This document shows, one piece after another, positions 1 through 64,000 of a DNA stretch of 64,000 nt; within the stretch, counting starts at the first letter, position 1, and each line of letters opens with the position of its first letter. Below the pieces are notes generated by a model. It saw nothing but the letters and a program-made list of their open reading frames with translations, did not search any database and was not told where the DNA came from. Source of the stretch: an uncultured Planktomarina sp. GTDB lineage: Bacteria; Pseudomonadota; Alphaproteobacteria; Rhodobacterales; Rhodobacteraceae. Where the stretch lies: contig CALSQF010000006.1 in assembly GCA_943788425.1 (NCBI GenBank), positions 310,001 through 374,000 of the forward strand. Direction: 5' to 3'. Made by a program: the position numbers and the translations under genes.

Positions 1-510
1 CGTTTAAAGTCTACCATGATCTATGTCACCCATGACCAGGTCGAGGCTATGACGCTCGCCGACAAAATTGTCGTCATGCGGGCCGGGCGGGTTGAGCAAA
101 TTGGCTCTCCCATTGATCTTTATCGCAACCCTGCGAATGCTTTTGTGGCGCAGTTTATCGGCAGTCCGAAGATGAATTTTTTCACGGAAGCAGATTTGGC
201 CAAAAACGGTAAAAAGTCTTTGCCAGCAGCGGCCAGTGGCGCGCATATTGGCATTCGTCCAGAGCATCTGACGGCCTGTACTGAGGCTAAGGCGATTGTT
301 GGGGGGACATTGGATCTCGTGGAGCAATTGGGCGAATATGCTTTGGTTCACTTGGTGGGTGCCTCTGGAGAGGCCTTCATAGTGAAAATGGAGCATCCGC
401 CGGCAGCCGTAAAAGGTGAAACCATGTGGTTTACGGCGCAAAGCGATATTCTGCACCTGTTTGACCAAAGCTCGGGTTTGCGCATCGACGCCGCTAGCAC
501 ATCCAGTTGA
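1..510 (+). CDS. Sugar-type ABC transporter ATP-binding protein, C-terminal part (5' end outside window)
   Basis: The reading frame is open from base 1, so the gene starts upstream of the window. The visible 169 codons begin just before the H-loop ([13 protein letters not shown]), whose His contacts the ATP gamma-phosphate. They continue through the [14 protein letters not shown] segment typical of the MalK/UgpC/SmoK subfamily and end in a TOBE-like regulatory domain (GIRPEHL). Such subunits energise import of sugars, polyols or glycerol-3-phosphate at the inner membrane. Walker A, the signature motif and Walker B are off-window, as are the permease and binding-protein genes, so the substrate cannot be stated. 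The gene converges on the hpaB remnant. Family assignment is firm, substrate unknown. Confidence 0.88.
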
Positions 511-618
511 TATAGGCGCATCGCGTCCTGTTATGCCTTTGAGGATGCACAGTCACCACGCCCCATGCGGGGAAATGACCTCCCTATGAGAGAGACAATC
601 GGCGCCGGGCCTCAGGCT

Positions 619-2079
619 TTAGGCCTGCGCTAAAAGATCCTCGACGCGGGCAATTTTGCTGTCCCTATCATAGCTGTCAAAATAGACAGAGTTCATGATT
701 TGCGGCGGACCGAAGAAGAAGCGCTCATACAGCGCTTGGCGATTGCCGAAGCCGGACACGGCAATGTCATGGGCCAGGCGATACAGGGCCACGCGATCGC
801 GGCTGTCCATATGGGTCAGTTGGAAATATTTCTCCACATCTCCTGCCATGGCATTGCTGAAATCTGCCTCGGTTGGCGTCGCCATGAGGGAGGAGGAACC
901 GAGGAGTTGCAGGATCTCCACCATCCGCGGGTACATTTTGGGAAAGAGATTGCGCGAGACGTCCAAAGGGCCGCGCAGGGGAATGAAATTGCCCCATTGA
1001 TCCTCATGGGCCTGTTGTTCCGCCGAAAAGAGCAAGGCGCGCACGGTTTCGGCCATCAACATCACTTCGGCAATCATACCCTTTGTGGCCAAATCCTTGT
1101 CGCGACCCGTCGCCTTGGCAATGGCGCACATGACGCCGACCATGAATTCTGCCTTGGCCAGCTTTCCACAGGCCACTTGATGCGCCATATGCACCACCGC
1201 ATTGGTTTGGGCGAAGGCTTGGTTGCATAGGTTTGGTTCGCCATACATGAAAACCCGCTCCCAGGGGACCAAGACATTGTCAAAAATGACCACCGCATCC
1301 ATCTCCTCATAGCGAGAGGACAGAGGGGCATCGAAATGTGATTTTCAATGGTCATAGCTGTCTCGACAAATCATCTTGAGACCCGGGGTGGCGATGGGAA
1401 TGGCAAAGGCGAAGGCAAAGGGAATATTGCTGTCATCGGCTCGTAAAAGCGTTGAGGGGAAGACCTCAATTTCGTCAGATAATGGCCCCAAAGTCGCCAA
1501 TAGCCTTGCGCCTTTCACGATGATCCCCACATCGGTTTCTTTGACGACATGCAGTGCAACCTCTTCGTCGAATTTGCCGCTAGTGGCCTGTGCATGTGAG
1601 ACAGATGGGTTCACCAAAGTATGGGTCAGAACGCGATCATTGAGCCGGACCTCATCATAAAACTGGGTAATATTTTGAACGAAATCCGCTTGTCCCTTGC
1701 TGCCCTGCGCTAGAAAACCTGGGGCGTGAGCAAAGGCCATAACGGAGGCGTTTTTATAATCGGGAGTACAGCCAAACATGCCATTGGATCATGTGGCCCA
1801 TTCATAGAACGCGCGGCCGCGCCGCACCACATCGTCCTTAGACTTGGGCACCAAGTGGGAAACGGCGCAGCGAATGCCCTGGCCGTCTTCATAGGTCACG
1901 ATATCGCGGTAGGCCGGTTCATATTGCCGATCCAAAAAACCCGCCAAAGAGGCCGCGCCTCCGGCCATGCCTGGTTCAGCGGTCACATCTTGAACCCGCG
2001 CTCCACGCGTCCAAATTTCACGGTCATCGCGCAGCCCCTCGAGATACTGCGCTCCAGTTCTGATTCCAGCGTTTCTCAT
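619..2079 (-). pseudogene. hpaB: 4-hydroxyphenylacetate 3-monooxygenase, oxygenase component, with two in-frame TGA codons
   Basis: HpaB is the FADH2-using oxygenase that converts 4-hydroxyphenylacetate to homoprotocatechuate. The frame spans 487 codons including the stop, a normal HpaB length, and is recognisable from the N-terminus (MRNAGIRTGAQYLEGLRDD) to the C-terminus. It holds two internal TGA codons. One is at 1789-1791, where the family has Trp (EWAT-stop-SNGMFG). The other is at 1345-1347 (RDSYDH-stop-KSHFDAPLSS). Everything on both sides remains in the same frame, with no indels. The start overlaps the hpaR stop by 4 bp, so it was translated from the hpaR message. Truncation at residue 96 would remove the catalytic core. 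I read it as a recently inactivated gene; sequencing error at two positions is the main alternative. Confidence 0.85.
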
Positions 2080-2513
2080 GCCAAATTCAGTTTCTCTGCG
2101 GGGTCTGATAACTTGTCTAAAATTCGATTAAACTCGGCCCATTCAGACTCTGTCACGCGCTGCATGAAATCGTCATGAATGCGCTCTACCATGGGCATCA
2201 TATGCTCCATCAAGGCGCGCCCCTTTTGGGTGGGGATGATATGCACATGGCGGCGATCTTCTGTAGAGCGCAGGCGCCCGATGAGGTTTTTCTTCTCGAG
2301 CCGATCTAGAATTCCGACCAATGAGGGTGGGGGCAAAAGGGTGATCTGCGAGATCTGTGCTGAGGTGAGATGCTGTTTTTCCCAAAGTGCGCGCAGAACT
2401 CGCCACTGCTGGTCCGTCAGATCATTCGCTTGAAACAGACACCGATAGCTTGGCATCACCCGGTCTAGAGAGCGGCTGAGGATCATCGGCAGGCTGTCCA
2501 GGAATTTCGGCAT
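2076..2513 (-). CDS. hpaR: MarR-family regulator of homoprotocatechuate degradation, HpaR
   Basis: This 145-residue winged-helix protein matches the HpaR branch of MarR. It has the N-terminal MPKFLDSLPMILSRSLDRVM helix, the recognition-helix region (LLPPPSLVGILDRLEKKNLI) and the wing (RSTEDRRHVHI). Known HpaR proteins repress the hpa degradation genes and release DNA on binding 4-hydroxyphenylacetate or related aromatics. The gene is divergent from hpaF, and its stop overlaps the start of the hpaB remnant (ATGA). A 172 bp divergent promoter region lies directly upstream and holds a candidate operator. The regulator looks intact although the first enzyme of its pathway does not. Confidence 0.9.
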   Translation of the reverse strand: MPKFLDSLPMILSRSLDRVMPSYRCLFQANDLTDQQWRVLRALWEKQHLTSAQISQITLLPPPSLVGILDRLEKKNLIGRLRSTEDRRHVHIIPTQKGRALMEHMMPMVERIHDDFMQRVTESEWAEFNRILDKLSDPAEKLNLA

Positions 2514-2685
2514 TTACCACTCATCTATGAATTATTCACATATTAAGTAAATTGAGAGGCTCCGCTGTGTAAAAAAATCTATGGTCGCTGCTTTAAAATG
2601 CAGAAATTGTGGATCTATGCGCACTCCTCACTTGTCATTTTCTGTAAGGTTGCGATGATTTCGACAGTAGTGCTAAGGACAAACC
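2514..2685. promoter_or_regulatory. Divergent hpaR/hpaF promoter region with a candidate HpaR operator
   Basis: This AT-rich stretch separates hpaR from hpaF. At 2528-2538 it contains TGAATTATTCA, two perfect 5 bp arms around one central base, in the size and symmetry range of MarR-family sites. It lies only 14 bp in front of the hpaR start, where binding would block hpaR transcription. A Shine-Dalgarno sequence AAGGA sits at 2675-2679, seven bases before the hpaF ATG. Assignment of the palindrome to HpaR is inference from position and symmetry. Confidence 0.5.
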
Positions 2686-3093
2686 ATGCCACATCTGACC
2701 GTTCAATATTCCCAGAATTTAGATCAAGACGTTGATATGTCAGAGCTTTGTTCGGTCATGAGTGTGGCCATGCAAGAAACGGGCGTGTTTCCTATGGCGG
2801 GCATAAGGGTGCGGGCGCATCCGATGCCGCACTATTTCGTCGCTGATGGACATCCCAAGAACGCCTTTGTTGATATGGTTCTACGCATGGGAGAGGGGCG
2901 CAGTGATGCGACCAAATCAGAGGTTGGTGCGTTTTTGATGGCGCGTGCAGAGGCCGTTTTTGCTCCGCTGCTGGCGGAGCCACATTTTGCACTGTCGTTG
3001 GAAATTGTGACGATCTCCAAACCCTTCAGCTTGAAAAAAAACAGCATTCATGCGCGGATCAATGCGCCGTCTTTCAAAGGAGAAAACCCATGA
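2686..3093 (+). CDS. hpaF: 5-carboxymethyl-2-hydroxymuconate delta-isomerase
   Basis: This 135-residue protein belongs to the CHMI/tautomerase-like family. It begins Met-Pro (MPHLTVQYSQNL), and the proline exposed after Met removal is the catalytic base. The enzyme shifts the double bond of 5-carboxymethyl-2-hydroxymuconate to give the oxo isomer used by the next enzyme of homoprotocatechuate meta-cleavage. It acts in the cytoplasm as a trimer in known members. It is the first gene of a three-gene operon, and its TGA overlaps the ATG of the next gene. AAGGA at 2675-2679 supports the start. No sign of damage. Confidence 0.9.
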   Translation: MPHLTVQYSQNLDQDVDMSELCSVMSVAMQETGVFPMAGIRVRAHPMPHYFVADGHPKNAFVDMVLRMGEGRSDATKSEVGAFLMARAEAVFAPLLAEPHFALSLEIVTISKPFSLKKNSIHARINAPSFKGENP

Positions 3094-3947
3094 AGTTTGC
3101 ATCCATTCGCGCGGCGGGAGAGGAACTATATGGCGCTGTGACCGACGCTGGCTTTATTGCCCTGTCAGCAAACTTCCCACAATGGGCGAATTTAACCGAG
3201 GTGATCTGCGCGCAGGCCTTGCCGCAGCTGGCTGAAGCGGCTGAGGGGGCCTCGGTCACCCATGGTTTTGGCAGCTTCACCTATGAGATGCCCGTGGCGG
3301 GCGGTGAGAAGATTATTTGCGTCGGGGTCAATTTTCCAGATCGCAATGCGGAATACAAAGATGGCAGCCAAGCGCCTGCGAATATGTCGCTATTTCCAAG
3401 GTTTGCCCGTGGATTTGTGGGGCATGAACAGGCCTTGATCCGGCCCCCAGAGTCGCATCAACTCGATTATGAGGGCGAAATTGCCATTGTCATCGGCAAG
3501 GCAGGGCGGCGCATTTCTCAAGCCCATGCATATGATCACATTGCCGCTATGACCCTTTGCAATGAGGGGACGATCCGAGATTGGGTGCGCCACGCGAAAT
3601 TCAACGTCACCCAGGGTAAGAATTGGGACAAATCTGGTGCTATGGGCCCGTGGTTGGTGCCTTTTACGGAGGCTGCGCAGCTGGACGATGTTCGCATCAC
3701 CACCCGAGTAAACGGGGAGTTGCGTCAAGATGATCGCACCAGCCGCATGATTTTTCCCATCCGCCGCCAAATTGAATATATCTCCACGTTCACCACCTTG
3801 ATGCCGGGTGATATCATTGTCACGGGAACGCCGACGGGTGCCGGCGCGCGGTTTGATCCGCCAATCTATCTCAAACCCAGTGATATGGTTGAAGTTCACG
3901 CTGATGGCCTCGGGACCTTACGCAATTCTGTTGAGGATGAGACATGA
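3090..3947 (+). CDS. Fumarylacetoacetate hydrolase (FAH) family protein, probable homoprotocatechuate-pathway decarboxylase/isomerase (HpaG type)
   Basis: This 285-residue protein has the FAH fold: an N-terminal variable region, a middle signature (ICVGVNFPDRNAEYK) and acidic metal ligands in LDYEGEIAIVIGKAGR and KNWDKSGAMGPW. Family members use Mg or Mn to hydrolyse, decarboxylate or isomerise oxo-acids. Between hpaF and hpaH, and overlapping both by 4 bp, it probably decarboxylates 5-oxopent-3-ene-1,2,5-tricarboxylate, as HpaG does. E. coli HpaG is a tandem fusion of two FAH domains; this gene encodes only one, so it may do only one of the two half-reactions or both. The symbol is withheld for that reason. 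Confidence 0.8.
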   Translation: MKFASIRAAGEELYGAVTDAGFIALSANFPQWANLTEVICAQALPQLAEAAEGASVTHGFGSFTYEMPVAGGEKIICVGVNFPDRNAEYKDGSQAPANMSLFPRFARGFVGHEQALIRPPESHQLDYEGEIAIVIGKAGRRISQAHAYDHIAAMTLCNEGTIRDWVRHAKFNVTQGKNWDKSGAMGPWLVPFTEAAQLDDVRITTRVNGELRQDDRTSRMIFPIRRQIEYISTFTTLMPGDIIVTGTPTGAGARFDPPIYLKPSDMVEVHADGLGTLRNSVEDET

Positions 3948-4741
3948 CCCCCGCAGAGATCTCCCGCGCGGCGCAGGCCTTATTTGAGGCTGAAAAAAGC
4001 CATAAACAGATCGGACTGTTGACCCGCCCCCATCCTGGGATGACGATGGATGATGCCTATGCGGTGCAAAAAGCCTTGGTCAAGCTTAAGATTGCCGATG
4101 GCCGGCGGGTGATAGGCTGGAAAATTGGTCTGACCTCCAAGGCTATGCAATATGCTTTGAATATTGATATCCCGGACAGCGGGATTTTATTTGATGATAT
4201 GTATTTTGAAGATGGTGCGACTGTGCCTGCTGGACGGTTTATCCAGCCGCGCATTGAGGCGGAAATCGCCTTTGTGATGAAAACAGATTTAGACGGCGCG
4301 GCAGGGCGCGATGAGGTGCTGGCAGCAACGGATTATGTGTGCCCCTCGCTGGAAATCCTCGATACGCGGATTGAGCGCGTTGATGCGCACACAGGGCATA
4401 CCCGTAAAATTTATGATACGATCTCCGACAATGCGGCGAATGCTGGCATCGTTTTGGGTCGCGCGCAACATGATCCCAGAACGTTTGATTTGCGCTGGGC
4501 TGGCGCGATTTGCAGCCGCAATGACGAGGTTGAGGAGACAGGTCTTGGCGCCGGCGTTTTAAACGATCCGGTTATGGGCATCGTTTGGTTGTCCGAACGT
4601 CTTGAAGCCTATGGGCAAAAAATTCGAGCGGGTGATATTGTTCTGTCTGGTTCGTTTATTCGCCCGATTGAAGCGCGGCCACAGGATGAATTCGTCGCTG
4701 ATTTTGGCCCCTTTGGGCAGGTATCCATTGGATTTGCCTGA
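3944..4741 (+). CDS. hpaH: 2-oxo-hept-4-ene-1,7-dioate hydratase
   Basis: This 265-residue protein matches HpaH along its length, with the family's GWKIGLTSKAMQ motif, the RIEAEIAFVM acidic motif (metal ligands Glu-x-Glu) and the C-terminal VLSGSFIRPIEA. It belongs to the hydratase/decarboxylase branch of the FAH superfamily and adds water to 2-oxo-hept-4-ene-1,7-dioate, giving the substrate of the aldolase HpaI. It is last in the hpaF-FAH-hpaH operon and starts in the ATGA overlap with the previous gene. The aldolase gene is not next to it. Frame intact. Confidence 0.9.
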   Translation: MTPAEISRAAQALFEAEKSHKQIGLLTRPHPGMTMDDAYAVQKALVKLKIADGRRVIGWKIGLTSKAMQYALNIDIPDSGILFDDMYFEDGATVPAGRFIQPRIEAEIAFVMKTDLDGAAGRDEVLAATDYVCPSLEILDTRIERVDAHTGHTRKIYDTISDNAANAGIVLGRAQHDPRTFDLRWAGAICSRNDEVEETGLGAGVLNDPVMGIVWLSERLEAYGQKIRAGDIVLSGSFIRPIEARPQDEFVADFGPFGQVSIGFA

Positions 4742-4780
4742 GCACAGCTCTGGTCATATCCGCGATCGGGCGCCCCCCCC

Positions 4781-4808
4781 AAAAAAACTCGGGTGCGGGG
4801 CCCGAGTT
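4781..4808 (-). terminator. Rho-independent terminator of the response-regulator gene
   Basis: The arms AACTCGGG (4786-4793) and CCCGAGTT (4801-4808) pair perfectly around a 7-base loop. On the minus strand the stem runs directly into a T tract (4781-4787 are A on the plus strand). It therefore fits termination of the leftward response-regulator transcript. It could also stop rightward hpaH transcripts, although there is no T tract on that side. Confidence 0.7.
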
Positions 4809-4867
4809 GAGGCTGAGGGAAGAGAGACGCCTTGCGGTAATGCCCTGGCGTCAGGGGTTGCAGGTGG

Positions 4868-5554
4868 CTAAAGTGACAAGCGATAGCCGCCGTTTTCAGT
4901 GATTAAGATGCTGGCTTTGCCGGGGTCGGGTTCAATTTTCTGCCGAAGGCGATAAATATGTGTTTCCAGCGTATGAGTCGTGACACCGGCATTATAGCCC
5001 CAAACTTCATGTAAAAGAATATCGCGCGGCACCACATGTTCGGTGGCGCGGTACAAAAATTTTAATATATTTGTTTCTTTTTCGGTCAGGCGAATCTTTT
5101 TGTCATCAGCTGTGACCAATATCTTGATTGATGGCTTGAACTTATAAGGTCCAAGGGAGAAGATCGCATCCTCGGATTGCTCATGCTGGCGCAGCTGTGC
5201 GCGTAGGCGGGTCAAAAGCATGGGGAACTTGAAGGGCTTGGTGATGTAGTCATTGGCACCTGCAGCCAGACCCAATATTGTGTCGGAATCTGTATCATGG
5301 CCGGTGAGCATCAAAATGGGGCATTTGACGCCCTGCTTGCGGATCAAGCGGCACAACTCACGCCCATCTGTATCTGGCAGACCTACGTCCAGCACCATGA
5401 GATCATAACTTTGTTGCTTAATCTTTTCCAAAGCTTCCGCACCGCTGCTGCACTCATAGACATCAAAATATTCGGTCATAAGAAGCTGTTCGCTTAAAGC
5501 CTCTCTCAGATCTTCATCGTCGTCGACTAAAAGAATTTTATTAAGCTGTGCCAT
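4868..5554 (-). CDS. OmpR-family response regulator (CenR-like)
   Basis: A receiver domain (KILLVDDDEDLREALSEQL, phosphoacceptor Asp in LMVLDVGLPDTDG, Lys in ITKPF) is joined to an OmpR winged helix (LTEKETNILKFLYRA, THTLETHIYRLRQKI). The start at 5554 is chosen because GAGAGG lies 5 bases upstream; an ATG 10 codons earlier has no such site. The sequence resembles the Rhodobacter regulator reported as CenR, which controls envelope and division functions, but this rests on memory of the family and no symbol is given. No histidine kinase lies next to it, so it is an orphan in this window. It is divergent from ribA. Confidence 0.85.
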   Translation of the reverse strand: MAQLNKILLVDDDEDLREALSEQLLMTEYFDVYECSSGAEALEKIKQQSYDLMVLDVGLPDTDGRELCRLIRKQGVKCPILMLTGHDTDSDTILGLAAGANDYITKPFKFPMLLTRLRAQLRQHEQSEDAIFSLGPYKFKPSIKILVTADDKKIRLTEKETNILKFLYRATEHVVPRDILLHEVWGYNAGVTTHTLETHIYRLRQKIEPDPGKASILITENGGYRLSL

Positions 5555-5697
5555 TCTACCTCTCAGTTTCATAAGATAGCCCATACCTGCGCGCTGGGGC
5601 GCTTTATTGCAAGATTTTCACCAGAGATCTCACGACCTTGTGTCACAAATGAAGGAATTGTTTCAATTCACCTCTAAAAGGGGCTATCGAAGGCTCT

Positions 5698-6753
5698 ATG
5701 ACTCTATCACCTTCTCCTGTCGAGCTGCGCGCTCGCGCCTTGACCGATCTTCGCATGGGCCTGCCTGTGGTCATTGATATGCCTCAGCCGCTTGTGGTCT
5801 GTGCGGCTGAGACACTGACACAAGACAGGCTGCATGCGTTGCGCAGTTTGGGCGAGGTGCAAGCCGTTTTGTCAAAGTGGCGGGCCGATACGCTCAAGAT
5901 CAATGCATACGATGGGGATGTGGCGCGCATTTCTGTGCCGCGGTCAGTCGATGCACGTTGGTGCCAAGCGGTGGCCGATCCAATACTTGACCTGAGCTAT
6001 CCGATGAAGGGTCCATTCCAGACCCTGCGCGGCGGATCCGTGGATGGGCAACGTCTTTCTGTGGCGCTTTTGAAAGCGGCGCATCTTTTGCCCATGGCGA
6101 TCACGGTGCACAGCTTAGAGCCGCTCAGCAGTTTAACACATTTGCCAGTTGATATCTTGTTGGAGCCTGGCTTTGCGCATGTGGTCTCTGCGCAGCTTCC
6201 ACTGGAAGTTAGTCAGGCGGGTCGTTTGCATGTGTTTCGCCCGGATGGCGGGGGGGATGAACATTACGCAGTTGAGATCGGGACGCCCGATCGGGCGGCG
6301 CCGGTCTTAACGCGCTTGCATTCAGCATGTTTCACTGGGGATATTCTGGGATCCTTGAAATGTGACTGCGGTCCACAGCTAAAAGGTGCTTTGGCGCAGA
6401 TGGGGCAGGAAGGTGCCGGGATCCTACTGTATCTTAATCAAGAAGGTCGCGGTATTGGCCTGGCGAATAAAATGCGGGCCTATGCGCTGCAGAGCCAAGG
6501 CTTTGATACGGTAGAGGCCAACCATCGCTTAGGGTTCGAAGATGATGAGCGGGATTTTCAGATCGGCGCAGAGCTGCTTAAAAGCCTGGGTTTTTTATCC
6601 ATACGTTTGATGACCAATAACCCCAATAAAGTTGCCCGCTTGCAGGACCAAGGTCTTATGGTTAGCGAACGCGTGCCGTTGGTTGTTGGCGGCACAGCGC
6701 AGAACCACGGCTATCTCCAGACCAAGGCGGAAAAATCTGGGCATTTGCTATGA
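5698..6753 (+). CDS. ribA: GTP cyclohydrolase II with N-terminal DHBP-synthase-like region
   Basis: The C-terminal half (about residues 165-351) carries the GTP cyclohydrolase II hallmarks: zinc cysteines in LHSACFTGD and LKCDCGPQL, the EGRGIGL GTP-binding loop and RLMTNNPNK near the end. The enzyme opens GTP to start riboflavin synthesis. The N-terminal 150 residues are positioned like a 3,4-dihydroxy-2-butanone-4-phosphate synthase domain, but I see no RGHTEA-type or TGVTAADR-type active-site motif. That half is therefore probably non-catalytic, as in the RibA form common in alphaproteobacteria. AAGG lies 4 bases before the ATG. The next gene starts inside its stop codon. Confidence 0.9.
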   Translation: MTLSPSPVELRARALTDLRMGLPVVIDMPQPLVVCAAETLTQDRLHALRSLGEVQAVLSKWRADTLKINAYDGDVARISVPRSVDARWCQAVADPILDLSYPMKGPFQTLRGGSVDGQRLSVALLKAAHLLPMAITVHSLEPLSSLTHLPVDILLEPGFAHVVSAQLPLEVSQAGRLHVFRPDGGGDEHYAVEIGTPDRAAPVLTRLHSACFTGDILGSLKCDCGPQLKGALAQMGQEGAGILLYLNQEGRGIGLANKMRAYALQSQGFDTVEANHRLGFEDDERDFQIGAELLKSLGFLSIRLMTNNPNKVARLQDQGLMVSERVPLVVGGTAQNHGYLQTKAEKSGHLL

Positions 6754-7244
6754 GCGCTTTGGATATGGTCTATGCCTCGGGTCGCCTGCATTATCTTGGT
6801 CGCGCCATGGCGGTGACCTGCGGGCGCGGAGGCGTGCGCGATGATAAGATCGAAGGGGATGGGGCAACCCCGCGTGGTGTCCTGCGCATTGCTGCGCTGA
6901 TGTATCGCCCCGACAGGGTGGCACCGCCTGCCCCTTGGGCGGTTCCAATCTACCTCGGCGATCTGTGGTGTGACGATCCAGCTCACAGATCGTATAATCA
7001 GCTTTGCCGCGCGCCTTTGCAGGCCAGTCATGAAAAGATGCGCCGTGCAGACCCGCATTATGATATCGTGTTGATCACCGATTGGAATTGGCCCAAGGCG
7101 CGTCCGGGGGCAGGCTCTGCAATTTTTATGCACCAATGGCGTCGGCCAGGTGCACCTACAGCGGGCTGTATTGCGATGGCGCGGCCAGACATCCGTTGGC
7201 TGGCCAGCCGGGTCGCGCCAGGCACGCGGCTTATCGTCCGTTAA
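6750..7244 (+). CDS. L,D-transpeptidase (YkuD) fold protein without signal peptide
   Basis: This 164-residue protein ends in the YkuD active-site pattern: a His in IFMHQW, then the RPGAPTAGCIAM stretch with the nucleophilic Cys. Classic members cross-link peptidoglycan or attach proteins to it in the periplasm. This one begins MSALDMVYASGRLHYLGRAM with no signal peptide or membrane segment, so an export route is not obvious. It overlaps ribA by 4 bp and is probably co-transcribed with it. Start is fixed by that overlap. A cytoplasmic role on another amide or thioester substrate is possible. Confidence 0.82.
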   Translation: MSALDMVYASGRLHYLGRAMAVTCGRGGVRDDKIEGDGATPRGVLRIAALMYRPDRVAPPAPWAVPIYLGDLWCDDPAHRSYNQLCRAPLQASHEKMRRADPHYDIVLITDWNWPKARPGAGSAIFMHQWRRPGAPTAGCIAMARPDIRWLASRVAPGTRLIVR

Positions 7245-7255
7245 TCTAATCCGGT

Positions 7256-7918
7256 TTAAGCATGCACGGCCTGTACCCGCGCACCAAAGATCGCTGAGCC
7301 AACTCGGACATGGGTGGCGCCAAAGGAGATCGCCTTGGCAAAATCACTGGACATGCCCATGGATAACCCCTCCAACCCGTTGCGCCGCGCAAGCTTGGCT
7401 AAAAGTGCGAAATGCATGCTGGCCTCTTCTTCAACAGGTGGGATGCACATCAAGCCCACGACGGGCAGATCAAGCGCACGGCAGTCTTTTACAAACGTAT
7501 CCACCGCATCGGGGGCAATGCCGGCCTTTTGTGGTTCCAAGCCGGTGTTGACTTGAATGAAGAGGGCCGGGCAATGGCCCAGCTCTTGGGCCAAACGCGC
7601 CAGAGCGGTCGCCAATTTGGGGCGGTCTAAAGTATGGAGGCAATCAAACAGGCGCATGGCGGCTCGGGTTTTGTTCGATTGTAGTGGCCCGAGCAGGTGC
7701 ACCTTGGCATCGGGGAATGTTTTTTGGAATTCGGGCCATTTACTTTCTGCCTCCTGCACGCGATTCTCGCCAAAGACCCGGTGACCCTGTTGCAGCACAG
7801 CCAGAACGCGATCATTGGGCTGAACTTTTGACACGGCGATCAGCTCTACCGAGCCCGGAGCGCGCCCCGCGTCCTGCTGTGCCTGTAAAATTTCTGTAGA
7901 AACATGGAACAGTGACAT
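7256..7918 (-). CDS. yggS: YggS/PROSC-family pyridoxal-phosphate homeostasis protein
   Basis: This 220-residue single-domain TIM-barrel protein has the signature ELIAVSKVQPND, in which Lys binds PLP. It also has HLLGPLQSNKTR and the C-terminal GLSMGMSSDFAKAI and THVRVGSAIFGAR. Family members bind PLP without known catalysis and keep the free cofactor pool balanced. Length matches the family. It converges on the YkuD-fold gene with an 11 bp gap and has no clear terminator. It starts next to the porin promoter region, pointing away from it. Confidence 0.92.
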   Translation of the reverse strand: MSLFHVSTEILQAQQDAGRAPGSVELIAVSKVQPNDRVLAVLQQGHRVFGENRVQEAESKWPEFQKTFPDAKVHLLGPLQSNKTRAAMRLFDCLHTLDRPKLATALARLAQELGHCPALFIQVNTGLEPQKAGIAPDAVDTFVKDCRALDLPVVGLMCIPPVEEEASMHFALLAKLARRNGLEGLSMGMSSDFAKAISFGATHVRVGSAIFGARVQAVHA

Positions 7919-8053
7919 TTTTTTAACCTTTGTTTGACATTAACGAGAGTTTAAACGGGAACTCGTAGGATGTCATTGGCCGAAAACCATCGATGCAGTG
8001 TGACATCTGTGCATCATGTTGGCGTTTCGGTGCGCTGTGACAGGGTGGATCAC

Positions 8054-8082
8054 TTGACCCAAGGGCGGTTCCCACGTCACTA
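8054..8082 (+). promoter_or_regulatory. Candidate porin promoter
   Basis: TTGACC at 8054-8059 and TCACTA at 8077-8082 are separated by 17 bases and lie about 70 bp upstream of the porin start. The -35 box is close to the vegetative consensus; the -10 is poor. No other good pair was seen in the 235 bp upstream of the porin. Confidence 0.35.
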
Positions 8083-8098
8083 AAGGCGTAATGCTCAA

Positions 8099-8114
8099 CC
8101 AAGGTATTCCTTGG
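8099..8114 (+). promoter_or_regulatory. Hairpin in the porin mRNA leader
   Basis: CCAAGG (8099-8104) and CCTTGG (8109-8114) form a perfect 6 bp stem with a TATT loop, 40 bases upstream of the porin ATG and downstream of the candidate promoter. Such leader hairpins often stabilise porin messages or sit near small-RNA target sites. The function here is inference. Confidence 0.4.
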
Positions 8115-8153
8115 CTTGGTATTTTATTTTGGATAGCAACTCGAGGGAAAAAC

Positions 8154-9065
8154 ATGAAACGCATCCTCCTTACAACTACTTCTTTGGTTCTCGCCGCTGG
8201 CGTTGCCCAAGCTGACGTATCTTTCTCCGGCACAGCCGGCGTCGCACTTATCGATGACAACGGCGCATCTGACGCAACACGCGTTGATATGTTCTTTGAG
8301 TCATACTATGACTTCGACATCAAAGCTGCTGCTGAATCAGACAACGGTGTGTCTGTATCCGTTGGCTTCGACATGGGCGCTGGTAACAAAATCGACTATA
8401 ACGACGACGATAAGTTGGAAGCACAAGGCAACACCGTCGGTGACGCAGACGTTGCAGTTTCCTACGCTGGTTGGACATTGACTGTAGACCACGGTGGTAT
8501 CGACAACTTGTTTGATGACACTGATGGCACACATGACGTGAAGCTTTCCGGCACCATTGCTGGCTGGAGTGTCGCAACGACAACCGATGAAAGTGCTTCC
8601 ACAAGCTCTTACTCACTCAGCGGCAACGTTGGTGGCGTAGCACTTACATTGACTGGTACAGACAATGACGACAACGGTGGCGACGCTTCTAAGATCGCTG
8701 CATCTTACGCAATGGGCAATGGCTTGACGCTGACAGCCTCTGTTGAAGACGAGTCATTGGCTTCAGGTGGTGAAGACGAGTCAAAACTCGGTTTCTCATA
8801 TGCAATGGACAATATTACTGTGGGATACACATCAATCAAGCCAGGCACTGTAGCTGGTAGCGATAGCTTTGGCGATGAGTGGGATTTCTCAGTTAAAATG
8901 ACTTCAGGCGCTTTGGTTGCATCATTCGCAATCGACGAAGCTGACGCAACAACTGTGATTGCTGATTATGCACTCGGTGGTGGCGCATCTGCTTTCGCAG
9001 CAATGCACGACAAAGCCGGTACAGCTTCTGACCTGACAACTGTTGGTCTGAACTTCGCATTCTAA
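8154..9065 (+). CDS. Outer-membrane porin, Rhodobacteraceae type
   Basis: This 303-residue protein starts with a signal peptide (MKRILLTTTSLVLAAGVAQA, cleavage after AQA). It is followed by an acidic beta-strand-rich barrel with alternating hydrophobic residues and many Gly/Asp turns, ending in the C-terminal Phe signature (VGLNFAF) used for BamA-dependent assembly. It would form a diffusion pore for small hydrophilic solutes. The start at 8154 is preceded by GAGGGA; an earlier in-frame ATG at 8091 would bury the signal peptide. The base composition is less GC-rich than its neighbours, as in many highly expressed porins. A damaged relative lies at 15269-16100. Confidence 0.9.
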   Translation: MKRILLTTTSLVLAAGVAQADVSFSGTAGVALIDDNGASDATRVDMFFESYYDFDIKAAAESDNGVSVSVGFDMGAGNKIDYNDDDKLEAQGNTVGDADVAVSYAGWTLTVDHGGIDNLFDDTDGTHDVKLSGTIAGWSVATTTDESASTSSYSLSGNVGGVALTLTGTDNDDNGGDASKIAASYAMGNGLTLTASVEDESLASGGEDESKLGFSYAMDNITVGYTSIKPGTVAGSDSFGDEWDFSVKMTSGALVASFAIDEADATTVIADYALGGGASAFAAMHDKAGTASDLTTVGLNFAF

Positions 9066-9086
9066 GCGAAACCGACTTTGGTTAAA

Positions 9087-9118
9087 GAGAGAGCGGCGCT
9101 TCGGCGGCGCTCTTTTTT
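9087..9118 (+). terminator. Porin terminator
   Basis: AGAGCGGCGC, a TTCG tetraloop and GCGGCGCTCT form a 10 bp stem with one G-G mismatch, followed by six T residues, 25 bp after the porin stop codon. This is a strong rho-independent terminator. Confidence 0.85.
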
Positions 9119-9267
9119 ATTGTACCTGTCGGCTTGCAGCGCCTTTGATCTGTCTTTCGTCACTTCGTGATTGCGTGCTAGAAAGGCTGGCGACATCGAC
9201 GGAAAATCAGAGGCCACGAAACATGACATGATGAGATCACTGGTAACTTCGCAAGGCTCCGCCTAAT

Positions 9268-10491
9268 ATGGATCATGCCCAAACGCAGTCTCCAGCGATG
9301 TTTGACATATTAGTTGTGGGCGCCGGTCCAGCCGGGTTGATGGCGGCTGAGCAAGCAGCGCAAGCTGGGATGCGTGTGGCATTGGCAGAAGCGATGCCCT
9401 CACCGGCACGAAAATTTTTAATGGCTGGAAAATCTGGTCTCAACCTAACCAAGGCAGAGAAGCCAGACGCGTTTTTGCAGTATTTTGACGCCATCTCCTC
9501 CTTGAAACCGATTCTGTCTAAATTCGGACCGGCTGAGGTCATCGGCTTTGCCGAAGGTCTTGGGCAGGAGGTCTTCACGGGCAGCACGGGCCGGGTTTTC
9601 CCAACACGCATGAAAGCGTCTCCCCTTCTGCGCGCATGGTTGGCTCGGCTAGATGCGCTGGGTGTTGTGCTGCTACGCCGCCACCGATGGATCGGTCCAC
9701 TGACCTCACATGCGCAGCATCTGTTTGATACGCCAAAGGGCAAGGTTCCCGTGACGGCTAGTGCGCTGATCCTTGCGCTTGGTGGCACGAGTTGGGCGCG
9801 TTTAGGGTCTGATGGCGCTTGGCAGAGGGCTGTCGCGGCGGCGGGCGTGCCAATTGTCCCTGTGCAAGCTTCCAATGTGGGCATGCAGCGGGCTTGGTCG
9901 GCGCATATGCAACCGTTTTTTGGTCAGCCAGTCAAAAATGTCGAGCTTACCGTCGCAGGCCAGCGAAGCCGTGGCGAATTTGTGATCACTCAATCGGGTG
10001 TGGAAGGTGGGGCAATCTATGCACTTGGGCGGATGTTGCGGCAGACCCCTTTGGCCCAGATTGATTTTGCACCACAGCTTTCGATCCAGGTGCTGCGGGC
10101 AATGATCTCAAATCGCAAGCCAACGGACAGTCTCGGAAATTTCTTGCGGAAATCTGTCAAGCTAGATGCCACAAAACGAGCCTTGCTGTTTGAGCTAACC
10201 CGGCCAATGCCCCGCGATACCGACGGGCTTGTGGCTGCCATCAAGGCTGCGCCGCTGCCGTTGTCGGGATCACGCCCTATAGACGAGGCCATCTCGACAG
10301 CGGGTGGCCTCTCTTGGGAGGCTTTGACACCTGCACTGATGCTCAAGGATATACCAGGCGTATTCTGCGCCGGTGAAATGTTGGACTGGGATGCACCGAC
10401 AGGCGGATATTTGATCACCGCCTGTCTTGCAACTGGCCGTTGGGCTGGGCGCGCGGCTGCCGATTATCTCTCCGCCAAAGCCCTTGCATAG
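9268..10491 (+). CDS. FAD-dependent flavoprotein of the HI0933/YhiN family
   Basis: This 407-residue protein has a Rossmann FAD-binding motif near the N-terminus (VVGAGPAGLMAAEQA), the family-specific KFLMAGKSGLNLT, and a second FAD-contact region at the C-terminus (GVFCAGEMLDWDAPTGGYL). The family (also described as NAD(P)/FAD-dependent oxidoreductase, TIGR03862-like) has no established substrate. The ATG at 9298 (MFDILVVGAG) is an alternative start; neither has a strong ribosome binding site. The 3' end overlaps the convergent GST gene by 28 bp. Confidence 0.85.
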   Translation: MDHAQTQSPAMFDILVVGAGPAGLMAAEQAAQAGMRVALAEAMPSPARKFLMAGKSGLNLTKAEKPDAFLQYFDAISSLKPILSKFGPAEVIGFAEGLGQEVFTGSTGRVFPTRMKASPLLRAWLARLDALGVVLLRRHRWIGPLTSHAQHLFDTPKGKVPVTASALILALGGTSWARLGSDGAWQRAVAAAGVPIVPVQASNVGMQRAWSAHMQPFFGQPVKNVELTVAGQRSRGEFVITQSGVEGGAIYALGRMLRQTPLAQIDFAPQLSIQVLRAMISNRKPTDSLGNFLRKSVKLDATKRALLFELTRPMPRDTDGLVAAIKAAPLPLSGSRPIDEAISTAGGLSWEALTPALMLKDIPGVFCAGEMLDWDAPTGGYLITACLATGRWAGRAAADYLSAKALA

Positions 10492-11051
10492 GCCGGACGC
10501 GCTCGGCAGCGTTTGGCATAGTCTTTCAAGACAGTGCTGGCGTCAGGAAATTTTGCCGTATAGGCCCAGTTGAGGCAATGCACAGCCAAAATATCAGCGA
10601 TTGTGAAATGCTCTCCCATGAGAAACACGCCCTCAAGCCGGTGTTCGAGCCGTTTTAAACTGCGCTCAAATTCCCATTTCAAAACAGATTTCACATCGGC
10701 AGAACGGTGTTCAGGTGGATTAACGAAAGAGTTTTTTGCCGCGACCCAAAGCAGGCTGTCAAATTCTTCCAGCAGGAAGTGAATATGTCCATCCAGACGC
10801 AAACGTTCAATAGACCCTGCTGAGAAGGTTAGGGCGTTGTGACGGTCAGATAAAAAACTCATGATCGCGACGCTATCGGGAAGAACCTTTCCATCGACCA
10901 CCAGGGATGGCACTTTGCCGCTGGGGTTGATCGCTTTGACCTCAGCTGAGCCGGGGTCGCCTTTGACTTGCTCATAGGGCAAGCCCAATTCCTCAAGTGT
11001 CCAAATTACTCGTAAAGTTCGATTTTTTGTCGACCCCAATACCTTATACAT
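10464..11051 (-). CDS. Glutathione S-transferase family protein
   Basis: This 195-residue protein has an N-terminal thioredoxin-like domain (MYKVLGSTKNRTLRVIW, with the cis-Pro in SGKVPSLVV) and an all-helical C-terminal domain. The GST-C capping motif (FTIADILAVHCLNWA) is present. The substrate is unknown; such proteins conjugate or reduce electrophiles with glutathione. The ATG directly follows the holA stop codon, and GGAGAAGG sits within the end of holA, so it belongs to the leuS-lptE-holA transcript. The 3' end overlaps the convergent flavoprotein gene. Confidence 0.88.
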   Translation of the reverse strand: MYKVLGSTKNRTLRVIWTLEELGLPYEQVKGDPGSAEVKAINPSGKVPSLVVDGKVLPDSVAIMSFLSDRHNALTFSAGSIERLRLDGHIHFLLEEFDSLLWVAAKNSFVNPPEHRSADVKSVLKWEFERSLKRLEHRLEGVFLMGEHFTIADILAVHCLNWAYTAKFPDASTVLKDYAKRCRARPAYARALAER

Positions 11052-12077
11052 CTACCTTCTCCCCATCATTGAAATTCGGACGAAACATCTTTCAACCTGT
11101 GCCATCTGTGGCGCGGTTTGCCCTGCGGATCGGAGCTGCAAATCCGTGTCGAGCAAGAGCGAAATCACCTGCTCAAGCCGGTCCCGGCCCCAAGTGCCGA
11201 CCTGCCGTTGGATCCGATCTCGCCGTGGCCCATAGACCGGCGGCCGAAGCTTTGCCATGGCTTGCGGTGCGCCAGCTGGATCAGAGGCTGCGGCGTGCAG
11301 AAGGCGAAAATGGCGCAGGGCGGCAATGCAAAGTCCGGTGGCGGTCCCGCCCTGAGCGATCACGCGGTGCAACACCGGGGCAATCTCATTTGTTCTTAAA
11401 TCCGCCACCAAACCAATGACATCATCGAGCGCCGCTTCGGTGGATTGTGGCGCGCACACCTCAACATCACTCAGGGTGACGGGTCCGGCTTGGGACATGC
11501 AATATAGAGCCAATTTTTCCAAGAATTGACTGAAATCACCAGGGTCTATGGCTTTGGAAAGATCTGTAATGGCCGTGCTGGCCGCGGCATCAACCTCGCC
11601 CATGCCGACTTTTGCCAATGCGGCTTCCACTTCTGCGCGGGTGGGTGGTTCATCAAAAATGGCGATGGACCAGGCATTGGGATGGGCTTCAAAAGCTTTG
11701 CGGATCTTTGATGTTGGCTTTAAGGCACCACCGATGATAACCATCTGCGCATCACCGACCTGCCAATCGCGAAGCCCTGCCAGAATTGCTTCGGCGCAAT
11801 TTTCATTGGCGTCTTCTACAAGGACTACCCGCGTACCGGGGAAAAACCCGACTGCTTTAATGGCATCATTCAGCGCGACCCCGTCGCGTCGTAACTCGCC
11901 GCCTTGCAGGCGCGTGAGGCGCATTTCTTCCTCGCCCTGTGGGCCGATCAGCCTTTTGATCAATTGCTGTCGCTTCAGCGCGACGCGCATCGCATTGGCG
12001 CCATAGATCAAAACCCCAGTCTTGTTGAGATCGGGCTTTGCAAAAGCTGCCAATGCGTCGCGGGTGGATAGCTTCAT
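11052..12077 (-). CDS. holA: DNA polymerase III subunit delta
   Basis: This 341-residue protein matches HolA, the clamp-loader subunit that opens the beta sliding clamp. The beta-interacting N-terminal region is seen around LIYGANAMRVALKRQQLIKR. The AAA+-like core includes VVLVEDANENCAEAI and the C-terminal collar domain includes VERCFVRISMMGRR. Sequence conservation in the family is low, but length, neighbourhood (leuS-lptE-holA) and motif order agree. It overlaps lptE by 4 bp and is followed with no gap by a GST gene. Confidence 0.9.
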   Translation of the reverse strand: MKLSTRDALAAFAKPDLNKTGVLIYGANAMRVALKRQQLIKRLIGPQGEEEMRLTRLQGGELRRDGVALNDAIKAVGFFPGTRVVLVEDANENCAEAILAGLRDWQVGDAQMVIIGGALKPTSKIRKAFEAHPNAWSIAIFDEPPTRAEVEAALAKVGMGEVDAAASTAITDLSKAIDPGDFSQFLEKLALYCMSQAGPVTLSDVEVCAPQSTEAALDDVIGLVADLRTNEIAPVLHRVIAQGGTATGLCIAALRHFRLLHAAASDPAGAPQAMAKLRPPVYGPRRDRIQRQVGTWGRDRLEQVISLLLDTDLQLRSAGQTAPQMAQVERCFVRISMMGRR

Positions 12078-12544
12078 GGGAGGTCCAAGGTCAAAAGTGC
12101 TGAGGCTACTTGCCCTGCTAGAATGGCCATTAAGCGGTCATAGGCGTCTCTCTGGGCCCGCTGGGTGGCCACGGTAGTGCCTGTAGCGGAATATCCTGTA
12201 AAAGATTTTGCAGTTTGGCGTGCCAGAAAAGCGCCATCCTTGTCCAGCAAGGAATATTCCAGCTCGCCGACAAGGCTATAGCGGCTGATCTCTTGGGCCG
12301 CAGAGACAACGATATTGTCCTCTGTGACTTTCAACTCATAATGCAAAGCAAAACGTGCGCTCTTTGCGGTTCCAAGCTGCGCTTCTAAATTTCGGACCAG
12401 CTCATATTCTGCCCGATTAACGGGCGCTTGGATCAGTATCTGATTGTAAAGCCGTTGCGAACTGGGATCCATGACCGGCGTTAGCCCACAGCCCGCCAGG
12501 ACAAGGGCCGCACTTAGAAATCCGCGTCGGCTAGATAACCACAT
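12074..12544 (-). CDS. lptE: LPS-assembly lipoprotein LptE
   Basis: This 156-residue protein has a short signal peptide with a lipobox (ALVLAGC, acylated Cys at residue 19), followed by the LptE/RlpB core beginning GLTPVMDP. LptE plugs LptD in the outer membrane and helps deliver lipopolysaccharide to the cell surface. It lies between leuS and holA, an order common in Rhodobacteraceae, overlapping leuS by 14 bp and holA by 4 bp. The overlaps imply translational coupling. Confidence 0.9.
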
Positions 12545-15089
12545 TTACGATACGTCCGGGTACAATGATTAGCTTCTTAGGTGTAGCACCATCTAGCGCT
12601 TTTATCACAGCGTTATTCTGCAATACCAAGGCTTCCAACTCTTCTTTGCCCATGTCTTTGGCCACAGTGATTTCATCACGGCGCTTGCCGTTTATTTGGA
12701 TCGGTAAGGTCACCTCATCTTCAACCAAAAGCGCCGGATCTGCTTTTGGCCAGGGAGCATCGGCAATCAGGCCCTGCCCGCCTTGATGAGCCCAAATATC
12801 CTCTGCCAAATGCGGCGTCATCGGAGCCATCAATTGCGCCAAGGTCATGATCGCCTCATGCTGCGCGGCATATCCAGCCTTGGATTTGGCCAAGGTCGCG
12901 GTAAAGCCATAGAGCTTGGCAATCGCTGCATTGAAACCAAAACTCTCCACGCCCGAAGTGACGTCCTCAATGGTTTTATGCAGCGTTCGCAGGAGTTCTT
13001 TGTCGCAATCGCCAATTTGATTTTTGTCCATATTGGCGATTTTATCACAAAGCTGCCAGACGCGGTTCAAATGCTTAAACGCCGCTTCCGCACCAGAGGC
13101 CGTCCATTCGACATCGCGCTCGGGCGGGCTATCGGACAGAACAAACCACCGCGCCGTATCGGCGCCATAGCTGCTGATGATGCTGATTGGATCAACAACG
13201 TTATTTTTCGATTTCGACATCTTTGCTGAGGGCACAATTGTGACCTCAGCGCCTCCCTCAAGCAAGAAGACCTTGCCATCGCGCAGCGCCACCTCTTCGG
13301 GGTAGTGATAGATAGGGCGGCCATCCTTGCCCTCTGATTTATAGATTGCATGGGTGACCATGCCTTGGGTGAACAGCGCGTCAAACGGTTCAATCGCAGA
13401 CGGCGGCAAATGGCCACAAATTTGCATCGCGCGGGCAAAGAAGCGCGAATAGAGCAGATGCAAAATCGCATGTTCTACACCACCGATATATTGATCGACG
13501 TTCATCCAATAGCTGGCCTCCGCCATATCCGTCGGTGTGGTGGCATTTGGGGCCGTGAAGCGCGCATAATACCAAGAGGAATCCACAAAAGTATCCATTG
13601 TGTCGGTCTCGCGGTGGGCCTCCTTGCCGCAAGCTGGGCAGGCGCAGTTGCGCCAGGTGGGGTGGCGATCCAGCGGGTTCCCAGGAACGTCAAATGTCAC
13701 ATCATCAGGCAGGCGGATCGGTAGGTTTTCCGTCTTCTCCGGGACCACGCCGCAGCTGCCACAATGCACCACTGGTATCGGACATCCCCAATAGCGCTGC
13801 CGGCTCAATCCCCAATCGCGCAGACGATACTGCGTTTTGCCTATGCCAAGGCCCTGCGCTTCGGCCCAATCGATGGTGGCGTCAATCGCCTCTTGCCCCG
13901 TGGCCTCTTGCAGGCCTGCAGGTTGATCGACCCAGCGAACCGTTTCAGTTTTGGCCGGTACAAAAGCCACATCTGACACGGGAGTATCCTCGTTGAGCGC
14001 AAAGAAGGTATCAATCACTGGCAGATCGTATTTACGCGCAAAATCGAGGTCGCGCTGGTCATGGGCGGGACAGGCGAAAATTGCGCCCGTACCGTAATCC
14101 ATCATCACAAAATTGGCGACCCAAACAGGCAATGGCGCGCCGCCAAGTGGGTTTTGCACGGTGATACCGGTATCAAAGCCTTTCTTTTCAGCCTTTTCCA
14201 TCGCCGCTTCTGTGGTGTCCATTTTCTTACATTCGGCGCAGAACTCTGCCAAGGCGGGGTTGTGCACCGCCAGGCTTTGGGTCAGCGGGTGGTTTGCGGC
14301 CAGGCCAATGAACGAGGCACCGACCAAAGTATCGGGACGGGTGGTGTAAACGGTCACGCCCTCATGACCATATTGCGGTGTGGTCAGCGGGAAGGTCATT
14401 TCCAACCCGCGCGATTGGCCAATCCAATTTTCCTGCATCAAGCGGACTTTGGCGGGCCAATTGTCCAACCCGTCTAAGGCGCTCAGCAATTCACCTGACA
14501 TGGATGAGATGTTGAAGAACCATTGTGTGAGCTCGCGGCGTTCAACCTCGGCATTGGAACGCCAACCTTTGCCATCAATCACCTGCTCATTGGCCAGCAC
14601 TGTCATATCGACCGGATCCCAATTGACCATCGCATTCTTGCGATAGACCAATCCATTGGCAAGCATATCGAGAAACAAGGCCTGTTGTTGTCCGTAATAT
14701 TCAGGATCACAGGTGGCAAATTCGCGCGACCAATCGATCGACAGGCCCAAGGGTTTCATCTGTGTGCGCATCGTTGCGATGTTGTCATAGGTCCATTCTT
14801 TTGGATGCCCACCTATAGCCATCGCGGCATTTTCAGCTGGCATGCCAAAGGCGTCCCAACCCATTGGATGCAAAACATTATGTCCGGTAGACAGCTTGTA
14901 GCGCGCAATCACATCGCCCATGGTGTAATTGCGTACATGGCCCATGTGAATGCGGCCCGATGGATAGGGAAACATTTCCAGGACATAGTATTTCGGACGA
15001 TCGGCAGTCGCCACGGCTTTGAAGGTCTCGGCTTCGGCCCAAGCCTCTTGCCATTTGGCTTCGATTTCGGCGGGGGAATAGCTGCTCAT
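12531..15089 (-). CDS. leuS: Leucyl-tRNA synthetase
   Basis: This 852-residue class I synthetase has the HIGH-type motif [15 protein letters not shown] near residue 45 and the KMSKS loop ([11 protein letters not shown]). The connective-peptide editing domain sits between them ([16 protein letters not shown], where Thr and Asp are editing residues). The insertion with [15 protein letters not shown] and the zinc-like cysteines also match. It charges tRNA-Leu with leucine and edits misactivated amino acids. It is first in the leuS-lptE-holA-GST operon. Intact. Confidence 0.98.
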
Positions 15090-15210
15090 GGGATCTGCCT
15101 CGTCTATATATTCATGGGCTAAACCCAGATTGAGTGCCCGCCGTTAGTCATAGGCTGCTTTGTCTCAGGTTTCCAGAGCTCCGAGGGATCCATGCCGAAA
15201 AATCACCCCC

Positions 15211-15243
15211 CAAAAAACAAAAAGGTGACCCCTTGGGGCCGCC
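15211..15243 (-). terminator. Terminator behind the porin pseudogene
   Basis: On the minus strand GGCGGCCCC-AA-GGGGTCACC forms a 9 bp stem (one mismatch, one wobble), followed by TTTTTGTTTTTT. It sits 26 bp after the former porin stop codon at 15269, in the same relation as the terminator of the intact porin at 9087-9118. This supports the view that 15269-16100 was once an expressed porin gene. Confidence 0.7.
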
Positions 15244-15268
15244 TTCTGTAACTTCAATTTCAATCGAC

Positions 15269-16100
15269 TTAGAATGCGAAAGACGCTGGAAGGTCATGCC
15301 TTCTTTGTAGTCTTTTGCACTAACTTAGTCGTTGCTATCATCGTTGTTGCTGTCATCTGCGTAAGATGCCAAGAGCGGTGCATCGCCTCCGAGGTCACAG
15401 CTCAGACCAGCATATGTATCTTCACTGCCGTCATCTGCACCGATGAAGAGGTTCATGCCGTTGCCCATTTCGTAGGACACGTTAACATTCCAGTCATCGC
15501 TTTCGTCCGTCGCAACAGTCAGACTCATTGCACCTTCGGCATAGACAACTTTAACATCCCAGTTGTTTTCCGCGCCAGTTGCGCTTTCTGCAACATAAGA
15601 CGCTGTTGTGGTAAACACGCCCGTTGGGTAGCTGACTTCAACACCGGTTAAACCGCCATTGTCGTTAGTGGCATGACCCAATGCAACAGTTGCACTGCCC
15701 CAAGTTGTGCTCACACTCACACCGGTTTTGGATTGCTGTGACGCTGCTGAGTTGTAGTCATTGTCCAGCCAAGCGGTGTTTGCGTTTTGAGTGGCCAGTG
15801 CATAGGTGAGTGCGCCTGCAGTGCCTGTAACGCCGAGCGAGATGTAATCTGTTTCGTTACCTGGAGTGGCAAGATTTGTGTCGTCACCCAAAGAGACGCT
15901 GATTTTTGCGCCACCAAGGGTCATGTCGGCACGGATCACCATTTCGCCGTCTGCTGCGCGGAATGCATCTTTGTCCATGGAGCCAACAGATGACCATGCA
16001 TTTTGAACAGCATGTTTTGTGTCACCATAGTGGATGCCGGAATCGGCATTTGTCAAAGAGATCAGAGCGTCGGAGGCAGAGATATCGTTGCCTTGCTCAT
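15269..16100 (-). pseudogene. Porin gene remnant, 5' end replaced by integrase fragment
   Basis: Read leftward, the frame encodes about 260 residues of a porin barrel (EQGNDISASDALISL, GEMVIRADMTLGGAKISVSLG, NVNVSYEMGNGMNLF). The signal peptide and first strands are missing: upstream of about 16100 the frame runs into a stop and the DNA becomes an integrase. The 3' end is also damaged. A TAA follows NDDSND at 15325-15327. Beyond it the family ending is still visible but shifted by one base (AKDYKEGMT, then ASFAF and TAA at 15269-15271). A porin terminator follows. It shares style with the intact porin at 8154 but is not a copy of it. Confidence 0.8.
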
Positions 16101-16655
16101 TCGGAAATCAAAAGTTTGCTGAGCGTCTGTAAGCGCAGTACACATCCCTTCTTGCATTCCTTCGTTAAACTGCTCTTGCTCACTGGGGCTCGAAAGAGCG
16201 AGCTGCGCCGGGCCAAATGGACCTGTATTGATTTGCAAAAAGGCGAGCTTTTTGTTGCCGTCAGTAAAAGTGGCCGCAGCCGCACAGTGGTTTTGAGCAA
16301 AAAAGCCCTGGCCGCTCTTGAACAGATGAAATTGCGCTCGAAGGCTCTGGGCCTGCCGATCACTCGAGACAGCTGGGTTTTTGCCAACCCGCGCACGGGT
16401 CAACTCTACACTAGCTTGCACATCGCGTTTTTTACAGCGCGAGACAGTGCGGGCTTAAGCTCCGTTCGGATGCATGATTTGCGCCACACTTATGCCAGCC
16501 TGTTGATTAATAACGGAGCCAGCATTTACGAGGTTCAGCAATTGCTGGGGCATTATAATATCTCTATGACCGAACGCTATGCCCGACTTTTTCCTAATAC
16601 TTTGCAAGATCGGGTTGATATCGTCGCCGAGTCGCTTGCTTTTGACCGTATCTAA
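16083..16655 (+). pseudogene. Tyrosine recombinase (phage-type integrase), catalytic-domain fragment
   Basis: About 190 codons encode the C-terminal catalytic domain of a tyrosine recombinase: Arg I in LLTGARKSELRRAKW, the beta-hairpin Lys in SKSGRSRTVVL, HDLRHTYASLL (His-x-x-Arg), LLGHYNISMTERYARL (His and nucleophilic Tyr). All five catalytic positions are present. The N-terminal arm-binding and SAM-like domains are absent. In their place the same frame runs on as meaningless antisense of the porin remnant, so any longer protein read from further upstream is an artefact. It marks a past mobile element or island whose remainder has been deleted. Confidence 0.75.
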
Positions 16656-16863
16656 GTGCGGCTGGCAGTTGCCATCTGTGACTGTTTTACGGTTTTTGAT
16701 GTGAAAATCCTGCGCATATTCGGCAAAAAATGCGCGAGAAAGGTGTTCAGCCTCGCCGGCACCTAAGGATTCACACTCATCATGCGGTTTGACCTCACCG
16801 CTGGTTGCAATACCATGGCCCCACGATTATCTGTAATTCTACGGTCACATTTGGGGAATGCTT

Positions 16864-17631
16864 ATGATATTTGAAAATTCTGCTGTTGCCGTTGTGTCCG
16901 GCGGTGCCTCTGGTTTAGGCGCGGCCACCGCGCGAAAGCTCTCCGAAATGGGTGCACGGGTTGTAGTTTTTGATCTCAATACTCAAGCCGGTGAGGCCGT
17001 CGCACAGGAGCTTGGCGGACTGTTTCAACATGCTGACGTGGCCGATCCTGCCAGTGTTGCCGCAGGGTTTGAAGCTGTGCTCGCAACTCTCGGCACGCCG
17101 CGCATAATGGTTAACTGCGCAGGAATTGCCCCGGCAATTAAAACCGTATCACGCGGCGCAGTGCATGATCCCGCGATATTTGCCAAAGCTGTACAAGTTA
17201 ATCTGATCGGCAGTTTCAACTGCGCCTCTCAAGCCGCCTGTTTAATGGCGGCCGCAGATCCATGCGGGCCCGATGGGGCGCGGGGTGTGATTGTCAACAC
17301 AGCTTCCGTGGCGGCCTATGATGGGCAAATTGGCCAGGTTGCTTATTCCGCATCCAAGGGTGGAATCGTGGGGATGACGCTGCCAATGGCGCGGGATTTG
17401 GCCGATAAAGGCATTCGCGTATGCGCCATTGCGCCGGGCATTTTCGCCACCCCCATGGTGGACGGAATGCCGCAAGAGGTTCAAGACGCGCTCGGCGCAC
17501 AGGTGCCCTTCCCGCGGCGCTTGGGTCAGGGGGCGGAATATGCCAATCTGGTTGGACATATTATCGACAATCAAATGTTGAACGGCGAAGTCATCCGTTT
17601 GGATGGCGCGATTCGTATGGCGCCGCGGTAA
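16864..17631 (+). CDS. SDR-family 3-hydroxyacyl-CoA dehydrogenase-like oxidoreductase
   Basis: This 255-residue classical short-chain dehydrogenase has a Gly-rich cofactor motif (VSGGASGLGAATA) with Asp in VVFDLN favouring NAD. It also has the NCAG segment, the catalytic Ser in NTASVAAYDG and YSASKGG (Tyr and Lys). Overall it resembles type 2 (HSD17B10-like) 3-hydroxyacyl-CoA dehydrogenases. The start at 16864 is chosen because GGGGA lies 6 bases upstream; an ATG at 16858 is too close. It is followed after 9 bp by a second dehydrogenase gene, probably in one transcript. The substrate is unknown. Confidence 0.82.
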   Translation: MIFENSAVAVVSGGASGLGAATARKLSEMGARVVVFDLNTQAGEAVAQELGGLFQHADVADPASVAAGFEAVLATLGTPRIMVNCAGIAPAIKTVSRGAVHDPAIFAKAVQVNLIGSFNCASQAACLMAAADPCGPDGARGVIVNTASVAAYDGQIGQVAYSASKGGIVGMTLPMARDLADKGIRVCAIAPGIFATPMVDGMPQEVQDALGAQVPFPRRLGQGAEYANLVGHIIDNQMLNGEVIRLDGAIRMAPR

Positions 17632-17640
17632 ATCCTTCTG

Positions 17641-18567
17641 ATGCCCGATACAGAGCGCCCAGTCGCAATTCTTGGAACCGGGTTGATCGGCGTCAGCTGG
17701 ACAGCATTGTTTTTGCATTATGGCTTCGATGTGCAAGCTTGGGATCGTGATCCCGAAGCGCGCGATATGCTTCAGGAACGGCTCAAAGCGCCCATAGCGC
17801 AATTGCGGCAATTGGGTGATGGCGCAGATCGGCCAGGGCGTTTGACAGTCAATTCCGAGCTTACAGAGGTCTTGTCGCGCGCGATATTCGTGCAAGAGAA
17901 TGCACCTGAGCGCTTGGATGTGAAGCACGATCTATACCGCAGTTTTGAACTACACGCCGAGGCTGACGCTCTGATTGCCTCCAGCGCGTCTGGTCTGCCG
18001 TGGTCACAACTTAGCGCGCAGATGGACAGGCCGGAGCGTCTGCTGAATGCGCACCCCTATAACCCGCCCCATCTCGTGCCCTTGGTTGAGCTATTTTGCA
18101 ATGTGGACGCGACTTTGGCCCGCGCCGAAGAGATTTACCGTCGCATTGGCCGGGTGCCTGTGCGGATGAAACGTGAGGCGGTGGGTCATTTGGCCAATCG
18201 GCTGGCCTCCGCACTCTGGCGCGAAGCGGTTCACATTGTCGCTGAAGGCATCGCAGATGTGGAGGCGGTGGACCTTGCGCTGGTGAATGGGCCGGGGCTG
18301 CGCTGGGCGGTTATGGGTGCACATATGACCTACCATCTGGGCGGCGGCTCGGGTGGCATGGCCCATTACCTTGAGCATCTCGGTGACAGTCAGGAGGGGC
18401 GTTGGCGCACGCTTGGCACCCCGCAACTGACGCCAGAGCTGCGGGCTGCGCTGATCGAAGGGGTCGAGGTAGAGGCCCAGGGAAAATCCATTGCGCAATT
18501 GGAGCAAGAACGCGATGCAGCTTTGATGCGTATCTTAGCCACACGGAGGGCCTCCACCGGCAGCTGA
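17641..18567 (+). CDS. 3-hydroxyacyl-CoA / L-carnitine dehydrogenase-like (lambda-crystallin family) oxidoreductase
   Basis: This 308-residue protein has an N-terminal NAD-binding Rossmann fold (VAILGTGLIGVSW), a serine-rich segment before the active site (IASSASGLPWSQ), the catalytic His in NAHPYNPPHLVPLVE and a helical dimerisation domain. This pattern fits the 3-hydroxyacyl-CoA dehydrogenase superfamily branch that includes carnitine 3-dehydrogenase and L-gulonate 3-dehydrogenase rather than fatty-acid FadB. It follows the SDR gene by 9 bp. The usual partners of carnitine dehydrogenase (a BKACE-type cleavage enzyme and a thioesterase) are not beside it, so the substrate is left open. Confidence 0.8.
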   Translation: MPDTERPVAILGTGLIGVSWTALFLHYGFDVQAWDRDPEARDMLQERLKAPIAQLRQLGDGADRPGRLTVNSELTEVLSRAIFVQENAPERLDVKHDLYRSFELHAEADALIASSASGLPWSQLSAQMDRPERLLNAHPYNPPHLVPLVELFCNVDATLARAEEIYRRIGRVPVRMKREAVGHLANRLASALWREAVHIVAEGIADVEAVDLALVNGPGLRWAVMGAHMTYHLGGGSGGMAHYLEHLGDSQEGRWRTLGTPQLTPELRAALIEGVEVEAQGKSIAQLEQERDAALMRILATRRASTGS

Positions 18568-18585
18568 GCAGTGCTCCGCTTGGGG

Positions 18586-19377
18586 TCACTGGCCGCGAAA
18601 CACCGGTGCGCGTCTTTCATTAAACGCCGCCACTCCTTCGCGGCGGTCTTCGGTGGGAATGGTGCGATTATAGGCTTCAATTTCCATAACCAACCCATCC
18701 GCCAGCCCCAAGCCGCCGCCACGCCCAATCGCCAGCTTGGCTTGCCGCACTGCAATTGGCGCGTTGGTCGCTATGGCGGTGGCAGTCTTGAGCGCTGCGG
18801 GGAGCAGCTCTTCAATCGGATAGATGGCATTGGCGAGACCCCAGTCTAGAGCCTGCTCGGCCGTAAAGACCTCACCGGTGAGGATCAATTCCTTGGCCCG
18901 TCGCTCCCCGATTGCGCGCGCAAGGGTCTGCGTGCCGCCTGCGCCAGGAATGATGCCGATTTTAACTTCGGTCTGCGCAAAACGCGCGCCATGGGCCACA
19001 TAGGCAAAATCGACAGCTGCGGCCAACTCGCACCCGCCCCCGTAAGCTGCACCATTTATGGCCCCAATCACGGGAATTGGGCAGGTAATCACCGCGCGGG
19101 CCATGCGCTCATAGATCAAGTGTTGCTTCGACCATGCAGCGTTGCTCATTCCATGTCGTTCTTTCAAATCCCCGCCCGCACAAAAGGCGTGGGTGCCCGA
19201 TCCGGTGAGAATTATCGCGCGCGTTTCGCTTGGGTCCATGGACAGAGACTCAAAAATATCCACCAGATCCAATGCCATTTGCGTGTTGAATGCATTGGCA
19301 AAATCAGGGCGATTCAAAGTGATTTGTATGACATGGCTGGCAGGTCTGGAGATTAACAATGTGTCATAGGTGTTCAT
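18586..19377 (-). CDS. Enoyl-CoA hydratase/isomerase family protein
   Basis: This 263-residue crotonase-fold protein has the first oxyanion-hole segment AFCAGGDLKE and the second GAINGAAYGGGCELA, plus the conserved IIPGAGGTQ with a catalytic-type Glu upstream (TEVKIG). Family members hydrate enoyl-CoAs or shift double bonds. The start at 19377 (MNTYDTLL) gives the standard length; the frame is open further upstream without a plausible start. It converges on the hydroxyacyl-CoA dehydrogenase gene and lies 10 bp downstream of the NAD-dependent epimerase gene, probably in the same leftward operon. Confidence 0.87.
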   Translation of the reverse strand: MNTYDTLLISRPASHVIQITLNRPDFANAFNTQMALDLVDIFESLSMDPSETRAIILTGSGTHAFCAGGDLKERHGMSNAAWSKQHLIYERMARAVITCPIPVIGAINGAAYGGGCELAAAVDFAYVAHGARFAQTEVKIGIIPGAGGTQTLARAIGERRAKELILTGEVFTAEQALDWGLANAIYPIEELLPAALKTATAIATNAPIAVRQAKLAIGRGGGLGLADGLVMEIEAYNRTIPTEDRREGVAAFNERRAPVFRGQ

Positions 19378-19387
19378 ATCAGGGCCC

Positions 19388-20326
19388 TTAACTTTGGGAC
19401 TTCGCGAATTGCACCAGCGCCTCAACAGTGGCGTCAAAGTCATAATGCGGCTCCCAGCCCCAATCTGCCCGCGCGGCGCGATCATCAAAGACATCAGGCC
19501 AGCGCCGGACGAGGTCATCGGTCGGGCTGTCCGGGGTGAAGTTGCAGGTAAAATAAGGAAAACGGCTCTGGATTGCCTCGACCAGATCTTGAGCCGTGAA
19601 TACGTAGCTGTGCAGATTGTAGGCATGTTGGGTTAATGCAGCCCGCTGCGCAGAGCAAATTTCAATTATGCTGCGTGTAACATCATTGAGATAAAGCGTC
19701 GACATGCCAGTGTCCGGGGCAACTGGCATAACGAAGTTGTCACCTCTGGCCGCAGCGGCGATGGCGTGGCTTGGATAGGCTGTCATGGCACCAGCTGGGG
19801 CTGAGGGGGATAAAACCATAGGGAACCTCAGACAGCGAAAATCAAACCCCTGTTTCAATTTGAGGTACACCCCCATGCGCTCAACCGCGACTTTAGTTGC
19901 ACCATAAATGTTTTCGGGCCATTGGGGCGTGTTCAATGCAACGGGACTCTCAAGGTCAGGACCATAGGTTGCTGTGGTACTGGCGAAGAAAAAAGGTCCG
20001 ATATTTTGGTTTAAACATAGGCGCATTAGGCGAATGGAACTGGTGGCATTCACTTCCCAAGCCAATTGGGGATTGGCTTCTGAGCTGCCCGAAAGCATGG
20101 ACGCCAGGTGGATCACCACGTCGGGCTTGTATGCCGTGAGCGTGTCCTCCAAGAGACTCTGATCTTGCATATCGCCCAAGACGACGGCATACCGTTGCTC
20201 ACAATGGGGGCCTTCGCTGCCGGGCAGGTCAAAGCTTACAACCTTGGTACCTATGGCTTCCAAGTGCTGTGCCACCAAACGGCCCAGATTGCCGTTGCCG
20301 CCTGTGATTAATGCGGTTTTGAACAT
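19388..20326 (-). CDS. NAD-dependent epimerase/dehydratase (extended SDR)
   Basis: This 312-residue extended SDR starts MFKTALITGGNGNLGRLV (Gly-x-x-Gly-x-x-Gly). Its catalytic elements are STTATYGP and YGATK (Tyr-x3-Lys). The middle region HLASMLSGSSEANPQLAW and the substrate-loop sequence RFPMVLSP resemble a Roseobacter-group subfamily of epimerase-like dehydrogenases near threonine dehydrogenase and D-erythronate dehydrogenase. I cannot assign a substrate. It is followed by the enoyl-CoA hydratase gene (10 bp gap) and preceded 99 bp upstream by the yghU gene, all leftward. Confidence 0.8.
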   Translation of the reverse strand: MFKTALITGGNGNLGRLVAQHLEAIGTKVVSFDLPGSEGPHCEQRYAVVLGDMQDQSLLEDTLTAYKPDVVIHLASMLSGSSEANPQLAWEVNATSSIRLMRLCLNQNIGPFFFASTTATYGPDLESPVALNTPQWPENIYGATKVAVERMGVYLKLKQGFDFRCLRFPMVLSPSAPAGAMTAYPSHAIAAAARGDNFVMPVAPDTGMSTLYLNDVTRSIIEICSAQRAALTQHAYNLHSYVFTAQDLVEAIQSRFPYFTCNFTPDSPTDDLVRRWPDVFDDRAARADWGWEPHYDFDATVEALVQFAKSQS

Positions 20327-20425
20327 GAGATCTCTCCAATGAAGCTGCGCGTATCATGCCGGCATGTCGCTCAGATTAGCAAGTTTGATCGCACTGTTGT
20401 GCGCAAATTGGCACGGGTGCGGTGT

Positions 20426-21265
20426 TTATGCCTTCTGCAGGTCGTCAAAATCGCCTGCGCTGTGGCGCTCCGCCAGGCGTTCAGCTGCCGGCCCATGGGC
20501 GCGGTTGACCATGCGGCCGCGCTGAAAGGCAGGGCGGGCAAAGATCTCATCAGCCCAGCGCATGACGTTTTTGTAGCTGGTGACGTCCAGGAACTCTGCC
20601 GCATCATAGAGCAGACCTTTAACCAAGGCACCGTACCATGGCGCGGTCGCAATATCTGCGATGGTATAGCTGTCTCCTGCCAAAAATTGCCGCTCTGCTA
20701 GGTTGCGGTCGAGCACGTCGAGCTGGCGTTTTGCCTCCATTGAGAAGCGATTGATGGAATATTCGAATTTCTCTGGCGCATAGGCGTAAAAATGACCAAA
20801 ACCGCCGCCTAAGTACGGGGCAGACCCTTGAAGCCAAAATAGCCAGTTCAAGGTCTCGGCACGCTGGGCGATATCCTTGGGAAGAAATTCACCAAATTTT
20901 TCGGCCAGATACATTAAAATTGATCCACTTTCGAAGATCCGAAGCCCGGTTTCTTGATCCAGCATGGCTGGAATCTTGGAATTGGGATTGAGACTAACAA
21001 AGCCGCTGCCAAATTGTGCACCTTCACCGATGGGGATCAGCCAGGCATCATATTCCGCACCTTCATGTCCAAGTGCGAGCAGCTCTTCGAACATTGCTGT
21101 GACTTTCACGCCATTGGGCGTGCCTTGAGAATATAGCTGCAAAGGATGCTGGCCAAGGGGCAATTCTTTCTCGAAGGTGGGTCCGGCAATTGGGCGGTTG
21201 ATTTTGCCAAATTTACCGCCATTTTCGGCGTCCCATGTCCAAATTTTGGGAGGGGTGTAGGGCAT
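20426..21265 (-). CDS. yghU: YghU-type glutathione S-transferase (disulfide-bond oxidoreductase)
   Basis: This 279-residue protein begins MPYTPPKIWTWDAENGGKF, the distinctive N-terminal extension of YghU/YfcG-type GSTs. It continues with the thioredoxin-like domain (PLGQHPLQLYSQGTPNGVKV, ESGSILMYLAEKFG) and the helical domain (SYTIADIATAPWYG). Known YghU binds two glutathiones and reduces disulfides and organic peroxides. The start is set at 21265 by GGAG 6 bases upstream; the frame is open a further four codons to a TTG. It lies 67 bp downstream of the gntR pseudogene. Confidence 0.9.
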   Translation of the reverse strand: MPYTPPKIWTWDAENGGKFGKINRPIAGPTFEKELPLGQHPLQLYSQGTPNGVKVTAMFEELLALGHEGAEYDAWLIPIGEGAQFGSGFVSLNPNSKIPAMLDQETGLRIFESGSILMYLAEKFGEFLPKDIAQRAETLNWLFWLQGSAPYLGGGFGHFYAYAPEKFEYSINRFSMEAKRQLDVLDRNLAERQFLAGDSYTIADIATAPWYGALVKGLLYDAAEFLDVTSYKNVMRWADEIFARPAFQRGRMVNRAHGPAAERLAERHSAGDFDDLQKA

Positions 21266-21331
21266 TTTAGTCTCCAATGTCTTCGTATTTCAACATAGGA
21301 AGCGTGGGCAAAAACACAATGGCGAAGCGCG

Positions 21332-21985
21332 TTAATTCGCAGCGAGCGAGAAAGAGAGGCTTTTGCGCAAATGTGAATTCAATAGGTCTATCGCCGTCTC
21401 GGAGTCGCGTGCGAGTGCGGCTTCAAAAAATCAGTTGCTGTTCTTCGAGGGCTTTGGCCCAACGATAGTTGCGCAGCACCAGTTGGTAGCCAATGTATTT
21501 TTCGTAAATATTTTGGAAGACTGCGATCATATGCCGAGAGTTGCAGGCCCGCACCAAGGCAAAATGAAACTCCCAATCATAGTGCAGTTGGCGTTCTAGA
21601 CAAACGTCCTCGCCGGCTATAATTTTCTTGCCAATCATGGCCAATTTGTGGTGGGCAGATACCAGATTGCCCTCCCAATTTTCATCACCAAAAGCCAAGG
21701 AGGCTTTGAGAGCAGCGCATTGCAGTAATACGCGGAGATTGGACAGCTCAATCAGGTCCCCGTTGAACATTGTACGAACCAAAAAACCGCGTTGCTTGGG
21801 CGCGTCCACAAAACCATCACTAGCCAGCCGGTTAAGTGTTTCTCTTAAGGTTTAAACACTAACTGAGTACTGCATTTTTAAGGTGTCTAATTTCAGCTTT
21901 TCCCCGGCGTTAGAGCGCCGGCGATAATGTCGGATTTAAACTTCAAATAAACCGAAGATCCGACCGTTGTCGCGGCACTCGTCAT
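21332..21985 (-). pseudogene. GntR/FadR-family (FCD) transcriptional regulator with three lesions
   Basis: Pieced together across frames, the gene reads as a full GntR regulator. The start is at 21985 (MTSAATTVGSSVYLKFK) and the winged helix follows (SDIIAGAL, AGEKLKLDTLKMQYSVSV, TLRETLNRLASDGF). An FCD effector domain comes next (YDWEFHFALVRACNSRHM). The end (EAALARDSETAIDLLNSH) stops at 21332-21334. Three defects break it: one base lost near 21909-21912 between GAL and AGEK, an in-frame TAA at 21852-21854 inside the recognition helix, and one extra T in the six-base run at 21425-21430. It probably once controlled the adjacent catabolic genes. The longest open part starts after the DNA-binding domain, so no functional repressor can be made. 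Confidence 0.82.
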
Positions 21986-22389
21986 TTGCACTACCCTGCT
22001 TCGCTTATAAAATAATCATACACATTTTCAGGGAGTTCCTCAACATAACAGAATATCTGATAAAAATTTAAGTACCATATATATAGAGAGATCATTATCT
22101 CATTTATATGATATAATATCTGATATAGTGGCTCCAGCTTTGGAATTTTCATTGGGTTCAAATGTGATCATAAAGTGAAAATCGCGAAGCAATAAAATCA
22201 TATGATTAAATTTTCATCATACAAAAAAGCAAAAAGATTTAATTTATATCACATTCTTATTCCACATAATAAATGCCTACTAAGGTAAATTTGACCCATT
22301 TTGCGGCCATACTTTGCCCGCCTGAGGTCGAGTCCCGAATATCGGGAATTTAACATGTAACAGGAAAATTATCCGCTATTAGTTATTCT

Positions 22390-22514
22390 AGAACCTGGGG
22401 TAACGAGATCGCTGTAGCGGTCATTTAGTTCTGCCACCAAACCCAGGCCGAACACCGCGTGGCTTGCTATTCCAAGCTCTGGAAACCTCTTTCATTTTAA
22501 CTGAAAGAGGTTTT
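22390..22514 (+). ncRNA. Candidate structured small RNA
   Basis: This gene-free stretch can fold into nested stems. CCTGGG (22394-22399) pairs with CCCAGG (22442-22447). Inside it GATCGC (22407-22412) pairs with GCGGTC (22417-22422) around TGTA, using one G-T wobble. A terminator-like hairpin closes the segment (22483-22513). I do not recognise it as 6S, SRP, tmRNA or RNase P RNA. No convincing promoter is visible, although an A/T-rich block lies upstream. The strand is inferred from the order of stems and the T run; confidence is low. Confidence 0.3.
22483..22514 (+). terminator. Strong hairpin, probable rho-independent terminator
   Basis: AAACCTCTTTCA (22483-22494) and TGAAAGAGGTTT (22502-22513) are perfect 12 bp arms around a 7-base loop, followed by only one further T (run of four). 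Because the arms start and end in A/T it could act in both directions: for a rightward small RNA, or for leftward kynU transcripts, whose gene ends 67 bp away. Confidence 0.6.
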
Positions 22515-22580
22515 CGTGCTTCCAATAAACCTATGAGGGGCCAATTGGGCCAAAACAAGCGACCGCTGCGCCTGGCCGCT

Positions 22581-23777
22581 TTAGGTCACCAAGGCTTTAT
22601 TTTGAAATTCTGGGTTCTGCCAAGTTTTTTCAGTTAATATATTGGCCAAAATATCAACTGCTTGGGTGATATCTTCCAAGCTGGTGAATAAGGGTGTGAT
22701 GCCAAAGCGCATAATATTAGGCGCTCTAAAATCTCCGATGACCCCTTGCGCAATCAGAGCTTGCATACAGGCATAGCCATGTTCAAACTCAAAGGCCACA
22801 TGGCTGCCGCGTTGCTCGGGATCGCGGGGGCTGGCGAGGGTTAAGCCGGGGCATTTGGCTTCAACGCCGGAAATCAGGGCCTCTGAAAGCTCAATTGACC
22901 GGATCCGCAAATCCAACATATCTACCTCATCCCAAATATCCAATGCGGCCCCAAGCAAAGAGAAGGCCGCAATTGAAGGGGTGCCGATCCGCATGCGATC
23001 AATTTTTCCTGGCATCGGACGGAAGTTAAGATCAAAAGCAAAAGGTGCCTCATGCGCAAACCAGCCTGAGAGCACGGGCTCCACCTGATCAATCAAGTGG
23101 GGAGCGACATAGATAAACGCCGGCCCGCCGGGGCCAGAATTTAGGAATTTATAGGTACATCCGACTGCAAAATCGGCATTTGTGCCATACATATCAACAG
23201 GAATAGCACCGATAGAATGGGCCAAGTCCCAAACCACCGTTGCACCAACGCTGTGTGCTTTTTTGATAATGGCCTGCATGTCATGTTTGCGGCCGCTGCG
23301 GTAATCAACCTCTGTGACCATGACGGTGGCCACCTCTTCGGTGATATGATCCAACACATCCTCAGGTGCAGGGGTGCGCAGTTCGTAGCCCACATCACGC
23401 AAACCCATGAGCCCTTCAACCATGTAAAGATCTGTGGGGAAGTTGCCGCTGTCTGACAGGATCACCCGGCGCTTGGGGGCCAAGGCGAGCGCCGCGGCGA
23501 CCGCTTGGAAGACCCTTATCGAGAGCGTGTCTCCGACCACGGTACTGCCCGCAGGGGCACCGATCAAACGCCCCAACCTATCACCGAGCATATTGCTCTG
23601 CATGAACCAGTTTTTCGTGTTCCAGCCCCGGACCAATTCCGTGCGCCATTCATCCATTAAAAAGCTGTTGATCGCATTGGGAGCCGCTTTTGGCATAGGT
23701 CCAAGGGAATTTCCGTTGAGATAGATCACACCAGGTGGAATATCGAACATCTGTCGGGTCTTCGCAAAATCGGTCAT
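22581..23777 (-). CDS. kynU: Kynureninase
   Basis: This 398-residue fold-type I PLP enzyme has the kynureninase N-terminal motif YLNGNSLGPMPKAA. Aspartates lie in VWDLAHSIGAIPVD, the PLP-binding Lys in GCTYKFLNSGPGGPAF, and the C-terminal IMRFGITPLFTSLED matches the family. It cleaves L-kynurenine to anthranilate and alanine in tryptophan catabolism. The start at 23777 is preceded by AGAGGGA; an upstream in-frame GTG at 23831 is less likely. It follows pobA by 63 bp in the same direction, which suggests a two-gene operon. No kynA or kynB is in the window. Confidence 0.93.
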   Translation of the reverse strand: MTDFAKTRQMFDIPPGVIYLNGNSLGPMPKAAPNAINSFLMDEWRTELVRGWNTKNWFMQSNMLGDRLGRLIGAPAGSTVVGDTLSIRVFQAVAAALALAPKRRVILSDSGNFPTDLYMVEGLMGLRDVGYELRTPAPEDVLDHITEEVATVMVTEVDYRSGRKHDMQAIIKKAHSVGATVVWDLAHSIGAIPVDMYGTNADFAVGCTYKFLNSGPGGPAFIYVAPHLIDQVEPVLSGWFAHEAPFAFDLNFRPMPGKIDRMRIGTPSIAAFSLLGAALDIWDEVDMLDLRIRSIELSEALISGVEAKCPGLTLASPRDPEQRGSHVAFEFEHGYACMQALIAQGVIGDFRAPNIMRFGITPLFTSLEDITQAVDILANILTEKTWQNPEFQNKALVT

Positions 23778-23840
23778 TGAGAGTCCCTCTCGGTCTGAAG
23801 CTATAGGTAACCTATTATTATCTTTAGTCACCTGGCGCGA

Positions 23841-25019
23841 TCAATAGGGTAGGCCAACATAGTTTTCAGCCATAGCTTGTTGCGCTGCACGATTGCTGCG
23901 CAAGAATTCTATTTCTGCCAGCTGCATCTTAAAATCAAAGGCGCTTTGGTCTGGATAGCGATGCATGAGCGATGAGAACCACCAGCTGAAGCGTTCGGCC
24001 TTCCAAACCCGGGCCAGGGCCAGCTCGGAGTAGCCATCAATCCCCGCCGCATCGCCTGTCTCGTAAAACTGCCGCAAGCCATTATAAAGATAATGCACAT
24101 CAGAGGCGGCTGTATTGAGGCCTTTTGCGCCGGTGGGCGGCACGATATGGGCCGCATCGCCGCAGAGAAACAAGCGGCCCCAACGCATTGGCTCGCTGAC
24201 AAATGACCGCAGAGGTGCGATGCTTTTCTCTATCGAAGGACCCGTGACCATTTTTTCCGCGACCTCTGGTGGTAGCCGGCGCTTCAATTCGGCCCAAAAG
24301 GCCGCATCGCTCCAATCCTCTGGTCGGTCGGTTAGGTCGCATTGAATGTAGTAGCGGCTGAGGTTTTCGTTGCGCATAGAGCAAAGTGCGAATCCACGTT
24401 CGGAGTTTGCGTAGATCAGCTCATGGCTGACCGGAGGCGTGCGCGACAAAATTCCAAGCCAGCCAAAGGGGTAGATTTTCTCATATTCTTTGCGGATCTC
24501 GCTCGGAATGGTTTTGCGACTAACCCCGTGATACCCATCACAGCCGGCCACGAAATCACAGCTGATCTTATGGGTTTGCCCATCTTTGCGATAGGTGACA
24601 GTGGCCGCGTCGCTTTCAAGATCGTGAATCTCTACGTCTTCCACATTATACTCAATCTGACCGCCTATAGCTTCGCGCGCATCATAAAGATCTCGGGTGA
24701 CCTCAGTTTGCCCATAAACCATGACGGAATGCCCAGTCAGCTCTTTAAAATCGATGCGAAACATCTCATTGCCATAGGAGATGAGCGTGCCGTCATGGGC
24801 GAAGCCTTCCTTGGCCATACGGCCACCGATTCCGGCCTCCTCCATTAGCCCGAGCAGCCCGCGTTCCAAGACGCCCGCGCGAATACGGCTGAGTACATAG
24901 TCTTTAGATTTCCGCTCCAATACCACCGATTGAATGCCGCGTTTATGCAGCAATTGCGACAAAAGCAGCCCGGAAGGGCCGCCGCCGATAATGACAATTT
25001 GTGTCCTACGCTCACTCAT
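23841..25019 (-). CDS. pobA: 4-hydroxybenzoate 3-monooxygenase
   Basis: This 392-residue flavoprotein has GGGPSGLLLSQLL (FAD ADP-binding) near the N-terminus, SRIRAGVLERGL, the second FAD-contact motif GDAAHIVPPTGAKGLN, and the family's ending. Length and motifs fit PobA, which hydroxylates 4-hydroxybenzoate to protocatechuate with NADPH and O2. The start at 25019 (MSERRTQ) follows a GACAGG site; an ATT/ATG-rich extension upstream was not used. It is divergent from the sugar kinase gene, with a double palindrome between them, and leads into kynU. Confidence 0.93.
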   Translation of the reverse strand: MSERRTQIVIIGGGPSGLLLSQLLHKRGIQSVVLERKSKDYVLSRIRAGVLERGLLGLMEEAGIGGRMAKEGFAHDGTLISYGNEMFRIDFKELTGHSVMVYGQTEVTRDLYDAREAIGGQIEYNVEDVEIHDLESDAATVTYRKDGQTHKISCDFVAGCDGYHGVSRKTIPSEIRKEYEKIYPFGWLGILSRTPPVSHELIYANSERGFALCSMRNENLSRYYIQCDLTDRPEDWSDAAFWAELKRRLPPEVAEKMVTGPSIEKSIAPLRSFVSEPMRWGRLFLCGDAAHIVPPTGAKGLNTAASDVHYLYNGLRQFYETGDAAGIDGYSELALARVWKAERFSWWFSSLMHRYPDQSAFDFKMQLAEIEFLRSNRAAQQAMAENYVGLPY

Positions 25020-25120
25020 AACCTGTCTCGCAATGATCAAATCTACGCATTAGACGCGCCCGTGAAACAGTGGTCCAATCCGAGTAAGAGTTCAAGCACC
25101 GAGACATCTGGGCTGGGCAA

Positions 25121-25144
25121 GGGCGATCGCCCATTGCGCAATGG
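25121..25144. promoter_or_regulatory. Two overlapping perfect palindromes in the pobA/sugar-kinase divergent region
   Basis: GGGCGATCGCCC (25121-25132) is a perfect 12 bp palindrome. CCATTGCGCAATGG (25131-25144) is a perfect 14 bp palindrome that shares its first two bases with the end of the other. They lie 102 bp from the pobA start and 91 bp from the kinase start, with no T tract that would make them terminators for either gene. A pair of operator half-site arrays for a dimeric or tetrameric regulator of one or both genes is the natural reading; the regulator is not identified. Confidence 0.5.
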
Positions 25145-25234
25145 CAAAAAAACACTAGTAAAAGTCAAAAATATATTTTCGCGCCATCCCAGGTTATCAC
25201 TAGGGTGGCGCGAACGTTTTCCAAAGGGGGCCTT

Positions 25235-26167
25235 ATGCTGGTTGTTGGGGGAGATAATTTAATTGATCTCATCGAGATATCGCGCGACGATGCTGCGGTC
25301 TCATTCGCGGGTGCCCGTGGCGGCTCTGGTTATAACACGGCCCGCGCGACGGCGCGGCAGGGGCAAGACGTGGGCTTCATTACCCCCATAGCGCAGGATA
25401 ATCTGGGGCATTTTCTGGCGGATAAAATGGTGGCTGATGGGGTGGCGCTGCTCAGCCCGCGATCGGAAAAACCCTCTTCATTGGCGGTGGTAACTTTGGT
25501 CAACGGCCAGCCCAGTTATCAATTTTACCGAGGCGATACGGCTGAACGGCAGGTGGATTTACCCTCGCTCAACGCCCATTTCCCGAAAAACGGCCGCGCT
25601 TTTCACCTGACCTCTTTGTCAATCATCGCTGGGGCGGATGCGGAGGCTTGGGCTGAATTTTTTGTTGTGAAACACAAAGCGGGTATCGTCACCACTTTGG
25701 ATCCCAATGTGCGCTCAATGCTGATTGAGGACCGTGAGTCCTACCTTGCGCGCCTTTGGTATTTGATGTGGCACTCGGATGTCATCAAGCTCAGTGATGA
25801 AGACCTGGAGTGGATTTATCCTGAGTTGTCATTTGAAGCGGCTTGCGAGGCCTTGTTGGCCAAGGCCACAGCTAAGCTGACCATCATCACCAAAGGTGCG
25901 GAGGGCGCCCTTGGATATTGCAATGGTCACCGGGTCATCGTGCCGGCTCATCCGGTGGGGAAATTGATCGATACAGTTGGCGCTGGGGATACCTTCATGG
26001 GAACGGTATTAAGCGGCCTCAACGGTGCAGATCTGCTCACGCAAACCGCCTTGTCAGAGCTGACGCAGGACGGGCTGCAAGATCTGTTGAGCCGGGCTGC
26101 CAAAGCGGCTGCGATCAACTGTGGACGTGAAGGCTGTGATCCGCCCAGCAGCGCGGAATTGCTTTAA
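25235..26167 (+). CDS. PfkB-family sugar kinase, probable fructokinase
   Basis: This 310-residue ribokinase-fold enzyme has the N-terminal substrate-binding motif (GGSGYNTARATARQG) and the C-terminal anion-hole motif DTVGAGDTFMGTVLSG, with its catalytic Asp. It phosphorylates a sugar with ATP; resemblance to bacterial fructokinases is best, but related ketose or deoxy-sugar kinases cannot be excluded. The start at 25235 is supported by AAAGGGG five bases upstream. The gene ends 4 bp into the convergent mipZ gene. Confidence 0.85.
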   Translation: MLVVGGDNLIDLIEISRDDAAVSFAGARGGSGYNTARATARQGQDVGFITPIAQDNLGHFLADKMVADGVALLSPRSEKPSSLAVVTLVNGQPSYQFYRGDTAERQVDLPSLNAHFPKNGRAFHLTSLSIIAGADAEAWAEFFVVKHKAGIVTTLDPNVRSMLIEDRESYLARLWYLMWHSDVIKLSDEDLEWIYPELSFEAACEALLAKATAKLTIITKGAEGALGYCNGHRVIVPAHPVGKLIDTVGAGDTFMGTVLSGLNGADLLTQTALSELTQDGLQDLLSRAAKAAAINCGREGCDPPSSAELL

Positions 26168-26973
26168 AAAGCAACCGACACATTGGGCAGGTTTAGGGCC
26201 TTGACCAATTCGCGCAGCTCTTGCCTTGCGGCGATATTGGATATGCTCAACTGATTGATCCCCACATCCTTGAGATCAAGCAGGGTGAGACCACGGGGAA
26301 ATAATTCGCGAAAGATCACCCTTTCGCCAAATCCGGGCGCCACGCGAAACCCGATTCGCTTGGCGAGGAGCGCGATGGCATCTCCCATTTTTTGTTTGTT
26401 GATCATGTTTTGCGTGCCGAGGCGGTTGCGCACCACGATCCAATCCAAGGGCGCCAACCCGGCCTTGGCGCGCAGTTGCCGCGCGCTCCACACCATTTCG
26501 GAATAGACAGATGGGCCTTTTACCGTGATCCCATCACTCTTAATTTTTGCCAGAAGATCAAAGTCGACGAAGCTGTCATTAAGCGGTGTGATAAGGGTAT
26601 TGGCCATAGCATGGGCCATTTGAGACAGGCGCGTATGACTGCCAGGACAATCAATCACAATGAAATCAGACTGCGGCTCCAACGCTTCGACAGCGGCCGA
26701 AAGCCGGCGGTCCGCCAGATTCTCACCTGGGTTAAGATCGGCTTCGGCAATTTCAGGTAAGTCAATGTAATTGGGCGATTGGAGCGTGATGTCGCTTTGG
26801 GCTGCATAGCGGATACGGTTGGTGACATATTGGCCGAATGTTTTCTGGCGTAAGTCCAAATCCAGACCGCCCACCCGGTGACCCATACGCGCCAAAGCCG
26901 TGGCCAGATGCATGGTTGTGGTCGACTTGCCGGAACCACCCTTTTCGTTGCCCACGACAATAATATGCGCCAT
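26164..26973 (-). CDS. mipZ: Division-site positioning ATPase MipZ
   Basis: This 269-residue ParA-like P-loop ATPase has the deviant Walker A motif NEKGGSGKSTTTMH, Walker A' in GGLDLDLRQKTFGQYV and Walker B in FIVIDCPG. Its length and internal sequences (ANTLITPLNDSFVDFDLLA) match MipZ. In alphaproteobacteria MipZ forms a gradient from the poles through ParB and inhibits FtsZ assembly away from midcell. The start at 26973 (MAHIIVV) has GAGG six bases upstream. It stands alone, converging with the sugar kinase. Confidence 0.92.
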   Translation of the reverse strand: MAHIIVVGNEKGGSGKSTTTMHLATALARMGHRVGGLDLDLRQKTFGQYVTNRIRYAAQSDITLQSPNYIDLPEIAEADLNPGENLADRRLSAAVEALEPQSDFIVIDCPGSHTRLSQMAHAMANTLITPLNDSFVDFDLLAKIKSDGITVKGPSVYSEMVWSARQLRAKAGLAPLDWIVVRNRLGTQNMINKQKMGDAIALLAKRIGFRVAPGFGERVIFRELFPRGLTLLDLKDVGINQLSISNIAARQELRELVKALNLPNVSVAF

Positions 26974-27095
26974 CTCATGCCTCACAAATTTAGTGTATTT
27001 TGCCCCGGATATAGACGCGCAACGCGATCAAGGAAAGCACCTTGCGCAAGACCTCTGCCCCTTTCGATGTTTTTTGATTTATGGACCAAAGCCAA

Positions 27096-27128
27096 CAAAA
27101 AAGACCGGCTCCAAGAAGCCGGCCTTTT
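27096..27128 (-). terminator. Terminator after rpmE
   Basis: On the minus strand GGCCGGCT-TCTTG-GAGCCGGTC forms a near-perfect stem, followed by TTTTTTG, 25 bp after rpmE. The plus side also carries TTTT, so it may be bidirectional. It ends the long ffh-to-rpmE gene set. Confidence 0.85.
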
Positions 27129-27149
27129 GAATTCGTGAAGGGGAATGGC

Positions 27150-27371
27150 TTAGAAGCCCAAACCTTCGTATTTCTTTTTGAACTTTGACACACGGCCGCC
27201 AGTGTCCATCAAGCGCGCGCCGCCACCGGTCCAAGCTGGATGCACGGAGGGGTCGATGTCCAAAGACAGCTGATCGCCATCTGCACCATAGGTGGAGCGC
27301 ATTTGTACGATGTCGCCATTGGTCATTTTGACATTGATGAAGTGATAGTCTGGATGGGTATCTTTTTTCAT
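27150..27371 (-). CDS. rpmE: Ribosomal protein L31
   Basis: This 73-residue protein starts [16 protein letters not shown] and ends KKYEGLGF. It is the cysteine-free form of L31, which lacks the zinc ribbon and is usual in alphaproteobacteria. L31 bridges the 50S and 30S subunits. It lies 11 bp downstream of rplS and is followed by a strong terminator, as the last gene of the transcript. Confidence 0.97.
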
Positions 27372-27382
27372 GGTCCCGCTCC

Positions 27383-27754
27383 TTAAGACTTGGGTTTATA
27401 GTTGGTTTGCTCTGCGATACGTGCGGATTTACCACGACGATCCCGGAGGTAATACAGCTTGGCGCGACGTACGCGACCACGGCGAACAATGGTGATGCTG
27501 TCGATGTTTGTGGAATGCAGAGGGAACACACGTTCCACGCCTTCACCAAACGAAATCTTACGAACAGTGAACGATCCTGCGATGCCGACGCCATTGTTGC
27601 GTGCGATACATACGCCTTCGTAGTTCTGAACCCGGCTTCTGGTGCCCTCGGTTACTTTAAAACCAACACGCACGGTGTCACCGGCTTTGAAATCGGGAAT
27701 GTCTTTCCCGAGGGCGGCAATTTGTTCCGCCTCTAACTGTGCAATCAGATTCAT
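27383..27754 (-). CDS. rplS: Ribosomal protein L19
   Basis: This 123-residue protein has the L19 signatures [25 protein letters not shown] (part shown) and [15 protein letters not shown] near the C-terminus. It sits at the 30S-50S interface. The start at 27754 is fixed by AAGGAG six bases upstream; the frame stays open far upstream without meaning. A small hairpin lies in its leader at 27775-27789. It follows trmD after 290 bp and leads to rpmE. Confidence 0.97.
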
Positions 27755-28044
27755 CTGACGCTCCTTTGGTTGCTCGTGGTTGTTCCACGAAGTTTGATAC
27801 CACCTCAGAGCTCTCAGTCTTCTTCCGGGTCCACCGCAGTGCCCGCTAGAGATCAGGTCGTCGTTGCTTGTTGCTGTACGAATGGGTTTGTTGATCCGCA
27901 GGCCCCGAAGAAAGGGTGCACGTATAATCGAAAACGCAATAGCACAGCCGCCCGAATCCATCTCTGGACCAGACCTGCGCCGTATATTTCGAGACTGCGG
28001 GCAAAGCAAGAGGATAGATTGGGACTGTGGCGCTCAAGCGCGCC
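27755..28044 (-). promoter_or_regulatory. rplS leader/intergenic region with hairpin
   Basis: The 290 bp between trmD and rplS contain no gene that I can support. Close to rplS, CGTGG (27775-27779) and CCACG (27785-27789) form a 5 bp hairpin about 8 bases before the L19 ribosome binding site. It could influence L19 translation. The gap suggests that rplS-rpmE may also have its own promoter here; none was clearly seen. Confidence 0.3.
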
Positions 28045-28827
28045 TTATTTCCGATATTTTTCCCAAAGATCTGGCCGGCGGTCTTGGGTGAGGGCTTCGG
28101 ATTGTTCGGCCTGCCATTGTGCCACCTTGCCATGATCACCAGACAGCAACACAGGCGGAATTTCACGTCCCTCCCAAACGGGCGGGCGGGTGTATTGCGG
28201 GTGTTCCAACAGGCCGTTGGAAAAGCTCTCTTGCTCTGTGCTGGCCTGGTTGCCCAACACGCCCGGAATGAGGCGGACAGCGGCGTCGAGCATCACCTGT
28301 GCCGCCAACTCGCCACCGGAGAGCACATAGTCCCCAATGCTGATTTCTTCGATTTTGAAGTGATCAATCACCCTTTGATCTATCCCTTCAAACCGGCCAC
28401 ATAGGACCACAGCGCCCGGCCCATCGGCCAGAGCTTGCGCGCGCGCTTGGGTCAAGGGACGGCCACGGGGCGACATGTAGATGATTGGGCAGGGCGGGCG
28501 ACGCAGCAATATATCCGACAAGGCGCGACCCAATACATCGGCACGCATGACCATACCTGCGCCCCCGCCGGCTGGGGTGTCATCAACATTGCGATGCTTG
28601 CCCTCGCCATAGGGGCGCAGATCATGGGTGTGCAATTGCCACTTGTCTTCTTTCAGACCCTTCCCGGTGAGGGAGGCGCCCAGAACGCCAGGGAATAGAT
28701 CAGGAAAAAGTGTGATCACATCCGCACGCCAGACACCGGCCAAATCTGGCGTTTCGCCGTCCAGGGTCCGGGGTTTGAGCGTTGCACGGATCGACTTGCG
28801 CCCATGAGATTTGCTGGGCGCGGTCAT
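28045..28827 (-). CDS. trmD: tRNA (guanine-N1-)-methyltransferase
   Basis: This 260-residue SPOUT methyltransferase has the TrmD motifs [26 protein letters not shown], the knot-forming [14 protein letters not shown], and [12 protein letters not shown]. It places m1G at position 37 of tRNAs with a G36, preventing frameshifting. There is a 25-35 residue N-terminal extension, common in Rhodobacteraceae. It overlaps rimM by 4 bp. Confidence 0.97.
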
Positions 28828-29327
28828 AGCAGCCCTTCAGGCGGGTCAATAACAATTCGCCGCGCCGCCAGATCTACAGTGGGCACAATCGCCTTGGTAA
28901 AGGGGATTAAGGCCGTATCTGACGCACCGGGAACTGTCACCTCAAGCAAATCATCGGCGCCGTGGTTCATCACGGATTTCACATGACCAATTTCAACCCC
29001 ACCGGTGTCGCAGACCTGCAGGCCGATCAAATCTGAATAATAATATTCATCATCTGGCAAAGCCGGCAAATCTTCGCGGCGGGCGAACAGCTGTGTGCTG
29101 CGCAGCATATCGGCTTGTTCTTTGGTCTCCACCCCAATGATCCGGGCTGAAAACCCGTTTTTGATTTGGCCGACCAACGACAGCTCAAAGCTGCGAGTCC
29201 CGGATTCATCGAGTAAAGGTGCGTAGTTTTCAATATCGCTTGGAGTGGCGCAATAGCTTTTCACTCGCAATTCGCCGCGCACTCCATAAGCACCTGCAAT
29301 CATGCCAACACAGATCAAAGCTGTCAT
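28824..29327 (-). CDS. rimM: Ribosome maturation factor RimM
   Basis: This 167-residue protein begins [23 protein letters not shown], typical of the RimM N-terminal barrel. The PRC-barrel half includes [29 protein letters not shown] and [11 protein letters not shown]. RimM assists assembly of the 30S head around S19. The start at 29327 is chosen because the family begins there and the ATG overlaps the stop of the small gene upstream (ATGA). The stop overlaps trmD. Confidence 0.95.
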
Positions 29328-29470
29328 TGGGTCACTCCTAAACAATAGCCGTTTTTCATTTTGCCACCATCCTCGATACACATCTCACTGGCTTGATGGC
29401 GGGCGTAAAAATACCCAACCAAAAAGCATGTTCCGATCAGCATCAAAGAGCGAATAGGGCGCAACAACAT
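29324..29470 (-). CDS. Small membrane protein, 48 residues, between rpsP and rimM
   Basis: A short frame not usually listed by length cut-offs. It has an ATG at 29470 with AAGGG six bases upstream, and its stop TGA overlaps the rimM ATG. The protein has a basic start ([10 protein letters not shown]), one hydrophobic segment ([13 protein letters not shown]) and a C-terminal tail with two cysteines and a Gly pair (MCIEDGGK...GYCLG). This is a single-pass protein whose tail could form a disulfide in the periplasm. The good ribosome binding site and coupling to rimM argue for a real gene. Small proteins with a similar Cys-x-x-x-Gly-Gly...Cys tail occur at this locus in relatives, as far as I recall. 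Function unknown. Confidence 0.7.
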
Positions 29471-29501
29471 GCTTTACCCTTAATGCGAAACCTTAAAATG
29501 G

Positions 29502-29526
29502 AAAACCCCGCCAAAGAGGCGGGGTT
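29502..29526 (-). terminator. Hairpin between rpsP and the small membrane protein gene
   Basis: AACCCCGCC and GGCGGGGTT form a perfect 9 bp stem with a 5-base loop, followed on the minus strand by TTTTCC. It is either a partial terminator that reduces expression of the small gene-rimM-trmD part compared with rpsP, or an mRNA-stabilising stem at the rpsP 3' end. Confidence 0.7.
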
Positions 29527-29564
29527 AATTATTTTTCAAAGCGTAGGTGGTGCTGCGTGGAAGA

Positions 29565-29951
29565 TTATTCTTCCGCTTCAGCTTCTTCTGCTGGGGCCTC
29601 TTCTTCCACTGGAGCGGCTGCCTTCGCAGCTTTTTCTTCAGCGCGCTCAATGGCTTTTTTGCCGGGCTTGGCTTTGATTGGGTTGTTACGTGTTTTTGCC
29701 GGGATCACGCCAGCAGCTTCCAGCATACGAGATACACGGTCTGTTGGCTGTGCGCCTTGACCGATCCAGTGCTGAATGCGCTCAAGGTCTAACTTGACGC
29801 GCTCTTCGCTGTCCTTCGGCAAAAGTGGGTTATATGTGCCCAGTTTTTCGATAAAGCGACCATCGCGCGGCATGCGCGCGTCAGCTGCGACAACACGGTA
29901 AAAAGGGCGTTTTTTGGACCCACCACGGGCCAAACGGATTTTCATAGCCAT
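29565..29951 (-). CDS. rpsP: Ribosomal protein S16
   Basis: This 128-residue protein starts [20 protein letters not shown], the S16 signature, and continues with [13 protein letters not shown] and [21 protein letters not shown] long Ala/Glu/Lys-rich C-terminal tail (residues about 100-128) is typical of alphaproteobacterial S16. The start at 29951 has AAGGAG seven bases upstream. It is followed by a hairpin and then by the small gene and rimM. Confidence 0.97.
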
Positions 29952-29996
29952 TGTTAATCTCCTTGAAAATGGCAAATAGGCAGCAGATATTGCGGT

Positions 29997-30293
29997 CTAT
30001 TCTTGATAAGTTTTGTGGTTCTGGATGACTTCTTGAACAATAAAGCTCAAAAATTTCTTGGCGAATTCGGGGTCGAGATCAGCGCGCTGCGCAAGATCTT
30101 GCAGACGGGTAATTTGTTGTGCCTCGCGGGCGGGATCCGATGGTGGTAGAGCATGTTGGGCTTTGAGCTGCCCTACGGCCTGGGTGTGAGCAAAACGCTC
30201 GCCCAGCGTGTAAACCAAGATTGCATCCAGACGATCAATGCTTTCGCGATGTGATCTCAGAAGTTCTGCGGCGCGTGTTGCATCATCTGTCAT
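29997..30293 (-). CDS. Chorismate mutase, AroQ type
   Basis: This 98-residue all-helical protein has the AroQ pattern: HRESIDRLDAILVYTLGER at the start of helix 1 (with the catalytic-type Arg), then VGQLKAQH with its Lys, and IVQEVIQNHK near the end. It rearranges chorismate to prephenate for Phe and Tyr synthesis. The short monofunctional form between ffh and rpsP is a familiar Rhodobacteraceae arrangement. It is 31 bp from ffh and in the same direction. Confidence 0.88.
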   Translation of the reverse strand: MTDDATRAAELLRSHRESIDRLDAILVYTLGERFAHTQAVGQLKAQHALPPSDPAREAQQITRLQDLAQRADLDPEFAKKFLSFIVQEVIQNHKTYQE

Positions 30294-30324
30294 AACAGGC
30301 CTCCGGGTGTTCTATTAGAACGGT

Positions 30325-31821
30325 TCATTTCTTCTTGCCCAATCCGCTTAGGCCACCTGGCAAACCGCCGCCCAATCCGCCCATCCCTTTGGGCAGGCTC
30401 ATGCCTTTGGGCAAGCCGCCCATAGCGCCACTCGTGATTTGCTCTTGCGCTGCGGCCAGCTCTGCTTGACTTGGGGCGCCTTGGCCGCCGAGCATACCCT
30501 TGAGGGCGCCTAAACCGCCTTTTTTACCAATCTTCTTCATCATATCTGACATCTGCCGATGCTGTTTGAGCAATTTATTGAGATCACTCACTTCAAGCCC
30601 AGCCCCAGCTGCAATCCGCTTTTTACGGCTGGCCTGGAGCAAAGCGGGATTGGCACGCTCTTTTTTTGTCATGGAATTGATCAAGGCAATTTGGCGTTTC
30701 AACAGGCCGTCATCGAGGCCGGCTTGATCAATCTTGCCCTTCATTTTTGCCATGCCGGGCATCATGCCCATCAGTCCTTGCATACCACCCATTTTTTGCA
30801 TCTGCTCGAGCTGGCTGCGCAGATCGTTCATATTAAACATGCCTTTTTGAAGGCGCCGCATCATCCGTTCGGCTTGTTCGGCTTCTAGCGTTTCTTGCGC
30901 CTTCTCAACCAAAGCGACAATATCGCCCATTCCTAGAATGCGTCCAGCTATGCGTTCGGGCTCGAAAGTCTCCAACGCATCCATTTTTTCGCCGGAGCCG
31001 ACAAATTTGATCGGTTTGCCGGTGACCGCACGCATTGATAGCGCCGCACCACCGCGACCGTCCCCATCCATACGGGTGAGAACCACGCCGGAGATTCCGA
31101 TTTTGCCGTCAAATTCTTCGGCCACTTCCACGGCCACTTGACCCGTTAAACCATCGACGACGAGCAGGGTTTCGCGCGGCTCGACCGCATTGCTCACATC
31201 CTGAACTTCCTGCATAAGCGTTTCGTCAATTTGCAGACGTCCGGCGGTATCGAGCATATAGACGTCATAACCGCCCAATGTGGCCTGCTGCTTGGCACGT
31301 TTGGCAATTTGGACAGCGCTTTCACCAGCGACGATCGGCAGGGTATCAACACCCACTTGTGCACCCAAGATTGCGAGCTGTTCCATCGCGGCGGGACGGT
31401 AGATGTCCAATGAGGCCATCAGAACCTTTTTACCCTCACGACCCACCAAACGCTTGGCCAGTTTCCCGGTGGTTGTGGTTTTTCCCGAGCCTTGCAAACC
31501 GACCATCAAAATCGCGGCAGGTGGGTTGTCGATTTTCAAATCGCCCGGTTCGCCTTCACCGCGCAGGGTGTCGATCAGAGCGTCATGGACGATCTTGACC
31601 ACTTGCTGGCCTGGTGTGACCGATTTTGTGACAGCCGAGCCGGTGGCTTTACTTTGAACTTTCTTAATGAACTCACGGGCAACGGGTAGGCTGACATCTG
31701 CTTCCAAGAGCGCAACGCGCACCTCTCGCAGCGCTGTTTTCACATCCTCTTCTGACAGCGCACCTTGCTTGGTTAGCCGGTCAAATACACCCCCAAGGCG
31801 TTCGGATAGATTTTCAAACAT
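30325..31821 (-). CDS. ffh: Signal recognition particle protein Ffh
   Basis: This 498-residue SRP GTPase consists of an N domain (MFENLSERLGGVFDRLTKQ), a G domain with P-loop GLQGSGKTTTTGKLA, DTAGRLQIDE and TRMDGDGRGG, and a methionine-rich M domain (QMQKMGGMQGLMGMMPGM). The Gly/Met/Lys-rich tail ends in GLGKKK. It delivers membrane proteins to FtsY and SecYEG. The start at 31821 has AGGGG upstream and matches the family. It is first in the long leftward gene set running to rpmE. Confidence 0.97.
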   Translation of the reverse strand: MFENLSERLGGVFDRLTKQGALSEEDVKTALREVRVALLEADVSLPVAREFIKKVQSKATGSAVTKSVTPGQQVVKIVHDALIDTLRGEGEPGDLKIDNPPAAILMVGLQGSGKTTTTGKLAKRLVGREGKKVLMASLDIYRPAAMEQLAILGAQVGVDTLPIVAGESAVQIAKRAKQQATLGGYDVYMLDTAGRLQIDETLMQEVQDVSNAVEPRETLLVVDGLTGQVAVEVAEEFDGKIGISGVVLTRMDGDGRGGAALSMRAVTGKPIKFVGSGEKMDALETFEPERIAGRILGMGDIVALVEKAQETLEAEQAERMMRRLQKGMFNMNDLRSQLEQMQKMGGMQGLMGMMPGMAKMKGKIDQAGLDDGLLKRQIALINSMTKKERANPALLQASRKKRIAAGAGLEVSDLNKLLKQHRQMSDMMKKIGKKGGLGALKGMLGGQGAPSQAELAAAQEQITSGAMGGLPKGMSLPKGMGGLGGGLPGGLSGLGKKK

Positions 31822-32138
31822 CGGTCTGCCCCTTTCGCTCCGCACACGATCCTGCAAAGGGGCAGGTCGCGAGAATTTCCAAAGTCCCAAACCAAAAAGC
31901 ACCCGTGGGCGCAACGCGCTGACGGATGGCGATCCTGGCAAAAGCCTGAGGACCGGAAGACGATGACTTCCGGAATTTGCTGCCGTTTACACGTCTTTTG
32001 CGTCCAGAGTCAAGCGCGGCATACGCCTGGCTCTGAGTGGCGCTAGAGAAAAAAATTGCCAAAGCAGAGGTCTGTCATTACTGACACGGGGGCAGCTCGG
32101 CGATTTTGTGCCTTGGGCGACATGAGGGCAAGGGCGTT
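31822..32138. promoter_or_regulatory. Divergent ffh / glcD-like intergenic region
   Basis: These 317 bp hold no supported gene. On the minus strand TTGACT (plus coordinates 32008-32013) and TGTAAA (31986-31991), 16 bp apart, form a plausible vegetative promoter for ffh about 165 bp upstream of its start. No clear promoter for the rightward gene was seen. Confidence 0.35.
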
Positions 32139-33566
32139 ATGTTAAATCCAGTGACGGCAGAGTTTATAAGCCAACTGCAACGCCTCCTGCCTGCCGCCGC
32201 CTTTCCCGAGCTTGGTGATAAATATTTGACCGAGCCGCGTGGACAATATCGGGGCTCTGCTGGGCTATTGGTGGCACCGGACAGCACCGCTCAAGTGGCG
32301 CAGGTTATCACAGTGGCGGCGGCGGCTCGGATCAGCGTTGTGCCTTACGGTGGTGGCACTGGTCTTGTCGGAGGGCAAATCCTGCCAGAATCCACGACCG
32401 GTGCCCCAGCCCCGCTGATCCTGAGTCTTGGGCGGATGCGTCGGATTCGAGCCTGTTACCCTGCGGAGAATGTTCTGGTGGCTGAGGCCGGTGTGGTGCT
32501 TGCAGAGGTTCAGCAGAGCGCGGCGGATGTGGATCGACTATTTCCGTTATCGCTGGCCTCTGAAGGCACGGCGCAGATCGGCGGGTTGCTCGCCACCAAT
32601 GCAGGTGGGATCAATGTACTGCGCTATGGCATGGCGCGCGACCAAGTCCTAGGGGTTGAAGCGGTGATGGCCGATGGCCGAATTTTCAACGGTCTTCAAC
32701 GACTGCGCAAAGATAACACCGGCTATGATTTGCGGCACTTGCTTATCGGATCAGAGGGCACCTTAGGCATTATCACCGCAGCGAGTCTCAAGCTGGCGCC
32801 CCGGCCACAATCTGAGGGTACGGCGCTTTTGACCGTAGACAGTCCGAGTGCGGCGCTGAAACTGTTGGGGCGTGCTAAGGGCTTATTGGGTGAAAGCATC
32901 TCGGCGTTTGAGTTGATTTCTGGACAGGGCTTGCGCTTTTTGACCGAGACCCATCCGCAGATGCGTCAGCCATGGTCCTCGCCGCCCAATTGGTCGGTTC
33001 TGCTGCATCTTGGTGTGTCGCATGGCACAGGGGCGGAACAGGCCATTGAAACCCTCTTCGATCAGGCTTCAGACATAATCCTTGATGGGGTGATCGCCCA
33101 ATCTGCACAGCAAGCGCAGGATTTGTGGAGCTTGCGGGAGACTATCCCTCTTGCCAACCGCGCAATTGGCGCAATTTGTTCGTCGGACATTTCTTTGCCA
33201 TTGTCAGAAATTGCTGGTTTTATCGAAAAGATGCCTCATGCTCTGGCCCGTTTTGGCGACATCCGAATCAATTGTTTTGGGCATCTCGGAGATGGGAACC
33301 TCCACTACAATCTGTTTCCTGCTGAGGGTGCGCCCGCTTCAAACTACCGCGATATGCGGGCAGATTTGCAGGCAGAGGTGCATCGCCTGACACATGAATT
33401 AGGGGGATCTGTTTCTGCGGAGCATGGCGTTGGGCGGCTCAAGGTGGCGGATATTGCGCGTTTTGGTGATCCTGTGAAATTGCAACTTATGCGCCAGATT
33501 AAAGACACGTTGGATCCTCAAGGCATTATGAACCCCGGGGCCGTTTTGCCGCTAAGGGCAGCCTAG
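32139..33566 (+). CDS. FAD-linked D-2-hydroxyacid dehydrogenase (GlcD/D-2-hydroxyglutarate dehydrogenase type)
   Basis: This 475-residue protein has a PCMH-type FAD-binding domain (VVPYGGGTGLVGGQ, ASEGTAQIGGLLATNAGG, LIGSEGTLGIIT). Its C-terminal FAD-oxidase domain carries the metal-site motif CFGHLGDGNLHYN and SVSAEHGVGRLK. Members oxidise D-2-hydroxyglutarate, D-lactate or glycolate and pass electrons to a quinone, cytochrome or ETF. No GlcE or GlcF is adjacent, so a stand-alone D-2-hydroxyglutarate or D-lactate dehydrogenase is more likely than glycolate oxidase. Start at 32139 has AAGGGC upstream. Confidence 0.87.
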   Translation: MLNPVTAEFISQLQRLLPAAAFPELGDKYLTEPRGQYRGSAGLLVAPDSTAQVAQVITVAAAARISVVPYGGGTGLVGGQILPESTTGAPAPLILSLGRMRRIRACYPAENVLVAEAGVVLAEVQQSAADVDRLFPLSLASEGTAQIGGLLATNAGGINVLRYGMARDQVLGVEAVMADGRIFNGLQRLRKDNTGYDLRHLLIGSEGTLGIITAASLKLAPRPQSEGTALLTVDSPSAALKLLGRAKGLLGESISAFELISGQGLRFLTETHPQMRQPWSSPPNWSVLLHLGVSHGTGAEQAIETLFDQASDIILDGVIAQSAQQAQDLWSLRETIPLANRAIGAICSSDISLPLSEIAGFIEKMPHALARFGDIRINCFGHLGDGNLHYNLFPAEGAPASNYRDMRADLQAEVHRLTHELGGSVSAEHGVGRLKVADIARFGDPVKLQLMRQIKDTLDPQGIMNPGAVLPLRAA

Positions 33567-33830
33567 CTGCGCGCTGGGCATATCGACCAGACCAGGCATG
33601 CCATAGGAGTTATATGTGAGCCTCGGCTCGGCGAATGAAATATGTCCTGTACAAAAAATACAGCTGAGGACAGCCCAAAATTATCTTATTAAATAAATCC
33701 TAAACAATATCTTAGATTAACTTAAAAATGCGGAGCTTGTAAACTGTGGATCAGGAAAATGGAGCATCAAGAAAATAGATATTTTTGCTGGGCAATTTAC
33801 CTGTAGGTGCGAAAGAGCTATGGGCGGGTC

Positions 33831-34475
33831 ATGACAGCCTATACCCCTCCGATGGACCCTTTGGATGTGATCCATCTGGATCATGAGCTCTTGCTGGTTA
33901 ACAAACCCTCGGGTCTTTTGTCTGTGCCCGGGCGTGGACCACTCTTGGCCGATTGTTTGATGTCCCGCATTCAGGCCGACTACCCCACAGCGCTTTTGGT
34001 GCATCGGTTGGATAGAGACACCTCTGGCGTCATGGTCTTTGCTTTGTCACCCCATGCACAGCGTCATTTGGGGCTGCAATTTGAAAAACGCCAGACGCAA
34101 AAGACTTATGTGGCGCGGGTTTGGGGGCAAATGGCGGCACAAAACGGCACGGTTGATTTGCCGATCATAGTTGATTGGCCGAACCGGCCGCGGCAGATGA
34201 TTTGCCATAAGACTGGTCGCGCGGCACAGACCGATTGGCAGGTGATTAAAAGGGGCGCTCAAGAAACGCGCATCAAGTTAAGTCCCAAAACGGGTCGCTC
34301 GCATCAACTTAGGGTGCATATGCTGGCGCTTGGGCATCCGATTTTGGGCGATCCGTTTTATGGCACGCCGGAAAGCCAAGCGGCCCCGCGCCTGATGCTA
34401 CATTCCCACCGCTTGCGTTTACGTCATCCAGATGGTGGAGAACTGATGGATTTCCGCGCAAAAATACCGTTCTAA
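33831..34475 (+). CDS. RluA-family RNA pseudouridine synthase
   Basis: This 214-residue protein has the RluA catalytic motif HRLDRDTSGVMVF (Asp nucleophile), the preceding NKPSGLLSVPGRG and the C-terminal RSHQLRVHMLALGHPILGD. It lacks an S4 domain, like RluA and TruC. It converts specific uridines in rRNA or tRNA to pseudouridine; the target cannot be told from sequence. The start at 33831 is a moderate choice; the frame extends 8 codons upstream to another ATG at 33807. No gene lies in the 264 bp before it. Confidence 0.88.
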   Translation: MTAYTPPMDPLDVIHLDHELLLVNKPSGLLSVPGRGPLLADCLMSRIQADYPTALLVHRLDRDTSGVMVFALSPHAQRHLGLQFEKRQTQKTYVARVWGQMAAQNGTVDLPIIVDWPNRPRQMICHKTGRAAQTDWQVIKRGAQETRIKLSPKTGRSHQLRVHMLALGHPILGDPFYGTPESQAAPRLMLHSHRLRLRHPDGGELMDFRAKIPF

Positions 34476-34530
34476 AATACCGGCCGTACCTGCTCAGTGA
34501 CGATGAATGGTGCAATCGGCATGATAAGTG

Positions 34531-34590
34531 CCCATCAAAATCCCGATCCGTGCGCTTATCGCTTGTCCACAGTGCGGAAATTTTGATGGG
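34531..34590. repeat. Long inverted repeat between rluA-like and aldehyde dehydrogenase genes
   Basis: CCCATCAAAAT (34531-34541) and ATTTTGATGGG (34580-34590) are perfect 11 bp arms separated by 38 bp, which themselves contain TCCG/CGGA complementarity. There is no T tract on either side, so it is not a standard terminator despite lying between convergent genes. It may be a palindromic interspersed element or an RNA stem at the 3' ends of both transcripts. Confidence 0.6.
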
Positions 34591-34606
34591 GCTTTAGGTG
34601 TATGAC

Positions 34607-36049
34607 TTAACTGTCTGCCCAGCAGCTCACAGCTTTGATTTCCATGAACTCATGCAGGCCGAACATACCGCCTTCGCGGCCATTGCCTGATTGCTTGTAG
34701 CCGCCAAATGGGCTGCCCATGCCGAAGCCGACAGAATTGGTTTCGACCATGCCCGAGCGTAACTGCCGCGCGACACGCTGACGTTGTTCTTCATCGCCGC
34801 ATTGGATGTAATTGGTCAAACCATAGGGCGTGTCATTGGCAATTGCGATGGCTTCCTCTTCGGTATCAAAGGGCATTATGGTCATGACAGGGCCAAAGAT
34901 TTCTTCGCGGTTGATACGGGCCGTGTTGTCCACATCCGCAAAGATGGTCGGGCGGACATAATAGCCGCTGTTCAACCCTTCCGGGCGACCAAGCCCGCCT
35001 GCGATCACTGTGGCGCCATCTTCTTTTATACCCACCTCGATTAGGTTTTGGATTTTGTCAAATTGCATCTGACTAACCACGGGACCGATATGGCCGCCCT
35101 CTTCAGACGCGGGGCCAACTTTAGTAGCCTCGGCTGCGGCCGCGGCTTGCTCCAGCGCTTGGGCGTAGCGAGAGCGCTCTACCAACATACGGGTTGGGGC
35201 GTTGCACGATTGGCCGGAATTGCGCATGCAGCGGGCGACTCCATTGGTCACCGCATCATCAGCAGCATTGGCGAAAATGATATTTGCACCCTTTCCGCCC
35301 AGCTCGAGGCTCACACGTTTGAGCGTATCGGCGGCGGCTTTGGAAATGGCGATGCCCGCACGGGATGAACCTGTGAAGCTAACCATATCCACATCAGGAT
35401 GCACAGACAGCTGAGAGCCAACGCCCAGACCATCGCCGTTGACGAGGTTGAACACACCGGCAGGGAAGCCTGCCTCATGAATCATCTCAGCAAACAATAG
35501 GCCCGAGAGCGGCGCAATTTCGGAGGGTTTCAACACCATAGTGCAGCCCGAAGCCAGCGCGGGCACGGCCTTGAGCACAATTTGGTTCATGGGCCAGTTC
35601 CAAGGCGTGATCAAAGCGGTGACGCCAATGGGTTCCATCACGGTGCGCTCATTGGGCGCTTGAGGGCCGAGTGGGCGATCAAATTCGAAGTCTTTGAAGG
35701 CATTTATAAAGCCTTGCAAATGCCATGTCCCAGCACCAACCTGCTGGTTACGAGCTAATTTTTGCGGTGCACCCATTTCAAGGCTGATGGCTTCGGCCAT
35801 ATCTGCCTGCCGGGCTTTGTAAACGTCGAGGAGTTTTTCTAAGAGCTCCAAACGCTCCGCTTTGTTGGTTTGGGACCAGCTGGGGAAGGCAGCTTTTGCC
35901 GCTGCGACCGCTGCATCCGTATCGGCTTGACCGCCTAAGGAAACCACCCCAAGCACATCTTCGGTGCTTGGATCTATGACATCAAAGTCATGCGCTGTTA
36001 CTGGATCAACCCATTGGCCGTTAATATAAAACTGGCGTTTTTCGATCAT
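34607..36049 (-). CDS. Aldehyde dehydrogenase family protein
   Basis: This 480-residue NAD(P)-dependent enzyme shows TPWNWPMNQIVLKAVPAL, KPSEIAPLSG, SFTGSSRAGIAISKAAA, the Glu motif LELGGKGAN and the catalytic Cys motif NSGQSCNAPTRML. It oxidises an aldehyde to its acid. The substrate is unknown, and the neighbours (an RluA-type enzyme and pnp) give no hint. It is a single gene in leftward orientation with no close partner. Intact and of standard length. Confidence 0.92.
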   Translation of the reverse strand: MIEKRQFYINGQWVDPVTAHDFDVIDPSTEDVLGVVSLGGQADTDAAVAAAKAAFPSWSQTNKAERLELLEKLLDVYKARQADMAEAISLEMGAPQKLARNQQVGAGTWHLQGFINAFKDFEFDRPLGPQAPNERTVMEPIGVTALITPWNWPMNQIVLKAVPALASGCTMVLKPSEIAPLSGLLFAEMIHEAGFPAGVFNLVNGDGLGVGSQLSVHPDVDMVSFTGSSRAGIAISKAAADTLKRVSLELGGKGANIIFANAADDAVTNGVARCMRNSGQSCNAPTRMLVERSRYAQALEQAAAAAEATKVGPASEEGGHIGPVVSQMQFDKIQNLIEVGIKEDGATVIAGGLGRPEGLNSGYYVRPTIFADVDNTARINREEIFGPVMTIMPFDTEEEAIAIANDTPYGLTNYIQCGDEEQRQRVARQLRSGMVETNSVGFGMGSPFGGYKQSGNGREGGMFGLHEFMEIKAVSCWADS

Positions 36050-36170
36050 CTTTGCCTCCCGCAGAACTGAATTCGATCGAGAATGTCATTGCCGGATAAA
36101 ATGCGCAAGCGTTGAGGGCATAGGCACGCAAAATTTTTGATAAAAATCTCTTTAAGCATATGGTTTGGTC

Positions 36171-36200
36171 AAAAAAGCCCCACAAAAAGCGGGACTTTTT
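36171..36200 (-). terminator. pnp terminator
   Basis: AAAAGCCCC and GGGACTTTT flank ACAAAAAGC, giving a stem with one internal mismatch. T tracts lie on both sides (36196-36200, and 36171-36176 read on the minus strand). It lies 22 bp beyond the pnp stop and can end leftward transcription. Confidence 0.65.
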
Positions 36201-36221
36201 AAGATGTGTATCGCCGGCGGC

Positions 36222-38357
36222 TTAGCCTTCGCTGGCCTCATCGGCAGTGATTTCTTCGCCGGTTTCTTGGTTGATCATTTTCATGGCCAAACGCACCTTG
36301 CCGCGATCGTCAAAGCCCAGCAGTTTGACCCAGACTTCTTGACCTTCTTTGAGAACATCTGAGGGGTGGTTCAAGCGGCGGTTTTCGATTTGGCTGACAT
36401 GGACCAGACCATCACGCTTGCCGAAGAAGTTTACAAATGCGCCGAAGTCGACAACTTTGACGACTTTGCCTTTGTAGATCGCATTTTCTTCAGGCTCTGC
36501 CACAATCGCGTGGATCATGTCATAGGCTGTTTTGATGCTATCACCATTCGGGCTGGCGATTTTGATCACACCTTCGTCGTTGATATCGACTTTAGCGCCG
36601 GAGACTTCAACGATTTCACGGATTACTTTACCACCAGAGCCGATAACTTCACGGATTTTGTCAGTTGGGATTTGCATAGTTTCAATCCGTGGAGCGTGAA
36701 CAGAAAATTCCTGTGCGCCCGAGATGGATTTGCCCATTTCACCCAAGATATGCAAACGACCAGCTTTGGCTTGCGCCAAGGCTTTTTTCATAATGTCCTG
36801 CGTAATGCCGGCCACTTTGATGTCCATTTGCAGTGAGGTGATCCCAGCTTCTGTGCCGGCCACTTTAAAGTCCATGTCACCGAGGTGATCTTCATCGCCT
36901 AAGATATCGGTCAGAACGGCATACTCGCCATCATCTTCCAAGATCAGACCCATGGCGACGCCCGCGACAGGCGCTTTCAAAGGCACACCCGCATCCATCA
37001 TAGACAGCGAGCCACCACAAACGGACGCCATAGAGGACGATCCGTTAGATTCGGTGATCTCAGAGACCAAACGGATCGTGTAAGGAAAGTCGGTTGCCGG
37101 AGGCAAAACCGCCTGAAGGGCGCGCCATGCCAATTTACCATGTCCAATTTCGCGGCGACCCGGAGGGCCAAAGCGACCGACTTCGCCGACAGAGTAGGGC
37201 GGGAAGTTATAGTGCAGCAGGAAATTGGATTTATAGGTGCCGTGCAAGGCGTCGATCATTTGCTCATCATCCCCGGTGCCCAAAGTGGTCACGACCAGAC
37301 CTTGCGTTTCGCCACGGGTAAACAGCGCGGAGCCGTGTGTACGTGGCAACAGACCTGTTTGGCAATTAATTGCGCGGACGGTATCTAAGGCTCGGCCATC
37401 AATGCGTTTGCCGTTCTTAACCACATCGCCGCGCAGAACTTTGGATTCCAATTTTTTCAAAGCAGAACTGAGGTCTTCATCTGCCAGCTGAGCTTCGCTT
37501 AGGCTGGCTTTGATTGTTTCTTTCGCAGCGGCAACCGCAGAGGTGCGTTCCTGCTTGTCGGTGATGGCATATGCGGCGCGCATAGCATCTTCACCAGCGG
37601 CAGAAACGGCGGCGAAGAGTTCTTTGTAATCTGGAGCTTGGAAGTCAAAAGGCTCTTTCGCGCAGTCTTCCGCCAGATCCACGATCAGATCAATCACAGG
37701 CTGGATTTGCTCATGAGCAAAAGCAACCGCTCCGAGCATCTCATCTTCAGACAGCTCATAGGCTTCGGATTCAACCATCATCACTGCATCTTTGGTGCCA
37801 GCAACAACCAGGTCCAAACGCTGCTCAGGGTTCTGGCGCAGATTGTGCATGTCATCAATCGTCGGATTGAGAACATAGTCACCGTCTACAAAGCCCACAC
37901 GCGCCCCGGCGATTGGGCCCATAAATGGCGCGCCCGAGATGGTCAGAGCAGCTGAGGCCGCGATCATCGCAACCATATCAGGATCGTTGACCAAGTCATG
38001 AGACAGAACGGTACAGATCACCAAGACTTCGTTTTTGAAGCCCGGCACAAACAACGGCCGGATGGGGCGATCGATCAAGCGTGATGTCAGCGTCTCTTTT
38101 TCAGTTGGACGTGCCTCACGTTTGAAAAAGCCACCTGGAATTTTGCCGGCAGCGTAATATTTTTCATTGTAATGTACAGTCAGAGGAAAAAAGTCCTGAC
38201 CGGGTTTTTGGCTTTTGGCGAATGTTACGTTCGCCATAACTGAGGTTTCACCCAAAGTCGCAATTACGGTGCCGTCGGCTTGACGGGCAACCTTACCTGT
38301 TTCCAAAGTAAGGGTTTCTTCGCCCCACTGAATGGATTTTTTAGTTTCTGTGAACAT
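36222..38357 (-). CDS. pnp: Polynucleotide phosphorylase
   Basis: This 711-residue enzyme has two RNase PH-like domains (second core: [18 protein letters not shown]-like segment, [21 protein letters not shown]) joined by a helical linker. A KH domain ([21 protein letters not shown]) and an S1 domain ([17 protein letters not shown]) follow. It degrades RNA 3' to 5' with phosphate and forms part of the degradosome. Normally pnp follows rpsO directly; here a DMT transporter gene lies between them. Two stems lie in its leader. Confidence 0.97.
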
Positions 38358-38372
38358 CTATGTTTTCCTAAA

Positions 38373-38411
38373 CGGCCCATTGGCCTATCACATGGCGGCC
38401 CCATTGCCGCC
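38373..38411 (-). promoter_or_regulatory. Two stems in the pnp leader
   Basis: GGCC-CATT-GGCC (38373-38384) and GGCGGC (38394-38399) with GCCGCC (38406-38411) form two hairpins 16-54 bases upstream of the pnp ATG. In E. coli, pnp is autoregulated through RNase III cleavage of a leader stem; a similar role is possible but not shown. Confidence 0.35.
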
Positions 38412-38531
38412 GACCCCGATATCTTGTTTTCGGGCGCTGGAGTCCGGGCGCCGCGTTTCAGATAGCGCGCACTTATAGTAATATTTGCGTCGGGGGAAGG
38501 GGGGGCGTGATTTTGCGGCGTTGGACGCAGC

Positions 38532-39431
38532 TTAGGTTGGAGCGCCTTGGGCCGCTGGTGCTTCAAAGATCTCTACCACGCAGGCCCCAATAATCAGGCA
38601 AGCCCCGATCCATTCCAGCATCCCCATGGCCTCTTCAGGCAGCATCAAGCTGGCAGTGAAGGTGGCGACAATGACTTCGCTCATCATCAAGAGGGCAACA
38701 CGACCGGGAAAGAGAAATTTTTGTGCCCAGAAGATAATTAATATCGATGGTAGAATGATCCCAATAGAAATCACAGTTGAGGCGGCTGCGACCTGTTGCA
38801 AAAGCGCCAGGCTTGGAGCTGAGGTTTGGCCCCATAGAGCCCCGAACAATAGTGCAAATAAAGAGGCGAGGCAGAACTGAAACAGCAGCAACGTCGGCAT
38901 GGGAACCTCGCCATAACGTTTGATCATCGCCCCGCCCACAGCCCAGGTAATGCCCGAGAGGAACCCTAAAGCATCCCCGATGTTAAGAGGGACTTGCCCG
39001 CCGCCTTGGGACACCAAAAACCCAAGGCCGAGCAAGCCAATTGCAATGGCGATCCAGCGGCCGCGGGTGACTTCTTCTTGCAGCCAATAGCTGCCAATCA
39101 GCGTCGACCAAATTGGCGCGAGGTAAAACAGTAACGTCACACGCACCACTGAAGACAGCACAAGACCGATGGTGAACAGCGCTACGGTTAACCCCATAAA
39201 TATGCCAATCAAAGCCCCGCGGCGCACATGCGCCAGCTGGCTGCGGAATTGCCATAGAAACAGTGCCAGTGCGACAAAAGCAGCTGGAATATTGATCAAG
39301 GCAACGGCCCAGTCTTCGCGCACGCCCATCCCTGCAAGGTAGCGCAGCGGAATCCAATATAGCCCCCAAATTCCTGCTGCGATCAACACAGCGAGGGAGG
39401 CGAACCGGTTTGAGGGATTGGAAAATTGCAT
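38532..39431 (-). CDS. DMT-superfamily (EamA) transporter
   Basis: This 299-residue integral membrane protein has ten hydrophobic helices in two EamA repeats (IAAGIWGLYWIPLRYLAG at the start of the first; GFLSGITWAVGGAMI in the second). Family members export amino acids, nucleobases or other metabolites; the substrate is unknown. It sits between rpsO (118 bp upstream, with its own terminator) and pnp, so it must have its own promoter. It interrupts the usual rpsO-pnp pair. Confidence 0.88.
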   Translation of the reverse strand: MQFSNPSNRFASLAVLIAAGIWGLYWIPLRYLAGMGVREDWAVALINIPAAFVALALFLWQFRSQLAHVRRGALIGIFMGLTVALFTIGLVLSSVVRVTLLFYLAPIWSTLIGSYWLQEEVTRGRWIAIAIGLLGLGFLVSQGGGQVPLNIGDALGFLSGITWAVGGAMIKRYGEVPMPTLLLFQFCLASLFALLFGALWGQTSAPSLALLQQVAAASTVISIGIILPSILIIFWAQKFLFPGRVALLMMSEVIVATFTASLMLPEEAMGMLEWIGACLIIGACVVEIFEAPAAQGAPT

Positions 39432-39495
39432 AAAAAATCTGTCCAGTAGATAGAGCCAATTGTCTAGCCCAAATTTAGACGGCGGCCCCCAAACG

Positions 39496-39526
39496 CAAAA
39501 AACCGCATCCAGAAGGATGCGGTTTC
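39496..39526 (-). terminator. rpsO terminator
   Basis: AAACCGCATCC and GGATGCGGTTT form a perfect 11 bp stem with a 4-base loop, followed on the minus strand by a T tract (39497-39503). It lies 24 bp after rpsO and should isolate rpsO from the DMT transporter gene and pnp. Confidence 0.9.
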
Positions 39527-39549
39527 AAAATCTTGGATTGGACAGATCC

Positions 39550-39819
39550 TTAGCGGCGCAGGCCCAAACGTTTGATCAAATCTTGGTAACGAGCTTCGTC
39601 TTTGCCTCGAGCATAATCCAGAAGCTTACGACGTGTGGCCACCATTTTCAGCAAACCGCGGCGCCCGTGGTTGTCTTTTTTATGGGTTTTAAAGTGCTCA
39701 GTCAAAGTTGCGATGCGCGACGACAAGATTGCAACCTGAACTTCAGGGGAACCTGTATCGCCCTCTTTGATGGCGAATTCTTTCATGAGCCGTGCTTTTT
39801 CTTCAGCGGTAATCGACAT
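39550..39819 (-). CDS. rpsO: Ribosomal protein S15
   Basis: This 89-residue protein has typical S15 sequence: [52 protein letters not shown], and a basic end (LIKRLGLRR). S15 binds the 16S rRNA central domain early in 30S assembly. AAGGAG lies seven bases before the ATG. It is monocistronic because a strong terminator follows directly. Confidence 0.97.
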
Positions 39820-39964
39820 CGGGGTCTCCTTTTAAGGTTAAGGTTTATGGCGCAGGCCGGGATGTCGTCCAGCAAGGCCCGTGGAGGCACCGCTACAAAC
39901 GTCACAAGGAATCTGAGCGATGGCTGCGTATAGGGAAGTTTTTCGCGAAAGGGAAGGGGATTCT

Positions 39965-40849
39965 CTAGGGCGCAAAGAAGGGTGCGAAAGTTGCAAGAAC
40001 AGCCTGAGGATTTTCCTCCATGACGAAATGCCCAGACTCGCAGACGCTGGCCTCCACCGCAGGGGCCCAGCTGCGCCAGATCTCTGCTGCATTGCCACTT
40101 TTGGCAGGGAATCCATGAGCGCCATAGAGCAAGCGTAGCGGTGCGGTGATCTGTTTTCTGGCGGCCTTATCCGCCTCATCCAATCTACGATCAAAACTGG
40201 CTCCGGCGCGATAATCTGCACACATGGCATGAACCCGTGCGGGGTCCAGGGCCTGCGCGCGGTAACTGTCCAGGGCTGCGGGGGAAAAGGCCGCAAGACT
40301 ATTGCTCAGCGTCCATTGCGCCAAAGTCCAATCCACATAAGCGACAGGATCCGCCCCGATCATCCGTTCGGGCAAGGGTGACGGTTGGGCCAGAAACGTC
40401 CAATGATAGGCGGCCATTGCAAGATCTGCAGTCCAGCTGGCCCAGAAATCGGCTGTTGGCACAATTTCAATGATGCCCAGCTTGCCCAGCCGCTCTGGAT
40501 GATCCAGCGCAAAACGATAGGCGACCCGCGCGCCGCGGTCATGGCCTAGGATATCTGCGCGAGAAATATTCAACGCGGTGAGAAGGTCGGCCATATCCTG
40601 TGCCATATTGCGCTTGGAATAGGTAGTGTTGTCTGGATCATTCGCAGGCGCGTCGCTTTCGCCATAGCCGCGCAAATCGGGAATAATCACATCATGCCGC
40701 TGCGCCAATTGCGGCGCCACAGTTTCCCAACACATGTGGTTTTGCGGAAAACCGTGGATCAACAGCAGGGGCGCTCCCTGCCCGGCGCGATGGACAGCGA
40801 GATCCACGCCGTTGCAGCGGATGACTGTCTTTGTGAAACCTTCAATCAT
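39965..40849 (-). CDS. Alpha/beta hydrolase resembling haloacetate (fluoroacetate) dehalogenases
   Basis: This 294-residue protein has HGFPQNHMCWE (oxyanion region), DLRGYGESDAP, the nucleophile elbow LGHDRGARVAYR with Asp in place of Ser, and the catalytic His in CESGHFVMEENP. The Asp nucleophile, both Arg residues after it, the His-Trp pair in AYHWTFLAQP and the Tyr in CADYRAG match the halide and carboxylate pockets of fluoroacetate dehalogenases as I know them. The catalytic acid position reads IEIVPT, Glu where those enzymes have Asp. Epoxide hydrolase activity is the alternative. The start at 40849 overlaps the stop of the DUF1643 gene (ATGA). Confidence 0.82.
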   Translation of the reverse strand: MIEGFTKTVIRCNGVDLAVHRAGQGAPLLLIHGFPQNHMCWETVAPQLAQRHDVIIPDLRGYGESDAPANDPDNTTYSKRNMAQDMADLLTALNISRADILGHDRGARVAYRFALDHPERLGKLGIIEIVPTADFWASWTADLAMAAYHWTFLAQPSPLPERMIGADPVAYVDWTLAQWTLSNSLAAFSPAALDSYRAQALDPARVHAMCADYRAGASFDRRLDEADKAARKQITAPLRLLYGAHGFPAKSGNAAEIWRSWAPAVEASVCESGHFVMEENPQAVLATFAPFFAP

Positions 40850-41352
40850 GTCCAAACCTCGGGCTGCTGAGAATAGGCGATATAAAGCGGATGTTTAGGA
40901 TGCCCGGCCTTTGACAGGCCCAAATGCAACACCGAACGGCCCGACGCGCGCAAAAGTGCCTCGACCTGAGGTCCGCGGTTCAAATGCGCGCCATGGGTGC
41001 CCCAGGCAGCAATCACCTGATCGCCCCACTGGCAGGCCTCAAGAATCGCCGCGTCATTCTCGGGGCCGATGGGATCAAGGGCGGTGCGCATCTTACGCGG
41101 GTCGGTGTCGCGCCAGGCAAAGATATTGGTCACGCGAAACCCGCCAAACCCCAAGCCCCGCACCCGCCGCTCGCAGCGCTCAACCGTGGGGTCGTTTTGC
41201 ACCTCGGTGGCGGTGGAGGGGTTGAGCATGACAAAGCTCAACCGCCGTCCCTGCGGATCCCAAACGCGGGTCAGAGCATAGCGATACCGTTCGCAGTCGG
41301 AATAGACCGCGACGCTGGGCGCATCGTCCTTGATATGGGAGCGGGTAATCAT
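40846..41352 (-). CDS. DUF1643 domain protein
   Basis: This 168-residue protein has the DUF1643 pattern: RYRYALTRVWD, VMLNPSTATEVQNDPTVERC, NIFAWRDTDPRKM, and AAWGTHG. The fold resembles the uracil-DNA-glycosylase superfamily, but no enzymatic function is established. Its stop overlaps the start of the dehalogenase-like hydrolase, so the two are translated together. No signal peptide or membrane segment is seen, suggesting a cytosolic protein. Confidence 0.85.
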   Translation of the reverse strand: MITRSHIKDDAPSVAVYSDCERYRYALTRVWDPQGRRLSFVMLNPSTATEVQNDPTVERCERRVRGLGFGGFRVTNIFAWRDTDPRKMRTALDPIGPENDAAILEACQWGDQVIAAWGTHGAHLNRGPQVEALLRASGRSVLHLGLSKAGHPKHPLYIAYSQQPEVWT

Positions 41353-41512
41353 AGCCTATGCTGGGTCATTGTGCGGCGGAGTTCAAGAGCGTTTGCCCCG
41401 CGCAGCCTATGGGCAAGTCTCTGATATATTGTCATTTGTCAAAATATTTTGCAGGCTCGACCCGGCCGACACATTTGGGCGGCGATATTTGATAACAAAG
41501 TGATTTGAACCG

Positions 41513-42715
41513 ATGAGCGATAGCAAACCTGACCAGATTTTAGCAGAGGAGAACAACGACCCTTGGGTGAAGCTGATCCTCTGGACGCAAGAATCATCGT
41601 GCCCATCCTACCGTTGGAATGGGTTTATGAAGTATTTGGGTGTAGAAAGATTGAAGCTCTTGGAGCCCTTGAACCTAACAGAGGAACAGCGCTTAGAAGT
41701 TATGAAACGGTTGGGGGCTGACAGTGTGGAATATAGGCGCGCACGGCCATTGCTTGACGATGACCTCGCAGATGCGAAAAAATTGTTTCCGATAGATACC
41801 GATTTCGGGGATATGGGGCCGGCGATAACGATCGACAACCACAGGTTTAGCGAGGCGTTTGATTTCAAGGGCGCGTTTTTTTTGAGCACAATCAGGTTTG
41901 AAAATTGTTGTTTCGAGCGCGGCGTTGGTTTTTATAATGCAAATTTTGAATGGGGCCTCATTTTCGGGTTCTAAATTTTTGGATGCAGCCAATTTCGAAC
42001 AAGCTTAATTCCGCGTTGCTGCTATATTCAATAGCGTCAAATTTAGTTGACCGGTTAATTTTTATTGCCAGCGGCCTGACGATCATCTTGCATCAAATTT
42101 TAGGTATGCGCTATTTGAAACAAGTTCCCTAGCTTCCACGGTCGAAATTTTCATCCGGCCTGTAAATTTCATGGTGTGATTTGGCCAGAAATTCCAAAAA
42201 GAAATGGTCCAAAAAAAACTTAAGGCAGTGTCGAAGGCGCTTTGCTGAACCATATCACCGCCTACGAATACATCCGCACCCAAGCCGAAAAAATCGGGCA
42301 GCTGTAGCTGCGTAAAGAGATGATCTGGCGGGAGCTGGCTTGCCGCGCGGAGATGGCAGAGCCATCTTTTGAACGGCCCTTGCGCAAAGCCTACGGCTGG
42401 ATTTGCAATCATGGCACCTCGGTTGGCCGGCTGGCTCTCGCGCTGCCGTACCTTTGGTGCATCACCTTTTTTGCCTGGCGCGGATGGGCCGCACATGAGC
42501 CGGCGATCACGACCTGGGATGTTCTTTACCACACGGGCGGGCGAATGTTGCAGTTTATCAGCGGTCATGCCTATGTCGAAGAGCAAACCCTTAAAGCGAT
42601 ATGCGCCGCGCCGCCTGCGTTGCATTTTCTCTGCACCATCGCCGCGGTCCTCAGCCCGTTCTTTTTGTTTCTCATGGCCTTGGCGCTCAGGCTCAAATTC
42701 CGCATGTCGATCTGA
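41513..42715 (+). pseudogene. Decayed pentapeptide-repeat membrane protein gene
   Basis: The first 150 codons (MSDSKPDQILAEENNDPWVK) give an N-terminal domain and the start of pentapeptide repeats (FDFKGAFFL, FYNANFEW). A one-base shift near 41960-41974 follows: the stop at 41974 is out of step with SGSKFLDAANFEQA in the next frame. Repeat-like pieces continue with stops. From 42167 the C-terminal half is readable: FHGVIWPEIPKRNGPKKT, TAA, GALLNHITAYEYIRTQAEKIGQL, TAG, LRKEMIWRELACRAE. A tail with two hydrophobic helices ends at 42715. This order is that of larger membrane-bound pentapeptide-repeat proteins. Several independent defects make it a pseudogene. Confidence 0.65.
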
Positions 42716-42717
42716 CG

Positions 42718-45513
42718 CTATTCAGCGGCGATTTGATCCTTGGGGTTTTCCACCTTCACCGCGGAGAATTTGAACTCTGGGATTTTGCCAAAAGGATCCA
42801 CTGCGGAATTGGTCAGCAAATTGGCCGCCGCCTCCACAAAGGCGAAGGGCAAAAACACCATATCGAGCGCCACGGCGCGATCCTCGCGGGCCATGATCTC
42901 GATGCTGCCGCGTTTGGTGGTTAAGCGGACCAAGCCGCCCGGCGTCACGCCCAGCTTGCGCAGAGTGGAGGGATGTAGTGAGCAATTGGCCTCTGGCTCC
43001 ACTGTATCGAGCACCTTTGAGCGGCGGGTCATGGAGCCTGTATGCCAATGCTCGAGCTGCCGGCCCGTGGTCAGGATCATCGGATACTGTGCATCTGGCA
43101 CATCATCGGGGGCAATCAAATCTGCCGGAGTGAAGCGCGCACGCCCATCCAGCCGCGGGAACCCATCTCCAAAGACGATAGGCTGGCCGGGGTCTGTCGG
43201 GGAGAGCGATGGGTAGGTCACCGCATTCTCACGTTCGAGACGCTCCCAGCTGATATTGTCAAAAGATTTCATAGTGAGCTTCATCTCAGCGAAAACCTCA
43301 CTGGGGTGGGTATAGCTCCAGCCGAGCCCGAGCCGTTTGGCCAGCTGCACTTCGATCCACCAATCCGCGCGCGCCTCACCGGGTGGGGGGACCGCTGGCC
43401 GGCTCAGTTGCACTTGCCGGTTTGTATTGGTGACTGTGCCGCTCTTCTCTGCAAAGGCAGCGGCCGGTAGGATTACATCGGCATAATTGGCGGTTTCGGT
43501 GATGAAAATATCTTGCACCACCAGATGCTCCAGCTTGGCCAGAGCATCCCGCGCATGGGCCACATCAGGATCGGACATGGCTGGATTTTCACCCAGCACA
43601 TACATGCCGCGAATAACGCCCGTGTGCACGGCATCCATGATTTCTGTGACGGTGAGACCTTTGTTGGGATCCAGCGGCTCATTCACGCCGCCATCACGAG
43701 CCCAGACCTCTGCAAATTTGGAGCGGACGTCATCGCTGACCACAGTTTGCATATCGGGCAGGAACATCGGGATAAGCCCGGCGTCAGAGGCGCCCTGCAC
43801 ATTGTTTTGCCCGCGCAGCGGATGCAGCCCCGTGCCGGGCCGACCCACATTGCCGGTCATGAGCGCCAGGCTAATCAGACAGCGTGAATTGTCAGTGCCG
43901 TGGATATGCTGCGATACCCCCATGCCCCAGAAGATCATCCCCCCCTTGCCGCCGGCAAATACCCGCGCGACATCGCGCAGTGTTTCCGCGTCAATGCCGC
44001 AGATATCGGCCATTTTCTCAGGGCTGAAGCCTTTCAGATGCGCACGCTCGGCGTCCCAATTTTCCGTGTAGCTGTCGATGTATTTCTGATCATAGAGGCC
44101 TTCCTCCACGATCACATGCATGATGGCGTTGAGCATGCTAACATCCGCCCCGGGCCTGAATTGCAGCATATGGCTGGCAAAGCGTTTGAGGGCCTGTCCG
44201 CGCGGATCCATGACAATCAGCTTTCCACCGCGTTTGGTGAATTGCTTAAAATAGGTCGCCGCAACGGGATGATTTTCGATTGGATTGGCCCCAATGACAA
44301 TTGCAACATCGGCGTTTTCAATCTCGTTAAAGGTCGCGGTTACCGCGCCAGAGCCAACGTTCTCCATCAAAGCTGCGACGCTGGAGGCGTGGCAGAGGCG
44401 GGTGCAATGATCCACGTTGTTGTGCCCGAAGCCCTGGCGAATGAGTTTTTGGAACAGATAGGCTTCTTCATTGGTACATTTCGCCGAACCAAAGCCCGCA
44501 ACGGAGGCGCCGCCGTAGGCTTGTTTGAGCTTGGCCAGACCGCCTGCGGCGACATCCAATGCCTCTTCCCAGCTGGCTTCGCGGAAGACATCGCCCCAAT
44601 TTCCCGGATCAACGTTGAGGCCCTTGGCCGGCGCATCTTCTTTGCGGATGAGCGGCTTGGTCAGGCGATGATCGTGGTGAATATAGTCAAATCCAAAGCG
44701 GCCTTTGACGCAGAGGCGACCTTCATTCGCGGGCCCGTTGATCCCTTCGACATATTTAATGCGATCCCCTTTGACCTTGAGGCTGACCTGACAACCCACA
44801 CCGCAGAAAGGGCAGATGCTTTCGACCTCATGATCAAAATCTTTGCTGTCTCCGATTTGGTTTTCATCGGTGACCGTTGCTGGCAACAATGCGCCCGTGG
44901 GGCAGGCCTGCACACATTCACCGCAGGCGACGCAACTGCTTTCACCCATTGGGTCCGCCATATCAAAGGTCGGATAGGCATCATGCCCCCGGCCCGACAT
45001 GCCAATGACGTCATTGACCTGAACCTCACGGCAGGCGCGCACGCACAGGCCGCATTGAATACAGGCATCGAGATTGACAGACATCGCTACATGGCTGTCG
45101 TCCAGCAGAGGGATGCGCCCCTCTTCGAGTTTTGGAAAGCGGCTTTCAAGGACGCCTTGACCCGCTGCCATCTCCCAAAGGTGACTGGATTTGTCATGCG
45201 CCACCTCCTGCTGTGGTTGATCTGCGACCAGCATTTCCATAACCATCCGGCGCGCCTGCTTGGCGCGGTCCGAACGGGTATGAACGACCATGCCTTCAGC
45301 TACAGGACGGATGCAGGAGGCCACCAGCGTCCGTTCCCCTTCGACCTCGACCATACAGGCGCGGCAATTGCCGTCGGATCGGTATCCTGGCTCGTCGCGG
45401 TGACACAGATGGGGAATGATAAAGCCCTGGCCTTTGGTGACGTCCCAAATCGTTTGTCCAGCAGGGGCCGACACCTCTGCGCCATCAAGGGTGAATGTGA
45501 CTGTATCTGACAT
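42718..45513 (-). CDS. Formate dehydrogenase alpha (molybdenum) subunit, orphan
   Basis: This 931-residue molybdopterin enzyme has an N-terminal 2Fe-2S domain (CHRDEPGYRSDGNCRACMVEVEG), an NADH-dehydrogenase-G-like His/Cys segment, and two 4Fe-4S motifs (CIQCGLCVRACREV, CVACGECVQACPTGAL). The catalytic domain begins CPFCGVGCQV. The active-site motif is DHCTRLCHASS with Cys as Mo ligand, not selenocysteine. This domain plan fits FdsA/FdhA of NAD-linked formate dehydrogenases. No FdsG, FdsB, FdsD or FdhD gene lies on either side: upstream is a divergent phosphatase, downstream the convergent pentapeptide pseudogene. Its electron acceptor partner must be encoded elsewhere, or it is a different oxidoreductase of the family. 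Confidence 0.88.
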   Translation of the reverse strand: MSDTVTFTLDGAEVSAPAGQTIWDVTKGQGFIIPHLCHRDEPGYRSDGNCRACMVEVEGERTLVASCIRPVAEGMVVHTRSDRAKQARRMVMEMLVADQPQQEVAHDKSSHLWEMAAGQGVLESRFPKLEEGRIPLLDDSHVAMSVNLDACIQCGLCVRACREVQVNDVIGMSGRGHDAYPTFDMADPMGESSCVACGECVQACPTGALLPATVTDENQIGDSKDFDHEVESICPFCGVGCQVSLKVKGDRIKYVEGINGPANEGRLCVKGRFGFDYIHHDHRLTKPLIRKEDAPAKGLNVDPGNWGDVFREASWEEALDVAAGGLAKLKQAYGGASVAGFGSAKCTNEEAYLFQKLIRQGFGHNNVDHCTRLCHASSVAALMENVGSGAVTATFNEIENADVAIVIGANPIENHPVAATYFKQFTKRGGKLIVMDPRGQALKRFASHMLQFRPGADVSMLNAIMHVIVEEGLYDQKYIDSYTENWDAERAHLKGFSPEKMADICGIDAETLRDVARVFAGGKGGMIFWGMGVSQHIHGTDNSRCLISLALMTGNVGRPGTGLHPLRGQNNVQGASDAGLIPMFLPDMQTVVSDDVRSKFAEVWARDGGVNEPLDPNKGLTVTEIMDAVHTGVIRGMYVLGENPAMSDPDVAHARDALAKLEHLVVQDIFITETANYADVILPAAAFAEKSGTVTNTNRQVQLSRPAVPPPGEARADWWIEVQLAKRLGLGWSYTHPSEVFAEMKLTMKSFDNISWERLERENAVTYPSLSPTDPGQPIVFGDGFPRLDGRARFTPADLIAPDDVPDAQYPMILTTGRQLEHWHTGSMTRRSKVLDTVEPEANCSLHPSTLRKLGVTPGGLVRLTTKRGSIEIMAREDRAVALDMVFLPFAFVEAAANLLTNSAVDPFGKIPEFKFSAVKVENPKDQIAAE

Positions 45514-45672
45514 CGAACGTCTCCTGCGAATCTTTCTCTTGATAGACCAGTTTTTTGCTCAAAACAGGTGCCATACGCGACAGGCATAGCCAAATTTACG
45601 CCAAGGTGGGTTTCTGATGCACGTCATTTCAACCCGATTGGCAAAACCGGCAAAGCGAGTTAACTCAGTGCT

Positions 45673-46332
45673 ATGAGTCAAAGTGAAATTATATTGATCC
45701 GCCATGGACAGGCCAATACCGGTGCCAAAGATGAGGACAGCTATGACAAGCTTTCCGCTACAGGTCATCAACAGTCTGCTTGGCTGGGCGATTATCTGCG
45801 CGCCCAAGACAGTGCATTTGACCGGGTGATTTGCGGAAATCTTCGACGGCATCAGGAGACTGCGGCGGGGTTAGGTCTGTCGCAGAGCATCGAGGTTGAT
45901 GCACGGGTGAATGAGCTGCGCTATTTTGATTTGGCCAGAGAATATCAAGCGCAAACACGCGAGCCTTTACCCAACTCAGCGGAAGAATTTGCCCAGCATG
46001 TGCCACGACTTTTCACCGCTTGGCATGCTGGCCGGTTGGACAATGCTCATGAGAGTTACCGCAGCTTCGCAGATCGCTTTGCTCAAGTGATGTCGGAGCT
46101 TGCCAACTTGGGTGGCTGCAGTTTGGTAATCACCTCTGGCGGCGTGATTGGTATGTCGATTGCCCGGCATTTATCCCTTGGGCCGGAGGGATTTTCGCAG
46201 GTGATGCTGCCTATTCACAATTCTTCGATACATCGATTTTCAATTGCACAAGGGGCGACGCAAATGGCAAGCTATAACGGCACGCCGCATTTGGATGCCG
46301 CCGACCGCCGTTATGCACGGACCGTGATTTAA
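45673..46332 (+). CDS. Histidine phosphatase family protein
   Basis: This 219-residue protein has the phosphoglycerate-mutase-like catalytic motif LIRHGQANTG at residues 7-16, CGNLRRHQETAAGL (second Arg), the catalytic-type Glu in NELRYFD, and VITSGGVIG in the position where most members have a catalytic His (VxHGG). The replacement of that His by Ser (ITSGG) is seen in some subgroups and may alter activity. The substrate is unknown. It is the first of three rightward genes with short gaps or overlaps. Confidence 0.82.
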   Translation: MSQSEIILIRHGQANTGAKDEDSYDKLSATGHQQSAWLGDYLRAQDSAFDRVICGNLRRHQETAAGLGLSQSIEVDARVNELRYFDLAREYQAQTREPLPNSAEEFAQHVPRLFTAWHAGRLDNAHESYRSFADRFAQVMSELANLGGCSLVITSGGVIGMSIARHLSLGPEGFSQVMLPIHNSSIHRFSIAQGATQMASYNGTPHLDAADRRYARTVI

Positions 46333-46352
46333 TATATTAATTGGAACAGACT

Positions 46353-46952
46353 ATGCTAAAACTTTTTGCCACCAAGGGCACTATTTCTGTCGCTGTTGCG
46401 CTTGTACTGGAGGAAATAGAGGCCGATTATGAGCTGTGTTTGATTGATTTTGCGGCCAATGAACAGCGCAGTCAGGCTTATTTGGAGGTTAACCCGAAGG
46501 GCCGCGTTCCAGCTTTGGTCACCGCGGGCGGCATATTGACCGAGACTGCGGCGATGCTGGAATATATCGCCCCGCATCTGCTGCCAAAGGATGCGTTTGA
46601 ATGCGCCAAGCATCGCGAGATATCCTATTATTTTGCCGCAACCATGCATCTAAATCATGCACATAAGTTGCGTGGGTATCGCTGGGCTGATCTGGAAACC
46701 TCCTATGAGGATATGAGAGCGAAAGTTCCACAAACCATGGCCGAAAGCTGTGCCTGTGTGGAGGATGTGATCATCGGGCCTTATATATTCGGAGCACAGT
46801 TCACCCCGGCCGACGCCCATCTTTTTGCAATTACACAATGGTTGGCCGGCGATGGGGTGGAGATCCAAAATTATCCGAAGTTGGCACAGCTGCAACGGTT
46901 GGTTGCTGCGCGTCCCTCGGTTGCCAGGGTCGCTGAGAAAGGTCTTTTATGA
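46353..46952 (+). CDS. Glutathione S-transferase family protein
   Basis: This 199-residue protein has a thioredoxin-like N-terminal domain (KLFATKGTISVAVALVLEE, NPKGRVPALVT with the cis-Pro, ETAAMLEYIA) and a helical C-terminal domain (FTPADAHLFAITQWL). The start at 46353 has GGA seven bases upstream. It overlaps the following saccharopine dehydrogenase gene by 4 bp and follows the phosphatase gene by 20 bp, so all three are likely one transcript. No specific substrate can be inferred. Confidence 0.85.
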   Translation: MLKLFATKGTISVAVALVLEEIEADYELCLIDFAANEQRSQAYLEVNPKGRVPALVTAGGILTETAAMLEYIAPHLLPKDAFECAKHREISYYFAATMHLNHAHKLRGYRWADLETSYEDMRAKVPQTMAESCACVEDVIIGPYIFGAQFTPADAHLFAITQWLAGDGVEIQNYPKLAQLQRLVAARPSVARVAEKGLL

Positions 46953-47995
46953 CCCACATTTGGATTCGCGCAGAAGAGCGTCCGAATGAGCAACGCGTGG
47001 GCGTGACCCCGGGCGGTGTGACTGCACTTGTCCAAGCCGGGTTTCAGGTGACTTTGGAAGAAGATCCGTCTCGGGCTATTGCGCTGGCCGATTACATTGG
47101 GTGCAGCTTGGCCGCGACAGGATCCTGGCGCACGGCCCCCAAGGATGCGATCATCTTTGGATTGAAAGAGTTGCCAGAAGACGACAGCCCGCTGGTGCAC
47201 CGGCACATCATGTTCGGCCATGCCTATAAGGGCCAGCCGGACGGCGTGCGCTTGTTGGAGCGGTTTAAGCGTGGGGGCGGACGGCTTTATGATTTGGAAT
47301 ATCTCACCGATGACACCGGGCGTCGCGTCGCAGCCTTCGGCTATTGGGCTGGATATGCCGGGGCGGCCGTTGCGCTCAAATGCTGGACGGCGGCACGCAG
47401 CCGCGCGCTGTGCGCTCCTTTGCAGACCTTTCCTTCTGCAGGGGCCCTGCAAAAATATATCGCCGAAGATCTCAGCACGGATGTGCGCCCAAAGGTGATT
47501 ATTATCGGGGCGCTGGGCCGCGTGGGCCGCGGAGCGCGTGATTTTTGCCACGCCATGGGCGCTGAAGTGACCGGCTGGGATATCGCGGAAACTGCGCAGG
47601 GTGGACCATTCCCGGAAATTTTGACGCACGATATTTTTCTCAATTGCATCCTTGCCAGCGCGTCAGCTCCAGAGTTTGTACCGGCGTCCGCCGCAAGCGC
47701 GCTGCGGAACCTTCGGGTCATTGGCGACATTGCATGCGACCCGGGCAGTGCCTTTTCTCCCATAAAAGTTTATGACCGCACCACAAGCTGGGAGCATCCC
47801 GCTTTGCGCGTTCATGACAATCCGATTTTGGATGTCACTGCGATTGATAATTTGCCGTCACTCTTGCCGCGTGAAAGCTCGGAGGATTTTGCCGCACAAC
47901 TTTTGCCAAGCTTACTGGGTTTGCACGATATGGAGCAGGGCGTTTGGAGCAAGGCAGGCGCGCAGTTTGATCACCACCTAAAGACCATTGCATAA
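46949..47995 (+). CDS. Saccharopine dehydrogenase (NAD+, L-lysine-forming type)
   Basis: This 348-residue protein belongs to the alanine dehydrogenase/saccharopine dehydrogenase fold. It starts IWIRAEERPNEQRVGVTPGGV, with catalytic Lys/His in FGLKELPEDDSPLVHRHIMFGHAYKGQ, and its Rossmann motif is IIIGALGRVGRGA. It resembles Lys1-type enzymes that interconvert saccharopine with lysine and 2-oxoglutarate. No partner (Lys9-type, glutamate-forming) is next to it. It is last in the phosphatase-GST-dehydrogenase operon, overlapping the GST gene by 4 bp. Confidence 0.87.
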   Translation: MTHIWIRAEERPNEQRVGVTPGGVTALVQAGFQVTLEEDPSRAIALADYIGCSLAATGSWRTAPKDAIIFGLKELPEDDSPLVHRHIMFGHAYKGQPDGVRLLERFKRGGGRLYDLEYLTDDTGRRVAAFGYWAGYAGAAVALKCWTAARSRALCAPLQTFPSAGALQKYIAEDLSTDVRPKVIIIGALGRVGRGARDFCHAMGAEVTGWDIAETAQGGPFPEILTHDIFLNCILASASAPEFVPASAASALRNLRVIGDIACDPGSAFSPIKVYDRTTSWEHPALRVHDNPILDVTAIDNLPSLLPRESSEDFAAQLLPSLLGLHDMEQGVWSKAGAQFDHHLKTIA

Positions 47996-48023
47996 TTCAA
48001 AGATGTGGAAAAGTAGGGCTGCG

Positions 48024-48068
48024 CCTGCCGGGGGGGCAGGCAGGCACGGCCCGGTTTTGCCACCGGGC
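48024..48068 (+). other. Two GC-rich hairpins after the saccharopine dehydrogenase gene
   Basis: CCTGCC (48024-48029) pairs with GGCAGG (48035-48040), and GCCCGGT (48049-48055) pairs with ACCGGGC (48062-48068). They lie 29-73 bp beyond the gene in a 199 bp intergenic region with no other content. There is no T tract, so they may be 3'-end stabilising stems or a weak terminator. Confidence 0.45.
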
Positions 48069-48194
48069 TCGAAATATCTGCTGTGATTATTTGCTATGCG
48101 GAGGTCTTACCGGGCGAGGAAGATTTAGCGAAATGCGCGTTATGCAGCGGTCTCCACTATTGATATTGGGCAAAGACGCGGTTTTTTGAAACCC

Positions 48195-48929
48195 TCAGCT
48201 CTTACCAAAAATCTTGAAATATAGCCATTCAGGCAGAAAGCGACTGCCTCGAAAAACCCCAGAAAATAAGCGCGGAAAGCTGTATTGAAATCGCGCAGTT
48301 TCCATGTGGCGCAGCATGTGATCGGCGGCTTGTTCCGGCGACATTATAAAGGGCATTGCAAAGGTATTTTTATCGGTCAGGCGGGTTTTAATAAAGCCGG
48401 GATTGGCCAGTTGTACTTTGATCCCCGTGCGGTGCAAATCGGCGCGCAGGCTTTCTGCCAAGGCCATAAGTCCCGCTTTTGAGGGCCCGTATCCAATGGC
48501 ACCCGGAAGACCCCGAAACCCAGAAAGAGAGCCGGTCAGCACAATATGCCCGGCGTCACGCGCCAGAAACGACTCCATCACTTGATCTAGCACCCGGAAC
48601 GCGCCGGTGAAATTGATATCGGCCATGGCCATTGCCTGTGTGCCATTCCACTTTTGTGCGGGCATGGGCCAATAGACCCCTGCTAGAAACACCACCCCGT
48701 CCACATGCCCCAACCGCGCTCCGGCGGCTGCGACAGACGCGCTATCGGCCAGATCCAAAGGCAAAACCTCGGCCGGGCCGGGAAGCGCATCGGCCAAGGC
48801 CTGCAAACGTGTCTCCGAGCGGGCCGATAAGATAAGCTCCGCGCCTGCGGTACTCATCTTATGAGCCAGCGCCCGGCCAAGCCCCTCACTGGCACCTATG
48901 AGCCAGTATCGTTTTGCCGTATAATTCAT
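48195..48929 (-). CDS. Short-chain dehydrogenase/reductase of the RpoE-linked operon
   Basis: This 244-residue classical SDR has WLIGASEGLGRALAHKM at the N-terminus, a Ser in LTGSLSGFRG and YGPSKAGL (Tyr-x3-Lys). Its C-terminus (LPEWLYFKIFGKS) is hydrophobic and basic. It is the last gene of the leftward operon divergent from rpoE-chrR. The same order occurs in Rhodobacter sphaeroides (RSP_1087 position), where the locus is RpoE-dependent and connected to the singlet-oxygen response. The substrate is unknown. It follows DUF3833 by 6 bp. Confidence 0.85.
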   Translation of the reverse strand: MNYTAKRYWLIGASEGLGRALAHKMSTAGAELILSARSETRLQALADALPGPAEVLPLDLADSASVAAAGARLGHVDGVVFLAGVYWPMPAQKWNGTQAMAMADINFTGAFRVLDQVMESFLARDAGHIVLTGSLSGFRGLPGAIGYGPSKAGLMALAESLRADLHRTGIKVQLANPGFIKTRLTDKNTFAMPFIMSPEQAADHMLRHMETARFQYSFPRLFSGVFRGSRFLPEWLYFKIFGKS

Positions 48930-48935
48930 CGTGGA

Positions 48936-49487
48936 TCACACCGCCGGCAGAGGTCGCATTGTGGCGACCAGTTCTGCAACTTTGAAGCCAAATTTTCGAA
49001 ACTGGCTCCGGTTCATGATGGCGCCATTGTCCATAAGATACATCCAATCTGTGACCTTGAGTGCATGGCCACCGGCCTCTTTGTTGAGTTTAATTTCATA
49101 AGAAAGCATCACAGTTGCGCCCGATTGCTGCCCGTGGCCTGTCCCGATTAAATCTGGTGCAGTGGCCTGAATTTGGCCATTCTTACTGAGTTTCAAAGTC
49201 CATTCGCGATGCTGAATGGTGCCGCTGTCGTAGTGAAATTCTTCAGTCATACGACCTTCGTTGCCCTGCCACTCTGCAAACATCTGAGCGACAAAGCGAG
49301 TGCTGACGCGGCCAAAAGGACCATAGATCACCCCTTCACAGAGCATTGGCCCTTTGAGGACCTCTCTGATGTCGAACACAGGCGTGCTGGCGACATAGTG
49401 CCGCGGGCGTTGGGCTCTGAAGCCGGTCGCATAGCGCAGGCCAAGCGCCAGAGCGAGTGTGGCCAAGATGATGAAAGTCATGGTCAT
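48936..49487 (-). CDS. DUF3833 family protein
   Basis: This 183-residue protein has one N-terminal hydrophobic segment (MTMTFIILATLALALGL), then a beta-rich domain with GPFGRVSTRFVAQMFAEW and EEFHYDSGTIQHREW, typical of DUF3833. It is probably membrane-anchored with the domain in the periplasm. No biochemical function is established. It overlaps the MFS gene by 4 bp and precedes the SDR gene by 6 bp in the RpoE-linked operon, matching the RSP_1088 position in R. sphaeroides. Confidence 0.85.
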   Translation of the reverse strand: MTMTFIILATLALALGLRYATGFRAQRPRHYVASTPVFDIREVLKGPMLCEGVIYGPFGRVSTRFVAQMFAEWQGNEGRMTEEFHYDSGTIQHREWTLKLSKNGQIQATAPDLIGTGHGQQSGATVMLSYEIKLNKEAGGHALKVTDWMYLMDNGAIMNRSQFRKFGFKVAELVATMRPLPAV

Positions 49488-50725
49488 ATCTGTTCATCCT
49501 GCAATGGGGTTTTGATTAGCAAGCCAATCGCAACCAGTTTTAATACGAGCGGGCAAACCGCGTAGAGCAAAGTCAGGGTCAAAAGGGCCTGCTCGGTTTG
49601 CTCTGGAGCCGTGGCGTCGAATCCTGCCCGGTCCAGAATTGGGAACACAGCTATGGCGGCAGCGGCTAGGGTCAACTTGCTCATCAAAGACCAAAGTCCA
49701 AAACCTTGTCCCCCGCTCGGGGCGATGATGGACAATCGTTGTGCGAAGACCGCCGGTAGAAGTGTCAAATCTGCGCCGATGCTGGCGCCCGAGGCAATGC
49801 AGACCAAAGCAAAATAGGCCACATCCCCGCCGCGCAAAAATGCCGCCAAGGCAAAGACGACAATAGCCAGGCCCATGGCGCAGACCAAGCTTTGGCGCGT
49901 GCCAAATCGCTGGGCGGCCTTGGCCCAAAGTGGGGCGGAGCCAGCGGCGCAGAGGAAGAAGATCAGCAGCAATCCACCGGCCCAAGCGCCTGCTTGCAGC
50001 CGATGTGTGACAAAAAACAAAAATAGCGTGGATGTGACGGCCACTGGCATTGCATTGACAAAGGCTAAGATCAACAGTCTGCGTGCCGGATCATCGCGCC
50101 AGATGCGGGCGAAGTTGGATGGCTCACGGGGCGCCGTGCCGCCCCATTGATGTCTCATCATCCAAGCGGCCAAGAGGCCACACCCGGCAAACCCGAGGCT
50201 AAAGCCGACCATAGGTGAGGTGGTCCAGATCGTAAGTAGGGCGGGCGCTACGGCCGCCAAACAAATACCAATTAGCCCGCCGGTTTCGCGCCAAGCGGCC
50301 AGTTGCATATGCCCGCCAGGCAGATGAGAGGCCGCCGAAATACCTTTAGCATAAAAATTAATTGTCAGAAAGCTAAAGGCGCTGAACAGCCCGGTCATTG
50401 AAAGGGCGAACCACAGTAAAGGCGTGGTGCGCGGTGGGATGGCAAAAAGCAATATTAAAGATCCGATCAGGATGAAAACTGAAAAACCGATCCAAAATCC
50501 ACGTTCGCGGCCAAGCCGTTCAGATATCCAACCAAATAAGGGATCTTGCACCGCATCCAGCAGGCGCAACCAAAACAGCACCGCCGCTATGGCCGTCAAT
50601 CCCGTACCATAGTTTTGCGCATAGAAGCTGGGCGCAAAGATATAGATGGGAATTCCAGCAGCGGCCAAAAACCCTGCAAAAACCGCAAAGGCAGGCAAAG
50701 ACGGACGGGATGTGCTGGCGGTCAT
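49484..50725 (-). CDS. MFS transporter of the glycoside-pentoside-hexuronide cation symporter type
   Basis: This 413-residue membrane protein has about 12 hydrophobic helices. The MFS_2 motif LRLLDAVQDPLFGWISERLGR comes after helix 2, and FLTINFYAKGISA resembles the MelB family. The start at 50725 (MTASTSRPS) overlaps the DUF1365 stop (ATGA); the frame is open further upstream without meaning. It may move a lipid-related or sugar-like solute; the fixed link with RpoE genes suggests a role in membrane lipid modification rather than sugar uptake. That is inference. Confidence 0.85.
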   Translation of the reverse strand: MTASTSRPSLPAFAVFAGFLAAAGIPIYIFAPSFYAQNYGTGLTAIAAVLFWLRLLDAVQDPLFGWISERLGRERGFWIGFSVFILIGSLILLFAIPPRTTPLLWFALSMTGLFSAFSFLTINFYAKGISAASHLPGGHMQLAAWRETGGLIGICLAAVAPALLTIWTTSPMVGFSLGFAGCGLLAAWMMRHQWGGTAPREPSNFARIWRDDPARRLLILAFVNAMPVAVTSTLFLFFVTHRLQAGAWAGGLLLIFFLCAAGSAPLWAKAAQRFGTRQSLVCAMGLAIVVFALAAFLRGGDVAYFALVCIASGASIGADLTLLPAVFAQRLSIIAPSGGQGFGLWSLMSKLTLAAAAIAVFPILDRAGFDATAPEQTEQALLTLTLLYAVCPLVLKLVAIGLLIKTPLQDEQI

Positions 50726-51477
50726 CGGCTTATGTCGCTTTGTGGGGCCTCTGGGCAGGAGCGAAACCGCGCCCTGCGTAACCATAGCTTTATCGCCTGC
50801 CAATGGATCAATGCCAAAACCCGGCGAGACCCGAGGGGGCGCCGCAGAAAACCACTCAGGATGGAGGCATTGGACAGGGGCTGGCGGGGTCCGACCAGAG
50901 TTGCAATCAGACCACCTCCAGCTCGATAATATTCAATCGAAATTCCTATACGCTCTGCGCGAATATCAAATTGGAACCTGTAATCACCTTCGATCGGTTG
51001 AAACGGCGAGACATGAAAGATTTTTTGTGCGCGCACGATGTCTTTGGCTGTGATGGGAGACAGATCATCTTTGTGGCACAGGTAGCTGTGTCTTTGGCCG
51101 AAGGTATTGCTGACCTCGGCAATCACTACCCGCAGCGTGTCTTGCGCATCCATGCAGAGCCAGAAGCTCACTGGATTGAACACGTGGCCGAGCGAGCGCG
51201 GTTGGGCTAAAAGCAAGATTCGCTCTTGGCCCGGTAGATTTTGCGCCTTTAAAACATCGTGGGCCCAGGCCAGGCCACGCCCCGCTTTTGGGGCGCCGCC
51301 GTGGTCGCTGTCAAACAGGCTCATCAGATTAAACTGATTGCGTGAAAAAAGGGTTGGTCGGGAAACGTCTGCGACCAAATCAATCAGCACATAATCTATC
51401 GCATAGCGGAAGGCATTGGAAACTGGCCCTTTGCGCCCGTGATAGGTATGCGCCTTGATGTGGTCGAGGCAGGTCAT
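50722..51477 (-). CDS. DUF1365 domain protein
   Basis: This 251-residue protein has the family signatures YHGRKGPVSNAFRY, LLAQPRSLGHVFNPVSFW and KIFHVSPFQPIEGDY. Genes of this family are almost always found beside an FAD amine-oxidase-like protein and often a cyclopropane-fatty-acid-synthase-type methyltransferase, suggesting lipid modification. Here it overlaps the FAD oxidoreductase gene by 4 bp and the MFS gene by 4 bp. No methyltransferase of that kind is in the window. Confidence 0.9.
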   Translation of the reverse strand: MTCLDHIKAHTYHGRKGPVSNAFRYAIDYVLIDLVADVSRPTLFSRNQFNLMSLFDSDHGGAPKAGRGLAWAHDVLKAQNLPGQERILLLAQPRSLGHVFNPVSFWLCMDAQDTLRVVIAEVSNTFGQRHSYLCHKDDLSPITAKDIVRAQKIFHVSPFQPIEGDYRFQFDIRAERIGISIEYYRAGGGLIATLVGPRQPLSNASILSGFLRRPLGSRRVLALIHWQAIKLWLRRARFRSCPEAPQSDISR

Positions 51478-52775
51478 TCAGCGGCGGCCAAAATAGTCGC
51501 TTTTTGCGCCATCAGGCGTCGGGCCGCTTCGATGCCTGTGGCCAGGCCATCTTCGTGAAAACCATTGCGCATCCAAGCGCCGCAAAACCAGGTATGATTT
51601 GCGCCATTGATGTCGCTGATAAGTTGCTGCGCCTTCAAAGCTGCGGTGTCGAAAACTGGATGGTGAAAAGTGTGGTGATCATAGATTAGGGCTGAATCAA
51701 TATTGCGCTGGGTGTTCAAGGTAACAAAACAAGGGTCATCTTTGGGCAAGCTTTGCAGACGGTTGATCCAGTAGGTCAGATCAATACGGTTCGATCGACG
51801 ATCTTTATCTTCGGTATAAACCCATGACGCCCAGGCGGCCTGACGTTTGGGCATAATGGAGCAGTCTCCATGCAGGACCATCTCATTGGGCTGATATTTC
51901 ACGGCGTCCAAAGCTTTATGTTCGAGACGGTTCGCATCACTGAGCATGGATAGCGTGATGTCGGAATGCGTGGCGAAAATCACCTCATCGAAGGCCTCAA
52001 GGCTGCCATCCGTCATAAGCAACTCAACGCCCAGCGGGTTGCGCCGGACTTGCGCCACGGGGCTTGACAGACGAATGTCAACATTGGCCCCCACCAAGGC
52101 ACTTTGCAGGCGACTGACATATTCACGCGAGCCGCCGCGCACCGTGCGCCATTGATGTTGTCCACCGGCGCCGAGAAGAGCGTGGTTCTTCATGAAATTG
52201 ATCATCGCCTGCGCAGGAAAATTAAGAATTTGCGTGATTGGTGTGGACCAAATTGCGCCTGTGAAGGGGGTAAGGTAATAGTCGCGGAACCAATCGCCGA
52301 GCTGCCATTTATTGACCAACTCACCGATGGTAATCGCAGGATCAATCAATTCACTATTGGCGCGTTTATTGAACTTTAAGATATCGCGGATCATGCCGTA
52401 AAATTTCGGTCGGACCAAATTTTGTGGCTGGGCAAATACCGCTTTCGGGGCCAGGAGCCCATATTCCAACCAGCCACCGTCAATAGACGCACCGAAGCTC
52501 ATGTCTGAGTCCATCACTGGCACGTCCAGCTCTTTGAAAAGCCGAATCAAATGTGGGTAGTTCACGTCATTGAAAACCAAAAACCCAGTATCTACTGGTA
52601 AGTCGCCGTTTTTTCCGGCCATAACCGTCCGCGCGTGGCCGCCGAGCTTTGGAGCGACTTCAAACAAAACCACTTGGTGTGAATGGCGTAACTCATAAGC
52701 GGCTCCCATGCCTGATATGCCGCCACCAATCACAGCAATACGTTTCGCGCCCATCGGGGCATTCTCAAATGGCAT
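51474..52775 (-). CDS. FAD-dependent amine-oxidase-like oxidoreductase of the RpoE-linked operon
   Basis: This 433-residue flavoprotein has IAVIGGGISGMGAAYEL at the N-terminus, GGHARTV, DTGFLVFNDVNYPHL and the C-terminal FAD contact WFCGAWMRNGFHEDGLATGIEAA. Its R. sphaeroides counterpart by position (RSP_1091) has been linked to furan fatty acid formation, acting on methylated unsaturated lipids; that link is from memory of the literature and not visible here. The start at 52775 (MPFENAP) has AAGGA seven bases upstream; ATG codons at 52790 and 52754 are alternatives. It is the first gene of the operon divergent from rpoE. Confidence 0.87.
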   Translation of the reverse strand: MPFENAPMGAKRIAVIGGGISGMGAAYELRHSHQVVLFEVAPKLGGHARTVMAGKNGDLPVDTGFLVFNDVNYPHLIRLFKELDVPVMDSDMSFGASIDGGWLEYGLLAPKAVFAQPQNLVRPKFYGMIRDILKFNKRANSELIDPAITIGELVNKWQLGDWFRDYYLTPFTGAIWSTPITQILNFPAQAMINFMKNHALLGAGGQHQWRTVRGGSREYVSRLQSALVGANVDIRLSSPVAQVRRNPLGVELLMTDGSLEAFDEVIFATHSDITLSMLSDANRLEHKALDAVKYQPNEMVLHGDCSIMPKRQAAWASWVYTEDKDRRSNRIDLTYWINRLQSLPKDDPCFVTLNTQRNIDSALIYDHHTFHHPVFDTAALKAQQLISDINGANHTWFCGAWMRNGFHEDGLATGIEAARRLMAQKATILAAAE

Positions 52776-52856
52776 AGGCACGTCCTTCATAATTACTTAA
52801 ACTCTGTACGCTGGGCGCGCGGGTTTGGATTACTTTTGAAACGGTCAAGTTTTTTC

Positions 52857-52886
52857 TGATCCAAATGGTTTGATACGGCGTAACCA
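52857..52886 (+). promoter_or_regulatory. RpoE-type promoter upstream of rpoE
   Basis: TGATCC at 52857-52862 and TAACCA at 52881-52886 are 18 bp apart. The -35 box equals the known Rhodobacter RpoE -35 element and the -10 box resembles it. This predicts autoregulation and a transcript start near 52893, giving a leader of about 110 bases before the GTG start proposed for rpoE. Confidence 0.6.
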
Positions 52887-53001
52887 TACCATGAGAATGA
52901 ATTTGGATATAGTGCAAGAAACGGGTGCATCTGATCGTCAGGTGGCCTATGCTGCATATAATTCAAATGCATTTGACGACCAGAAGGCAAGCATTCGCGC
53001 C

Positions 53002-53547
53002 GTGACAAAAACCATCCCGAAAAATATATGGGTTGATCATCTGAAGCGTATTCAGACAGACCAAGACCAGCAGGCCTTCGCGGAGCTTTTCGGATATTTT
53101 GCGCCGCGAATAAAAGCTTTCTTGATGAAATCAGGCGCGGCGCCAGGCATGGCAGAAGATTGCACCCAAGAGGTTATGGCTACCCTGTGGCACAAGGCAC
53201 ATCTTTTTGATCCCAGCCGGGCCAGTGTGTCCACTTGGATCTTTACCATCGCCCGCAATAAAAATATTGACGCATTGCGCAAACAACGGCGCCCCGAACC
53301 CGAGGAGCTGACTTGGGGTCCTGAAGCGGAGCCGGAAGCCTCTGATATTTTAGTGATGCAACAAGAATCAGAGCAGCTGAGCCAAGCGATGAAATCTTTG
53401 CCTGGCCAGCAGCGTGAATTGATTGAAAAAGCCTATTTTGGCGACCTCAGCCATGGCCAAATTGCAGCTGAAACCGGTCTGCCCCTTGGCACCATCAAAT
53501 CGCGCCTTAGATTGGCCTTATCGAAACTCCGCCAGACGATGAAATGA
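53002..53547 (+). CDS. rpoE: ECF sigma factor RpoE (singlet-oxygen response type)
   Basis: This group IV sigma factor has region 2 (FAELFGYFAPRIKAFLMKSG, LFDPSRASVSTWIFTIARNKNIDALRK in parts) and region 4 (LIEKAYFGDLSHGQIAAETGLPLGTIKSRLRLAL). The GTG at 53002 is chosen as start. It gives 181 residues and places the first conserved Trp at the same distance as in the R. sphaeroides protein. ATG codons at 52870, 52891 and 52897 lie upstream of or at the predicted transcript start. Partner anti-sigma ChrR overlaps it by 4 bp. In relatives it drives the defence against singlet oxygen. Confidence 0.88.
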   Translation: MTKTIPKNIWVDHLKRIQTDQDQQAFAELFGYFAPRIKAFLMKSGAAPGMAEDCTQEVMATLWHKAHLFDPSRASVSTWIFTIARNKNIDALRKQRRPEPEELTWGPEAEPEASDILVMQQESEQLSQAMKSLPGQQRELIEKAYFGDLSHGQIAAETGLPLGTIKSRLRLALSKLRQTMK

Positions 53548-54194
53548 ACATAATGAACAAGATCACCCATCACCTTTCAGATCAACTTTTGATCGGCTAT
53601 TCCGCAGGCACATTGCCGGAGGCTTTTAACTTGGTCGTCGCCACGCACTTGTCGATGTGTGATGAATGCCGGGCGGCTGCGCTAAGCTATGACTCTATTG
53701 GTGGGGCGCTATTGCAGGAGCAGCCGACCGAAGATTTGGGCGCCGCAGCTCTGTCCAAGACTTTGGCGTTGATTGCCAAAGGTTCAAAAGCTGCGGCGCC
53801 AGCGCCGGCTGGCAGTGATCTACCCGATCCCTTGAGCGCCTATATTGGCGGCGGTTTGAACGATGTAAAATGGCGGCCCATTGGTTTGGGGGTGCGGCAG
53901 GCAGTATTGAAAACCTCGCATGCTGCGACAGCGCGGTTGCTTTACATTCCCGCCGGTGCAGCTGTGCCGGATCATGGGCACCGCGGCACGGAATTGACAC
54001 TCGTGCTTAAAGGCGCGTTCAGCGATGAAACTGCGCGCTTCGCGGCGGGTGATGTTGAAGTGGCTGGAGAGGATCTGCATCATAAGCCTGTGGCTGAGAT
54101 TGGGCATGACTGTATCTGTCTTGCCGTCACCGATGCACCGTTGCGGTTTAGCGCATGGATTCCGCGGGTGGCGCAATCTCTTTTCCGGCTATAG
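53544..54194 (+). CDS. chrR: ChrR-type zinc anti-sigma factor
   Basis: This 216-residue two-domain protein begins with an N-terminal zinc anti-sigma domain carrying His near residue 9-10 and the motif ATHLSMCDECRA (His-x3-Cys-x2-Cys). A cupin-like C-terminal domain follows, with metal ligands PDHGHRGTELT and EDLHHKP, plus the Cys pair DCICL. These correspond to the residues that let R. sphaeroides ChrR hold RpoE and release it when singlet oxygen is present. The start in the ATGA overlap with rpoE suggests balanced synthesis. The 3' end overlaps the convergent rmuC by 6 bp. Confidence 0.93.
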   Translation: MNIMNKITHHLSDQLLIGYSAGTLPEAFNLVVATHLSMCDECRAAALSYDSIGGALLQEQPTEDLGAAALSKTLALIAKGSKAAAPAPAGSDLPDPLSAYIGGGLNDVKWRPIGLGVRQAVLKTSHAATARLLYIPAGAAVPDHGHRGTELTLVLKGAFSDETARFAAGDVEVAGEDLHHKPVAEIGHDCICLAVTDAPLRFSAWIPRVAQSLFRL

Positions 54195-55328
54195 TTTCGG
54201 CAGGGGCGCAACCGGTTCAATCGCTTCGACCTCTTCAAAATCGAAATTGTCCAATTTAGTAGCGCGCTTACCGGCGCGCTCTGCCGCTGTGCTGATACCT
54301 TCGATATCTTTGCGCGCTTGGTTGAAATGGGTGTTGAGCTTGTCTACCCGATCGACCACCAGCTCGACATCCCGATGCAATTGCCGCAATGCCGTGCGAA
54401 TGGCGCCGGCTTGTTCGCGCATCCGCGCATCTTTGAGGATTGCACGCATCGTGTTCAATGTCGCCATACAGGTGGTGGGGGAGACAATCCACACGCGCGC
54501 TTCAAACCCTTCGCGGATCAATTCGGGGAAATTTGAGTGTAACTCGGCATAGACAGCTTCAGACGGCAAAAACATGATCGCCCCGTCAGCGGTTGTCCCC
54601 TCTAGGATATATTTCTCTGAAATGGCCTTGATATGGGCTTTCACAGAGGTTCGCATAAATTTGACGGCGTCTTTTGTTTCAAGCTCGGTCGTGGCGTTGC
54701 GCAGGGCCTCATAGGCCTCCAGCGGAAATTTGCTGTCTATGACGATTGGGCCGGGTGGATTGGGCAGGTGGATCAAGCAATCGGCACGCTTGCCATTGGG
54801 TAGGGTGGCTTGCCAAGCATAGGCATCCGACGGCAGCGCTTTGCTGACGATCTCTTGCAGTTGGATTTCGCCAAAGGCGCCGCGTGTCTGCTTATTGGCC
54901 AAAATATCTTGCAGGCTGAGTACGTCGCCAGAGAGTTTTTGGATAGTGTCTTGAGCCTTGTCGATTGTGACTAGGCGCTGTTGTAATTCGCCCAATGAAT
55001 TGGCGGTGGTCTTGGCATTTGTGGTCAGGTTGAGCGTCATTTGCTCCTGAACCGCCGCCAATCGAGCCTCCATCAACTTAAGCATATTGTTTTGTTGCGC
55101 GGCTTGCGCCTCTGAAACTTGGGTCAGGCCACCGGCCAATTGTTGCTGCCCGTCGCCAATGGTCTGCACTCTTTGGTTGAGATACTCCATTTGACTTGTC
55201 AAAGGCGCTGTGGCCTGTGCCGCGCGCCCCGCTGCGCGGGCCACCATCAATAATAAAACCATCACCACAAGGGCAAAACCGCCAGCGGCCGCCATCAAGA
55301 TCAAGGTTATTTCAGGGGTGACTATCAT
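54189..55328 (-). CDS. rmuC: DNA recombination protein RmuC
   Basis: This 379-residue protein has an N-terminal membrane helix (LILMAAAGGFALVVMVLLLMV), then a long coiled coil (about residues 40-150). The RmuC nuclease-like domain follows, with RGAFGEIQLQEIVSKAL, VIDSKFPLEAYEAL and GAIMFLPSEAVYAEL. RmuC limits inversions between short inverted repeats; it is a PD-(D/E)XK-like protein of poorly known biochemistry. It overlaps mutL by 4 bp, so the two repair genes are co-expressed. Confidence 0.93.
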   Translation of the reverse strand: MIVTPEITLILMAAAGGFALVVMVLLLMVARAAGRAAQATAPLTSQMEYLNQRVQTIGDGQQQLAGGLTQVSEAQAAQQNNMLKLMEARLAAVQEQMTLNLTTNAKTTANSLGELQQRLVTIDKAQDTIQKLSGDVLSLQDILANKQTRGAFGEIQLQEIVSKALPSDAYAWQATLPNGKRADCLIHLPNPPGPIVIDSKFPLEAYEALRNATTELETKDAVKFMRTSVKAHIKAISEKYILEGTTADGAIMFLPSEAVYAELHSNFPELIREGFEARVWIVSPTTCMATLNTMRAILKDARMREQAGAIRTALRQLHRDVELVVDRVDKLNTHFNQARKDIEGISTAAERAGKRATKLDNFDFEEVEAIEPVAPLPKL

Positions 55329-57136
55329 GTGCGTCCAAACAATTTTTCAATATCGCTCATCGCCAAACTGACATAGGTGGGGCGACCGTGGTTGCATTGG
55401 CCTGAGTGCGGGGTTGCTTCCATTTCGCGCAACAGTGCATTCATCTCATCGGCTTGCATCCGCCGGCCCGTTCGTACCGAGCCATGACAGGCCACGCGGC
55501 TCAGTATCGCCTCTAGCTGCGCTTGTAAGCTTTGCTGCGTGCCCCCGTCCGACAGCTCATCGACAATATCCAAAACCAACCGCTGCACATCCACATGGCC
55601 CAAAAGGGCAGGTACGGATTGCACGGCAACGGCGCCTTGGCCGAAGGGTTCGATGCTCAGACCCATTTGTGACAAGGTCGCGTTTTGCTCCATCAATAGG
55701 ACCATATCTCCCTCGGACAGGCTGATGACTTCTGGAATCAATAACGCTTGTGCGCCTACGCCGGTGTGTGCCATCTGAGTTTTGAGTTTTTCATAGACCA
55801 AACGCTCATGGGCGGCATGAGCATCCACGATGACCAAACCGTCTTTGGTCTGTGAGAGGATGTAGTTTTCATGCAACTGTGCCCGCGCCGCGCCCAAGGG
55901 ACGATGCTGGGCCTCAATCTGTGGTGCGTCTTCAAGCCGTGCCGAAGGCTGGGGATCAAACATGGTGGCGGTCTCAGCCAGACCGGAGTATCCCGGTGCA
56001 TTGCGCGGGCGATCCATTTGGTAGACCCGTGGTTGGCCCGTTAGTTCGGGTGTAAAGGCGCCGAGAGCTGCACTGGATACGGTTGTAGAGGCGCGGTGCC
56101 CCGCCTCGGCCAGCGCATGGCGCAGCCCCGAAACGATGAGGCCTCGGACCATGGCGGGCTCGCGAAACCGCACTTCTGATTTCGCAGGATGGACATTTAC
56201 ATCGACAAGTGTTGGCTCACATTCCACAAATAACGCCACCGCCGGGTGACGGTCGCGCGACAGAAAGTCTGCATAGGCTCCGCGCAATGCGCCAAGCAGC
56301 AATTTGTCCCGCACGGGGCGGCCATTGACGAAGAGATACTGTGCTACGGCGGCTCCGCGAGAATAGGTCGGAAGGCCCGCAAAACCTGTAAGATTTACCC
56401 CCTCGCGTTCCGCATCCAGGGCAATTGCGTTGTCAACAAAATCTCGGCCCATGAGCTGCCCCAAGCGCCCTCGGAGCGCCGAGAACATATCGCCCTGCTC
56501 GGCTTGAACTTGGAAGACCATCCGGCCAGTGACGGTGTCGCGCAGCGAGAATGCAATCGCGGGTTCTGCCATGGCCAATCGCTTGACCACATCGGCAATA
56601 GCCTGCGCTTCAGCGCGATCAGAGCGCAGAAATTTGAGGCGGGCTGGTGTGGCGTAAAACAGATCTCGCAGGGTTGCACGGGTTCCCGGCTGCATCGCGG
56701 TAGGGCGTACCGGGCTTAACTTGCCACCCATGACTTGTAATTCTGCGCCGGAGCCTGTCGCTGTGCGGCTTGTCAGCGTCAGCTTGCCCACCGCGCCCAA
56801 GGATGGAAGAGCCTCGCCTCTGAAGCCAAAACTTTGGATATTGAGCAGATCAGAGCCATCGATTTTGCTTGTGGCATGGCGTGACATGGCCAAAGCTAGA
56901 TCTTCGGACGCAATGCCACAGCCGTTGTCGGTGACCTGTATCAACCGCTTGCCACCGTCGGCATAGTCCACGTCGATACGTGAGGCGCCGGCATCAATGG
57001 CGTTTTCCACCAATTCTTTGATGGCAGAGGCCGGGCGCTCTACAACTTCACCAGCTGCAATTTGATTGATTGCTGCTTCATTCAATTGCCGAATGATGGG
57101 TTGGCCTTGGCCTATATTGGGGTCAGGTTTGTGCAT
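55325..57136 (-). CDS. mutL: DNA mismatch repair protein MutL
   Basis: This 603-residue GHKL ATPase has IAAGEVVERPASAIKELVENAIDAG (as parts), DNGCGI, ATSKI and GFRGEALPSLGAV in the N-terminal domain. The C-terminal dimerisation domain ends in the SVRTGRRMQADEMNALLREME and CNHGRPTYVSL segments. The start at 57136 (MHKPDPN) has GGA seven bases upstream; an ATG four codons earlier is possible. Further upstream the frame would overlap the M16 gene. It passes mismatch recognition by MutS to strand incision and excision. Confidence 0.95.
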   Translation of the reverse strand: MHKPDPNIGQGQPIIRQLNEAAINQIAAGEVVERPASAIKELVENAIDAGASRIDVDYADGGKRLIQVTDNGCGIASEDLALAMSRHATSKIDGSDLLNIQSFGFRGEALPSLGAVGKLTLTSRTATGSGAELQVMGGKLSPVRPTAMQPGTRATLRDLFYATPARLKFLRSDRAEAQAIADVVKRLAMAEPAIAFSLRDTVTGRMVFQVQAEQGDMFSALRGRLGQLMGRDFVDNAIALDAEREGVNLTGFAGLPTYSRGAAVAQYLFVNGRPVRDKLLLGALRGAYADFLSRDRHPAVALFVECEPTLVDVNVHPAKSEVRFREPAMVRGLIVSGLRHALAEAGHRASTTVSSAALGAFTPELTGQPRVYQMDRPRNAPGYSGLAETATMFDPQPSARLEDAPQIEAQHRPLGAARAQLHENYILSQTKDGLVIVDAHAAHERLVYEKLKTQMAHTGVGAQALLIPEVISLSEGDMVLLMEQNATLSQMGLSIEPFGQGAVAVQSVPALLGHVDVQRLVLDIVDELSDGGTQQSLQAQLEAILSRVACHGSVRTGRRMQADEMNALLREMEATPHSGQCNHGRPTYVSLAMSDIEKLFGRT

Positions 57137-57170
57137 ACTACAATCCATAGCATGTCCGCATCCGATTCTG

Positions 57171-58475
57171 CTAATCTTCCTTGAGCCCTGTTGGCTGTCC
57201 CACCACAACAAAATTCAAGGCCTCTGGCTGGAGCAACCGCGCAGCAACGCGATTGATTTCAGACAGGGTGACCGCGTTGATTTTTGCGTTGCGGGTGTTG
57301 ATGTAGTCCAGCCCTAAACCTTGGCGCTGCATGCCAACTAAGATCCGGGCAATCTGTGAGTTGCCATCGAACCGCAAGGGGTAAGCGCCGGTCAGATAGG
57401 TTTGGGCCGCCTGCAATTCTTCGGCGGTGACCCCGTCACGGGCCAGCTTGCTCCATTCGTCACGAATGACCTCAATGGCCGCGCCAATTCGGTCATTGGC
57501 ACTGGCGACCTGTCCCAACATCACATTGGCACGATCTTTGGTGAGCAGAACTGTCGAAATTCCGTAGGTGAGTCCACGTTTTTCGCGCACTTCCGCCGTT
57601 AGCCGGCTTTCAATGCCATTTCCGCCCAGAATGGTGTTAAGAGTAAAGGCCGCAAAAAAATCAGGATCTGTGCGATCAATGCCCTTATGTCCAAAAATTG
57701 CGACGGACTGAGGTGTGGGTATATCAACCACGGTCAGACCGGCAGGGATGTCCAGCTCCAAAAGCGGCGTTTCGAGGGCAGATCCTGCCGGCAAGTCGCC
57801 GAGCAAATCGTCCAGAATGGGTCCAAGCTCTTCGGCTGTAATATCCCCAACAGCCGAGATTGAAACGGCATCCCGCACCAGAAGGTTTTGGTGCGCAGCC
57901 AGCAAATCTGCGCGAGTGAGGGCCGTGATGGAGCTTTCTGTGCCTTGGTAAGAGGCTCCATAGGCGTGATCTCCGAAAGCCTGCGCTACCCAAACGCGCT
58001 GCGCTGTGTCGGTTGGATCTTGTGCATTTGTGGCCAGAATTGAGAGCACCTGTTGGCGCACCCTTTCAACGGCGTCTGTATCAAAACGGGGCTTAATTAA
58101 CGCGGTTTTCAAAAGGGCCAAGGCCTCGGCTCGGTTTTCTGTTAAAACGCGCACCGAGATTGACAGCGTGTCATCGCTCACATCAAAGCTGAAAGAGGCA
58201 GATAGCGCTTCTCTTGCCGATGCGAAGGCTTGCGAGTCCAAATCTCCCGCGCCCTCGTCTAACAGTCCGGTCATCATATATGCTGCGCCGCGCTTGTCCG
58301 GGGGATCAAGAGCCGCGCCGCCCGAAAACATAATGTTCAAAGCGGTGAAAGGGATTGCGGGTTCTTCCAGGACCCAAGCAGAAAGGCCTCCCGGGCTTGT
58401 GACAGTTTTGACAGAAACATCAGCCTGTACCGCTCCAGCCCACAGCAGGGCTCCGAGGATGAAAATGCGCATCAT
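57171..58475 (-). CDS. M16-family protein lacking the zinc-binding motif (non-catalytic partner)
   Basis: This 434-residue protein has a signal peptide (MMRIFILGALLWAGAVQA) and two M16 domains. The first lacks the His-x-x-Glu-His zinc motif: the expected position reads DKRGAAYMMTGLLDEGAG. The second carries the family's LTAEVREKRGLTYGIS. In heterodimeric M16 proteases one subunit is catalytic and the other helps bind substrate; this is the second kind. GGAGG lies seven bases before the start, which overlaps the stop of the catalytic subunit gene by 4 bp. It is probably periplasmic. Confidence 0.9.
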   Translation of the reverse strand: MMRIFILGALLWAGAVQADVSVKTVTSPGGLSAWVLEEPAIPFTALNIMFSGGAALDPPDKRGAAYMMTGLLDEGAGDLDSQAFASAREALSASFSFDVSDDTLSISVRVLTENRAEALALLKTALIKPRFDTDAVERVRQQVLSILATNAQDPTDTAQRVWVAQAFGDHAYGASYQGTESSITALTRADLLAAHQNLLVRDAVSISAVGDITAEELGPILDDLLGDLPAGSALETPLLELDIPAGLTVVDIPTPQSVAIFGHKGIDRTDPDFFAAFTLNTILGGNGIESRLTAEVREKRGLTYGISTVLLTKDRANVMLGQVASANDRIGAAIEVIRDEWSKLARDGVTAEELQAAQTYLTGAYPLRFDGNSQIARILVGMQRQGLGLDYINTRNAKINAVTLSEINRVAARLLQPEALNFVVVGQPTGLKED

Positions 58476-59806
58476 TCTGTTTCCTCCCTTGGTCCCATCA
58501 TCCATCCGGTCACAGAGGCTTTTTCATCAAACAGCCGCTCGGCAATCTCCATGACCTCTTTTGGGGTGACGCCTTGCAAGATCTGCGGCCAGGCCTGCAC
58601 ATCTGCAACCGTTAGCCCTTGGGTTAGGGCCGCGCCGTAGCGCCGGGCAATGCCTGAGACATTATCCATGGCGTAAATCTCGCTGGCACGAAATTGGGAT
58701 TTGATCCGCTCAAAGCGCTCAATATCGATTCCATGAGTCAAAAAATTTGTAATCGTGGCATCTACGGCGTCTTCAATTTGTTGCAATGGCACACCGGGTG
58801 CAGGCACGGCCACCAGACTAAAAGAGCTAGGGTCCAAGGCCGTTGGTTTATATTGGGCGCTGGTGTAAATTGCTTGGCGTGTGTCATATTGCAAGGCTTT
58901 GCCCAGAACAGAGGTAGCGCCCGAGCCCCCTAAAATTTCTGCGAGATAGACCAGAGCAGCGGCGGTACGTTGATCGCCACTGTTGCGCTCGGGTGCGAGA
59001 TACGCGCGGGCAAAAAATGGCTGCGCTACGCGCTCATCGCGAAAAATCACGCGGCGGGCTGCTCGATGCGGCGGCTCTTGCCTGCGGGCGCGTGGTGTGA
59101 CCGCCCGATTGGCCGGCACCACGCCGTAGTATTGCTCCGCCAAGGCTTTAACCTCTTCAGGGGTTACATCACCCGCCGTCACCAATACCGCATTATTAGG
59201 GGCGTAATGCTGTTTGTAAAACGCCATAGCGTCGTCGTAATTGAGGGTTTTCAGCTCATGCATCCAGCCAATGATGGGCACGCCATAGGGGTGGTTCAGG
59301 AACAAAGCTGCCTGCAAATGTTCGTTAAACAACGCACCAGGGGCGCTTTCTGTGCGCTGGTTGCGCTCTTCAATCACCACATTGCGCTCAACGGTAATGT
59401 CGTCGGGGGACAGCTGCAGCCCTGTCATACGATCTGCTTCCATCTGCATCATCAAATCTAAACGATCCGCAGCTACCCTTTGGAAGTAGCCGGTGTAATC
59501 AAGACTGGTGAAGGCATTGTGTGACCCGCCATGCGCTGCAACCGTGTCGGCCAGCTCACCGGCTGCTAGGTTTGCAGTTTTTTTGAACATGAGATGCTCA
59601 AGAAAATGCGCGATCCCAGACTTTCCTGGTGGTTCATCGGAAGATCCAACTTTGTACCAGACCATATGCACAACCACTGGCGCGCGGTGGTCTTCGATCA
59701 CCACGACTTGCATGCCATTGTCGAGCATGAAGTCCGTGGTTTTGCTTTGGGCCAGAGCTTCCACTGGAACAAAGAGACATAAAATGGCAAATAGTTTATT
59801 GAACAT
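58472..59806 (-). CDS. M16-family zinc metallopeptidase (catalytic subunit)
   Basis: This 444-residue protein has a signal peptide (MFNKLFAILCLFVPVEALAQ) and the inverted zinc motif SGIAHFLEHLMF (His-x-x-Glu-His), with the distal Glu in VERNVVIEERNQR. It is the pitrilysin-like catalytic partner of the following gene and likely degrades or processes peptides in the periplasm. The start at 59806 has AAGGAAGG just upstream. It lies 75 bp after lspA. In related genomes a DUF3035 lipoprotein gene usually lies between lspA and this gene; none is present here. Confidence 0.93.
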   Translation of the reverse strand: MFNKLFAILCLFVPVEALAQSKTTDFMLDNGMQVVVIEDHRAPVVVHMVWYKVGSSDEPPGKSGIAHFLEHLMFKKTANLAAGELADTVAAHGGSHNAFTSLDYTGYFQRVAADRLDLMMQMEADRMTGLQLSPDDITVERNVVIEERNQRTESAPGALFNEHLQAALFLNHPYGVPIIGWMHELKTLNYDDAMAFYKQHYAPNNAVLVTAGDVTPEEVKALAEQYYGVVPANRAVTPRARRQEPPHRAARRVIFRDERVAQPFFARAYLAPERNSGDQRTAAALVYLAEILGGSGATSVLGKALQYDTRQAIYTSAQYKPTALDPSSFSLVAVPAPGVPLQQIEDAVDATITNFLTHGIDIERFERIKSQFRASEIYAMDNVSGIARRYGAALTQGLTVADVQAWPQILQGVTPKEVMEIAERLFDEKASVTGWMMGPREETE

Positions 59807-59881
59807 GAGCCTTCCTTTGGAACGTGTCTGCGGTTGGTTGTGCAATTATGTCCTTAGCGATGAAGGTCAAAATACAGCAAT

Positions 59882-60364
59882 CTAGTTGGATTGGTCAGGC
59901 CTTTTGGTGTCACTGGCGAAAAACATTATACCTAAGAGGCCGGCAAAAATAGCAATATCAGCAACATTAAATGCGAAGGGGTTGCGCAGCCCGCAGCATG
60001 TGATGTTGAGAAAATCTGCCACACTGCCATATAGGACGCGATCGACCGCATTGCCTAAAGCGCCGCCAATCACCAGACCCGCGCTCATCAGGGCGATGGG
60101 ACGGGTTTCGCGGCGCATCCAATAGGCAACGATGCCGCAAATGCTGAGAGCTATGGCAATCAAGATCCAGCGCGTTGCGGGGCCGTTACTGGAAAATAGA
60201 CCAAAGTTGATGCCGCTGTTCCAGGCCATGTGAAAGTGAATAAAGCCGGGCCAAACGCTAATTTCTCCGCGCTCAATCAAGTTCATATAAAATACCACTA
60301 GGTATTTTGTAATCTGGTCCAGCGTAAAAATGGTCGCTGCGCTTATGAGTAAGAGTCTCTGCAT
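59882..60364 (-). CDS. lspA: Lipoprotein signal peptidase (signal peptidase II)
   Basis: This 160-residue membrane protein has four hydrophobic helices. The aspartic protease residues lie in [20 protein letters not shown] and [12 protein letters not shown]; the N-terminal [11 protein letters not shown] also matches. It removes signal peptides from prolipoproteins after acylation, as needed for LptE in this window. It follows purH by one base and precedes the M16 pair. Confidence 0.95.
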
Positions 60365-60365
60365 A

Positions 60366-61952
60366 TCAGTGCCTAAAGTGTCTCATGCCAGTGAAGACCA
60401 TGGCCAGACCCGCTGCATCTGCGGCGGCGATAACCTCGCCGTCGCGCATCGAGCCGCCTGGTTGGATCAGCGCCGTGGCGCCGGCCTCAAAGGCTGTGAT
60501 TAACCCATCTGCGAAGGGAAAGAAAGCATCGGAGGCGACCACGGAGCCTTGTGTCAAAGGCGCCTCAAGCCCAAGAACCTCCGCCATATCCTGCGCTTTG
60601 CGCGCGGCGATGCGTGTGCTGTCGACCCGGCTCATTTGCCCGGCGCCGATGCCAACAGTTGCACCGTCTTTGACATAAACTATGGCGTTGGATTTGACAT
60701 GTTTCGCCACTTTCCAAGCAAAAAGTAGATCTTGCAATTCGAGCGCTGTTGGCGCGCGTTTGGTCACAACTTTCAAATCGCTTGGCAAAATTTGGCCCGT
60801 ATCCTTGTCCTGCACCAGATAGCCGCCAGAGACCTGGCGGATGGTTTGGCTGGCGGCGGTGACATCTGGCAAAGCGCCCATGGTCAATAATCGCAGGTTC
60901 TTTTTCTGGGCAAAAATCTGTTTGGCCTCTTCGTCCGCATTGGGTGCAATCACAACTTCGGTGAAGATTTTACAAATTTCAGCGGCCGTTGGACCATCCA
61001 AAGTTTGGTTAAGCGCGATGATGCCGCCAAATGCACTGGTTTGATCGCATTGGAAGGCGGCTTGATAAGCTTTCACAAGGCTGGCAGCTTGGCTGACCCC
61101 GCAGGGGTTGGCGTGTTTAACGATCACACAAGCTGGACCGTTTTTTGGATCAAATTCGGCGACTAACTCCACTGCTGCATCGGTGTCATTGATATTATTG
61201 TAGGAGAGTTCCTTGCCCTGATGTTGCACCGCAGTGGCGACTCCGGGGCGTGCTTGCCCGTCGGTGTAAAAGGCTGCGGATTGATGGGGGTTTTCGCCGT
61301 AACGCAGCGTTTGCGCCAATGTGCCCGCAGCAGCTTTCCGCCGGGGGGTGGCATCCAACGTCTTGGCGAGCCAATTTGAAACAGCGGTATCATAGGCCGC
61401 CGTGCGGGCATAGGCATTGAGCGCGAGTTTTTGGCGAAAGCCATACCCGGTCGCCCCATCATTCTCATCTAATTCTTGCAGCAGCGCGTCATAGTCTTCG
61501 GTATCGGTGACCACGGATACAAACCCATGGTTTTTTGCAGCTGCCCGGATCATCGCAGGACCGCCAATGTCAATATTTTCAATCGCCGTGTTATAATCTG
61601 CGCCTTTGGCAACGGTGGCCTCAAAGGGGTAAAGATTGACAACCAGAAGGTCGATCCCTGCGATCCCATGCTTTCGCATTGCAGCCAGGTGCTCAGGATT
61701 GTCCCGCAGGGCCAGTAGCCCGCCATGCACATTTGGATGCAGGGTCTTAACCCGCCCATCCATCATCTCCGGGAACCCGGTCACATCGGCCACGTCCGTC
61801 ACAGGCAATCCCGCATCGCGCAAGGCTTTTGCTGAACCGCCGGTTGACAGCAGTTCCACCCCCCCATCCGCAAGCGCCTGACCGAGTTCGAGCAGCCCAG
61901 TTTTGTCTGATACGGAGATTAACGCGCGTTTGAGGTCTACAAGCTGTGTCAT
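60366..61952 (-). CDS. purH: Bifunctional AICAR formyltransferase / IMP cyclohydrolase
   Basis: This 528-residue enzyme has an N-terminal IMP cyclohydrolase domain ([44 protein letters not shown] as parts). The C-terminal formyltransferase domain includes KHANPCGVS, with the catalytic Lys-His, and [11 protein letters not shown]. It performs the last two steps of IMP synthesis in the cytosol. It is in the leftward heparinase-purH-lspA gene set, a common Rhodobacteraceae order. Confidence 0.97.
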
Positions 61953-61993
61953 TGGTTATCCTACGAATGTGCCACGCCCGACCGCCTGGCTTC

Positions 61994-63697
61994 TTAGGAG
62001 GCCTTTTGAGGGTTTTCGCTGGCTTTGGCCAGTGACCAACGGACGCGGGTGGTGATTTCTTTGATCATACCGTTCAAAACAATCTGCTTTGACGGGCGCG
62101 GGAATTGGCGGCCATCCTCAAAATAGACACTGTCATCCAAGGTCAATTCAATGCCTGGCTGACAGCGAAAGACCCAAATTTCACCCGTTGCAAGAGTTAG
62201 GGAAATCGAATCTGAACCAGCGTCGAGATTTGGCGTCACCTCTGGGTGCAGATGAAAGCGAATAAAAAACCGCAGCGGCGTGTCTGATTTAGCCTGCGCC
62301 GCTTGCAAAAGCTGCACGTCGCTCTCATCTGGAGCGTAAAGCTCATCCTCGCCCACAAGCCCCTTGCTGTCGACCGGCAGATCAAGCGTGCGCGCATGGA
62401 TCAACCCGTGGCTTTTTTGATAGCCATTGTGGTTCATCTGTAACCTTACCCCATCCACGGCTCGGGTTTTTTTCACCATCACGAGGTGGGGTGTTTCGGC
62501 AAAGGGGCGGTCAGCATTGCGTTTTGGTGGGCCAAAGCTGGAGGAAGACAGCCCGTCAATCGCCAATGTTGCATGGGAGGCGGTGGTGCGGCCGGCTTGG
62601 TGCCAATCTTTGCCAAATCGCAGGCCTGATCCACAGTTTACGATGACGCGCGTGCGCCCGACTGAGAGCTCAAAGGCGCAGGTGGATGCGTGGCTGGTAA
62701 AGCGCTCCTGGCCGAGAGGCGGGGCGGCGGCATCGGCGATCACGGCCGTCGCACCGGATGAGAGGCGGGCAAATCCCATCGCCGAATCCTGTAGAGTGCT
62801 GGCGCGGATTCCCGAGATGGCGAGTGCTTGATCCAAGACATATTCGCTGCCTTGGCCACCTCCGTGAAAACGCGCTAAAGTGCCGTCACCATGACGCAGT
62901 CCGCGCAGCACCGGTGCGACCCGTGCAAGGCAGCTCGTCAACGCCTCCGGAATGGGCGCATGCGTCAATTCGAGTGATTGTTTGACCCAAGTCAGCACAC
63001 TGAAAATATCTAAAAGTTCTTCAGGATTGCGTGAGGCAATCGTGCCATGAACATCTATCTGGTCTTGGCACTCCTTAACCAAGGCCATCAGCGCGGCGGG
63101 CTGGTGGCTTTGCATCCCAGCCAAAGATTGTGCCGCACAGATTAGCCCGGCCAGGGCTTCGAATCGCCCGCGTCCGGGGGGCAGGTGCCGCCAAGATGTA
63201 CTCAGTAAACTGGTTTGCAGGGCCATAGACCGCAAAACCTTATCGTGCTGGTTTTGCGACAGGCCGTGCAGCAAAAAGGTTGAATGGTTGATCCAACGGT
63301 TCAAACGTCGACCGGTGACCTCTGCGCTCCAGCCGGGCCCAAGCCCCATGCCAAATCCATCAATCCAATCCAAAACCCAGGCCTGAGCTGTGCACTTGGC
63401 GCGAGCATCGCCATAGGTGGCCAAGTCATCGAGCCATCGAAACCCATGCAGTTCAGCGGCAAAAAGAGTGGAGGGCGGTTTGTGATTCCATATTGAATTC
63501 TCGCCAATGTCCATCACATGGCCGGTGAACACAATTTTTCCTGAGAGAATCAGCGATCCGCGATCAAAATCGCCCGTTGTCCAAGGCTCGGGCGTCGCGA
63601 TCAAACCCACTTTCGGCTTAGACCAGACCGCCAAGCGCAACAGCCAGCGATATCGGAGTTGCATTAGCCAAGACAGTTGATGAGAATATTGGGTCAC
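61994..63697 (-). CDS. Heparinase II/III family protein
   Basis: This 567-residue protein has a helical toroid N-terminal region (around HGFRWLDDLATYGDARAKCTAQAWVLDWID) and a C-terminal beta-sandwich with the heparinase II/III signature GFARLSSGATAVIADA and ASTCAFELSVGRTRVIVNCGS. Related enzymes cleave acidic polysaccharides, but the version between rsmB and purH in Rhodobacteraceae has no tested substrate. No signal peptide is apparent at the chosen start, although the first 30 residues are moderately hydrophobic and basic. It lies 41 bp before purH. Confidence 0.85.
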   Translation of the reverse strand: MTQYSHQLSWLMQLRYRWLLRLAVWSKPKVGLIATPEPWTTGDFDRGSLILSGKIVFTGHVMDIGENSIWNHKPPSTLFAAELHGFRWLDDLATYGDARAKCTAQAWVLDWIDGFGMGLGPGWSAEVTGRRLNRWINHSTFLLHGLSQNQHDKVLRSMALQTSLLSTSWRHLPPGRGRFEALAGLICAAQSLAGMQSHQPAALMALVKECQDQIDVHGTIASRNPEELLDIFSVLTWVKQSLELTHAPIPEALTSCLARVAPVLRGLRHGDGTLARFHGGGQGSEYVLDQALAISGIRASTLQDSAMGFARLSSGATAVIADAAAPPLGQERFTSHASTCAFELSVGRTRVIVNCGSGLRFGKDWHQAGRTTASHATLAIDGLSSSSFGPPKRNADRPFAETPHLVMVKKTRAVDGVRLQMNHNGYQKSHGLIHARTLDLPVDSKGLVGEDELYAPDESDVQLLQAAQAKSDTPLRFFIRFHLHPEVTPNLDAGSDSISLTLATGEIWVFRCQPGIELTLDDSVYFEDGRQFPRPSKQIVLNGMIKEITTRVRWSLAKASENPQKAS

Positions 63698-63775
63698 AGG
63701 CTCAGGCGATCCTAAAAATTGAGTGTTTCGAGGTTTTTATACGTCGAACACCTTACCCTGTCACCCTGCTAAATA

Positions 63776-64000
63776 TCACCCGTGTCGGTTCATTCGGATG
63801 AGATAAAACCCATCCATTCCACCAAGCTCGGACCAATAATCTGGGCGCAAGCGAAAACCACCCTCTTGGGTGCGCCAAGCTGGATCCATACCCTGAGGCA
63901 AACCCGTATCCGCGGTGAAATCTTTATGTTCGCGTAAGAAATTCTCTGCCTGCACTTCTCCCTCATCTGGAATCAAAGAGCAGGTGCAAAACACCAGCTT
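63776..64000 (-). CDS. rsmB: 16S rRNA m5C967 methyltransferase RsmB, C-terminal part (5' end outside window)
   Basis: The frame is open to the window edge. The visible 74 codons contain VFCTCSLIPDEGEVQ, the catalytic-Cys motif of RNA m5C methyltransferases, and the C-terminal strand region LRPDYWSELGGMDGFYLIRM. Position beside the heparinase-like gene and purH fits rsmB (also called sun). The N-terminal NusB-like RNA-binding domain and SAM-binding motifs lie outside the window. Confidence 0.85.
   Translation of the reverse strand, partial: KLVFCTCSLIPDEGEVQAENFLREHKDFTADTGLPQGMDPAWRTQEGGFRLRPDYWSELGGMDGFYLIRMNRHG

Follow-up and report, generated by a model that had tools for sequence, protein, structure and literature searches.

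Oxygenase components of 4-hydroxyphenylacetate 3-monooxygenase of the HpaB-1 type (TIGR02309), represented by Thermus thermophilus HpaB (TtHpaB; PDB 2YYG, 2YYI and 2YYJ), are FAD-dependent enzymes for which Arg100, Tyr104 and His142 have been described as catalytic key residues, Arg100 stabilising the C4a-hydroperoxyflavin (PMC10537072). The genus Planktomarina belongs to the marine RCA cluster, whose genomes carried 4.9-15.3% pseudogenes in a 2025 survey (PMC12661815). The main text of that survey contains neither 'hydroxyphenylacet' nor 'homoprotocatechuate', and 'pseudogene', 'aromatic', 'hydroxyphenylacet' and 'protocatechuate' are absent from the main text of PMC10675870; among the titles and abstract beginnings listed on Planktomarina, hpaB, pseudogenes and homoprotocatechuate, we recognised no report of the gene considered here, those naming hpaB bearing Xanthomonas titles. 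Here, we describe an interrupted hpaB in a 64,000-nucleotide stretch (the window) of one contig from an uncultured Planktomarina sp. (genome G000; 2.54 Mb in 19 contigs, 93% complete). The window copy resembles HpaB-1 proteins in its full-length similarity, a score over the family cut-off and retained Tyr and His residues, and differs from them in two internal stops, a Cys at the Arg100 position and relaxed constraint, which together mark it as very probably a dead member of the family. Compared with the unitary pseudogenes of the RCA cluster and Planktomarina, it shares the decay of a native single-copy gene and differs only in which gene is affected.

Results

The hpaB frame runs without a change of phase to a terminal TAA (Table 1). 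Read through its stops, it scores 529.2 bits against TIGR02309 (cut-off 480.2) over residues 7-484, and it is a real coding relic, since by arithmetic about 23 stops would be expected in a random frame of equal length. Alignment with eight open orthologs from the genus (two of them slightly shorter at one end) shows 74-97% identity and no internal gaps; indels are absent, and the two TGA codons are the only lesions to the frame. The initial annotation, which had described one frame with these two TGA codons and no indels and had proposed alignment to intact HpaB proteins as a check, agrees with this alignment.

Table 1. Features of the window, with positions counted from its first nucleotide.
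Feature	Position	Strand	Remarks
hpaB, 4-hydroxyphenylacetate 3-monooxygenase oxygenase component, HpaB-1 type (highly probable pseudogene)	619..2079	-	487 codons, single frame, 2 internal TGA
In-frame TGA, hpaB codon 97	1789..1791	-	Trp in 8/8 other genus rows of the alignment
In-frame TGA, hpaB codon 245	1345..1347	-	Gly in 8/8 other genus rows; no Trp and no Cys further out
hpaB codon 104, Cys	1768..1770	-	Arg in 54/54 relatives; equivalent of catalytic Arg100 of TtHpaB
hpaR-like MarR-family regulator	2076..2513	-	Open; constrained; TIGR02337 101.8 bits, below the 121.2 cut-off
hpaF, 5-carboxymethyl-2-hydroxymuconate isomerase-like	2686..3093	+	Open; 89.2 bits, below the 215 cut-off
hpaG-like, fumarylacetoacetate hydrolase family	3090..3947	+	Open; constrained; below curated cut-offs
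hpaH, 2-oxo-hept-4-ene-1,7-dioate hydratase	3944..4741	+	Open; constrained; 380.2 bits, cut-off 351.5
Porin_4 remnant	15286..16131	-	First part missing; internal TAA; also a TGA in poorly aligned first residues
Phage-type integrase, partial	16092..16652	+	Adjoins the Porin_4 remnant
GntR/FCD regulator	21426..21985	-	Frameshift and in-frame TAA; C-terminal end shortened; G011 homolog open, 217 residues
Pentapeptide-repeat protein	41513..42712	+	Heavily decayed; nine stops against an open G011 homolog

Residues at the affected columns were read from 54 relatives (56 of 80 loci found, L093 to L148, minus L116 and L133, which carry internal stops). At codon 97, Trp stands in all 45 relatives with 60% identity or more, but among the 9 below 60% in only 2, and TtHpaB has Asp; the earlier description of this residue as Trp in the family holds for the closer relatives and fails for the more distant ones. 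Codon 245 is Gly in 32/45 of the closer and 4/9 of the more distant relatives, and otherwise Glu, Asp, Ala, Asn, Ser or Pro. None of the 54 has Cys at either column, or Trp at codon 245. One of the two homologs set aside, from a metagenome bin (isolate casp150-mb.9; L116:1893-3323), carries one TGA in frame, at match residue 265, and its flanking residues place this codon at an invariant Trp of the Planktomarina proteins.

The set of catalytic residues is incomplete in the window protein. Tyr108 and His153 are retained at the positions of Tyr104 and His142, and the Cys of codon 104 aligns with Arg100 of TtHpaB (2yyg). Of the seven replacement residues of the window gene, six are also seen among the examined relatives; the exception is Cys104, absent from all 54. 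The initial annotation had taken the residues flanking the stops to be conserved, which does not hold at codon 104, where Cys replaces an otherwise invariant Arg. Because this catalytic Arg is lost, a product made by read-through would probably be inactive.

Twenty Planktomarina genomes were compared, with completeness from 67 to 100%, such that some absences may be gaps. An hpaB ortholog is present in 11 of them, open in nine (G002, G003, G005, G006, G009, G011, G014, G016 and G019; in G014 open up to the contig end, past residue 480) and broken in two, G000 and G001. The nearest open ortholog is 97% identical in DNA to the window gene, and the two window stops are present in no examined relative; comparison with other strains was a check that had been proposed, and set against these open orthologs the window copy carries disabling lesions. 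G001 has a frame change between residues 219 and 252 and two TAG stops, shares no lesion with the window gene and, as its sequence indicates, broke its hpaB independently. No ortholog was found in the other nine genomes, eight of which have no match (many of the 20 are incomplete); the ninth, G017, has a 49-base DNA match only, plus distant protein matches of 27-28%. An intact second hpaB, which would have spoken against loss, was not found in the window genome (93% complete), where PF03241 and PF11794 match once each, both at the window locus. A plasmid search returned 271 records, every one below 60% identity. Profile searches for HpaC and HpaI passed neither cut-off in any of the 20 genomes, including those with an open hpaB.

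The hpaB genes of G000 and G002 differ at 43 codons, with 2 stops, 7 replacements and 6 silent changes on the G000 side, 5 replacements and 17 silent changes on the G002 side, and 6 silent changes of ambiguous side. On the G000 side, one stop and 5 replacements were polarised by script; the other stop and 2 replacements were assigned by residue, this second stop because all three outgroups carry Gly. In a codon model with stops masked, omega is 0.33 on the G000 branch and 0.04 elsewhere (p = 0.0009), a value not different from 1 (p = 0.17), and it stays at 0.34 (p = 0.002) when G006 is removed. The replacement residues at codons 184, 463 and 469 recur in G006, and leaving these codons out lowers omega to 0.19 (p = 0.04 against the background, p = 0.08 against 1). 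Constraint on hpaB is relaxed along the G000 branch, with a weaker signal without the three G006-like codons, and the signal comes from few changes, six taxa and a recombinant region. The weight of this test is lowered by the G006-like codons, the occurrence of all replacement residues but Cys104 among relatives, the hpaF result and the recombination mosaic described below; the odds for a pseudogene are unchanged by this, because the stops and the loss of Arg are independent of the selection test.

The hpaB start overlaps the end of the hpaR-like gene by 4 bases, and hpaF, hpaG and hpaH lie divergent from this pair. All four neighbours end in TGA, and hpaH alone among them scores over its NCBIfam cut-off. 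Regulator, isomerase and hydratase had been called intact, as their open frames bear out, and the latter two downstream, a term which the divergent arrangement contradicts. In separate runs per gene, chosen for the recombinant region, omega on the G000 branch is 0.13 for hpaR, 0.10 for hpaG and 0.12 for hpaH (p = 0.03, 0.007 and 2e-10 against 1), hpaH being slightly above its own background (p = 0.04). For hpaF it is 0.28 (p about 0.5 against the background, p = 0.2 against 1), and the share of replacements in hpaF is high against two near relatives, at 16/34 and 13/33 differing codons. Continued selection on the neighbours is demonstrated for hpaR, hpaG and hpaH only. Window positions 1-6800 form a recombination mosaic, with 94-98% identity to G002 over 51-2800, 96-97% to G005 over about 3051-4050, and 76-92% to the relatives compared past 4050.

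At least three further genes in the window are broken relative to G011 (Table 1). On contig 11 of the same genome, pcaB survives as two fragments of 69 and 76% identity (L076:11333-11932). The pcaC and pcaH genes, which lie near pcaB in G011, have no match in the 18 kb around this remnant, and pcaH has none in the whole window genome. The absence of pcaH is not special by itself, because a match is missing from 8 of the 20 genomes in all, this one and its near relative G002 included. From these sequences a second aromatic pathway appears to be eroded in the window genome. In G017, hpaH is in three frame-shifted pieces, and the hpaF- and hpaG-like frames are open.

The window genome retains hpaE and hpaD on contig 11, both over their cut-offs, and four of the nine genomes in which no hpaB ortholog was found (G004, G007, G012 and G017) keep hpaD over its cut-off. 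A PLP-dependent decarboxylase gene lies near or beside hpaD in the hpaD/hpaE clusters of G004, G012 and G019 (loci L082, L081 and L084), and contig 8 of the window genome encodes a relative 66% identical to that of G019. The presence of this decarboxylase in G012 and G004, which have no hpaB match, hints at another feed into homoprotocatechuate.

Discussion

The window hpaB is, with high probability, a young unitary pseudogene, as judged from the consensus sequence of a single genome of its species, 93% complete, in the missing part of which another hpaB could lie. The gene is shown to carry two nonsense codons, a lost catalytic Arg and further replacements under relaxed constraint; it is open in close relatives, and no second copy was found. 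Translation would stop after 96 codons, and the gene would yield no active 4-hydroxyphenylacetate 3-hydroxylase. The initial annotation had posed very recent decay and a special reading of TGA as alternatives, of which the former is supported by the open close orthologs, the private stops, the relaxed constraint and the loss of Arg. It had also called the loss of the first enzyme intriguing, and it is less so with hpaB broken in 2 of 20 genomes and not found in 9 of 20, many of them incomplete. Given the broken genes of the window, the pcaB remnant, the absence of pcaH and the pseudogene share of RCA genomes, hpaB is one of several genes that this lineage has lost.

An error of assembly or sequencing, by which the organism would have an intact hpaB and the stops would be consensus errors in the contig, is very unlikely. 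The sequence is a consensus from one assembly of 19 contigs for one genome of the species, and an open ortholog exists at 97% DNA identity, all of which would suit such an error; yet the stops, the loss of Arg104 and the other replacements are concentrated in one gene with relaxed constraint, indels are absent from it, and further genes belonging to these pathways are disrupted both here and in related genomes. A survey of the window also speaks against error. From 82 reading frames of G011, 65 had a hit and 56 passed a filter on identity and coverage, which by construction discards badly truncated genes; over 16,789 aligned codons, 50 of these 56 show no internal stop. The six exceptions comprise hpaB, four frames judged over-long and one judged antisense. 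In the four (starting at 12592, 25070, 29429 and 41005) the stops lie within the first 40 residues of the predicted open reading frames and were taken to lie ahead of the true starts, and the last (40867-41418) overlaps the 41005 gene on the opposite strand and was judged spurious. An apparent internal TGA in the aldehyde dehydrogenase of G000, G003 and G011 proved to be a terminal stop inside the match.

A special reading of TGA, as Trp, as selenocysteine or by programmed read-through, such that full-length HpaB would be made, is extremely improbable: a single unbroken frame with both stops of one kind, no indels and constraint on hpaR, hpaG and hpaH would fit it, but the catalytic Arg is lost and its product would probably be inactive, hpaB constraint is relaxed, TGA is an ordinary terminal stop, and no tRNA-Sec over the gathering score was found. 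Reassignment to Trp had been thought unlikely on the ground that TGA ends hpaR and hpaF, and the argument now extends to hpaG, hpaH and 22 of the 56 filtered window genes, which end in TGA as do their orthologs; 50 of the 56 are free of internal stops, and codon 245 is never Trp. For selenocysteine, the highest-scoring tRNA-Sec (RF01852) match of the genome reaches 39.9 bits, under the gathering score of 47, and none of the 54 relatives has Cys at a TGA column. For programmed read-through, Arg is lost at codon 104, and Rfam gave no match in window positions 1-5000 at E up to 1.

Under the pseudogene reading, the still open hpaR and ring-cleavage half of the pathway (hpaE, hpaD, hpaF, hpaG and hpaH) may be explained by a recent loss and/or by homoprotocatechuate being obtained otherwise. 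Homoprotocatechuate may come from other precursors; recent loss alone is the simpler and a sufficient account for the lower pathway staying open. A wider reading, that members of Planktomarina repeatedly lose the catechol-forming first step of 4-hydroxyphenylacetate catabolism and often retain ring cleavage, the cells living on homoprotocatechuate from neighbours or other precursors, is unlikely on the present comparison; if it were true, the window would represent one such loss caught soon after the event. A possible recoding signal is here settled as ordinary, recent gene decay, which is at most one more case of a marine lineage caught early in losing a catabolic gene, and which may help to test whether the ring-cleavage half of a pathway outlasts its first enzyme.
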